From: Thermoplasmatota archaeon
GTDB lineage: Archaea; Thermoplasmatota; Thermoplasmata; Halarchaeoplasmatales; Halarchaeoplasmataceae
NCBI GenBank assembly: GCA_018334835.1
Contig: JAGXLF010000011.1
Location: forward strand, 1 to 33,583
DNA: 33,583 nucleotides
Direction: 5' to 3'
Part shown: piece by piece, positions 1 to 33,583 of the stretch
Layout: each line of letters opens with the position of its first letter
Numbering within the stretch: position 1 is the first letter of the stretch
Notes under the pieces: model-generated
Seen by the model: the letters and a program-made list of their open reading frames with translations, nothing else
What the model was told of the DNA's origin: nothing
Databases searched by the model: none
Position numbers and translations under genes: made by a program

Positions 1-2
1 TA

Positions 3-131
3 CCTGATTTACCTGATTTACCTGATCTACCAGACAGACCAGACGGGAGAGAGATACCAGGATTCTCTTTTTTCCTACTAATACTTGGAACAGTCTTTGC
101 TGTAGCTATTTACCATACGAAAAAACTGTAA
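3..131 (+). CDS. C-terminal end of a surface protein with PGF-CTERM sorting tail (partial)
   Basis: Only the last 42 codons are in the window, read in frame 3 and ending at TAA 129-131. The residues are a PDL/PDR repeat linker (PDLPDLPDLPDRPDG), then IPGF, then a hydrophobic stretch (SFFLLILGTVFAVAIY), then a short basic end (HTKKL). This order (low-complexity linker, PGF, membrane helix, basic tail) is the PGF-CTERM signal, which in archaea is processed by an archaeosortase that anchors the protein to a lipid. The protein is therefore inferred to be exported and displayed on the cell surface. Its function cannot be told because the body of the gene lies outside the window. The tandem TTACCTGAT DNA repeats at the left edge simply encode the PDL units. 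Confidence 0.75.
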   Translation, partial: PDLPDLPDLPDRPDGREIPGFSFFLLILGTVFAVAIYHTKKL

Positions 132-148
132 ACATAATATGAGAAAAG

Positions 149-253
149 CGCCGAGAAGGGGATTCGAACCCCTGAGGTGCGAGGCACCACGAGATGTCTA
201 GTCCTTTTTAAGGATCTCCAATCTCGCGCCGTACCAGGCTAGGCTATCTCGGC
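149..253 (-). tRNA. tRNA-Ser(GGA) with a 20-nt intron
   Basis: Read on the minus strand, the acceptor GCCGAGA (253-247) pairs with TCTCGGC (156-150), and position 149 gives discriminator G. The D arm is GCC..GGC. The anticodon stem CGAGA/TCTCG closes a TTGGAGA loop with anticodon GGA at 219-217. A long variable arm follows (class II), and the T arm is AGGGG/CCCCT around TTCGAAT. The stem and loop form only if 20 nt (196-215) are removed after position 37, the usual archaeal tRNA intron site. The mature length is 85 nt. No CCA is encoded. The long variable arm, GGA anticodon and discriminator G all agree on serine. Confidence 0.93.
196..215 (-). other. tRNA intron at position 37/38 of tRNA-Ser(GGA)
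   Basis: These 20 nt interrupt the anticodon loop. They can form their own hairpin (TCCTT with AAGGA around AAA), and the neighbouring exon bases GGA can pair with the intron TCC, as in the bulge-helix-bulge substrate cut by archaeal tRNA endonuclease. The exact ends are ambiguous by up to two nucleotides because the dinucleotide AT flanks both junctions. Confidence 0.8.
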
Positions 254-295
254 TTCAAGAAACTTTCATTTCAATTGAATCATGTAACGATACCT

Positions 296-308
296 GATAT
301 ATAATTTA
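296..308 (-). promoter_or_regulatory. TATA-like promoter for tRNA-Ser(GGA)
   Basis: On the minus strand the sequence TAAATTATATATC sits about 45-55 nt upstream of the tRNA 5' end. It would place transcription start roughly 20 nt before the mature tRNA, leaving a short leader for RNase P. It overlaps the stop codon of cbf5, so the tRNA could also be reached by read-through from the superoperon. Confidence 0.45.
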
Positions 309-1250
309 TTTCCATCTTTTAGGGTAATCACCAGATGGTGAGAAGACTCTTTCGGATCTGAAGACCAACCCCTCATCCATATCAACTATCTCTTCTGCAT
401 CGTAAAGTGCACTTCCAACGGCTATCCCTTCTCCTTTAGGAGATATTAGAGCGACCTTATCACTTCTTGAAAAATCTTCCATCTCCAAAATACCTGGAGC
501 GGCTAGATCTGCCCCGTTCAACACAGTCCCAGAAGCAGTATCTTTGATCCTCACCTTCGGGAATATATCCAACGCTCTTTCATACGGCATCAATATCTTT
601 TTCAATCTTCTGCATTCTCCATCCCTACAAAACTCATAAGCATCTCTAAGATCCTGAAGGATGACCATATCATCTTCGGTAAACCCACCAGCTTCCACTC
701 TCCTTAATTCCATCATATGCCCTCCTGTTCCAAGTGTTTTACCCAGGTCTTTACATAGTGTTCTAATGTAAGTGCCTGATTCGCATCGGATCCTCAAAAG
801 GATATCTCTATCTTTAGAATCCAACTTCTGTATCTTGAAGATCTTTCTTTTTCTTCTTTGTCTTTTTACCCCTGCCCGTAGAGGAGGTGTCTGATATATC
901 TCACCTTCAAATTCATCTAATATTTTATCCAAATTATCATCATCCACCTCTCCATGAACCTTCATAGCTGCGACATATTCTTTAGGAACTGAGTGAAGGA
1001 GATCAAGCAGCCTGACAGACCTGCCTATGCCCATCGGGAGAATGCCGGTCACATTAGGATCTAAAGTACCGCTGTGACCGACTTTCTCACCAAAGATGTC
1101 TCTTACCCACGCCGAAACTTGATGACTCGTAGGACCCTGTGGTTTATCTATAACAACAAGAGATCGGGGAATCAAATCCTCAACCGATCTTGCACTGGGA
1201 AATTCTCCCCAATCCGAGACGGTATTTTCTTTATTCTTGACATGTCTCAT
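306..1250 (-). CDS. cbf5: tRNA/rRNA pseudouridine synthase Cbf5 (TruB family)
   Basis: This is the catalytic subunit of archaeal H/ACA ribonucleoprotein particles, which convert guided uridines of rRNA to pseudouridine with Nop10, Gar1 and L7Ae. Alone it can also modify tRNA U55. Visible are KPQGPTSH (about residues 36-43), the catalytic motif HSGTLDPNVTG with Asp64, the SGTYIRTL motif in the second half of the catalytic domain, and a C-terminal PUA-like region. I place the start at ATG 1250, preceded by a GGGGGTC site. A TTG at 1265 in the same frame is possible but lacks a site. The gene lies just after cmk, its usual archaeal neighbour. Its partner Nop10 is at 25011-25169 in this window. 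The 314-aa length is normal to slightly short. Confidence 0.93.
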   Translation of the reverse strand: MRHVKNKENTVSDWGEFPSARSVEDLIPRSLVVIDKPQGPTSHQVSAWVRDIFGEKVGHSGTLDPNVTGILPMGIGRSVRLLDLLHSVPKEYVAAMKVHGEVDDDNLDKILDEFEGEIYQTPPLRAGVKRQRRKRKIFKIQKLDSKDRDILLRIRCESGTYIRTLCKDLGKTLGTGGHMMELRRVEAGGFTEDDMVILQDLRDAYEFCRDGECRRLKKILMPYERALDIFPKVRIKDTASGTVLNGADLAAPGILEMEDFSRSDKVALISPKGEGIAVGSALYDAEEIVDMDEGLVFRSERVFSPSGDYPKRWK

Positions 1251-1770
1251 CTCGGACCCCCTCAATTATCATTTCCACTATCTCTTCTGGACTGTTCTTT
1301 TCTGAATCTATGATATTATCATAAATCGAAATATCCGTCAGATCGATGTCATAATATTGTTGATATCTTTTTCTTTCGCTCTTTTCTCTTTTTACCACTC
1401 TTTTTTTGAGTGCATCCTTATCTTTAATCTCTTCTCGATCTGCGATCCTATTTATTCTCACATCTAACGGAGCTCTCAACCATATCTTGTACGCCTCTTT
1501 TTCAGAGTTATTCAAAAGATGCCCGGTCAATCTTCCCTCCAATATCGTTCCTTTTTTCGCTCTTTCGATCATACTTCGGTCTAATTTCTTATCAATCTCT
1601 TCGTTCTTCTCTGCTAGATCACCGAAGTCCTCTAGACTCATCTTTCTCTCTTCAGCCATCTTCCTGAAAACTTCTCCAGAAGATATCATATCCATACCTG
1701 TTTTTTGAGCCAAAAGTCTAGCAGCAGTAGTAGTTCCACTTCCAGGGAGACCACTCACCGTTATTATCAT
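1231..1770 (-). CDS. cmk: Cytidylate kinase, archaeal type
   Basis: The 179-aa enzyme transfers phosphate from ATP to CMP/dCMP in the cytosol. The N-terminus has the P-loop GLPGSGTT (residues 7-14) and the archaeal Cmk pattern SSGEVFRKMA. ILEGRLTGHLL corresponds to the NMP-binding part, and a basic lid region (KRVVKREKSERKRY) follows. Its place between the EMC3-like gene and cbf5 is the standard archaeal arrangement. The start ATG 1770 has only a weak site upstream. The 3' end runs into the cbf5 start region by about 20 nt, so translation is likely coupled. In many archaea eL34 and eL14 genes flank cmk here. Neither is present. Confidence 0.92.
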   Translation of the reverse strand: MIITVSGLPGSGTTTAARLLAQKTGMDMISSGEVFRKMAEERKMSLEDFGDLAEKNEEIDKKLDRSMIERAKKGTILEGRLTGHLLNNSEKEAYKIWLRAPLDVRINRIADREEIKDKDALKKRVVKREKSERKRYQQYYDIDLTDISIYDNIIDSEKNSPEEIVEMIIEGVRDETCQE

Positions 1771-1793
1771 ATCTTCAAAAACATCTTGAGAGT

Positions 1794-2516
1794 TTAAGGT
1801 CCTTCCTCCTCCTTGAGACGTTTTTTAAAATCATACATCTTCAAGACGACCATCAAAACTTGGGTCAATGGAAGTGAAACAAGCATATAAACACCTATCC
1901 ACATGGGGAATGGCATGAAGCAGTAAGGTAATTCACTATTCAAATCTGCATGAAAGGCCCATGGTACTGAAAATATCGTATTTGGTAGGTCACCAACAAA
2001 AGTCCATATCCAGCCAAAGATGATCAAGATGACTACCATGGTTATGGCCATCGATTTCAATTGAGGTTTGAAACTCTTCATCTGAAGCTTGGACATCTCT
2101 TCCTGTTTCTTTTCCAATTTTTTGACTCTGCTCTGTTTATTAGCTCTCTTTGCTTTCATCAATTCCTTGTTGAATTTGCTACTGATCTTCTGATTCTCTG
2201 CCATCTCGACCCAGTCCATAAGCTGATCTCTTATCACGGTCGAAAAAGTGATCATTATCGATCCTGCGAGCATCAAAGTCAGGATAGGATACTGGCCTTC
2301 AAACCCGATAACAGGATAAAGAACTTCACCTAAAATCTTTCCTAAATCCTCTCGTAAACCCCGATCGAACATTATCAATAGAGCAAGCAGGCCCATGAAT
2401 ATGTAGATGAACCTTCGCATACTAAACAGGGGCTTATCAGATGAAGATGCCTCCTTCTCCTCATCATCTTCTCCATTTCTTTTTTCTTCCTCTTCTATCT
2501 CATCTTCAGTGATAAT
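1794..2516 (-). CDS. EMC3/TMCO1/DUF106 membrane protein (Oxa1/YidC superfamily), probable ATT start
   Basis: This integral membrane protein belongs to the archaeal DUF106 family, related to EMC3, TMCO1 and YidC, which insert membrane proteins next to SecY. Hydrophobic segments lie near residues 35-50, 80-95, 155-175 and 205-222 of the long form. A charged cytosolic coiled coil (residues about 100-150, e.g. RVKKLEKKQEEMSKLQMK) lies between the second and third. The first ATG (2420) has no ribosome site and leaves a 120-nt gap after secY. In the same frame the ORF stays open up to an ATT at 2516-2514, with GAGGTG four bases before it, adding 32 acidic residues (ITEDEIEEEEKRN...). I prefer that start. 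Sure of family; start moderately sure. Confidence 0.8.
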   Translation of the reverse strand: MITEDEIEEEEKRNGEDDEEKEASSSDKPLFSMRRFIYIFMGLLALLIMFDRGLREDLGKILGEVLYPVIGFEGQYPILTLMLAGSIMITFSTVIRDQLMDWVEMAENQKISSKFNKELMKAKRANKQSRVKKLEKKQEEMSKLQMKSFKPQLKSMAITMVVILIIFGWIWTFVGDLPNTIFSVPWAFHADLNSELPYCFMPFPMWIGVYMLVSLPLTQVLMVVLKMYDFKKRLKEEEGP

Positions 2517-2520
2517 GCAA

Positions 2521-2526
2521 CACCTC
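2521..2526 (-). promoter_or_regulatory. Ribosome binding site pointing to an ATT start codon
   Basis: GAGGTG on the minus strand is followed by TTGC and then ATT at 2516-2514, in frame with the EMC3-like protein. The spacing matches confirmed sites in this operon (uL3 has GAGGTG, five bases, ATG). No ATG, GTG or TTG occurs in that frame between the upstream stop (TAG) and ATG 2420, so the site makes sense only with a non-canonical start. Confidence 0.6.
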
Positions 2527-2539
2527 TAATATGGTCTCT

Positions 2540-4120
2540 CTACTGATTACCGAAGAAGTCTCTCAGCATCGGATGCATCTCCATCATCTGCTCTTTCCCT
2601 ATTTGTTCGTACAATTCTGTTAATATAGATACCGCTAGGAACAGACTGATACCTGTAGCTCCGCCAACAGATCCGAGTAAATTGGATCCTGCACCTACAA
2701 TCCCGATAAACAATCCACTGAAGATAGTGACTGTTGGGATATACCTCTTCAACACTCTTCTCAAAACCCTTGGGTCTCTTCTAAAGCCTGGTATCTGCAT
2801 ACCGCTATCTTGTATTTGATCAGCTACCGATTCCGCATCCATATTGGTTGTCTGAACCCAGAACTTGGCGAAAAGAACACAGGTTATCGCCATGAAAGTC
2901 ATATGCCCTATTACCCTAGCTATCATCTCCAGTTTTGAATGGCTCCAAGAGACACCTTTCGGAGAAAGGGCCCCTTCATACCTCTCGGATATTAGCGGTA
3001 GCAACCACTCTTGTATACCCTCGGGAGCATTAAGATACCATATAGCACCACTTATAGGATCAGTAGAACCTCGTTGGAATACACCAAGCCAGTCTTGTCC
3101 GCCTAATAGTGGGAAATTCTTGAAAGTCGGATTAGTATAGAATAACATGGAAAACAGATTTATATTCGCCAAAAGAGCGTGTGCTAGGATTATCGGGATC
3201 ACTGAAGCATAAATCAACTTTATCGGGTATCTACCTCTAGCGCCTCTGGCTCTACCGTGGGCTAGAGGAAGTTCGATCCTACTACCTTGAATATATGCTA
3301 CTATCAATAATATTAATATTGTAAAAATCAGACCCATCACTGGATTCGGGGGGCCTATGATTAAACCTTCGAGTTCACCACCTGCGAGTTCAGAAGCAGA
3401 ATGATGGCGGATCGTATAGATCGTCCTAGGGATCGTTCCTGCAGGAACATTTCCCTCCATTCGAGGAGCGGACTCCCAGTTGAAGAGACCTGTAAATAGT
3501 CCTTTAGAAACGCCAGCAACTATGAATAGACTTATTCCACTACCGATACCCCATTTAGATACGACCTCATCCATCAAGAAGATGAAGTAACCGCCTATGA
3601 AGAGTTGAAGTATAATTAAAATTCTAGCAACTAAGAGACCTCGACCAGCAAAATATGTGCCGAGCACAGAGATAAAGGATTCAGCTGGAACTAGATACCC
3701 ATAGACCTGAGGCACGGCCTGTATAATCAGCATTATTATTACCAAGAATTTCTGAGTGTTCTGGAAGACAGCCTGATCTTCTTCATCTTTCATGTCCAAA
3801 TCAACGATTTCGGCTCCCTGGAAAAGCTGCATGATAATAGATGCGTTGACGATAGGCGTGATACCTAGATGAACGATCGATCCCATCTCTCCAGCAAATA
3901 TTGCTCTGAACTGCTCAAAAAGATCTATCGACTGTTCCTGGCTCAGTCCATAGATCATCACGTTAGTCATTACAAGATAAATGACTAAAACTAGGATGAG
4001 CCACACCATCTTCCGACGAAAATGAACGTGGCCCTCGGGCTGCTTGACTGCAGGCATGCGGTCAATAAGGGGTTTCAACTTGTAAAGTCGGCTTTTTTCT
4101 TCATCTGCCATACGGATCAC
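2540..4120 (-). CDS. secY: Preprotein translocase subunit SecY (Sec61 alpha)
   Basis: This is the channel subunit of the Sec translocon, which moves or inserts proteins across the cytoplasmic membrane with SecE and Sec61 beta. The 526-aa sequence has about ten hydrophobic helices, the plug/early loop region with GEMGSIVHLGITPIVNASII, the cytosolic loop IQGSRIELPLAHGRARGARG that contacts the ribosome, and the C-terminal GGATGISLFLAVSILTELYEQI. It is longer than most archaeal SecY (about 440-490 aa) because of extended outer loops near residues 235-265 and 340-385. The GTG at 4120 overlaps the uL15 stop. ATG 4111 (MADEEKSR) is preceded by GTGAT and may be the real start. It follows uL15 as in most archaea, but the usual downstream adk is missing. 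Confidence 0.95.
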   Translation of the reverse strand: MIRMADEEKSRLYKLKPLIDRMPAVKQPEGHVHFRRKMVWLILVLVIYLVMTNVMIYGLSQEQSIDLFEQFRAIFAGEMGSIVHLGITPIVNASIIMQLFQGAEIVDLDMKDEEDQAVFQNTQKFLVIIMLIIQAVPQVYGYLVPAESFISVLGTYFAGRGLLVARILIILQLFIGGYFIFLMDEVVSKWGIGSGISLFIVAGVSKGLFTGLFNWESAPRMEGNVPAGTIPRTIYTIRHHSASELAGGELEGLIIGPPNPVMGLIFTILILLIVAYIQGSRIELPLAHGRARGARGRYPIKLIYASVIPIILAHALLANINLFSMLFYTNPTFKNFPLLGGQDWLGVFQRGSTDPISGAIWYLNAPEGIQEWLLPLISERYEGALSPKGVSWSHSKLEMIARVIGHMTFMAITCVLFAKFWVQTTNMDAESVADQIQDSGMQIPGFRRDPRVLRRVLKRYIPTVTIFSGLFIGIVGAGSNLLGSVGGATGISLFLAVSILTELYEQIGKEQMMEMHPMLRDFFGNQ

Positions 4121-4560
4121 TTTTCAGGATTATCGATCAATTCTAACTCTCCTCCAGCATCTTCTATCTTTTTCTCAGCTTTTTCACTAGAATTTGATAC
4201 TCTGATCTTCATTTCCTTGCTCGGCTTTCCTCTACTCAAGAGCTTGTCGAAACCAGCTTCATCAAGATCGACTTCATAGCCAATTTCTTGTTCACTCGCA
4301 AAACCAAGTTCGATCAACTGGTCTAACATTTCTTCCACTTGATATATATTTATGACTTCGTCTTCTTCTATTAACTTTTGAGGTCTAGTGAAGCCTTTCG
4401 GCCCAAAATAATCAGGATCATCTTTCGCTAGAGATTTCCATTTATGTTTACCCAGGCCAGCATTTCCTCTACCCCCTCTTTCGCCGGCACCTCTTCCGTG
4501 TTTAGTACCCCGGCCATGAGTTCGTGAACCTCTATTCTTCTTCTTTTTCTTTTTTCCCAT
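4117..4560 (-). CDS. rpl15: Ribosomal protein uL15
   Basis: A large-subunit protein that threads an extended basic, glycine-rich arm through 23S rRNA. The N-terminus is MGKKKKKKNRGSRTHGRG, followed by GRGAGERGGRGNAGLGKHKW, the family hallmark. The C-terminal globular part (LGFASEQEIGYEVDLDEAGFDKLLSRG) is acidic. I start at ATG 4560 with GAGGCTGAT just upstream. An in-frame ATG at 4578 adds MKRLIN but lies inside uL30. The 5' end overlaps uL30 by 29 nt and the 3' end overlaps the alternative GTG start of secY. Confidence 0.95.
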   Translation of the reverse strand: MGKKKKKKNRGSRTHGRGTKHGRGAGERGGRGNAGLGKHKWKSLAKDDPDYFGPKGFTRPQKLIEEDEVINIYQVEEMLDQLIELGFASEQEIGYEVDLDEAGFDKLLSRGKPSKEMKIRVSNSSEKAEKKIEDAGGELELIDNPEK

Positions 4561-5050
4561 GTTTATCAGCCTCTTCATGAGTATTTTCAGGACCTAACAT
4601 ATTTTGTATCAATGGATTTATTTCGCTTCCACGATAACCCAATGCCCCACCCATATTATAAGGTTTTTTGGTGCTTCTATACCCTCCGAACGGAGGATCC
4701 AACCTGAAAACTCTGTCTAGACCATCAATCTCATCCACAGTTATCTCATCTGATGTGACGGCATCAGCGAGTTGTTCTAAGTCATCATAAGAGGTTTTTT
4801 CGCTGATCTTTTTTTCTAACTCACTTTCTTCCATCTCAGATTTATTTTTAAGAAGATCAACCATCGTGTCTATATCGATTTCGCCCCAAGTGACCATATC
4901 TTTAACCTTATTCAACATACCCTTATAGGCCGGTCTTTTTGGAATAACCGTGCAGTGATTGACCGAATTCAATCGGAGCATTTTAAGAGTGTCCTTCATT
5001 TTTGGCTTTTTATCTCGTGAACTTTTTAATCTTACAACAGCGTAAGCCAT
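4532..5050 (-). CDS. rpl30: Ribosomal protein uL30
   Basis: Archaeal/eukaryal long form of uL30 (172 aa), bound to 23S rRNA. The family signature lies at the N-terminus: MAYAVVRLKSSRD, then LKMLRLNSVNHCTVIP and YKGMLNKVKDMVTWGEID. The C-terminal domain has GLDRVFRLDPPFGGYRSTKKPY. I take ATG 5050: GGAGG stands seven bases upstream of it, but only one base from the in-frame ATG at 5056. The gene overlaps uL15 at its end, typical of the spc cluster order uS5-uL30-uL15. Confidence 0.95.
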   Translation of the reverse strand: MAYAVVRLKSSRDKKPKMKDTLKMLRLNSVNHCTVIPKRPAYKGMLNKVKDMVTWGEIDIDTMVDLLKNKSEMEESELEKKISEKTSYDDLEQLADAVTSDEITVDEIDGLDRVFRLDPPFGGYRSTKKPYNMGGALGYRGSEINPLIQNMLGPENTHEEADKHGKKEKEEE

Positions 5051-5052
5051 AA

Positions 5053-5721
5053 TCATCCCTCCTGCTGGGTAGCCTCTTCTTTGTGGATGCCTTCCACAAT
5101 ACCCAATTCTTCTGCTTGATCTTTTCTTACTCTCATCTCTGCGGTCTTTTTCATCGCGTTGAAGACAGCTAGTGCGTAATTGACCGTCGTTCTAGTTTTA
5201 CCCTTAGAGAATCCCCATACATCTTCTATCCCAGCTCTTTCCAGTATAGATTTAGCAGTCTCTCCAACAGCGAGACCTATACCAGAAGGAGCAGGCTTCA
5301 ATACTATCTCAACAGACCCTGCTTGACCATCGACCTCGAAAGGCACAGTATGTGGATTTCCACAGCCACACTCCCAAGACCCACAGCCTCTTCTTATCCT
5401 CACCATGTTCAACTTGGCATTATCCATACACTTACGGATCGTTGGGCCCACTTCTTTACCTTTTGCCGTTCCAACACCAACATAGCCATCGTTGTTTCCT
5501 ATCACGGTAGTGACAGTGAATCTGACCCTTCTACCTGAATCGGTCATCCTCTGGACCATGTTGACGTCAAGGACATCATCGTCTAAATCTGGAAATAGAG
5601 CATCGACTATCTCAGGTTCCTTCAAAGGAAGTCTAGTGGCAAGAACTTCCTCCATACTCGTAATCTCTCCTCGTTTCACTTTCTTGCCCAGTCTGGTCTT
5701 GGGTTCCCATCCATTCATCAT
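5053..5721 (-). CDS. rps5: Ribosomal protein uS5
   Basis: Small-subunit protein at the mRNA entry and decoding-fidelity region. Visible are the double-stranded-RNA-binding-like half ([36 protein letters not shown]) and the C-terminal half with [32 protein letters not shown]. The euryarchaeal cysteine-rich turn [14 protein letters not shown] (Cys 113, 118, 120) is present. GGAGG precedes two adjacent ATG codons (5721 and 5718). The first overlaps the uL18 stop as ATGA. The 222-aa length is normal for archaea. Confidence 0.95.
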
Positions 5722-6218
5722 AATTCCTCCAATCTAGATTTTACTTCTTCAAATCTTTCATTCATATCATCATCGATATGTTTACCCTTTATACGTTCAT
5801 CCTCAGGTAAAACTTCGGGGTCGTGAGGAACGGAGACTCCTGCATCTATTATTCCATTAAGGGCTGAGAACAACTTACCGCCTTTTTCGGGATGGTTCAA
5901 ACCTATGTCCAAGACCGCCTCCTCTATCCCTTTTTCACTAGCCCTTTTTCCAGCTAGATATCCGACAAGGTAGGCAGAAGGCAAGTTAGATCCGTGTCCT
6001 TTCCATCCCATATCTTCTAGATGTTCGCTCGAAGCAGAGGCTTCTATTCTATCACCATCTCTATGGTATCGAATGAACTGCACCCTGATATGTTTGTTCG
6101 AGTACCTTACCACCGCCCTAGGCTTTCCCGATTTTAACAATTTCAATCTCTGTCGATAATCTGTTTTTCCCTCTTTTCTCCTTTTGAGGGGCATCCTGTA
6201 CCTAGAACCTTCAGCCAT
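5718..6218 (-). CDS. rpl18: Ribosomal protein uL18
   Basis: A 5S rRNA-binding protein of the central protuberance. The archaeal pattern is clear: [32 protein letters not shown], then [21 protein letters not shown] and [22 protein letters not shown], ending with an acidic C-terminal tail. The start ATG 6218 lies within the last codons of eL19 with GGGGTGA upstream. It is 166 aa, slightly shorter than the common archaeal 190 or so, mainly at the C-terminus. Confidence 0.95.
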
Positions 6219-6693
6219 CTTGATTCACCCCTTTAATCTCGTAATCTTCATCTATATAATCCTCCATCTGAAGGTGGAGTATCATATCCGCAGTATCTTC
6301 AAAGGCTCCACCCTTTGATCTGTTATAGAACTCCCGATAAGTAGTCCTATCTATCAAGCCATTGTCTCTCATGTGCTTCAACTCCCTTCTCATGGAACGT
6401 ATCCTGTTCTTCCACTTGTCTTTAGATGATTGTCTCGCATTTTTTGTGCCTCTCCTTTTACCGTATCCTTTTCTCCTTCCCTTGGCTTTTTGACCCTTTT
6501 TATAGTTGATCCTACCTCTAGAGTTGCCTTCTTTTGGTTCTTTCCTGATTACGCCTCTGTTGATGAGCTCTCTAACTTCCTCTCTAGTGATCGCCTCTAC
6601 GACTTCGTCAAGCATAGTATCGTCTATCCAGACTCGATCTTTACCGCAATCGAGGATTTCTGCTGCCAATCTTTTTTGATATTTAATATCCAT
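6211..6693 (-). CDS. rpl19e: Ribosomal protein eL19
   Basis: An archaeal/eukaryal-specific large-subunit protein with long basic helices. The N-terminus is MDIKYQKRLAAEILDCGKDRVWID. The highly basic middle (SRGRINYKKGQKAKGRRKGYGKRRGTKNAR) and the RRELKHMRDNGLIDRTTYREFYNRSKGGAF block define the family. ATG 6693 has GGTGATC three bases upstream. An in-frame GTG at 6702 is part of that site and is unlikely. It overlaps uL18 by eight bases. Confidence 0.95.
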   Translation of the reverse strand: MDIKYQKRLAAEILDCGKDRVWIDDTMLDEVVEAITREEVRELINRGVIRKEPKEGNSRGRINYKKGQKAKGRRKGYGKRRGTKNARQSSKDKWKNRIRSMRRELKHMRDNGLIDRTTYREFYNRSKGGAFEDTADMILHLQMEDYIDEDYEIKGVNQDG

Positions 6694-6703
6694 AAAGATC
6701 ACC

Positions 6704-7132
6704 TTATGATGTGGGATTCAAAACTCTAATATCATTTTCTTCTGCTTTCTCCTCAATGTTCAACCTTTTCCTCATACCAACGCCGTGAGCCACTCGGATA
6801 GCTTGTTTATCAGCATCGATGTCTTCTAGATCATCGATATTGTGCACCAAAACTTCTTCGAATCCAGAAGGGTGTAGACCTCTTACTTCCTTCGGTGATC
6901 GAAAACCGATTTTTACGTTAGAGGGCCTGTATTTTTTATTCTGTCTTGCCTGAGAATGAAGGCCACGGGGATTTCTCCAGGTATCTCTATCTATTTTAGG
7001 TCGATAGAACCACTCCTGATGATTGAAGTTTGGTCTCCTCTCTTTAATCCTTTCTCTCTTCTTCAACATCTCTTCAGTTTCCTCATCTAGATCGGGTTTT
7101 TTCTTTACTTCGTAATCCTCATCATCTGTCAT
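6704..7132 (-). CDS. rpl32e: Ribosomal protein eL32
   Basis: An archaeal/eukaryal large-subunit protein. The conserved core runs from RRPNFNHQEWFYRPKIDRDTWRNPRGLHS through YRPSNVKIGFRSPKEVRGLHPSGFEEVLVHN to AIRVAHGVGMRKRLNIEEKAEE. An acidic leader of about 30 residues (MTDDEDYEVKKKPDLDEETEE) precedes the core. The start ATG 7132 has AAGGTGATTAAAG upstream. Eleven bases separate it from eL19. Confidence 0.95.
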   Translation of the reverse strand: MTDDEDYEVKKKPDLDEETEEMLKKRERIKERRPNFNHQEWFYRPKIDRDTWRNPRGLHSQARQNKKYRPSNVKIGFRSPKEVRGLHPSGFEEVLVHNIDDLEDIDADKQAIRVAHGVGMRKRLNIEEKAEENDIRVLNPTS

Positions 7133-7146
7133 CTTTAATCACCTTT

Positions 7147-7698
7147 TCAACTCAAGGGTTTACCGGCTTTTTCGGTTATATATATCCCATCTTGGAAGAC
7201 TCTCGGATCCGCCTTGGATATCTTTGTTGTTGATTCGATATTTGCCGCGGTCTGAGCGACTGCTTCTTTGTCAGGTCCTCTCACTATTATCTGATTCCCA
7301 TCCACCTCAGCTTCGGTCGATCCTACTATCTTTGCATTTCGTGGTTTATTTTCCCCTACGAAATTTTTGATAACTACCTTATCCTGCTCAGAGGTTACTT
7401 CCATGGGAAAGTGAGAGTATAAGATCTTCAGCTTGTAAACAAAATCTTCCTGCGCACCCTGGATCATGTTATTTATATGAGACTTATAGGTTTTCTGCAG
7501 AGCCTTCGCCTTTTTACTAGGTCGGTACACTTTCAAAACCACTTCTTTTTCATCTATCTCGATTTCGATGACGGGATGAGAAAATCTTTTTACGATCTCG
7601 CCATTCTCACCAGAAACTCTAAGCTCGTCATCCTGCTTTTCTACCGAAACGTTTTCCGGTATTTTTATTCTTTCTTCAGATTCCAATTCAACTGGCAT
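7147..7698 (-). CDS. rpl6: Ribosomal protein uL6
   Basis: Large-subunit protein near the sarcin-ricin loop and GTPase centre. It has the two repeated alpha/beta domains: IKIPENVSVEKQDDELRVSGENGEIVKRF for the first, and VTSEQDKVVIKNFVGENKPRNAKIVG for the second. The C-terminal ADPRVFQDGIYITEKAGKP is the archaeal signature. GAGGG lies six bases before ATG 7698, and the gap to uS8 is nine bases. Confidence 0.95.
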   Translation of the reverse strand: MPVELESEERIKIPENVSVEKQDDELRVSGENGEIVKRFSHPVIEIEIDEKEVVLKVYRPSKKAKALQKTYKSHINNMIQGAQEDFVYKLKILYSHFPMEVTSEQDKVVIKNFVGENKPRNAKIVGSTEAEVDGNQIIVRGPDKEAVAQTAANIESTTKISKADPRVFQDGIYITEKAGKPLS

Positions 7699-7707
7699 GA
7701 TAATCCC

Positions 7708-8097
7708 TCAATAAACGTAAGCCAATAACTTTCCTCCTGCACCCTTGCTCTTCGCCTGAGAATGATCCATAACGCCTTTGTTTGTGGTCATTATAAGGAC
7801 CCCAAATCCCTGGGCGGGAAGGTACCTAGATTCGTAATCTTCGATATCTGTGTTCTTCACTGACCATCTAGGTTTGATGACTTTACACTTGTTGATATTT
7901 CCATTGAGAATAACATTATAAGTTCCTCCTCTTCCATCTTCGACATACTCGAATCTTTTAAGATAACCGTTCTCCTGCATAACTCTAAGAACCCGACCGA
8001 TCAGTTTAGAAGCGGGTTTTATATCACATTCTAGCTTACCGTTTTCTTCTGCATTGTTTATCTTTGATAACGCGTCATTCAATGGGTCATGTTTCAT
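7708..8097 (-). CDS. rps8: Ribosomal protein uS8
   Basis: Small-subunit assembly protein that binds the central domain of 16S rRNA. The archaeal form is recognised by DPLNDALSKINNAEENGK, IGRVLRVMQENGYLKRFEYVEDGRGGTYNV, and the C-terminal LPAQGFGVLIMTTNKGVMDHSQAKSKGAGGKLLAYVY. The length (129 aa) is normal. GAGGTGA lies shortly before ATG 8097, overlapping the uS14 stop. Confidence 0.95.
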   Translation of the reverse strand: MKHDPLNDALSKINNAEENGKLECDIKPASKLIGRVLRVMQENGYLKRFEYVEDGRGGTYNVILNGNINKCKVIKPRWSVKNTDIEDYESRYLPAQGFGVLIMTTNKGVMDHSQAKSKGAGGKLLAYVY

Positions 8098-8109
8098 TTT
8101 TTTTTCACC

Positions 8110-8274
8110 TCAAGAGTGTTTCTTAAAACCTAGGTCTTCTGCGATCTCTCGGAAACACTGTCTACATACATGGAGACCGTATCTCCGGATTATACCGCGT
8201 TTCCGACCACAGCGTCTACAGCCCTCTTTTCTCCCGTAATCTTTATCTGGTTTCAAGCCCTCTTCTTCGCTCAT
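8110..8274 (-). CDS. rps14: Ribosomal protein uS14, zinc-binding short form
   Basis: A 54-aa small-subunit protein located between uL5 and uS8, as expected in the spc cluster. Four cysteines, Cys19-x2-Cys22 and Cys37-x2-Cys40 ([10 protein letters not shown] ... [11 protein letters not shown]), form a zinc site, and the C-terminus is LGFKKHS. The ATG overlaps the uL5 stop as ATGA, and the TGA stop is at 8112-8110 before the uS8 ribosome site. It is easily missed by length-filtered gene finding. Confidence 0.95.
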
Positions 8275-8792
8275 GCTTCATACACCTCCAAATCAAAAGC
8301 TTTCTCCATGAAATTTTTCGCTTCCTTTTTGGTCATCTTGTGTTCCTCCGGGATACTTTTAGACTGTTTTCTCCTGTGCTTTATACGCTGACCTTTCCTT
8401 CCTATTTCAACCGAGATATCCATCCCGAAAACACCTATCTCGGGATCATATGTTTCTTCTTCAAAATCGGTATAATCGCCTATACCAAAACTCAGATTTC
8501 CCTGTTCATCAAAACTACTTAAAGGTAACCTGTTTTCCTTCACCCAGAAAGCCTTCTTCAGAAAATCATAGGCTTTCTTTTTCCTCAGCGTAACCTTACA
8601 GCCTATCGGGTCTCCTTCCCTTATCCCGAATTCCGCATTAGTGGTCTCCGCAGTTGTTTCGACCGGCTGCTGATTTGTCAGCATCTCCAAAACATCGAAG
8701 GCCTTTCTGAGTTTTTCGCCTCCTTGACCCACACCAATATTGACTACACACTTGACCAAGCGAGGTTTTCTCATCGGATTGTAATTCTTCAT
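8271..8792 (-). CDS. rpl5: Ribosomal protein uL5
   Basis: A 5S rRNA-binding protein of the central protuberance that also touches the P-site tRNA. The pattern is [37 protein letters not shown], then [28 protein letters not shown], and the central [29 protein letters not shown]. The ATG overlaps the eS4 stop by four bases and the gene overlaps uS14 by four bases. Length 173 aa is typical. Confidence 0.95.
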
Positions 8793-9505
8793 ATTATACC
8801 CACCTCTGGTATCTCGATTATCGGTTTATCTTTTCCGATGATAAAGACATATTTTTCTACCGTTGTGATTTCAGATTCAAAATGAACAAAATTAGGCTGT
8901 GATCCTCTAATCACCTCGTATTCTTCTATAGTACCCAACTCACCTATATGATTTCCTCCAGTAACTAAAGCCATCTGTCCCTCACCAAATTGGAAAGCTT
9001 CGAGTATTTTTCTTGACGGCAATTGTACCTTCAAAACATCTTTCGTATTGTATTTACTTCCGTTCTCGCTCCTGATGTTAGTTCCGTCGTGAAGATTATA
9101 CTGGGTTATGCCGTCCTTCAGTGTAGTTTTATCCTTTATTTTGACTAGCTTCCATTCTGCCTGATCCTTATCGATGGGTAAAAGTCTAAATTTTCCCTTT
9201 TGATCGAACAGCACCCTGTAATTTTCCGATATATCTGGTATAGATATGACATCCATCAACCCGATTGGCCTGTTCTTATCAGTGGTTATTTTGCCGTCTA
9301 CCTCGACTTTTCTTTCTGCAAGTATGTGTTCGGCTTCTTTGGAAGTCTCAGTATATTTCAATATATCTCTCAAAATGACTACCAGCGGAATGCTCCTATC
9401 CGCTGAATGTGGGCCCGGAGTAGAACTAGGAGCCCAATACGACTCCTTGGTCGGTATCCCCCACTTCTCAGAAGGTATATTATAACGTTTGTTATGTTGG
9501 CTCAT
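8789..9505 (-). CDS. rps4e: Ribosomal protein eS4
   Basis: An archaeal/eukaryal small-subunit protein. An S4 RNA-binding domain lies at about residues 43-90 (IPLVVILRDILKYTETSKEAEHILAERKVEVDGKI), followed by the central domain and a KOW motif at about 178-200 (GQMALVTGGNHIGELGTI). The N-terminus (RYNIPSEKWGIPTKESYWAPSSTPGPH) is the normal basic leader, although more acidic than most. GGAGG stands seven bases before ATG 9505. It overlaps uL24 and uL5 by four bases each, so translation of the three genes is probably coupled. Confidence 0.95.
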   Translation of the reverse strand: MSQHNKRYNIPSEKWGIPTKESYWAPSSTPGPHSADRSIPLVVILRDILKYTETSKEAEHILAERKVEVDGKITTDKNRPIGLMDVISIPDISENYRVLFDQKGKFRLLPIDKDQAEWKLVKIKDKTTLKDGITQYNLHDGTNIRSENGSKYNTKDVLKVQLPSRKILEAFQFGEGQMALVTGGNHIGELGTIEEYEVIRGSQPNFVHFESEITTVEKYVFIIGKDKPIIEIPEVGII

Positions 9506-9870
9506 TCATTATCCTCCTCTTGTATGTTTTCTAACTTTTCCTTTCTCCATGGATCAGAGAGATCGAGATCTCGGATTTTAAGATTCGAAGGATGGACCCC
9601 AAATGGCTCTTTAGATTCATCGGCCTTTTCTACGGTCACGTCCTCTATAAAGACCTTCTCATTTCTCCTATCTACTTCCGCCACTTTGTCTATATGTCCT
9701 TTGAAGCTCCCTCTCATCACTTCGACCTCATCTCCTTCTATCACTGGAAGGCTGTTCGTACCATATCTATCTTTCAATCTTTCGGATAACATCGAGGACA
9801 TGATCTTTCTTTTCTTATGCTTAGGGGCGTTCTCCCGTCTTTTTCTCTGCTTTCTAGCTTTTTCACTCAT
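9502..9870 (-). CDS. rpl24: Ribosomal protein uL24
   Basis: Large-subunit assembly initiator protein near the exit tunnel. The N-terminus is very basic (KARKQRKRRENAPKHKKRKI). The KOW motif IEGDEVEVMRGSFKGHIDKVAEV is followed by KVFIEDVTVEKADESKEPFGVHPSNLKI. The C-terminus is acidic. GGTGATATGAA precedes ATG 9870. It overlaps eS4 by four bases. Confidence 0.95.
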   Translation of the reverse strand: MSEKARKQRKRRENAPKHKKRKIMSSMLSERLKDRYGTNSLPVIEGDEVEVMRGSFKGHIDKVAEVDRRNEKVFIEDVTVEKADESKEPFGVHPSNLKIRDLDLSDPWRKEKLENIQEEDNE

Positions 9871-9883
9871 TTCATATCACCTT

Positions 9884-10282
9884 CTACATTATCATAGATG
9901 CCGTAGCTCCGACCCGAGGCCACTTCTCAGCAGCTTCTCTAGCTACAGGCCCCTTGATCTCGGATCCTTTAGTTTCACCGTCTTCCTGTGTTAGGACCAC
10001 GGCGTTGTCTTCAAACTCTACCATGACTCCGTCCGCGCGACGGAATGGTCTCTTCTGCCTTACGATGACCGCTCTAGTAAGCTCTCTTTTCATCTCGGGA
10101 GTACCTTTGACAACGGATGCCACCACTTGATCTCCTATTCCTGCTTTAGGGTACCTTCTATGAACCCCATGATAGTTAATTACAGAAACGACTCTTACTA
10201 CTTTAGCACCAGTGTTGTCTATACACTCAAGTTCACTTCCTACTGAAAGTCCCTTAGTTTGATTACCTGCAACCCCTTTCAT
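9884..10282 (-). CDS. rpl14: Ribosomal protein uL14
   Basis: A conserved beta-barrel protein at the subunit interface. The signature ELECIDNTGAKVVRVVSVI and KAGIGDQVVASVVKG are visible. GVMVEFEDNAVVLTQEDGETKGSEIKGPVAREAAEKWP is the typical C-terminal half. The ATG overlaps the uS17 stop by four bases. Length 132 aa is normal. Confidence 0.95.
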   Translation of the reverse strand: MKGVAGNQTKGLSVGSELECIDNTGAKVVRVVSVINYHGVHRRYPKAGIGDQVVASVVKGTPEMKRELTRAVIVRQKRPFRRADGVMVEFEDNAVVLTQEDGETKGSEIKGPVAREAAEKWPRVGATASMIM

Positions 10283-10620
10283 CTCTTTTCACCCTTTTCT
10301 ATTACCACATAAGAAATACTCTTGCTTATAGGGCTACATTCCATTATCTTGACTTCATCTCCTTTGTCCACGTCTATACAAGGTGGAAGATGACTCGGAT
10401 AATGACTTTTTCTTTTTTCATATCTCTCATATTTAGGGACATAATTGAAATGATCTTTTCTTATTATCACGGATTTATCCATCTGAGTAGAATCTACTAC
10501 ACCCCTCATTATCCTTCCTCTCACAGATAGTGTTCCATGGAAGGGACAATTGTCGTCATCACAACTCTCCTCAGGGGGGTTCACTTCTACACCTATATCG
10601 CGTGCTTCGTCTTCTGCCAT
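10279..10620 (-). CDS. rps17: Ribosomal protein uS17
   Basis: A small-subunit OB-fold protein that binds 16S rRNA early in assembly. The archaeal N-terminal signature CDDDNCPFHGTLSVRGR (Cys20, Cys25, His28) is followed by KSVIIRKDHFNYVPKYERYEKRKSHYPSHLPPC and the C-terminal GDEVKIMECSPISKSISYVVI. The start ATG 10620 follows GGTTGATGAT and lies seven bases after the rnp1 stop. Confidence 0.95.
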   Translation of the reverse strand: MAEDEARDIGVEVNPPEESCDDDNCPFHGTLSVRGRIMRGVVDSTQMDKSVIIRKDHFNYVPKYERYEKRKSHYPSHLPPCIDVDKGDEVKIMECSPISKSISYVVIEKGEKR

Positions 10621-10627
10621 GATATCA

Positions 10628-10888
10628 TCAACCTAATTTCTTTATTCTATCTTCCGAACGATGTGTGAGTTTATTTCCATCCAATACATTATTACGACCA
10701 TTAATGGTCAACCTGAAATGATTGCCTTTTTTTGGGATCATCTTTTTTCTTTCATCCTCTATGACGAACATATTCTTGGTTTCGTCGATGACTTTTCCCT
10801 GCAACTCTTCGTATCCTCGGTAATCCGAATCGATAACTTCGAGGTCGGAGCCTATAAATTCAAAAGTATAAACTATATCTTCTGACAT
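10628..10888 (-). CDS. rnp1: RNase P protein component 1 (Rpp29/Pop4)
   Basis: A protein subunit of archaeal RNase P, which trims 5' leaders from pre-tRNAs. It acts with Rnp4 (Rpp21) on the RNA's specificity domain. This 86-aa protein shows the Sm-like barrel pattern GYEELQGKVIDETKNMFVIEDERKKMIPKKGNHFRL, close to the family's GLxGxVVDETKNT motif. GAGGTAAGGTAAT precedes ATG 10888. Its place between aIF1 and uS17 is the conserved archaeal position. Function is assigned from family and position. Confidence 0.92.
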   Translation of the reverse strand: MSEDIVYTFEFIGSDLEVIDSDYRGYEELQGKVIDETKNMFVIEDERKKMIPKKGNHFRLTINGRNNVLDGNKLTHRSEDRIKKLG

Positions 10889-10889
10889 A

Positions 10890-11192
10890 TTACCTTACCT
10901 CAACTGGGAACCCTTTCTCTTCAAGATAATCTTTCACAGTCTCTATATGATCTCCCTGCAGCTCGATACGGCCATTTTTAGTTGTTCCCCCTGCAGCGCA
11001 CTTTGTTTTCAATTCCGAAGCTAAATCACTTATATCGATATCGCTCGTATCTATTCCATCTATGATTGTCACTTTTTTACCGTATCGTCTTTTATCGGTA
11101 AATATCTCGATCTCCTGCTGTTCTCTAGCGATATCTTCACAAATGCATATCTCTTTTGGCAACCCGCAAGTCGGACACACTTCTTCCGCCAT
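10890..11192 (-). CDS. Translation initiation factor aIF1 (SUI1 family) with zinc-ribbon N-terminus
   Basis: This factor binds the 30S platform and helps select the start codon. The SUI1 core is [18 protein letters not shown]..., then [36 protein letters not shown]. The N-terminal Cys6-x2-Cys9 and Cys16-x-Cys18 ([15 protein letters not shown]) look like a zinc site, a form seen in a subset of euryarchaea. I start at ATG 11192, with GGAGG six bases upstream. A TTG codon three bases earlier is in frame. It lies between uL29 and rnp1 as usual. Confidence 0.93.
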
Positions 11193-11410
11193 CAATTTCC
11201 TCCTTTTGATTCATTTTCTTCTTCATTCATAATAGTCAAAATCCTAGCGATATTTTTTTTGACAGCCCTTATCCTTCCAGGACTCTCCGGAGCTCCACCC
11301 ATAGCAGCTACCCCCTGTTCATGAAGTAACTCTTCCCTCAATTCATATAATTTTTCTTCTCTTTCAGATGGATCCATCTCTCTTATCTCTTCTGTTTTCA
11401 ATAAAGGCAT
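11192..11410 (-). CDS. rpl29: Ribosomal protein uL29
   Basis: A small helical protein at the peptide exit of the large subunit, a docking region for SRP and nascent-chain factors. The 72-aa sequence has [30 protein letters not shown] and the C-terminal [19 protein letters not shown], both family marks. The start ATG 11410 follows GGAGGTGGAATGAT, which lies inside the end of uS3. Confidence 0.95.
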
Positions 11411-11411
11411 A

Positions 11412-12212
11412 TCATTCCACCTCCTCTTCTTCTACTTCGTCTTCTTCCTCGGTCTCCATCTCTTCTTCAGGTTCTTCTACTTCGTCTTCTTCCTCGATCT
11501 CCATCTCTTCTATCTCTTCTTCAGGTTCTTTCTCCTCTTCTTGGTCTTCACTTTTCTCTTCTTTCTTTTCTCCTTCTTCCTCGTCTTCACTAGTTCCTCC
11601 CTCTTCCTTCTCACTTTCTGGAGGAATTATCTCTATTTCATCGGGCAATTTCGCGTTTGGATCCATTATCTTGACCGTTACCCCGATAATGCCAAGTTTC
11701 AATTTTGCCTGTGCGAATCCTTCATCCATCCATTTTTTCCTTTCTTCTCCGCAGTACTTGATATGACCGTCCTGGAATTTCTCTACTCTATGTCTTGGGC
11801 CGCTGACCTTGCCGGAAAGGATGATCTGACAACCTTTAGCCCCTCCATCCATTATCTTTCTCACCGTAGAATGACCTGCTCTTCTGAAATACCATCCTCT
11901 CTCCAAAGAGGAGGCCAGTTTTTCCGCCATGATCTGAGCATTCAGTTGAGGGGTCTCAACTTCCTGTACTTCTATCTGTGGATTATCGAATTCGAATTTA
12001 TCCTTAATTTCCTCAGTAATTTCGCGAATCCTTTTACCCTTCCTTCCTATAACTAAAGCGGGTCTCTCCGTGTAGAGTGTGATCCTAGTACCCATCGGTG
12101 TTCTCGAGATATCAGCTCCTCCAAATCCTGCTCTTTCAGTTCTTTCTTGAAGGAATTCCTTCAGTATAACGCGGTCCATCTTTTCATTTATAAATTTTCT
12201 TTCTCTGGCCAC
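11412..12212 (-). CDS. rps3: Ribosomal protein uS3 with long acidic C-terminal tail
   Basis: Small-subunit protein lining the mRNA entry. The type-2 KH domain shows VIGRKGKRI near residue 55, and the C-terminal core ends near residue 200 (LGIIGVTVKIMDPNAKLPDEIEIIPP). About 65 further residues are nearly all Glu/Asp with some Lys and Met. Part of that tail is encoded by a 45-nt tandem repeat (see separate entry). The start is GTG 12212, with GGAGG seven bases before it; there is no ATG alternative nearby. Acidic uS3 tails are known from halophilic and some other euryarchaea, and this one is long. Length 266 aa. Confidence 0.95.
   Translation of the reverse strand: MARERKFINEKMDRVILKEFLQERTERAGFGGADISRTPMGTRITLYTERPALVIGRKGKRIREITEEIKDKFEFDNPQIEVQEVETPQLNAQIMAEKLASSLERGWYFRRAGHSTVRKIMDGGAKGCQIILSGKVSGPRHRVEKFQDGHIKYCGEERKKWMDEGFAQAKLKLGIIGVTVKIMDPNAKLPDEIEIIPPESEKEEGGTSEDEEEGEKKEEKSEDQEEEKEPEEEIEEMEIEEEDEVEEPEEEMETEEEDEVEEEEVE
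11427..11525 (-). repeat. 45-nt tandem repeat in the uS3 acidic tail
   Basis: On the plus strand TTCTTCTACTTCGTCTTCTT begins at 11427 and again at 11472, a period of 45 nt (15 codons). The copies agree almost perfectly for about 40 nt, then the second carries a 9-nt in-frame insertion before the shared TCAGG end. The units encode the EEMEIEEEDEVEEPEE and EEMETEEEDEVEE blocks. The in-frame period points to slippage or unequal exchange within coding sequence. Confidence 0.85.
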
Positions 12213-12214
12213 TA

Positions 12215-12661
12215 TTATGCCTCCTTTTCCTCCAATATTATTTCCAGATTTGTGGTTTTGGTATCATGGGGAGTGCTCCTACCCATCGCTCTAGGTCTGC
12301 GCCCCTCTATAGGACTTCCCTTGTGGGCAGCTAAGACCTTGATCATTAAATTTTCAGAATCTAATCCTTTATCTTCAGCATTCGAACGACATTCTTCGAT
12401 TTTAGCTTTCATCTTCTCACACACTTTCTTAGGATATCCGCCCGGACCTACACCTTTCTGGTGAGACACACGTTTTTTATGTTTCTTGTAAGGAACCGCC
12501 CTTTCTCCGGCGATCACATTATCTAATATCTCTAGAGCTTCGTCTACATCTTTTCCTCTAAGCATGTCACATACCTCTACTGATTTCTTGGGAGATATCT
12601 GAAGTTCACTCCCGTATGCCTTTGCCGTCTTTTCTGGATCAGTATCCATTGTATAACCCAT
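12215..12661 (-). CDS. rpl22: Ribosomal protein uL22
   Basis: Large-subunit protein whose loop lines the exit tunnel. The archaeal form shows AYGSELQISPKKSVEVCDMLRGKDVDEALEILDNVI, then AVPYKKHKKRVSHQKGVGPGGYPKKVC, and the C-terminal hairpin AAHKGSPIEGRRPRAMGRSTPHDTKTTNLEIIL. GAGGTGAAAATAT precedes ATG 12661. A later in-frame ATG (MDTDPEK) has no site. The end overlaps the uS3 ribosome site. Confidence 0.95.
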   Translation of the reverse strand: MGYTMDTDPEKTAKAYGSELQISPKKSVEVCDMLRGKDVDEALEILDNVIAGERAVPYKKHKKRVSHQKGVGPGGYPKKVCEKMKAKIEECRSNAEDKGLDSENLMIKVLAAHKGSPIEGRRPRAMGRSTPHDTKTTNLEIILEEKEA

Positions 12662-12672
12662 ATATTTTCACC

Positions 12673-13080
12673 TCATTTGAGCGGTATATATTTAGAAGAA
12701 CGTGTCGCTCCAATCCCTGGACCCGAATGTTCAACTTGTTTCCTCGTGAGGACGAATTCACCAAGGTAATGACCGATCATTTCAGGTTCTATCTTCACGG
12801 TCTTGAATTTTTCACCGTCATGTATAGCTATCCTCTTTCCAACGAACTCAGGTAATATTATCATCTCTCGCCTATGCGTCCGATAGACATCCTTATCTTT
12901 TTGTTCTATTCGCTCCAAAAGACGCTTCTCTTCTATGTTCAAACCTCTTTTCAAAGTTCTTCTCGCCCTTGCTGGAAGCACCTTTTTCAACTCGTCGAGA
13001 GACATATTCTTTAATTCATCTAGGGTATACCCACGATAAGTAAATTCTCGTTTGTCCCGTGAAACTCTATCATCAGCCAT
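12673..13080 (-). CDS. rps19: Ribosomal protein uS19
   Basis: Small-subunit head protein near the A site and the inter-subunit bridges. The pattern is EFTYRGYTLDELKNMSLDELKKVLPARARRTLKRGL, then THRREMIILPEFVGKRIAIHDGEKFKTVKIEPEMIGHYLGEFVLTRK and GPGIGATRSSKYIPLK. AAGGTGATTT precedes ATG 13080. Length 135 aa is normal for archaea. Confidence 0.95.
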   Translation of the reverse strand: MADDRVSRDKREFTYRGYTLDELKNMSLDELKKVLPARARRTLKRGLNIEEKRLLERIEQKDKDVYRTHRREMIILPEFVGKRIAIHDGEKFKTVKIEPEMIGHYLGEFVLTRKQVEHSGPGIGATRSSKYIPLK

Positions 13081-13086
13081 AAATCA

Positions 13087-13812
13087 TCACCTTTCTTCTT
13101 TCTTCTCCTTATCTTTCTTTTTCTTTTTGGACGATAATCTACCAACTTTTCTGCCAGGCGGAGCGTTAGATGACACCGTAGATGGAACACCCACGTGCTG
13201 ATGGTCACCTCCACCATGAGGATGGTCCACCGCATTCATCGCTATACCTCTCACTTTCAGCGGTCTCTTAGCTTTACTTCTGAAGCCTTTAGCTTTCTTA
13301 CCGGCTTTAGCTATAGGCTGTTCTGTATGTCCTCCACCAGCAACTATACCAATAGTTGCTCTACATCTATTATCGAGTCTTTTAATATTATCTGAAGGTA
13401 ATCTCAGAACGGTTTTCCTTCTTTCCTGTGCGATGACTGTGGCACTAGTACCTGCGCTCTTGACGAGTTTACCTCCGTCGAGAGGTTCCATTTCGATGTT
13501 GTACACGAAGGTCCCAACCGGTACATGACTCAGCGGAAGAACATTGCCCTTCTCGATACCCGAGTCAGGACCAATTTCTATTTTCTCACCGACCCAGAGA
13601 CCATGATTAGCTATGACAAAAGAGGTCTCACCGTTCTCAAATTCTACTTCCGCCAAAGGAGCCGTTCGGCCGGGAGCGTGGTGTATATCAACAACTTCTC
13701 CTTCTGTATCTTGACTTTTAGGGTATCCTGGCTTTGCTAGATGTCTGTGACTCGGAGACTGATAAGTAGAAGAACCTTTTCCTCTTCTTTGAGTTATGAG
13801 ACGCCTACCCAT
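13087..13812 (-). CDS. rpl2: Ribosomal protein uL2
   Basis: A core large-subunit protein needed for the peptidyl-transferase centre and subunit joining. The N-terminus MGRRLITQRRGKGSSTYQSPSHRHL, the middle IEKGNVLPLSHVPVGTFVYNIE, and the catalytic-centre loop AMNAVDHPHGGGDHQHVGVPSTVSSNAPPGRKVG are all archaeal uL2 marks. The ATG follows the uL23 stop TAG directly, with GGGGTG in the end of uL23. The basic C-terminus KKKKKDKEKKEER is typical. Confidence 0.96.
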   Translation of the reverse strand: MGRRLITQRRGKGSSTYQSPSHRHLAKPGYPKSQDTEGEVVDIHHAPGRTAPLAEVEFENGETSFVIANHGLWVGEKIEIGPDSGIEKGNVLPLSHVPVGTFVYNIEMEPLDGGKLVKSAGTSATVIAQERRKTVLRLPSDNIKRLDNRCRATIGIVAGGGHTEQPIAKAGKKAKGFRSKAKRPLKVRGIAMNAVDHPHGGGDHQHVGVPSTVSSNAPPGRKVGRLSSKKKKKDKEKKEER

Positions 13813-14082
13813 CTAGAACACCCCTATTCTCATTCCTATCTCTTCTGCTGAATATTCATCTGTGAACTTGACTATCGCCCGTTTTCCGTTCTTATCGATC
13901 CTAGTGTTGACTTTCTCTACATCGACCTCAAACAATTCCTCGATCGCATCGACTATTTGTGGCTTTGTCGCCTCTAAATCAACTATGAACTCTAGTTTAT
14001 TCTCCTCTTCCATCTCCATCATGGTCTTTTCAGTGACGTAAGGGTGATATACTATCTTGTGGGGAGATTCAAACTCGGCCAT
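13813..14082 (-). CDS. rpl23: Ribosomal protein uL23
   Basis: A 23S rRNA-binding protein at the tunnel exit and docking site for SRP. The family pattern is PHKIVYHPYVTEKTMMEMEEENKLEFIVDLEATKPQIVDAIEELFEVDVEKVNTRI. I start at ATG 14080-14082. GGAGG from the end of uL4 is about ten bases upstream. An in-frame TTG at 14091 is less likely. It directly abuts uL2. Confidence 0.94.
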   Translation of the reverse strand: MAEFESPHKIVYHPYVTEKTMMEMEEENKLEFIVDLEATKPQIVDAIEELFEVDVEKVNTRIDKNGKRAIVKFTDEYSAEEIGMRIGVF

Positions 14083-14084
14083 CT

Positions 14085-14855
14085 TTACCAATCCTCCAAT
14101 TCTTCTATAGCTTTGACGCTGAAGATGGCTAACCTGCCCATAGTTCCTCCAGGCGCCATGTCATCTATAGTTAGATTCTTGGGGCTTTTTACCGTGACAC
14201 CCGGAAGATTGGAAAAAGCCCTTCTTCCATCCGCATTTTCGCTTAGAACAACCAATAGACTTTTTGGAGTTCTATACTTCCTGTTCCGCATCTTACCTTT
14301 ACCTGATCTGATATTTTTTCCTTTTTTAGCTCTTTCAATATCCGAATATATGCCAAGCTTTTCCAATAAATCAACGGCTTCCTTCGTCTTATGAAGATCT
14401 TCAATCTCATCCTCCACGACTATAGGAAATTCTAAAGAATCATCATCTTTTATCTCGTGTCCTCTATTTTTTATCAATTCAATATCCGTCATCGCAGCGA
14501 GGGCAGATCTTCTAGCTTTAGCTTTTGCTTGTCTATTCAATTTTTTACCTAACTTTTTCTCGGCTTTCGGAGGGTGTGCTTTTCTTCCACCACGGGCTTG
14601 AGGACTCTCGGCGGCTCTAGCGCCACCATATTGTGTCAGCCTCTGTACTCGGGCCATACCTTGACCAACACCTTCCATCTCAGTTGCATGTCTCATCCCC
14701 GCTTCTGGAGAAGGCCCGTAAGGTTGTTTTTTATTTGCTTCGAAAGACTCAATTGCCTTTTTTACGATATCGGGACGTATCTCCTCCATGAACGAAGAGG
14801 GCAAATCCAATTTTTCTTTCTTCTTCCCTTCTAAACTGTATATCCCTGTCTGCAT
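14085..14855 (-). CDS. rpl4: Ribosomal protein uL4
   Basis: Large-subunit protein whose loop forms part of the exit-tunnel constriction. In archaea it begins with QTGIYSLEGKKKEKLDLPSSFMEEIRPDIVKKAI. The tunnel loop is RVQRLTQYGGARAAESPQARGGRKAHPPK. The C-terminal half has RSALAAMTDIELIKNRGHEI and a NLTIDDMAPGGTMGRLAIFSVKAIEEL end. GGGGGT at the end of uL3 serves as its ribosome site. Four bases separate the two genes. Confidence 0.95.
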   Translation of the reverse strand: MQTGIYSLEGKKKEKLDLPSSFMEEIRPDIVKKAIESFEANKKQPYGPSPEAGMRHATEMEGVGQGMARVQRLTQYGGARAAESPQARGGRKAHPPKAEKKLGKKLNRQAKAKARRSALAAMTDIELIKNRGHEIKDDDSLEFPIVVEDEIEDLHKTKEAVDLLEKLGIYSDIERAKKGKNIRSGKGKMRNRKYRTPKSLLVVLSENADGRRAFSNLPGVTVKSPKNLTIDDMAPGGTMGRLAIFSVKAIEELEDW

Positions 14856-14859
14856 TCAT

Positions 14860-15858
14860 TTAACCCCCTTGATTAGATTCAGTCGATATGTATGTGAGAT
14901 TCGGCTCATGAACTTCATATCTATCATCTCTTACAGCATCTCTCATAACAACTAACCTCTTAGACGGACCAGGTATCGAACCGTGCAATATAACATAATC
15001 GTTTTCTATCACACCATAATTTATGAAACCTCCTTCAGGTGTCACCTCTTCACCATTTTCACCGACTTTAAGTACACGTTTATTGAATTCCGTTCTTTGA
15101 TGATAACCCATCTGACCTGCTTGAGGAACGGTCGGTCGAGTATAACCCGGTCTAAAAACACCGGTATTTCCAACATTTCTAACGGATTTACTGTTCTTAT
15201 GCTGAAGGAGTTTTACACCCCATCTCTTAACATGGCCTTGAAAACCTTTACCTTTAGTTATGGCAGAAACGTCTATCATCCTTCCCGATTCACAGAAATC
15301 CTGGTAGTTGAGCTCATCTCCAAGCATATCCTCCCCCATATCTATCCTTTCGGGTAAAGCTCCCCCGCCCATTCTAACTTCCATTATCTCAGGAGTCTTA
15401 TTAGGGGTTCCTGAAACTTTTTTTGGCTGTGTATTGATTATGGCTCTAACTTCATCCACAAGGTCTCTATCGATTTTATCCCACATCTTGTCTGTATTGT
15501 AATTGTTTGGGATGGGAAGTCTCTTTTTCAACGATTCATCTACATTGCTAGCCCAAACTTCCCCCATAGTTCTCAAACCTTCATTGGTCTCTTCATAAAA
15601 CCTAAGACCACTGACTTTAACAGAGGGAACCTCTACTACAGTAATCGGAACCCTTACCTCTTGTCCAGAGGTAGTACTCTCTTTTCTATAATCCACGACA
15701 AAGGCATGGCTCATTCCAGCCTTATATCCTGGAAAGCCCTGTATCTTGGGTTGGCCTTCCCACTCGGGCCACGATCTTATATTGGGGATCGTTTTTTTAG
15801 CGCGTTTTCGGGGCGAATATCCCATCGAACCTCTTCTTGGATGATGTGTTTCTACCAT
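14860..15858 (-). CDS. rpl3: Ribosomal protein uL3, first gene of the superoperon
   Basis: Large-subunit protein near the peptidyl-transferase centre and an early assembly organiser. The archaeal long form (332 aa) starts HHPRRGSMGYSPRKRAKKTIPNIRSWPEW, continues with GFPGYKAGMSHAFVVDYRKES, and has the central GKGFQGHVKRWGVKLLQHKNSKSVRNVG and MGYHQRTEFNKRVLKVGENG. GAGGTG stands five bases before ATG 15858. It follows a leader of about 225 nt with strong hairpins, which suggests control of the whole operon at this point. Confidence 0.96.
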   Translation of the reverse strand: MVETHHPRRGSMGYSPRKRAKKTIPNIRSWPEWEGQPKIQGFPGYKAGMSHAFVVDYRKESTTSGQEVRVPITVVEVPSVKVSGLRFYEETNEGLRTMGEVWASNVDESLKKRLPIPNNYNTDKMWDKIDRDLVDEVRAIINTQPKKVSGTPNKTPEIMEVRMGGGALPERIDMGEDMLGDELNYQDFCESGRMIDVSAITKGKGFQGHVKRWGVKLLQHKNSKSVRNVGNTGVFRPGYTRPTVPQAGQMGYHQRTEFNKRVLKVGENGEEVTPEGGFINYGVIENDYVILHGSIPGPSKRLVVMRDAVRDDRYEVHEPNLTYISTESNQGG

Positions 15859-15875
15859 ACATACACCTCGATCTA

Positions 15876-16085
15876 GTTGACTATGTAGATTCTAGGATCT
15901 TATCCTTAAACATAGCATTGCGGATTCTCAGGACTGTATCCATCGATCCCAGAGCATGACTCTACGGACTTCAAACTGCGTCCTGAGGTCCATTGACCGT
16001 GACGTGTTCATGTAGGGATCCTTACTGGATTGCCCTTACACGTCTGGTCAACAGACGAATGTAATGGGTCATTACAGAGCTTTTG
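15876..16085 (-). promoter_or_regulatory. Structured leader of the ribosomal superoperon
   Basis: Between the likely transcription start and uL3 lie several inverted repeats. Hairpin A pairs TGTAATG (16060-16066) with CATTACA (16070-16076). Hairpin B pairs CGTCTG (16041-16046) with CAGACG (16052-16057), extended by TTACA (16036-16040) with TGTAA (16060-16064). A and B share 16060-16064 and exclude each other. Further down, CTCAGGAC (15927-15934) pairs with GTCCTGAG (15980-15987) around an inner AGAG/CTCT hairpin (15951-15963). Most archaeal leaders are short, so this is probably a cis-acting control element. Which protein or ligand acts on it cannot be read from sequence. Confidence 0.5.
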
Positions 16086-16111
16086 TATTTAACTCTTTCC
16101 CAAGAAAGAAT

Positions 16112-16119
16112 CTTATAAA
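16112..16119 (-). promoter_or_regulatory. TATA box of the ribosomal superoperon
   Basis: TTTATAAG on the minus strand, preceded by purine-rich GATAGAA as a possible BRE, would place transcription start near 16089, just ahead of hairpin A of the leader. A second TATA-like TTAAATAC at 16085-16092 would start transcription near 16062, inside hairpin A. I prefer the first. Confidence 0.6.
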
Positions 16120-16145
16120 TTCTATCTCCTAACAGATTTTTTAGC

Positions 16146-16448
16146 CTATTTTTCACTTCTTCTAAAATACTTTAACATCTTGATATAATCCTCTAATGCT
16201 CGATCCGTAACTCCTAAAATGAAATGCTCCAATTCATCCGTCAATTCTAGTTCCATTTTGGAGATAGCTCGTCTAATTATCTTTGGTCTTAAATTACCGA
16301 CTAAATCTTCGTAGTCAACACCAATACGATATGCATATTCTTTAAGAATGATATCCAAAATAATCAATCTTTTGTATCTTTTTGGTCTGATACCTTTTAA
16401 CTCCTTTAACATCTTTTCAACTAAATTTGAATCATCCCTATTGGACAT
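16146..16448 (-). CDS. Hypothetical small helical protein
   Basis: I do not recognise this 100-aa protein. It is soluble, charged and looks all-helical: an N-terminal basic part (EKMLKELKGIRPKRYKRLIILDIILKEYAYRIGVDYEDLV) and an acidic C-terminal part (ISKMELELTDELEHFILGVTDRALEDYIKMLKYFRR). There are no cysteines and no membrane segment. The size and helix pattern could fit a small nucleic-acid-binding or adaptor protein, but nothing shows that directly. A TATA-like TTTTAAATA lies about 34 nt before the ATG, so the leader is short and there is no ribosome site. It sits alone upstream of the superoperon promoter. Confidence 0.65.
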   Translation of the reverse strand: MSNRDDSNLVEKMLKELKGIRPKRYKRLIILDIILKEYAYRIGVDYEDLVGNLRPKIIRRAISKMELELTDELEHFILGVTDRALEDYIKMLKYFRRSEK

Positions 16449-16477
16449 ATTATCGCTAGATTAATATGATGAGTGAT

Positions 16478-16486
16478 TATTTAAAA
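16478..16486 (-). promoter_or_regulatory. TATA box of the 100-aa hypothetical gene
   Basis: TTTTAAATA on the minus strand is centred about 34 nt from the start codon at 16448, giving a leader of roughly ten bases. A perfect 10-bp inverted repeat (16508-16531) lies directly upstream and could be an operator. Confidence 0.5.
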
Positions 16487-16507
16487 CTTGTCGATAAGAA
16501 ATTTGTT

Positions 16508-16531
16508 TATCTGAAAAGGATTTTTCAGATA
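16508..16531. repeat. Perfect 10-bp inverted repeat upstream of a promoter
   Basis: TATCTGAAAA (16508-16517) and TTTTCAGATA (16522-16531) are exact reverse complements around a 4-nt GGAT centre. Near-palindromic symmetry of this kind, 20-30 bp upstream of the TATA box at 16478-16486, fits a dimeric regulator site. It could instead be a 3' hairpin of the gene ending at 16689, but it is about 160 nt away and has no adjoining T-run. Confidence 0.5.
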
Positions 16532-16688
16532 CGCGACTAAAAATATTTGCGTATTATTTTTGATAAAGATATAATTTTAGATGTTTCCATCCTAACGAGC
16601 CCTTTTGATATTTAAGAACAGAGACCCTTTCTTCATTCAAGGTAAGTCATGAAAAGCTAGACGAACTCTTATTAAAAAAATTTCGACT

Positions 16689-17015
16689 TCAACTATAATC
16701 AAAAAAGCCCCGTATAAGATCCAAAAGGGGGTCTAGTGCTACAAAAACTACCAAAACTAAGAACAATAATAATAAAATAAGCAATAAAATCCAGAGCAAC
16801 AAACCATACATATCCCCCTCTTCCGCTCTACCTTGGTTATTACCAAGATGTCGATTAGTAAGAGAGGATCCTAAATTATTATGAATGATGTATATCACAT
16901 TATCTTTTATCGTATTTAGAAGTTGAATTACTCCCAATGATATCAATAATAGAAAGTATTCAAAAAGTGTGATTACTTCTTCTTTCTCGATCCTATATGA
17001 TTCTTTTTTAATCAT
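16689..17015 (-). CDS. Small two-helix membrane protein, unknown function
   Basis: I do not recognise this 108-aa protein. Two hydrophobic stretches are visible: residues about 15-34 (VITLFEYFLLLISLGVIQLL) and about 70-93 (YGLLLWILLLILLLLFLVLVVF). They are separated by a polar loop rich in Asn and Gly (IIHNNLGSSLTNRHLGNNQGRAEEG). A TTTAAA box is centred 28 nt before ATG 17015, so the transcript is probably leaderless. An internal ATG at residue 69 follows GAGGGGGAT and could yield a 40-aa single-span product. Real gene status is likely but not certain; the leucine-rich helices are low in complexity. Confidence 0.55.
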   Translation of the reverse strand: MIKKESYRIEKEEVITLFEYFLLLISLGVIQLLNTIKDNVIYIIHNNLGSSLTNRHLGNNQGRAEEGDMYGLLLWILLLILLLLFLVLVVFVALDPLLDLIRGFFDYS

Positions 17016-17040
17016 CCCTCTGATCCTCGCAAATTATTGA

Positions 17041-17046
17041 TTTAAA
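17041..17046 (-). promoter_or_regulatory. TATA-like box for the small membrane protein gene
   Basis: TTTAAA is centred about 28 nt from the ATG at 17015, the distance expected for a leaderless archaeal transcript. The core is palindromic, so orientation rests only on the gene downstream. Confidence 0.45.
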
Positions 17047-17049
17047 GAC

Positions 17050-17277
17050 ATGTGAGATCCACTTCCATCACTAGTGGAAGCAATATGAACGGCTAGTAAC
17101 TATTCTTAGACATCACAGACAGTTGCATTCTAGCCCGAGACACCCAGACATTCTCGGTCTCACCATACTCGTGAAAGTGAACGTCCGATATAGAGACGGA
17201 ATTTATTCACTCTCCGCTTTAGGCCTCTGTAATCAACTACTTTGACTTGGCCTTCCCTCGAATAAACTCGATTTATT
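17050..17277. ncRNA. Candidate structured non-coding RNA (multibranched)
   Basis: GTGAGA-T-CC (17052-17060) can pair with GGTCTCAC (17156-17163), enclosing three hairpins: CTTCCA/TGGAAG (17062-17080), GGCTAG/CTAGCC (17091-17135, with inner AACT/AGTT) and CGAGA/TCTCG (17136-17156, sharing one base with the closing helix). Next come AGTGAA/TTCACT with inner TCCG/CGGA (17176-17211), AGGCC/GGCCT with inner TCAA/TTGA (17221-17253) and AATAAA/TTTATT (17261-17277). No convincing protein is encoded. A minus-strand TATA-like ATATAATAAA near 17270-17282 would start a transcript near 17250. I do not recognise it as RNase P RNA, SRP RNA, 5S rRNA or a C/D or H/ACA guide. Strand unproven. Confidence 0.4.
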
Positions 17278-17494
17278 ATATGTACAATACTATTTATAAC
17301 TTTGGTTTCTCTCATCTGAAGAACCTAGTTCAAAGTATTTCAGGTATTATAGTCTTGAGATCAGGGATCCCAATAATAGAGGAATGTCCTATTCCTCAAC
17401 TTAAAAGAAAATCTATGATTTTCCCGAAGATTAGAAGGGTGTTTTTCCTGCATATCTCCTTAACTGTCCACCACAATGTGCAATTATAGTGTAA

Positions 17495-17523
17495 GTTGGA
17501 ACTTTTTAAACTTAAGTTCCAAC
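17495..17523. repeat. 10-bp hairpin
   Basis: GTTGGAACTT (17495-17504) is the exact reverse complement of AAGTTCCAAC (17514-17523), with a 9-nt loop. It could end a transcript coming from either side or mark the 3' edge of a small RNA. No T-run follows directly. Confidence 0.55.
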
Positions 17524-17550
17524 ATCCACATCACGAGGTACACTTACCGA

Positions 17551-17773
17551 GTGAGATGAGGATGATAAATCCTCTGAGACTAGTAAAAGACACTAATAGA
17601 AGTACAAAATGTCGTGTCTTTTACTATATTAGATGATCTCAATAGTAGAGAATTTATTCTATTTCTCTGCATTAGTTAGAATAGATAGGGATTTCTATGG
17701 CCTCACTAGCTTCCGGCAAAGAGGGAGTTCTCAACAAATAAGGCAAAACACCTCAAAGAGAGATCCTCATCAC
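17551..17773. ncRNA. Second candidate structured RNA closed by a long-range helix
   Basis: GATGAGGAT (17555-17563) is complementary to ATCCTCATC (17763-17771), which would close a domain of about 220 nt. Inside are a perfect 13-bp stem (TAGTAAAAGACAC 17581-17593 with GTGTCTTTTACTA 17614-17626) and an 8-bp stem with one G-T pair (17645-17652 with 17663-17670). The 5' arm of the closing helix can instead form a local hairpin (GAGGAT 17558-17563 with ATCCTC 17569-17574), so two states compete. No protein-coding pattern is seen. It lies 26 nt after the metK stop on the minus strand. Family and strand are unknown. Confidence 0.35.
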
Positions 17774-17798
17774 CTGATTAAAATGTAACTAGTTCATA

Positions 17799-18944
17799 TC
17801 ACAATTTCTTCGCCATGTCTGTTTTTTCCCACGTGAACTCAGGATCGTCCCTCCCAAAGTGGCCGTAGGCTGCAGTTTTTTCGTATATCGGTCGCAGTAG
17901 ATCGAGATGATCTATTATAGATGCAGGTTTCAAGGGAAATCTCTCCCTAGCAATATCCTCGATTTCCTTTTCCGGTATGTTGTTGGTTCCATAGGTATTT
18001 ACCAGTATGCTTGTGGGTTCAGGTACGCCTATAGCATAACTCAATTGAATCTCACACTTCTCGGCTAGACCTGCTGCAACAAGATTTTTTGCTACATATC
18101 TTGCCATGTATGCTCCCGAGCGATCCACCTTAGAAGGGTCTTTCCCCGAGAAGCATCCCCCACCGTGGCTTCCATGACCTCCGTAAGTGTCAACTATGAT
18201 CTTCCTTCCAGTCAACCCTGTATCCGCCTGAGGACCTCCCAGAACGAATCTGCCTGTCTCATTTATATTGTAAGAAGTATCTTCGTCTAGTAAATCTCCG
18301 CAGATGGGTTCTATGACTTCCCGTTTTATCTCTTCTTTCAATTTCATTTCGTCTACATCAGGATCGTGCTGAGCTGCAATGACAACGTCCTTAGCCCTTT
18401 TCGCAATATCACCTTCATATTCGAGAGTCACCTGCGACTTTCCATCAGGCCGCAGATAAGGGAGCTGGTCTTTTTTGCGTACTTCAGCTAGTCTTTTGGA
18501 AAGTTTATGAGCCAAAACGATAGGTTTAGGCATCATCTCCTCCGTTTCATCCGATGCGTAGCCGAACATTATACCCTGATCTCCTGCACCCTGCACTTCT
18601 TTCTCAACGCCCTGCGCTATGTCGGGACTCTGTGAATGAAGTGCGGTCATCACACCGCACGATTCTGCTTCAAATCCATACTCGGCTTTCGTGTAACCTA
18701 TGTCCGCTATGGTTCCACGAACCACCTCGTTAACATCAACATACCCCTCACTAGTAACTTCACCAGCAACCAAAGCCAAACCGTTGGTCAAGATGGTCTC
18801 GCAGGCGACCCTAGAGTGAGAATCCTGTCTTATAAGTTCATCCAATATTGAATCGCTGATCTTATCAGCCATCTTGTCTGGATGTCCTTCAGTTACCGAT
18901 TCAGATGTGAGAAGGTATCTTCTATCTCTACTCCTTCTTTTCAT
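17799..18944 (-). CDS. metK: S-adenosylmethionine synthetase, bacterial/eukaryal MetK type
   Basis: Makes S-adenosylmethionine from ATP and methionine. The 381-aa sequence follows bacterial MetK throughout: [18 protein letters not shown] (residues 14-31), the ATP-binding [12 protein letters not shown] (119-130), the loop [18 protein letters not shown] (255-272) with the P-loop-like GGCFSGKD, and IGVPEPTSI near the C-terminus. Most archaea use an unrelated archaeal-type synthetase, so this gene looks acquired from bacteria. Cys replaces the usual Ala in GGAFSGKD. ATG 18944 has no clear ribosome site; a weak TATA-like CTTTAAGTTA lies about 55 nt upstream. The radical SAM enzyme and methyltransferases nearby use its product. 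Confidence 0.95.
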
Positions 18945-19128
18945 ATATAATCCAACCTATTATTTCTGCTACGATCCATTCCATATGATTGCTGTAACTT
19001 AAAGTTTATTGGATTAGAGAAGTACGCCTATCTAACCATCATATTTAAAAATACTCTATTTAATAGTTAAAACCAGAGAAAAAGTGAGCTAATACCCTAA
19101 AATGATTTTGAAAAGCTCGCAAAGGAAA

Positions 19129-19138
19129 TAATTATAAC
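19129..19138 (+). promoter_or_regulatory. TATA box of the lipoate ligase operon
   Basis: AATTATAACT is centred about 26 nt before the ATG at 19160, the spacing of an archaeal leaderless transcript. No ribosome site precedes that ATG, in agreement. Confidence 0.55.
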
Positions 19139-19159
19139 TAAAAAGACTTATCAGAAAAT

Positions 19160-19918
19160 ATGGTTGCTAGATATATCCCCCTTATAGAGGCAGGTCCCGA
19201 GAGACAGATGGCCATCGACGAGGCCATACTGAGAAATTTTGATCAAGGAAATAGTGACCCGACCTTTCGATTCTTTAGATTCAAACCTTCAGCTATAACA
19301 TTGGGATACTCACAACCAGTCAAGAAAACCATAGATATTGAAACTTGCGAAGATTACGACATCCCCTACGTGCGTAGGATAACAGGCGGAGGTACTGTTT
19401 TTCACGACTATGATGGTGAGATCACCTATTCTGTAGTTACAGAAAAGATAGAGGGAGACATCGAGGAAAGTTTTAGAAAATTGCTCGGACCGATAATGGA
19501 TACACTTGAAGAATTCGATCTAGAACCGAAATTCAAACCTTATAATGATGTCTTAGTCAATAAAAAGAAGATATCTGGAAGCGCACAGAGGAGAGGGAAA
19601 AAGGGCTTACTTCAACACGGCACACTCATGTTCGCAACCGATCTAAAGAAGCTTGCTGAAATATTGAAGATCGATGATAAAAAGTTCGAAGAGAAGGGTG
19701 CTGATTCATTTTTAGATCTAGTCACTACTATTGAAAAGGAGACGGGAGACGTGCCTGAACCAGAAAAATTGATCGAACTGATGAAAGAAAAATACGAGGA
19801 TTATTTTGGGGAAAAGATAAAGAAGGAGAAACTAACAAAAGAAGAAATAGAACTTGCAGACGAACTAGAAGAGAAATACGGATCGGAAAGATGGTTGAAC
19901 GAAAGAAAATGGGGATGA
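19160..19918 (+). CDS. lplA: Lipoate-protein ligase A family protein
   Basis: Attaches lipoate (or octanoate) via an adenylate to a lysine of carrier proteins such as GcvH or 2-oxoacid dehydrogenase E2. The BPL/LplA fold is marked by RRITGGGTVFHD (residues 72-83) and by NDVLVNKKKISGSAQRR (129-145), which holds the catalytic lysine. QHGTLMF follows. The C-terminus (LTKEEIELADELEEKYGSERWLNERKWG) may be the start of the accessory domain, but a full one is not visible; in several archaea that part is a separate protein. The transcript looks leaderless. It is followed without a gap by a radical SAM gene, which suggests synthesis of lipoyl groups on the protein itself. Confidence 0.9.
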   Translation: MVARYIPLIEAGPERQMAIDEAILRNFDQGNSDPTFRFFRFKPSAITLGYSQPVKKTIDIETCEDYDIPYVRRITGGGTVFHDYDGEITYSVVTEKIEGDIEESFRKLLGPIMDTLEEFDLEPKFKPYNDVLVNKKKISGSAQRRGKKGLLQHGTLMFATDLKKLAEILKIDDKKFEEKGADSFLDLVTTIEKETGDVPEPEKLIELMKEKYEDYFGEKIKKEKLTKEEIELADELEEKYGSERWLNERKWG

Positions 19919-19920
19919 AT

Positions 19921-20823
19921 ATGCAGATCAGAGCGTCTTACGGAACAGCTTTAGAACTAGGCCTCAAAAATGGAGAAATTAAAGAAGATACGACGACCGC
20001 TTATCTGATGCTGGACGGGGAAGGAAAATGCAGAGGAGGCTGTAAGTTCTGTCCACAATCAGAAGGTAGGTCGAAATGGTTATCAAGAGTTTCTTGGCCC
20101 CTTTTCGAACTCAAATCGGTGAAGAAAAAACTTTGTAGGTCAGATGTTGAAAGAATCTGTCTCCAATCACCAGACACTCCCAATTACAAGAAAAAACTCG
20201 AAAGAGCTGTGAGTGAACTAGATAGCTTGGGAAAACCGATCTCTTTATCTGCACCACCGCTAGAAAAAGAGACTCTCAAATCACTCAAGGATTCGATAGA
20301 AAGGATCGGTATAGGCATCGATGCGGCTACTGATACCCTAAGAAGTGAGAAAAAACCATCCTACCAACCTATGGTTTTTTGGGATTATCTAGGTAAAGTA
20401 GTAAATATCTACGGAAGAGGAAAGGCTACAGCCCATATAATCGTGGGATTGGGAGAAGATTTTGGAGAGCTAGCTACCGCTGTAAAAAAATCTATAGAAG
20501 CTGGGGCGGAGGTCTCTCTTTTTCCTTACAAGAATGGAAAGGACGAAGTCGATCTATCTTATTACAGAAGGGCTCAGCTGATCACTTCACTATTAGAAGA
20601 AGAAATGAACACAAAAAGAGCTCTCCAGATAATATTTGAACAACCGCGGAAAGCTTTAGAAATGGTGGATGAAGAGAACATTTTCCAGACTAGAGGATGC
20701 CCAGGATGTAACCGGCCTTATTACACATCTTCTCCCGGAGAGGAACACAGAAATTTTCCTAGAAAACCTACTGTTGAAGAAATAGAGAAGATCAGAAGAG
20801 ATATCATCGGAGAGGATAATTGA
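19921..20823 (+). CDS. Radical SAM enzyme, probable archaeal lipoyl synthase (LipS-like)
   Basis: The Cys37-x3-Cys41-x2-Cys44 motif (GKCRGGCKFCPQ) binds the [4Fe-4S] cluster that cleaves S-adenosylmethionine. The core is BioB-like. At the C-terminus RGCPGCNRPYYTSSPGEEHRNFPRKP (Cys260, Cys263) could bind a second cluster. Placement directly after a lipoate ligase matches the archaeal route in which radical SAM enzymes LipS1 and LipS2 add sulfur to octanoyl-carrier proteins. Only one such enzyme is here, so LipS1 versus LipS2 is open, and a different BioB-like role cannot be excluded. I take ATG 19921 with GGGGATGA upstream; ATG 19915, 19909 and 19891 are in frame, the last overlapping lplA. 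Confidence 0.75.
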   Translation: MQIRASYGTALELGLKNGEIKEDTTTAYLMLDGEGKCRGGCKFCPQSEGRSKWLSRVSWPLFELKSVKKKLCRSDVERICLQSPDTPNYKKKLERAVSELDSLGKPISLSAPPLEKETLKSLKDSIERIGIGIDAATDTLRSEKKPSYQPMVFWDYLGKVVNIYGRGKATAHIIVGLGEDFGELATAVKKSIEAGAEVSLFPYKNGKDEVDLSYYRRAQLITSLLEEEMNTKRALQIIFEQPRKALEMVDEENIFQTRGCPGCNRPYYTSSPGEEHRNFPRKPTVEEIEKIRRDIIGEDN

Positions 20824-21438
20824 ATGGATGCTATCGAGAGAACGATGAGAACTTATGATCAGATTGCAGAAGAGTACTGTAGAAAAACGGAAAGGCAAGG
20901 AGATAGAGAATTTCAGGAAAAAATGTTGGATAGAACTTTAAGTTTTTTACCCCCTAGCCCGAGGATAATTGACCTCGGCTGTGGAGACGGTAGAGATACT
21001 CAATATTTACAAGAGAAAGGAGCTGATGTTGTGGGGATAGACATCTCTAGAGGGATGATCGATCTTGCTAGGAAAAAGTATACAGAATGTGCTTTTTTGC
21101 GCTCCGATATGAGAGACACTGTCTTTCCAAATGATACATTTCAGGGCGCTTGGGCGAGTACTTCTCTTTCAAACATTCCAAAATCCGAAGTTTCAAGAGT
21201 GGAGAAGGAAGTTTATAGGATACTTGAGCAGGGCAGTATCTTTTGTTTCAGTTTCAAAGTCGGCGAGAAAGAAGGTTTTGAGGAAAGTATAGTGGAAGGA
21301 TTTGAGACCTATCAATCTTATTATACTTTAGAAGAATTAAAGAGAGAACTGAATCTTTTTGACGTTATCGACAGTAGAGAATATCCAGAAGAGATATTCA
21401 ATAACAGCTTTATGTACTGCTGGGCTAGAGCTAAGTGA
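20824..21438 (+). CDS. Class I SAM-dependent methyltransferase
   Basis: Rossmann-fold methyltransferase of the Methyltransf_11/25 type. Motif I is DLGCGDGRDT (residues 50-59), then VVGIDISRGMIDLARKK (motif II) and FLRSDMRDTVFPNDTFQGAWASTSLSNIP (motifs III-IV). The substrate is not evident; such enzymes act on small molecules, quinones or proteins. The C-terminal YTLEELKRELNLFDVIDSREYP is family-typical. It begins one codon step after the radical SAM stop (TGAATG), so it belongs to the same operon, but a link to lipoyl metabolism is only inferred from position. Confidence 0.82.
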   Translation: MDAIERTMRTYDQIAEEYCRKTERQGDREFQEKMLDRTLSFLPPSPRIIDLGCGDGRDTQYLQEKGADVVGIDISRGMIDLARKKYTECAFLRSDMRDTVFPNDTFQGAWASTSLSNIPKSEVSRVEKEVYRILEQGSIFCFSFKVGEKEGFEESIVEGFETYQSYYTLEELKRELNLFDVIDSREYPEEIFNNSFMYCWARAK

Positions 21439-21457
21439 TAAGAGGTTGGATAGGGTG

Positions 21458-21471
21458 GAAAAGCCCTTTTC
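21458..21471. terminator. Small hairpin between convergent genes
   Basis: GAAAA (21458-21462) pairs with TTTTC (21467-21471) around GCCC, in the 31-nt gap between the plus-strand methyltransferase and the minus-strand protease. With A/T-rich arms it could help end transcription from both sides. The stem is short. Confidence 0.3.
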
Positions 21472-22126
21472 AGAAGAAGGCAGAAAACGGTCCCAGGTAA
21501 TAACCAGATGCAAGAGTTCCACCGATAAGCATGATCAAAATTATGTAATTCTTAACGCTCCAACCAAATATCTTTCTACCGTCTAAAGGTCCAAGGGGTA
21601 GTAAGTTGAAACCACCTATGAAAAGGTTAACGAAGGCGACGAAAGCCAATACGAAAGACAGCAAGCCTAAGCCATAAAAATTTATTGCGTAAGAGCCGAT
21701 CAAAAAAACTGTTCCGACTACCCAGTTTGTCGCTGGTCCGGCGGCACTTATTTTCCCGTTCTCTTCACGTGTTATATGGCCTCTGATCATCACTGCTCCG
21801 GGAGCGGCAAAAACGAAGCCAAAAAAACTAAAGATCAATGCCAACATCAGACCCCACCGCCACATCCGAAACTCAGCCCAACAACCATAACTCCGTGCGA
21901 GTTTGCGGTGAGCCAATTCGTGGAAGATGAAAGCTGTTCCAACGGAAAGAAACGAGATTATCAAAAACATTGGGAAAGAGGGACTTACTATGCCGCTAGC
22001 GCCACCGACAAAACTTATCGCAAAAGCCAGAGTCAAAACCCCTAAAGCCACAAGTAGATGTTTGATTTCAACGCTGCTCAAACCTTTTTGATTCTGAATG
22101 TTTATCCTAGTATAACCACGATTCAT
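21470..22126 (-). CDS. Site-2-protease-like membrane metalloprotease (M50)
   Basis: An integral membrane zinc protease that would cut transmembrane segments. The zinc motif FHELAHR (HExxH, residues 69-73) lies in the second hydrophobic helix, and the third zinc ligand is the Asp of NLLPLGPLDGRKIF (Asp182), both standard for M50. About five to six hydrophobic segments are visible. I start at ATG 22126, with GAGGTG eight bases before it; a TTG at 22132 is in frame. It overlaps no coding sequence once this start is used and is the last gene of a five-gene minus-strand cluster. The substrate is unknown. Confidence 0.88.
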   Translation of the reverse strand: MNRGYTRINIQNQKGLSSVEIKHLLVALGVLTLAFAISFVGGASGIVSPSFPMFLIISFLSVGTAFIFHELAHRKLARSYGCWAEFRMWRWGLMLALIFSFFGFVFAAPGAVMIRGHITREENGKISAAGPATNWVVGTVFLIGSYAINFYGLGLLSFVLAFVAFVNLFIGGFNLLPLGPLDGRKIFGWSVKNYIILIMLIGGTLASGYYLGPFSAFF

Positions 22127-22128
22127 CT

Positions 22129-23481
22129 TCAAAACACCTCATCGTAGAAACGTTTTTTAACCTCCTTTACAGCATTATCAACATCTGTGAATTCATTCAG
22201 ATCTACTTCGCCTCCTCCAGCATGAGGATGTCCTCCACCTTCACCAACTTCAGAATAAGCTTTTGCCATTATCTTCCCGACATTCAATTGTAAGTCCTTA
22301 CTTCTAGCAGACATTTGTATTTTATCATCTTTTATCCCGCAGATCAAGACCGTATGGATATCTCGTTCTCTCAACAGAAAGTTCGCGATCTCTGCTATAT
22401 CATCCTTGTGAGAGATATCACCGCAGAAAGAAGTCATAACGCCATCTTTGAACTCCCTGTTGCAGATAGCTCGTCCCATGGCACTGAAGGTTTCGGAATA
22501 TATCGGTGAGTTCTCTAGGACCTCAAGTATATCCTTGTCCGCTACAGCGTTAAGATAAGGTATGACTTTGTAATCACTAGGCGATATGTTTTTGGTATAA
22601 TCGTTTGTATCGATTCTTATACCCACAAGTAGCGCAGAAGCCAAGACTGGAGGTATATCTATATCGAGTTGCAGAAGATGGTTCGTCATCAAGGTCGATG
22701 CCGCCCCTACATCGCTCCTTAACTCTGTATATTGTTTAGCTCTCACGTCTTTGTTCGTCTGATGGTGATCGATGATCATATCAGGATCGACCCCATCAGG
22801 TATAGTATCACTTAGAGAGGCTTCAGCAAAGTCAACAAAAGCGATTCTACTAGTATTTTTTAAAATCTCATTAACAGAATCCTCATCTATCTTTTCTATG
22901 ATAAAGTCGGTATTTTCCATGAACATCTCTGTCTCTGGATGACCGAACGATCCGGCGAAATACGTTTTCACTTCTACCTCTTCATTTTCACATATCTTTT
23001 CCAACGCCATAGCCGAGGCTATCGCATCTAGATCAGGATCATCATGGATAAATATTGAGAGGTCTCCACGGATCGAAGAGACCGTTCTTCTCAATTCTCG
23101 AGTTTTTCTTTTAGAAAAATAATCCTCCAATTTTTTAAACAGGAAAGTTTCGACCCACTCCTCTTTTCTCACCACATCATCTAAATCCGACTCCAGCTTT
23201 TCGTCTTTTTTCACTTCTTCTAAAACAGCAAGCTGATATATATCGGAGTCGATCTCTTTTACTTTTTCCGACAAAAAGATCAATTCCTCCCTTTCGATAT
23301 CAAGAAACACAAGGGCATCTATATCTCTATATCTATCTCTAGCAAAATCTAAGAGTTCTTTATCTTTAGCTTCAGAAGACTTGTAAACTCTAGACTCTTT
23401 ACCTCTAACCCCGACCATCTCTTGAAATCCCTCTAAATCACTATTATTACTATAGATGACATACATGCTTTCTCTTCTCAT
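22129..23481 (-). CDS. DHH-DHHA1 phosphoesterase with degenerate N-terminal RCK-like domain
   Basis: A cytosolic phosphoesterase related to RecJ and NrnA. The metal-binding motifs are HDDPDLDAIASA (about 146-157), VDFAEA (Asp217) and DHHQTN (238-243). The DHHA1 domain has GGGHPHAGGG at about 415-424. Such proteins degrade short oligonucleotides, pAp or cyclic dinucleotides; which one applies cannot be told here. The first 135 residues (YVIYSNNSDLEGFQEMVGVRG...) occupy the place of the RCK_N domain found in archaeal RCK-DHH fusions, but the GxGxxG nucleotide motif is not there. It overlaps the DUF835 gene by four bases and ends three bases before the protease ATG. Confidence 0.88.
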   Translation of the reverse strand: MRRESMYVIYSNNSDLEGFQEMVGVRGKESRVYKSSEAKDKELLDFARDRYRDIDALVFLDIEREELIFLSEKVKEIDSDIYQLAVLEEVKKDEKLESDLDDVVRKEEWVETFLFKKLEDYFSKRKTRELRRTVSSIRGDLSIFIHDDPDLDAIASAMALEKICENEEVEVKTYFAGSFGHPETEMFMENTDFIIEKIDEDSVNEILKNTSRIAFVDFAEASLSDTIPDGVDPDMIIDHHQTNKDVRAKQYTELRSDVGAASTLMTNHLLQLDIDIPPVLASALLVGIRIDTNDYTKNISPSDYKVIPYLNAVADKDILEVLENSPIYSETFSAMGRAICNREFKDGVMTSFCGDISHKDDIAEIANFLLRERDIHTVLICGIKDDKIQMSARSKDLQLNVGKIMAKAYSEVGEGGGHPHAGGGEVDLNEFTDVDNAVKEVKKRFYDEVF

Positions 23482-24218
23482 TCATAAGTCTGATTGAATT
23501 CGCCCTTGATCTTTTCAAAGAATTTTTCTTCGAAAGCATCTGGGGAGATCGAGGCTACAAGGCATCCCTGATTTTCCGTCACTTTGTCTCTAGAAAAGTT
23601 CAATAACCTAAGGACTTTATTTTCCTCGTTATAATTTGTCATGAGTGGGATACCAGAAAGAAAAACCACGCCTTTACGATTAGTTTTTAGATAACTCCCT
23701 ATAGCATTTGATAGCCCGGAAAGATCAGATGGTGATATCTTTTCGATATCGATTTCACTTTCCGAGTCACTTATTACCTTCGATCGCGATAGCCATATGA
23801 ATCTACAATTCTCTACCGGGATATCGAACCTATCAACCGTCTTTTCTGGGTTTTCACGTAGGACTAAAAGAGCAGAGGCCCCTCTTTCTAAGACACCAGT
23901 TAACTCCTCGATGGACTCGTCTAGTTTATTCTCGACGAAAAGGTATGCATCTCCTTTGTTCCAAGGTATATCCTTTTCAGAACTAACTTTCTTTTTAGGT
24001 TCCTCTTCTTTATCTAAAGAAAGTATGTCTGGATTTTCCTTTATCTCCGTTCTTTTAGAATCTACTTCCCGATTCCGCGTTCCAATCATGCTTTCGACCC
24101 TACTCCTCAGTTCCCACCCTTCATATTTAGATATGAGGCTCTCTATTTCGGACCAGGCGTCTTTCTGACCTTCCTTATACCCCTTAAGATAGAGTTCGAT
24201 CTTCTCTTCTTTTTTCAT
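23478..24218 (-). CDS. DUF835 domain protein
   Basis: The C-terminal half (about residues 88-240) follows the archaeal DUF835 pattern: GDAYLFVENKLDESIEELTGVLERGASALLVLRENPEK, then CRFIWLSRSK, SDLSGLSNAIGSYLKTNRKGVVFLSGIPLMTNYNEENKVLRLLNFSRDKV, and CLVASISPDAFEEKFFEKI. The N-terminal 50 residues are a charged helix with a KGYKEGQKDAWSEI repeat, followed by a polar linker. DUF835 has no proven function and is often fused to signalling modules, so a sensory or nucleotide-related role is possible. AAGGGATATAG precedes ATG 24218. It sits between the PAC2 and DHH genes. Confidence 0.82.
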   Translation of the reverse strand: MKKEEKIELYLKGYKEGQKDAWSEIESLISKYEGWELRSRVESMIGTRNREVDSKRTEIKENPDILSLDKEEEPKKKVSSEKDIPWNKGDAYLFVENKLDESIEELTGVLERGASALLVLRENPEKTVDRFDIPVENCRFIWLSRSKVISDSESEIDIEKISPSDLSGLSNAIGSYLKTNRKGVVFLSGIPLMTNYNEENKVLRLLNFSRDKVTENQGCLVASISPDAFEEKFFEKIKGEFNQTYE

Positions 24219-24230
24219 CTATATCCCTTA

Positions 24231-25001
24231 TCATCCTATATAACTGAGATCTTCGCCGCCGGCTTCCTGCTGCTGCATGCCCCCCATATCTTTGACTTTA
24301 CTGGTTAGTTCCTCGACTTCCTCGGCCTTCTCGTCGAGTTTTTCATAGCTTATCTCCTCACCTAGGTACTTCATCAATTTCTTCAGGACTGCCCGAGCCG
24401 CTCCTGGGTCCACAAAATAACCGGAAGTCTCACCCATGAGGCAGATACCGGTCATATCGTACAGCTTATCTCCAAGTCCAAGGAGGAGTCCACTCGCCCC
24501 TATGATACCTGAAGAAGGATGTTCTTCTGAAAATTTTACTCCCAATTGTTTCATCTCTTCGATCTTTTCAGAAGTTGTCGCAGCACCTAAAACTTCAGGT
24601 TTATCAACGATGTCTCCGTGGCTGTATCCGCCTAGAGAGAATACCGTCTCGACTCCAAGTTCTTTTGAGATCGAGAGGATCCTATCAGTGAGCTGATATT
24701 GACCTTGAGGGGTCATCCCCTGGTAATCTCCAGTGAGAAAAACAAGATCGATATCATCCAATCCTACACCCTTCTTATAATACATTCTATTATTCACAAG
24801 TTTAGAAAGCCCGTCCTCATCTACCAATACCTGGGGAGGAAAATGAAGAGAGTGTATCTCAGCGAATTTCTCTGCATCTATTTCGTCTATCAGATGCTCG
24901 ACCGCGAGCTTACCTACGTTACCTACTCCAGGAAGTCCTTCAATCAGCACAGCGTTTTCCAGTTCCGGTTTCTCTATGAAATCTACGATTATATCATCCA
25001 T
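24231..25001 (-). CDS. PAC2-family proteasome assembly chaperone
   Basis: Archaeal PAC2 proteins (PbaA/PbaB type) are related to chaperones that help assemble 20S proteasomes. The hallmark NAVLIEGLPGVGNVGKLAVEHLI is at residues 16-38, followed by DLVFLTGDYQGMTPQGQYQLTDRIL, FSLGGYSHG and ICLMGETSGYFVDPGAARAVLKKL. The C-terminal YEKLDEKAEEVEELTSKVKDMGGMQQQ is a short coiled coil; in PbaB a C-terminal tail contacts the proteasome. The start ATG 25001 follows GAGATGATAGT. It lies directly after nop10, a pairing common in archaea. Confidence 0.9.
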   Translation of the reverse strand: MDDIIVDFIEKPELENAVLIEGLPGVGNVGKLAVEHLIDEIDAEKFAEIHSLHFPPQVLVDEDGLSKLVNNRMYYKKGVGLDDIDLVFLTGDYQGMTPQGQYQLTDRILSISKELGVETVFSLGGYSHGDIVDKPEVLGAATTSEKIEEMKQLGVKFSEEHPSSGIIGASGLLLGLGDKLYDMTGICLMGETSGYFVDPGAARAVLKKLMKYLGEEISYEKLDEKAEEVEELTSKVKDMGGMQQQEAGGEDLSYIG

Positions 25002-25010
25002 ACTATCATC

Positions 25011-25169
25011 TCATTTTGAATATTCTTTTTGTTTTCTTCTGTACTCTCCAAATCTATCTTCTGGAGAGTACCTCGGTGGTTTAGGATTCACGGTTTTTTC
25101 ACCGCATTTTCCACAGATGTCTTTAAGCAAGTATTCGTCACATGAAAGACATTTTTTTATTTTTTCCAT
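25011..25169 (-). CDS. nop10: H/ACA RNP protein Nop10
   Basis: A 52-aa protein that binds Cbf5 and orders the active site of the pseudouridine-guiding particle. It has the archaeal zinc ribbon (KKCLSCDEYLLKDICGKCGEKT, cysteines at 7, 10, 19, 22) and the conserved NPKPPRYSPEDRFGEYRRKQK. ATG 25169 to TGA 25011 was found by direct translation, as it is very short. In many archaea the genes eL44, eS27 and aIF2 alpha precede it. Here it is the first gene of its cluster with its own TATA box. Confidence 0.95.
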   Translation of the reverse strand: MEKIKKCLSCDEYLLKDICGKCGEKTVNPKPPRYSPEDRFGEYRRKQKEYSK

Positions 25170-25200
25170 CTGAAAACCACTATGTCATTACGTAGGCGGG

Positions 25201-25213
25201 TTTATATATTTAA
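25201..25213 (-). promoter_or_regulatory. TATA box of the nop10 operon
   Basis: TTAAATATATAAA on the minus strand, about 38 nt before the nop10 ATG, is the strongest TATA element in the window. It would give a leader of about 10-15 nt and should drive nop10, PAC2, DUF835, DHH and the protease together. Confidence 0.7.
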
Positions 25214-25248
25214 GGCTTCGTTATCGCACAGGGCTAAAACGGCGTTTT

Positions 25249-25917
25249 TCAATCACTGATCTCCTTTATCATCAGGCCCATATCGGCTAATCGATACCTT
25301 TTCAACTTTTTAGCTTCTGTAAAGTGGAAAAAAGCCTTGTTAAAATCTATATTGTCAGCTAAAAGAAAGTGATCTTCTTTGAGATTTCTCCATGCTAGTG
25401 CAAACTCAAACATCATGGTCTCATAGGCATGTCCGCTATCATGAAGGAATATTCCGATATTCTCGGAAAGAGTTTCGAAGAGCCTAGGAAGCTCGTTGTA
25501 GGTGTTCCCTACTTTCAGCGTCCATCTCTCTCTAAGAGGGGACGGAACGGCCCATCCCGATTCCTTTCCTGGGGGAAGGACGGCACCTGTCTTTTCCTCA
25601 TCTCTGATTTCATCTATATTCACAGGTAGGTCAATAGAGTACAGATGTCCCCTATCGGCGTCTTCCATAGCTTTCAAGATGATAGAAGAAGAAAATCCAT
25701 TGCAGACACCGGTCTCGACCATGAGCTCTGGTTCGACATGTCTGATCAGATCGTAAAGTTTTTGTCCACTCTCCTCGCCGAGGATCGCCGGATGATAATC
25801 CTCGTATTCCGCAAATTCCTCATAGATGTTATCGGAGATACGATCTATGAAATCATCTATCTGATGAGATCTTTTTATCTCATATTCCTCTAACATTTCT
25901 CGGATCGAACCTTTCAC
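25249..25917 (-). CDS. Class I SAM-dependent methyltransferase (Methyltransf_24-like)
   Basis: The 222-aa protein has a motif-I-like LMVETGVCNGFSSSIIL (about residues 65-81), then LYSIDLP as motif II and IGIFLHDSGHAYETMMFEFALAWRNLKEDHFLLADNID as the motif III-IV region, a layout seen in Methyltransf_24 and CmcI-like enzymes. The substrate is unknown. The start is GTG 25917 with GGAGTTGATC upstream. It comes 48 nt after the transaldolase stop on the same strand and may be the last gene of that operon. Confidence 0.75.
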   Translation of the reverse strand: MKGSIREMLEEYEIKRSHQIDDFIDRISDNIYEEFAEYEDYHPAILGEESGQKLYDLIRHVEPELMVETGVCNGFSSSIILKAMEDADRGHLYSIDLPVNIDEIRDEEKTGAVLPPGKESGWAVPSPLRERWTLKVGNTYNELPRLFETLSENIGIFLHDSGHAYETMMFEFALAWRNLKEDHFLLADNIDFNKAFFHFTEAKKLKRYRLADMGLMIKEISD

Positions 25918-25965
25918 TAGATCAACTCCTATTGGCTAACGGCCTTCTATTATTGATGTTCTCCA

Positions 25966-26868
25966 TCAATCTTCAAGTATCTCTTTGTACTCCGGTATGA
26001 CGTCATCGTCGAATGACTTCATGCCCTCGCTCGTCTTTAGGTGGTCCATCATGTCTTCTATCACGTCGAAGGGGATCGTAGCTATCTCGGCCCCTATCTC
26101 TGCACAGCTGCGTGCTTGTCTTGCTGTCCTTATACTGGCGGCGATTATCTTCGTGTCGAAGGAGTAGTTTTTAAATATCTCTTTGATCGACCAGACGAGA
26201 TCGATTCCCGAGCGGATCCCCTGATCGTTGCCCCAGTCGTAAAGTTCCATAGTGGGTTCATCCTGATAGACGATATCCGATCGATCCAACTCGCTGATTC
26301 TCCTACGGAGTCCGGTTTCTCTTATCCTTTCGGTCAGTTCCTCAGGATAGTAGGTCCCTTTAGGATAGTCCTGACCTCTTTCGAGTCCGATCTGATTTCT
26401 AATATAGTCGTCTATCCTTCCCAAAAATGGACTGACATAATCTGCGCCTGCCTTAGCGGCCATCAAAGCTTGGTTGGGTTTCATGACCAACGTACAGTTC
26501 ACTGGTATGCCTTTTTCGCTCAAAACTTTGATCGCCTTAACTCCTTCAAAATTATCGTCACCTTTATCCATAGCTGTGTTTATCGGTATCTTCACAACCA
26601 CGTTATCGTTCACAGGATTGAACTTCTCGTAGAGAGTTTCGGCTTCTTTAATCATGCCTTCACTATCGACCTTCGTTGCCTCCAAACTAACCGGACCGTC
26701 AACAGTTTTCAATATCTCTTCTATGTGCTTTTCTAGTCTTATATCGCCCTTTGCTGACTCAACTGCACTCTTTATCAGGGAAGGATTGGTGGTGACCCCA
26801 TCCAATATGCCCCAAGATTCTGCTTCTTTTATCTCGTCTAAGTCTGCGGTATCTACAAATATGTCCAT
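25966..26868 (-). CDS. tal: Transaldolase family enzyme with a 60-residue insertion
   Basis: A TIM-barrel aldolase of the TalC/MipB/fructose-6-phosphate aldolase group. Visible are FVDTADLDEIKEAESWGILDGVTTNPSLI (residues 4-32), the Schiff-base lysine in VVVKIPI (Lys93), IPVNCTLVMKPNQALMAAKAGADYVSPFLGRIDDY (121-155) and IIAASIRTARQA (241-252). Usual members are about 215-220 aa; this one is 300. The extra residues lie mainly at about 157-220, between barrel strand 6 and the next helix, with a smaller insert at about 98-108. It follows the two transketolase subunits, so transaldolase activity in the pentose phosphate pathway is more likely than free aldolase activity. Confidence 0.88.
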   Translation of the reverse strand: MDIFVDTADLDEIKEAESWGILDGVTTNPSLIKSAVESAKGDIRLEKHIEEILKTVDGPVSLEATKVDSEGMIKEAETLYEKFNPVNDNVVVKIPINTAMDKGDDNFEGVKAIKVLSEKGIPVNCTLVMKPNQALMAAKAGADYVSPFLGRIDDYIRNQIGLERGQDYPKGTYYPEELTERIRETGLRRRISELDRSDIVYQDEPTMELYDWGNDQGIRSGIDLVWSIKEIFKNYSFDTKIIAASIRTARQARSCAEIGAEIATIPFDVIEDMMDHLKTSEGMKSFDDDVIPEYKEILED

Positions 26869-26887
26869 TATATCACTCTCATAGAAT

Positions 26888-27832
26888 TTACCTTCTTTCT
26901 AAAACATCATGTGCGCTCTCGACTATATGTTCTGCGGTCAATCCATACTTTTCCATCAACTCATCACTCTCACCGGATTCCCCAAAGACGTTCGGTATAC
27001 CCACGCGCTTCATAGGTACGTGATAATCACTCTCGGAGAGCACCTGTGCAATGCCGCTTCCCATTCCCTGACTGACCACGTGCTCTTCGGCGGTGACTAT
27101 CCCGCCGGTCTCTTTTGCCGATTTAACGATACTCTTTTCGTCGAGAGGCTTTATGGTGCTCATATTGAGAACTCTCGCATCGATATCTTCCTGCTTATTC
27201 AACATCTCCGCGGCTTTTAAACATTCTGAAACCATTATTCCGGTGCCGATCAAGGTCACATCAGATCCTTCCTTCAATACTGAAGCCTCGCCTATCTCGA
27301 AAGAGGTCTCTTCTTCGGTAACTATAGGAACGCTCGAACGTCCCATTCGAAGATAGAAAGGGCCTTCATTTTCGGATACTGCGAAAGTAGCCTTCCTGCT
27401 TTCATGATAGTCCGCGGGAGCGACAACTTTCATGTTAGGAAGTACTCTCATAAGAGCTATATCTTCTAGCATCTGATGAGAAGCGCCGTCACCACCTACC
27501 GTTATGCCCGCGTGGGTGGAAACTATCTTTACATCCAATTCCGGATAAGCAATACTTTGTCTAACTTGATCATATGCACGGCCCGTAGCAAAGACCGCAA
27601 AGGTGCTGGAAAAGACCGTTTTTCCAGATAGAGCTAGTCCTGCCGAAACTCCAGTCATATTCTGTTCCGCTATACCGGTATTGAACATCCTTTCTGGAAA
27701 CTCGTCACCGAAGTTTGTCACTCTACAGGAACCGCATAGATCAGCTCCAACTACTACGATGTCATCTCTTTCCCTACCGAGTTCAACAAGGGCTTCACCA
27801 TACGCATCTCGCTGCTTTGCCATTTCCCACAT
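26888..27832 (-). CDS. Transketolase, C-terminal subunit
   Basis: The second half of a split transketolase, carrying the Pyr domain and the C-terminal domain. The pattern is RDAYGEALVELGRERDDIVVVGADLCGSCRVTNFGDEFPERMFNTGIAEQNMTGVSAGLALSGK, with the catalytic Glu in GIAEQNM, then FYLRMGRSSVPIV and the C-terminal VTAEEHVVSQGMGSGIAQVL. I take ATG 27832, which overlaps the stop of the N-terminal subunit (TGATG); GGAGGTGA is six bases upstream. It pairs with the preceding gene to make the active ThDP enzyme. Confidence 0.93.
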   Translation of the reverse strand: MWEMAKQRDAYGEALVELGRERDDIVVVGADLCGSCRVTNFGDEFPERMFNTGIAEQNMTGVSAGLALSGKTVFSSTFAVFATGRAYDQVRQSIAYPELDVKIVSTHAGITVGGDGASHQMLEDIALMRVLPNMKVVAPADYHESRKATFAVSENEGPFYLRMGRSSVPIVTEEETSFEIGEASVLKEGSDVTLIGTGIMVSECLKAAEMLNKQEDIDARVLNMSTIKPLDEKSIVKSAKETGGIVTAEEHVVSQGMGSGIAQVLSESDYHVPMKRVGIPNVFGESGESDELMEKYGLTAEHIVESAHDVLERR

Positions 27833-28680
27833 CAATAGTCACCTCCGTCGTTTTCTCCTAGAGCCTTTAAAGCCGTTTCTAGCTGTTCATCATTTGCAGC
27901 TTTTCCGTGGAATGCCAAAGAGCCTTCCATGAAAGGTACCCCTTTACCTTTTATCGTGTGAGAAACGATGATAGTCGGTTCACCATGTACCTCTTCGGCC
28001 CTATCCACTGCATCTACTATCTGATCCATATCATGTCCGTTTATCTCTAAGACGTGCCACCCAAAAGAACTCCATTTTGATATAATTGGCTCTATGCTCA
28101 TGACCTCTTCTGTAGAGCCGTCTATCTGGAGCTTGTTCCTGTCGAGAAAAACGATCAGGTTGTCCAATTTGTTGTGACTCGCGAACATCGCTGCTTCCCA
28201 AATCTGGCCTGACTGTATCTCACCGTCACCGCAGATGGCAAACACCCTATATGACTCTCTATCCAACCTGGCGGCTAAGGCCATCCCCGAAGCTATGGAC
28301 AAACCCTGACCGAGAGAACCAGTCGATGCGTCTACTCCTGGGGTTGTTTTTACGTGAGGATGCCCCTGAAGCCTAGAACCCAATTTTCTTAGAGTCATGA
28401 GTTCCTCTACAGGAAAATAACCGGATTCGGCAAGAACTCCATAGAGTGCTGGAGCGGCATGTCCTTTGCTTAGTACCAATCTATCTCTCTTCGGCCATTC
28501 GGGTTCTTCCGGTCTGTGATCCATGATTTCAAAGTAAAGTGCGGTCAAAATATCTGTAGCGGAGAGGGAGCCCCCGGGATGTCCAGAACCTGCTTCATGA
28601 GTACTCTTTACAATATGGACTCGAACTCTTCTAGCGATCTCTTCCAACTCTTCTACCCTTGACTCTTCTAATCCTGGCAT
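27832..28680 (-). CDS. Transketolase, N-terminal subunit
   Basis: The first half of a split transketolase, holding the thiamine diphosphate PP domain. GSGHPGGSLSATDIL (about 31-45), DRLVLSKGHAAPALYGVL, ASTGSLGQGLSIASG and the ThDP motif GDGEIQSGQIWEA...NKLQIDG (151-188) are all present. GGAGG lies well before ATG 28680. The enzyme moves two-carbon units between sugar phosphates and here could make pentose phosphates for nucleotides. Split transketolases are common in archaea that have the enzyme. Confidence 0.94.
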   Translation of the reverse strand: MPGLEESRVEELEEIARRVRVHIVKSTHEAGSGHPGGSLSATDILTALYFEIMDHRPEEPEWPKRDRLVLSKGHAAPALYGVLAESGYFPVEELMTLRKLGSRLQGHPHVKTTPGVDASTGSLGQGLSIASGMALAARLDRESYRVFAICGDGEIQSGQIWEAAMFASHNKLDNLIVFLDRNKLQIDGSTEEVMSIEPIISKWSSFGWHVLEINGHDMDQIVDAVDRAEEVHGEPTIIVSHTIKGKGVPFMEGSLAFHGKAANDEQLETALKALGENDGGDY

Positions 28681-28737
28681 CTGATATTAAACCTCCAAAA
28701 CCTTTTCTTTAGTCTCTAATGGTGAAATAGATTAAGA

Positions 28738-29379
28738 CTAATTATCTTTTTCGGAGACGAGCACTGCTTCCCCCTCTTTTAATCTAACCCTATCGTCAGC
28801 GAAAGCACCAACCACAGAGGGTAATAACTCGTGTTCTTTTTTCTTAACTCGTTCAGCTAAACTGTGGGGATCATCATCGTTTTTAACCGGAACACATCTC
28901 TGGTCTATTATAGGGCCACCGTCGACTTCGCTTGTTACAAAATGCACTGAACAGCCTGTCCTCTTCATCCCGGCTTCCAAGACTGCTTCATGAACTTTCT
29001 CTCCATACATACCTTCACCACCGAACAATGGGAGTAGAGCAGGATGTATGTTTATCATCTTTCCGTGATATCTGTCTACGAAGTCATCTGTCAATATCCT
29101 CATGTATCCAGCTAGCACTATAAGATCAGGGTCGTACTTTTCGAGAACATCTATTATCTCTTGCTCGTGTTCCTGCCGGCTCTTTCCCCTATGGTCTATT
29201 ACATGGTGATCGATACCATGTTTTTTAGCCCGTTCGATGCAGTACGCGTCGGGGTTATTCGTTATCAGTAGTTTCACGTCCGCATCGATCTCACCAGATT
29301 CACTTGCATCGATTATAGATTGGAAGTCCGTTCCACCTCCAGAAGCCATTACTGCGACATCTATCATTTTATCGAGCAT
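28738..29379 (-). CDS. purN: Phosphoribosylglycinamide formyltransferase PurN
   Basis: Adds a formyl group from 10-formyl-tetrahydrofolate to GAR in purine synthesis. The substrate loop is MASGGGTDFQSII (residues 11-23). The catalytic residues Asn110, His112 (KMINIHPALLPLFGG) and Asp153 (EVDGGPI) are present, and the folate-site LAGYMRIL is conserved. Thr-Asp replaces the common Ser-Asn in the GSN loop. The start is ATG 29379 with AAGGTGAT upstream. Many archaea use the formate-dependent PurT instead. Only 57 nt separate it from the transketolase genes, so it may lead that operon. Confidence 0.93.
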   Translation of the reverse strand: MLDKMIDVAVMASGGGTDFQSIIDASESGEIDADVKLLITNNPDAYCIERAKKHGIDHHVIDHRGKSRQEHEQEIIDVLEKYDPDLIVLAGYMRILTDDFVDRYHGKMINIHPALLPLFGGEGMYGEKVHEAVLEAGMKRTGCSVHFVTSEVDGGPIIDQRCVPVKNDDDPHSLAERVKKKEHELLPSVVGAFADDRVRLKEGEAVLVSEKDN

Positions 29380-29434
29380 GTATCACCTTGATAATAAAAA
29401 AAGATTAGGATGGTAACTGCATCGAAAATAGAAA

Positions 29435-29446
29435 AACCTTTATTAG
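29435..29446 (+). promoter_or_regulatory. TATA-like box of the sensor protein gene
   Basis: AACCTTTATTAG lies about 63 nt before the TTG start at 29505, giving a leader of roughly 38 nt. Within that leader GAGGTG (29494-29499) stands five bases before the TTG and decides that start; an earlier ATG at 29484 runs into a stop. Confidence 0.45.
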
Positions 29447-29504
29447 CTCTCGACAGGATAATGAATTAGAATTTCGAAGTTTATGAGAAAATCGAGGTGC
29501 TAAT

Positions 29505-32500
29505 TTGAAGATTCTTTATGTAGATGACGATGAAGGCAAGAGGGAAGAAGCCAAAACTTTCTTAGAGAGTGCGATGGATGATTTTAAGGTCGATACTGCT
29601 TCATCAGTGAAATCCGGGATGGATAAATTAGAGGATGATGATTACGACGTAATAGTTTCTGATTATAAGATGACTCCAAAAGACGGATTGGATTTTCTTG
29701 AGGAATTGCATGGATTAGGGAAAAATGTACCTTTTATCATGCTCACCGCTAAGGAAAAAGAGGAAGTAGCAAAGAAGGCATTGAATTCGGGGGCTGATCG
29801 ATATATCAGGAGGCAGGATGATCCAAAAAACCTCTACGAGTTCTTGAGTCGAGTTATAATCCAAGAGTTTGAACATTACGATGAAAAAAGGGAAAGACGG
29901 TTACACGAAACTTATTTCCAAGATCTATTTGAAAGCTCACCAGAGGGTATAGTTCTTTTGGATTCTGATGACAGAATAATCAAAGCAAATGAGTCCTTCG
30001 AAAAAATATTTCAGTATGATATTGAGGATATCAAGGGCGAAAAAATCAATGATCTTATAGTTCCGGATGACAAGAGAGATAAAGCTTCCTCCGCCTCTAA
30101 AAACGTACTCTCCGGCGATTCAATAAGGATGGAAACGCAAAGGGAAAGAAAGGACGGGGGTATGGTAGATGTTTCCATACTTGGATATCCCATAAAGTTC
30201 GAAGGGGAACAGATAGGGGTTTTCGGAATCTATAGAGATATAACCGACCGGAAAAAAAGAGAGAGGAAGATAAAAAATTTGTACCATGCCTTGAGCAAGA
30301 TGGGAACTTGTGATTCCGAAGATGAAGTCTATGATTTCGTTTTGGATTCGGCAAAGGAAATTTTAAATTTCAAATCAAGCAGTATAATGATAGCTGAGGG
30401 GGACTATCTTGTTACAAAAAAGGTGATCGCTGAAAATGTAGAGGTGGGAGATAAAGAGCCGATAGATGAGGGTATTAGAGGACTCACTTATCAAAACAAG
30501 AAATCATACTTGATCGAGGACCTTGATGAACGGAAGGAAGCAAAACCTACAGATCCCGACTTCCAATCGGTAATCAGTATCCCCATAGGCGAGGAAGGTG
30601 TATTCCAGGCACTCTCATATCAAAAAGGTTACTTTGACGAGTTCGATCTAGAGATGGCCGAAGGACTTGTCTTTCACATGGAAAAGATATTAGAAATTAT
30701 CAAAAGTAGAAGGGAACTACAGAAAAGTGAGGAGAAGTATCGGGCCATCTTCGAGTGTGCTGGCGATGCGATCTTCGTGATCAAAGATTTTGAATTGGTT
30801 GACTGTAACAGAAGGACTGAAGAGATCTTTAAGATAGAAAAAGAGGATGTCTTGGGTCATAATCCATGGGAATTCGCCCCAAAAGAACAACCCGATGGTA
30901 AAAATTCTAAAAAGTATGGCAAGAAGATGATAGAAGAGGCCCTTGCCGGAGAATCTAAATTTTTTGAGTGGGTCCTTGAAACCTTCGATGGAAGAAAATT
31001 GTATACAGAAGTCAGTTTAAACAAGTACGAAATCGATGAAGAAGAGTACGTGATGGCTGTCGTAAGAGACGTTACTGAACGGAAAGAAGCGGAGAGAAAA
31101 CTCGAAAAAAGGAATGAAAAGATAAAAAAATTGCATGAAAAGGCTATGGATTTGGAAAGGTGTGAGAGTGAGGAAGAGATCTGTGAATTGGTGATTGAGG
31201 CTTCCGAGGAGATTTTAGATTTTTATGCCGGCAGCATCGATTTCGTAGAAGATGGTGAATTCGAAGTGAAAGCCACTATCAGAGGGGTTCAGGAAAAAGG
31301 TACCACATATCCTATAGAGGGTGTTGCTGGAAAAACATTTAGAAAAAGTAAATCATTTTTGATTCGAGATATGGATGAAGAAGAGGATGCTGTACCTAAA
31401 AGAGAGTCATATCGTTCGGCTATCAGTATACCATTCGGTGATATCGGGGTTTTCCAAGCTCTTTCGGAAGAGAAAGATGATTTCGATGAGAAGGACTTAG
31501 AGTTGGCCGAAATACTTGTGAATCATGCCTCCGAAGCTATAAATCGTCTAAGATCTGAGAAAGAAGTGAGAAGAAATAAGAGGAGATATGAAACTCTCTT
31601 TGAAGAGAATCCCGAAGCGATTGTTGATGTCGATGAGAATTTCAAAATCATCGCTGTAAATGAACAGTTCGAAAATCTTTTCAACTATAAAGAGAAGGAG
31701 ATTCAGGGAAAATCTATTAAAGATCTGATAGTACCAGAGGACAAAATTGAAGAATCGGAAGAACTTGATGAAAAGTCTAAAGAAGGCTACTTTGAACATG
31801 AGACGGTGAGATTGACAAAAGATGGTGAAGAAGTGCATGTAGCGATCACTGGGAGACCTATAAAACAGGAGGGAAAAATTCATCATCTCGCTGTTTACAG
31901 AGATATAAGTGAGAGGAAAAAGGCGGAGAAAGAACTCGAAAGAAGGAATGAAAAGATAAGGAATTTGCATGATAAAGCTATGGAATTCGAGAGATCTAAA
32001 GGTGAGGAAAAAATCTGTGAATTGGTGATCGAGACCTCCGAAGAGATTTTGGACTTTCAAGTCTGCGGCATCGATTTTGTTGAAAAAGGAGAGTTCGTCC
32101 CCATAGCTTTTTCAAGTGAGATAGAAGATGGTTTCATAAAGAGGAAGGTTGAAGAAGCAGGCATCAGCAGGAAAGTATATCAAGAGAAGGAAAGTATATT
32201 GGTTAAAGATCGGAGAGAGATAGATTACTCTAAACCCGTGGTGAGTGATTATAGATCCTCCATCACTATCCCAATGGGAGATTTTGGTATCTACCAGGCA
32301 TTATCGACGGAAGTCGGTAAATTTGATGAAGGAGATATGGAACTGGCTGAGATACTGGTCAACCATGCTACCGAGGCTATAAATCGTCTGAGGTCCGAGG
32401 AGGCTTTGAAAAATAAAAATAAGAAGGTAAAAGGACTACATGATACCGCAATCCAGATGGAAAGATGTGAAGAAGAAGAGGAAGTCTTTGATTTGACAGT

Positions 32501-33419
32501 TGAAGCGGCAAAAGAAGTCCTCGGCTTTTATGATTGTACTATCGCTATTGCAGATGAAGATAACGATGAGTTCACCATCAAAAAAACCTATAGAAGCGAT
32601 GTGGAAGAGGGTGCAAAAATTCCTATGGACCTAGGATATCTAGGGGAGACTTTCAAAAACAGATCTTCCTACCTTACAGAAGACATCGTCAAAGATGAGA
32701 TAGCTGAACCTGCTACAGACAAATATAGGTCAGCCATCAGTGTGCCTATTGGAGATATAGGCGTTTTTCAGACCATGTCGACTGAGAAGGAGGATTACGA
32801 TGAAGATGACGTTGAGATGGCCGAGACTCTCATCTCTCACGTTTATCAGGCAGTCCAGAGGATAAAAGGAAAAAAGGACTTGGAGAAGAGTGAAAAGAAA
32901 TACAGATCAATATTCGAAAATACAGGCACAGCGATGCTGATGATCGAAAAAGATGGAACGATATCTCTAGCTAATAAAAAAGCAGAACGACTTGTGGGAT
33001 TTTACGAAGAAAGTATCGAAGGTGAAAACTATACTGAGTTCGTTGTGGAGGAAGACAGAGAACGGATAAAAAGAAGACACCATAAACGGTTGAAAGACCA
33101 CGAGAATCTTCCTAATGAATACAATTTTCAGCTTTTAACAAAATATGATGATATAAAAGACATCCATATGATAGTGAACAAGATCCCGGGAACAGAGAAA
33201 ATAATCACCTCCCTATTGGATATCACTGAAAAGAAAGGAATGAAGAGGACTAAAAATCAGTTAGAGAGTTTGATCCAAGATATCGAAGATGAATTCGAAA
33301 GGATGGAGACCTATCTGAATCTTTTGGAAAAAGATGAACTAGATAAGGGTCAGAAGAAAAACATAGAAAAAATCAAAGAAGTCATCGAAGAGAATAAGAA
33401 TGTTCTCGACAAGAGGTGA
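29505..33419 (+). CDS. Large REC-PAS-GAF sensory protein without a kinase domain
   Basis: A soluble 1304-aa protein. A receiver domain (1-125) has Asp7-9, phospho-acceptor Asp53 (VIVSDYKM) and Thr81, but Arg103 stands where the conserved Lys is expected. Then come PAS (about 130-255), GAF (258-400), PAS (405-525), GAF (540-690), PAS (695-815), GAF (820-970), GAF (975-1125) and PAS (1130-1250). The four GAF domains share KIKxLHxxA, SAISIPxGDIGVFQALS and ELAExLVNH blocks. The last 55 residues are a helix (LESLIQDIEDEFERMETYLNLL) that resembles a dimerisation helix, but there is no phospho-His and no HATPase domain before the stop. It probably relays signals to a partner kinase. TTG start with GAGGTG. 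Confidence 0.88.
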   Translation: MKILYVDDDEGKREEAKTFLESAMDDFKVDTASSVKSGMDKLEDDDYDVIVSDYKMTPKDGLDFLEELHGLGKNVPFIMLTAKEKEEVAKKALNSGADRYIRRQDDPKNLYEFLSRVIIQEFEHYDEKRERRLHETYFQDLFESSPEGIVLLDSDDRIIKANESFEKIFQYDIEDIKGEKINDLIVPDDKRDKASSASKNVLSGDSIRMETQRERKDGGMVDVSILGYPIKFEGEQIGVFGIYRDITDRKKRERKIKNLYHALSKMGTCDSEDEVYDFVLDSAKEILNFKSSSIMIAEGDYLVTKKVIAENVEVGDKEPIDEGIRGLTYQNKKSYLIEDLDERKEAKPTDPDFQSVISIPIGEEGVFQALSYQKGYFDEFDLEMAEGLVFHMEKILEIIKSRRELQKSEEKYRAIFECAGDAIFVIKDFELVDCNRRTEEIFKIEKEDVLGHNPWEFAPKEQPDGKNSKKYGKKMIEEALAGESKFFEWVLETFDGRKLYTEVSLNKYEIDEEEYVMAVVRDVTERKEAERKLEKRNEKIKKLHEKAMDLERCESEEEICELVIEASEEILDFYAGSIDFVEDGEFEVKATIRGVQEKGTTYPIEGVAGKTFRKSKSFLIRDMDEEEDAVPKRESYRSAISIPFGDIGVFQALSEEKDDFDEKDLELAEILVNHASEAINRLRSEKEVRRNKRRYETLFEENPEAIVDVDENFKIIAVNEQFENLFNYKEKEIQGKSIKDLIVPEDKIEESEELDEKSKEGYFEHETVRLTKDGEEVHVAITGRPIKQEGKIHHLAVYRDISERKKAEKELERRNEKIRNLHDKAMEFERSKGEEKICELVIETSEEILDFQVCGIDFVEKGEFVPIAFSSEIEDGFIKRKVEEAGISRKVYQEKESILVKDRREIDYSKPVVSDYRSSITIPMGDFGIYQALSTEVGKFDEGDMELAEILVNHATEAINRLRSEEALKNKNKKVKGLHDTAIQMERCEEEEEVFDLTVEAAKEVLGFYDCTIAIADEDNDEFTIKKTYRSDVEEGAKIPMDLGYLGETFKNRSSYLTEDIVKDEIAEPATDKYRSAISVPIGDIGVFQTMSTEKEDYDEDDVEMAETLISHVYQAVQRIKGKKDLEKSEKKYRSIFENTGTAMLMIEKDGTISLANKKAERLVGFYEESIEGENYTEFVVEEDRERIKRRHHKRLKDHENLPNEYNFQLLTKYDDIKDIHMIVNKIPGTEKIITSLLDITEKKGMKRTKNQLESLIQDIEDEFERMETYLNLLEKDELDKGQKKNIEKIKEVIEENKNVLDKR
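31089..32403 (+). repeat. Internal duplication of a PAS-GAF unit in the sensor gene
   Basis: The DNA from 31089 (GCGGAGAGAAAACTCG) and from 31923 (GCGGAGAAAGAACTCG) starts two copies of one module, about 834 nt apart. Both continue with AGGAATGAAAAGATAA and ATCTGTGAATTGGTGAT, and their ends share GCTATAAATCGTCT (about 31538 and 32378). The nucleotide likeness goes beyond what protein constraint alone needs, which points to a fairly recent in-frame duplication. Confidence 0.7.
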
Positions 33420-33420
33420 G

Positions 33421-33449
33421 AGGAAAAAGCTTTTTTACACCTTTTTCCT
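33421..33449 (+). terminator. 3' hairpin after the sensor gene
   Basis: AGGAAAAAG (33421-33429) is the exact reverse complement of CTTTTTCCT (33441-33449), with an 11-nt loop that starts CTTTTTT. It begins two bases after the TGA stop. Archaeal termination depends mostly on T-runs, and two are present here, so a terminator or 3' stabilising hairpin is likely. Confidence 0.6.
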
Positions 33450-33478
33450 GACAGAAGAAGGCTAAGAGTCAAATATAT

Positions 33479-33563
33479 GCGGGGATAGCCAAGGGGTCAA
33501 CGGCGAAGGATTGCTAATCCTTTGTCCCATCGGGACACGCGGGTTCAAATCCCGTTCCCCGCG
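33479..33563 (+). tRNA. tRNA-Ser(GCU)
   Basis: Acceptor GCGGGGA (33479-33485) pairs with TCCCCGC (33556-33562), and position 33563 gives discriminator G. The D arm is GCC..GGC. The anticodon stem AAGGA/TCCTT closes TTGCTAA with anticodon GCT. The variable arm TGTCCC/GGGACA is long, as in serine tRNAs, and the T arm is CGGG/CCCG around TTCAAAT. There is no intron and no encoded CCA. AAATATAT lies directly against the 5' end, too close to be its own TATA box, so the start of its transcript is unclear. Confidence 0.95.
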
Positions 33564-33564
33564 C

Positions 33565-33570
33565 TTTTTT
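33565..33570 (+). terminator. T-run after tRNA-Ser(GCU)
   Basis: Six T residues begin two bases after the discriminator base of the tRNA, the usual simple archaeal termination signal. Confidence 0.5.
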
Positions 33571-33583
33571 GTAAATTCCTATA

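Follow-up and report, generated by a model that had tools for sequence, protein, structure and literature searches.

How do archaea keep the synthesis of their ribosomal proteins in balance, and does the leader of the ribosomal superoperon carry an RNA that could serve this end? We examined the question in a window of 33,583 nucleotides, the whole stretch of DNA that was analysed, from a Thermoplasmatota archaeon. The superoperon is read from the minus strand. Its first gene is uL3 (14860–15858; Pfam PF00297, NCBIfam L3_arch), which is preceded by the Shine–Dalgarno (SD) sequence GAGGUG (15864–15869; a 6-nt match to the anti-SD with a spacer of 5). The next genes, assigned by Pfam, are uL4, uL23 and uL2 (13087–14855), whose products are candidate ligands of the leader. 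The remaining operon examined (8271–13080; Pfam) consists of uS19, uL22, uS3 and, after a gap, SUI1, RNase P p29, uS17, uL14, uL24, eS4 and uL5. The 227-nt leader of uL3 folds better than its dinucleotide shuffles (z −3.8). A search of the window with Rfam returned only two tRNAs; in the leader it gave no relevant hit, even with E-values up to 10.

Three other features of the window were recorded. The tRNA-Phe called at 148–253 (minus strand) has the anticodon AAA and extra length, and is probably an intron-containing tRNA misread by ARAGORN. The S-adenosylmethionine synthetase at 17799–18944 (minus strand) has PF00438/PF02772/PF02773 domains instead of being the usual archaeal-type enzyme. 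The reading frame at 29505–33419 (plus strand) encodes a multi-domain sensor protein of 1304 aa with a receiver and repeated PAS and GAF domains.

The conserved leader RNA

The leader contains a conserved RNA motif at 15992–16052 on the minus strand, the strand of all leader and promoter features given below. It is the only match of our covariance model, R1, in the genome of the window (54.7 bits, E 2.6e-11). The motif is made of a long P1/P2 stem, interrupted by an internal loop, and of a hairpin, P3, that branches from this stem. In P1, the 5′ strand GUUGACC (16046–16052) pairs with GGUCAAU (15992–15998); most of these pairs are compensated, and their ensemble probability is 0.96–0.999. P2 is formed by GACGUGU (16038–16044) and ACACGUC (16001–16007), with both covariation and the ensemble fold behind it. 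When the full leader, as predicted, is folded as an ensemble, the pair probabilities of P1/P2 are 0.88–0.999. The internal loop between the two helices has an A on one side (16045) and AC on the other (15999–16000), and both elements are invariant in 82/82 sequences. P3 (16015–16035) reads GGG-CAA-UCC-AGUAA-GGA-U-CCC and has a 3×1 internal loop. Its two helices covary, with 98% and 96% of cells paired and G-C/C-G/U-A swaps, and its CAA is present in 54 of the 82 sequences. The consensus across loci is GACC-A-GACGC..GGG-CAA-UGC..GCA-N-CCC..[P4]..GCGUC-AC-GGUC. The second branch, P4, was found in all 68 sequences outside the family of the window, and has been lost in that family. The P4 insert is more stable than shuffles (mean z −2.2), and 57 of the 68 have the sequence UU[UC][UC][GC], against 13.6 expected. 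In one further family (f6; loci L047, L049, L052, L054 and L055), a second conserved hairpin, GCGAGGUUAGCGAAGA(G/U)ACCCUCGC, lies between the motif and uL3.

The covariation is that expected of a ribosomal protein (r-protein) leader and establishes the motif as a conserved secondary structure. When 100 sequences were aligned to the covariance model, a procedure that leans towards the structure, 91% of 1860 cells were paired and double compensatory changes occurred at 15 of the 19 pairs. The covariation score of this alignment was 0.407; shuffles scored 0.150 (0/500 match), and no slid control exceeded 0.11. The result was similar for 82 sequences aligned by MAFFT, which is not fitted to the structure: 90% of cells were paired, 15/19 pairs were doubly compensated, none of the measures was reached by any of 500 shuffles, and slid versions of the structure paired 30–45% of cells. 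RNAalifold, supplied with no structure, recovered the outer stem with compensatory changes at 8/10 pairs. A coding explanation is ruled out by the lengths of the motif, which are spread over the three classes modulo 3 (40/61/49), and by closed frames, with no open frame in 85 of 150 sequences.

Promoter and competing hairpins

A TATA-box-like sequence, TTAAATA (16086–16092), is the predicted promoter and ends 33 nt upstream of P1. This arrangement is the usual one. A box of the type YTWAWATA was found upstream of the motif in 141 leaders, with 94 full matches versus 8 in shuffles, and it usually ends 25–45 nt upstream of P1. Archaeal transcription starts about 22–26 nt after the TATA box. From this geometry and the TATA scan, the start region is predicted at 16060–16066 and the transcript of the window should begin near 16063, so that the motif, just downstream of the box, is the predicted 5′-terminal domain of the mRNA.

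The earlier note on this DNA had placed a structured leader at the head of the superoperon, with two mutually exclusive hairpins just after the predicted start, in the layout of an attenuator or a protein-controlled switch. The structured leader itself is borne out by covariation and conservation. The complementarities behind the two hairpins are also real: on the minus strand, UUACA (16064–16060) can pair with UGUAA at 16076–16072 (hairpin A) or with UGUAA at 16040–16036 (hairpin B), the latter lying outside the 6-bp core of hairpin B, CGUCUG/CAGACG. As functional, exclusive folds, however, A and B do not hold up. We compared 14 members of the family of the window in an alignment with the promoter as its anchor. 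Not one pair of hairpin A is compensated; of its five pairs, two fail to form in roughly half the sequences, and the 74% of cells that are paired fall below its own shuffles. The core of hairpin B has no compensatory change either, with 69% of cells paired and one pair broken in 10/14, and its outer part (43% of cells paired) is no better than slid controls. The paired bases thus vary without compensation, which the earlier note had itself named as a refutation of its proposal. Nor would the two folds compete just after the start of the transcript, since the 5′ arm of hairpin A (16076–16072) falls at about −13 to −9 relative to the predicted start and would not be transcribed. In the full-leader ensemble, the pair probability of the B core is 0.000, and the conserved fold pairs GACGUGU of "hairpin B" with the downstream ACACGUC.

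Attenuation by a terminator gained no support, because U-tracts are not enriched between the motif and uL3 (T5 or longer in 2/133 leaders versus 3.9 expected). A switch between A and B can be credited with the complementarity in the window, with a B core that has stayed almost unbroken within the genus, and with the folding of the isolated 5′ piece, which forms B before the 3′ strand of P1 is made; B is conceivable only as a transient co-transcriptional fold, until the 3′ strands of P1/P2 exist. Set against the zero compensation, the untranscribed arm, the vanishing probability of B and the missing U-tracts, this leaves the switch barely credible, and we consider it largely refuted.

The earlier note also described a third domain at 15927–15987. 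The window does have a strong hairpin here, with an 8-bp closing stem and −23.9 kcal/mol for 15994–15927. It is not seen, as read by eye, in the leaders of four congeners; the domain is thus a hairpin specific to the window, in a lineage-specific spacer.

Distribution of the motif

A DNA search of relatives gave matches mainly to the 5′ part of the leader. A common motif was present in all uL3 loci of the same class that have a complete upstream region, and the motif or a variant of it was seen in loci from further families. Of 395 Thermoplasmatota genomes, 281 have a match to R1, in nearly every case a single one, and the named loci with matches confirm this phylum. No match was obtained in 116 genomes of Methanobacteriota (the phylum of Methanobrevibacter) or in 148 of Halobacteriota (the phylum of Archaeoglobi). 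In the fetched loci, the matches are on the sense strand upstream of uL3, at 8–201 nt from its start codon in the loci checked. Most of the Thermoplasmatota genomes examined thus have the leader fold in one constant position. The motif is not essential, because family f9 and a few others (L162–L172, L222, L227, L229 and L230) do not have it. The TATA box of these lineages is only ~45 nt from uL3, and the whole leader is therefore missing there. We also noted a contig labelled Candidatus Nealsonbacteria (L177) that has the same leader motif and a uL3 that is 86% identical to that of the window; it is most likely a mis-binned archaeal contig.

A compact RNA near its own promoter could also be a separate small RNA gene that stands before uL3 by chance. 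We regard this as very improbable: the genes upstream of the motif differ between loci while the adjacency to uL3 is kept, the motif comes within 8–20 nt of the start codon in several lineages, and the leaders have no U-tract terminator.

R-leaders have been predicted by two signs, covariation and a location within the 5′ UTR of operons for r-proteins (Eckert and Weinberg 2020, PMC7247131). The motif covaries and lies consistently upstream of the r-protein operon, within the 5′ UTR as delimited by the predicted transcription start.

Possible mode of action

On balance, we favour the reading that 16052–15992, like its counterpart in most Thermoplasmatota, is a cis-acting, autogenous r-protein leader of the uL3-uL4-uL23-uL2... 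mRNA. An r-protein encoded by the operon and made in excess over rRNA would bind the leader RNA, and the bound protein would lower expression of the operon. The putative binding site is probably the invariant A / AC internal loop of P1/P2 together with the CAA loop of P3. Inhibition of uL3 translation initiation seems more probable than the ending of transcription, and coupled effects on the downstream genes would follow.

Occlusion of the ribosome-binding site by the leader was examined through the accessibility of the SD. Overall, this was 0.327 versus 0.364 in shuffled controls, with a P of 0.017 that is not corrected for relatedness. The effect is weak, and in the window the accessibility was not lowered against shuffled controls; general SD sequestration by the leader was therefore rejected. 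A fixed occlusion geometry is also unlikely given the 8–201 nt spacing to the start codon. Some lineages (L037, L038 and L040) do sequester the SD strongly. Here, and also in L033 and L034, an SD-sequestering hairpin can arise from the stretch that separates the motif from uL3. In L033, L034 and L037, this hairpin has another possible pairing partner further upstream (e.g. GAGAGUGGAUUCUCUC..GAGAGGGAGAA), which may make it a lineage-specific switch.

A 5′-terminal fold could instead act as an mRNA-stability or processing element that blocks decay from the 5′ end or provides a cleavage site and senses no protein. Such a role would suit a fold that, in most species, lies within ~10–20 nt of where the mRNA is predicted to begin. 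The loop that is invariant in 82/82 sequences and the conserved features of P3 and P4 are not obviously needed for it, and we consider it unlikely.

The leader RNA may also sense a ligand that is not encoded by the operon, such as L7Ae, another RNA-binding protein, or a metabolite. This would fit with the lack of a 23S rRNA mimic: no match to 23S rRNA was found with the covariance model or by a scan of conserved positions in 11 23S sequences. A hairpin in domain I of the 23S rRNA of the same genome (GCAAUCCGUAAGGAU) is similar to the P3 of the window (CAAUCCAGUAAGGAU), but its equivalents in other families vary independently, and the resemblance is a coincidence. Several known r-leaders likewise have no rRNA mimicry (PMC7247131). 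For L7Ae, a RIP-seq study is reported to suggest translational control in archaea (PMC5539422). Inspection of the motif by eye revealed no kink-turn consensus of the kind that L7Ae would bind, and all known ligands of r-leaders are encoded by a regulated gene (PMC7247131). An outside ligand is accordingly improbable in our estimate.

If an autogenous leader is the correct reading, the identity of the protein can be approached by analogy. In Escherichia coli, L4 is the established ligand of the structured 5′ leader of the S10 operon. Because uL4 is thus the ligand of the corresponding bacterial operon, and because it is the predicted ligand of the archaeal family RF03135, we tentatively rank it first, at a confidence that stays low. 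uL3, uL2, uL23 or another protein may also be candidates.

Relation to known leaders

The leader in Thermoplasmatota resembles that of the E. coli S10 operon in being structured and in preceding the equivalent operon; it differs in gene order and architecture and has no Rfam match to bacterial leaders. The archaeal S15 and eL15 r-leaders are also predicted r-protein leaders (PMC7247131), but they belong to other genes, have other structures and show no Rfam match to the present one.

The nearest known element is RF03135, the L4-Archaeoglobi leader. An L4 leader has been predicted in Archaeoglobi upstream of rplC-rplD-rplW-rplB and was rated borderline (Eckert and Weinberg 2020, PMC7247131); the main text does not name Thermoplasma. 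Both RNAs are tied to the uL3-uL4-uL23-uL2 operon, and their layouts look similar: P1/P2 is a closed stem whose loop is asymmetric, P3 has the form GGG..CAA..CCC, and there is a P4 branch. In 40 Halobacteriota loci, the top four matches of R1 fall exactly on the RF03135 element, on the sense strand and in register. In total, 9 of 22 matches are in register on RF03135; these are weak (best E 0.0046) and come from few lineages within one group of Halobacteriota. R1 missed the element both in Archaeoglobi and in the haloarchaeal copies of RF03135. Simple membership of RF03135 was rejected, as the leaders of Thermoplasmatota score below the gathering score of the family and there is no reciprocal match, R1 having none in the 148 Halobacteriota genomes.

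RF03135 was found in 140/247 genomes of Halobacteriota and in the Haloferax volcanii control. The fetched sequences lie 235–480 nt upstream of uL3. In most Halobacteriota, the element is inside a methyltransferase reading frame (PF02598, Methyltrn_RNA_3) that precedes uL3, whereas the motif of Thermoplasmatota is non-coding. Such embedding was seen in Archaeoglobi and Halobacteria (e.g. L233:1563–1647, L267:1501–1600 and L297–L336). In about nine Halobacteriota loci, the PF02598 frame is broken and the element persists. RF03135 is either partly a coding artefact or a regulatory RNA embedded in an open reading frame.

The likeness in architecture and CAA loop is suggestive of homology between the two RNAs, but does not establish it. 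That they are one ancient uL3-operon RNA, embedded in PF02598 in Halobacteriota and free-standing as a 5′ leader in Thermoplasmatota, is an idea we take seriously while holding it to be less probable than its opposite. If true, an r-protein sensor would have moved between a coding and a non-coding context with its fold and operon kept.

Conclusion

In most Thermoplasmatota, the superoperon is headed by a real structured leader, conserved across the phylum and unrecognised by Rfam. Only a handful of archaeal cis-regulatory RNAs are known or predicted (PMC7247131). The present one stands at the head of the largest ribosomal operon, covaries strongly and occurs in several classes of a single phylum. 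It offers two invariant loop elements for mutation, and lineages with cultured members are among those that carry it. Through this uL3 leader, the way in which archaea balance the synthesis of their ribosomal proteins becomes directly testable.
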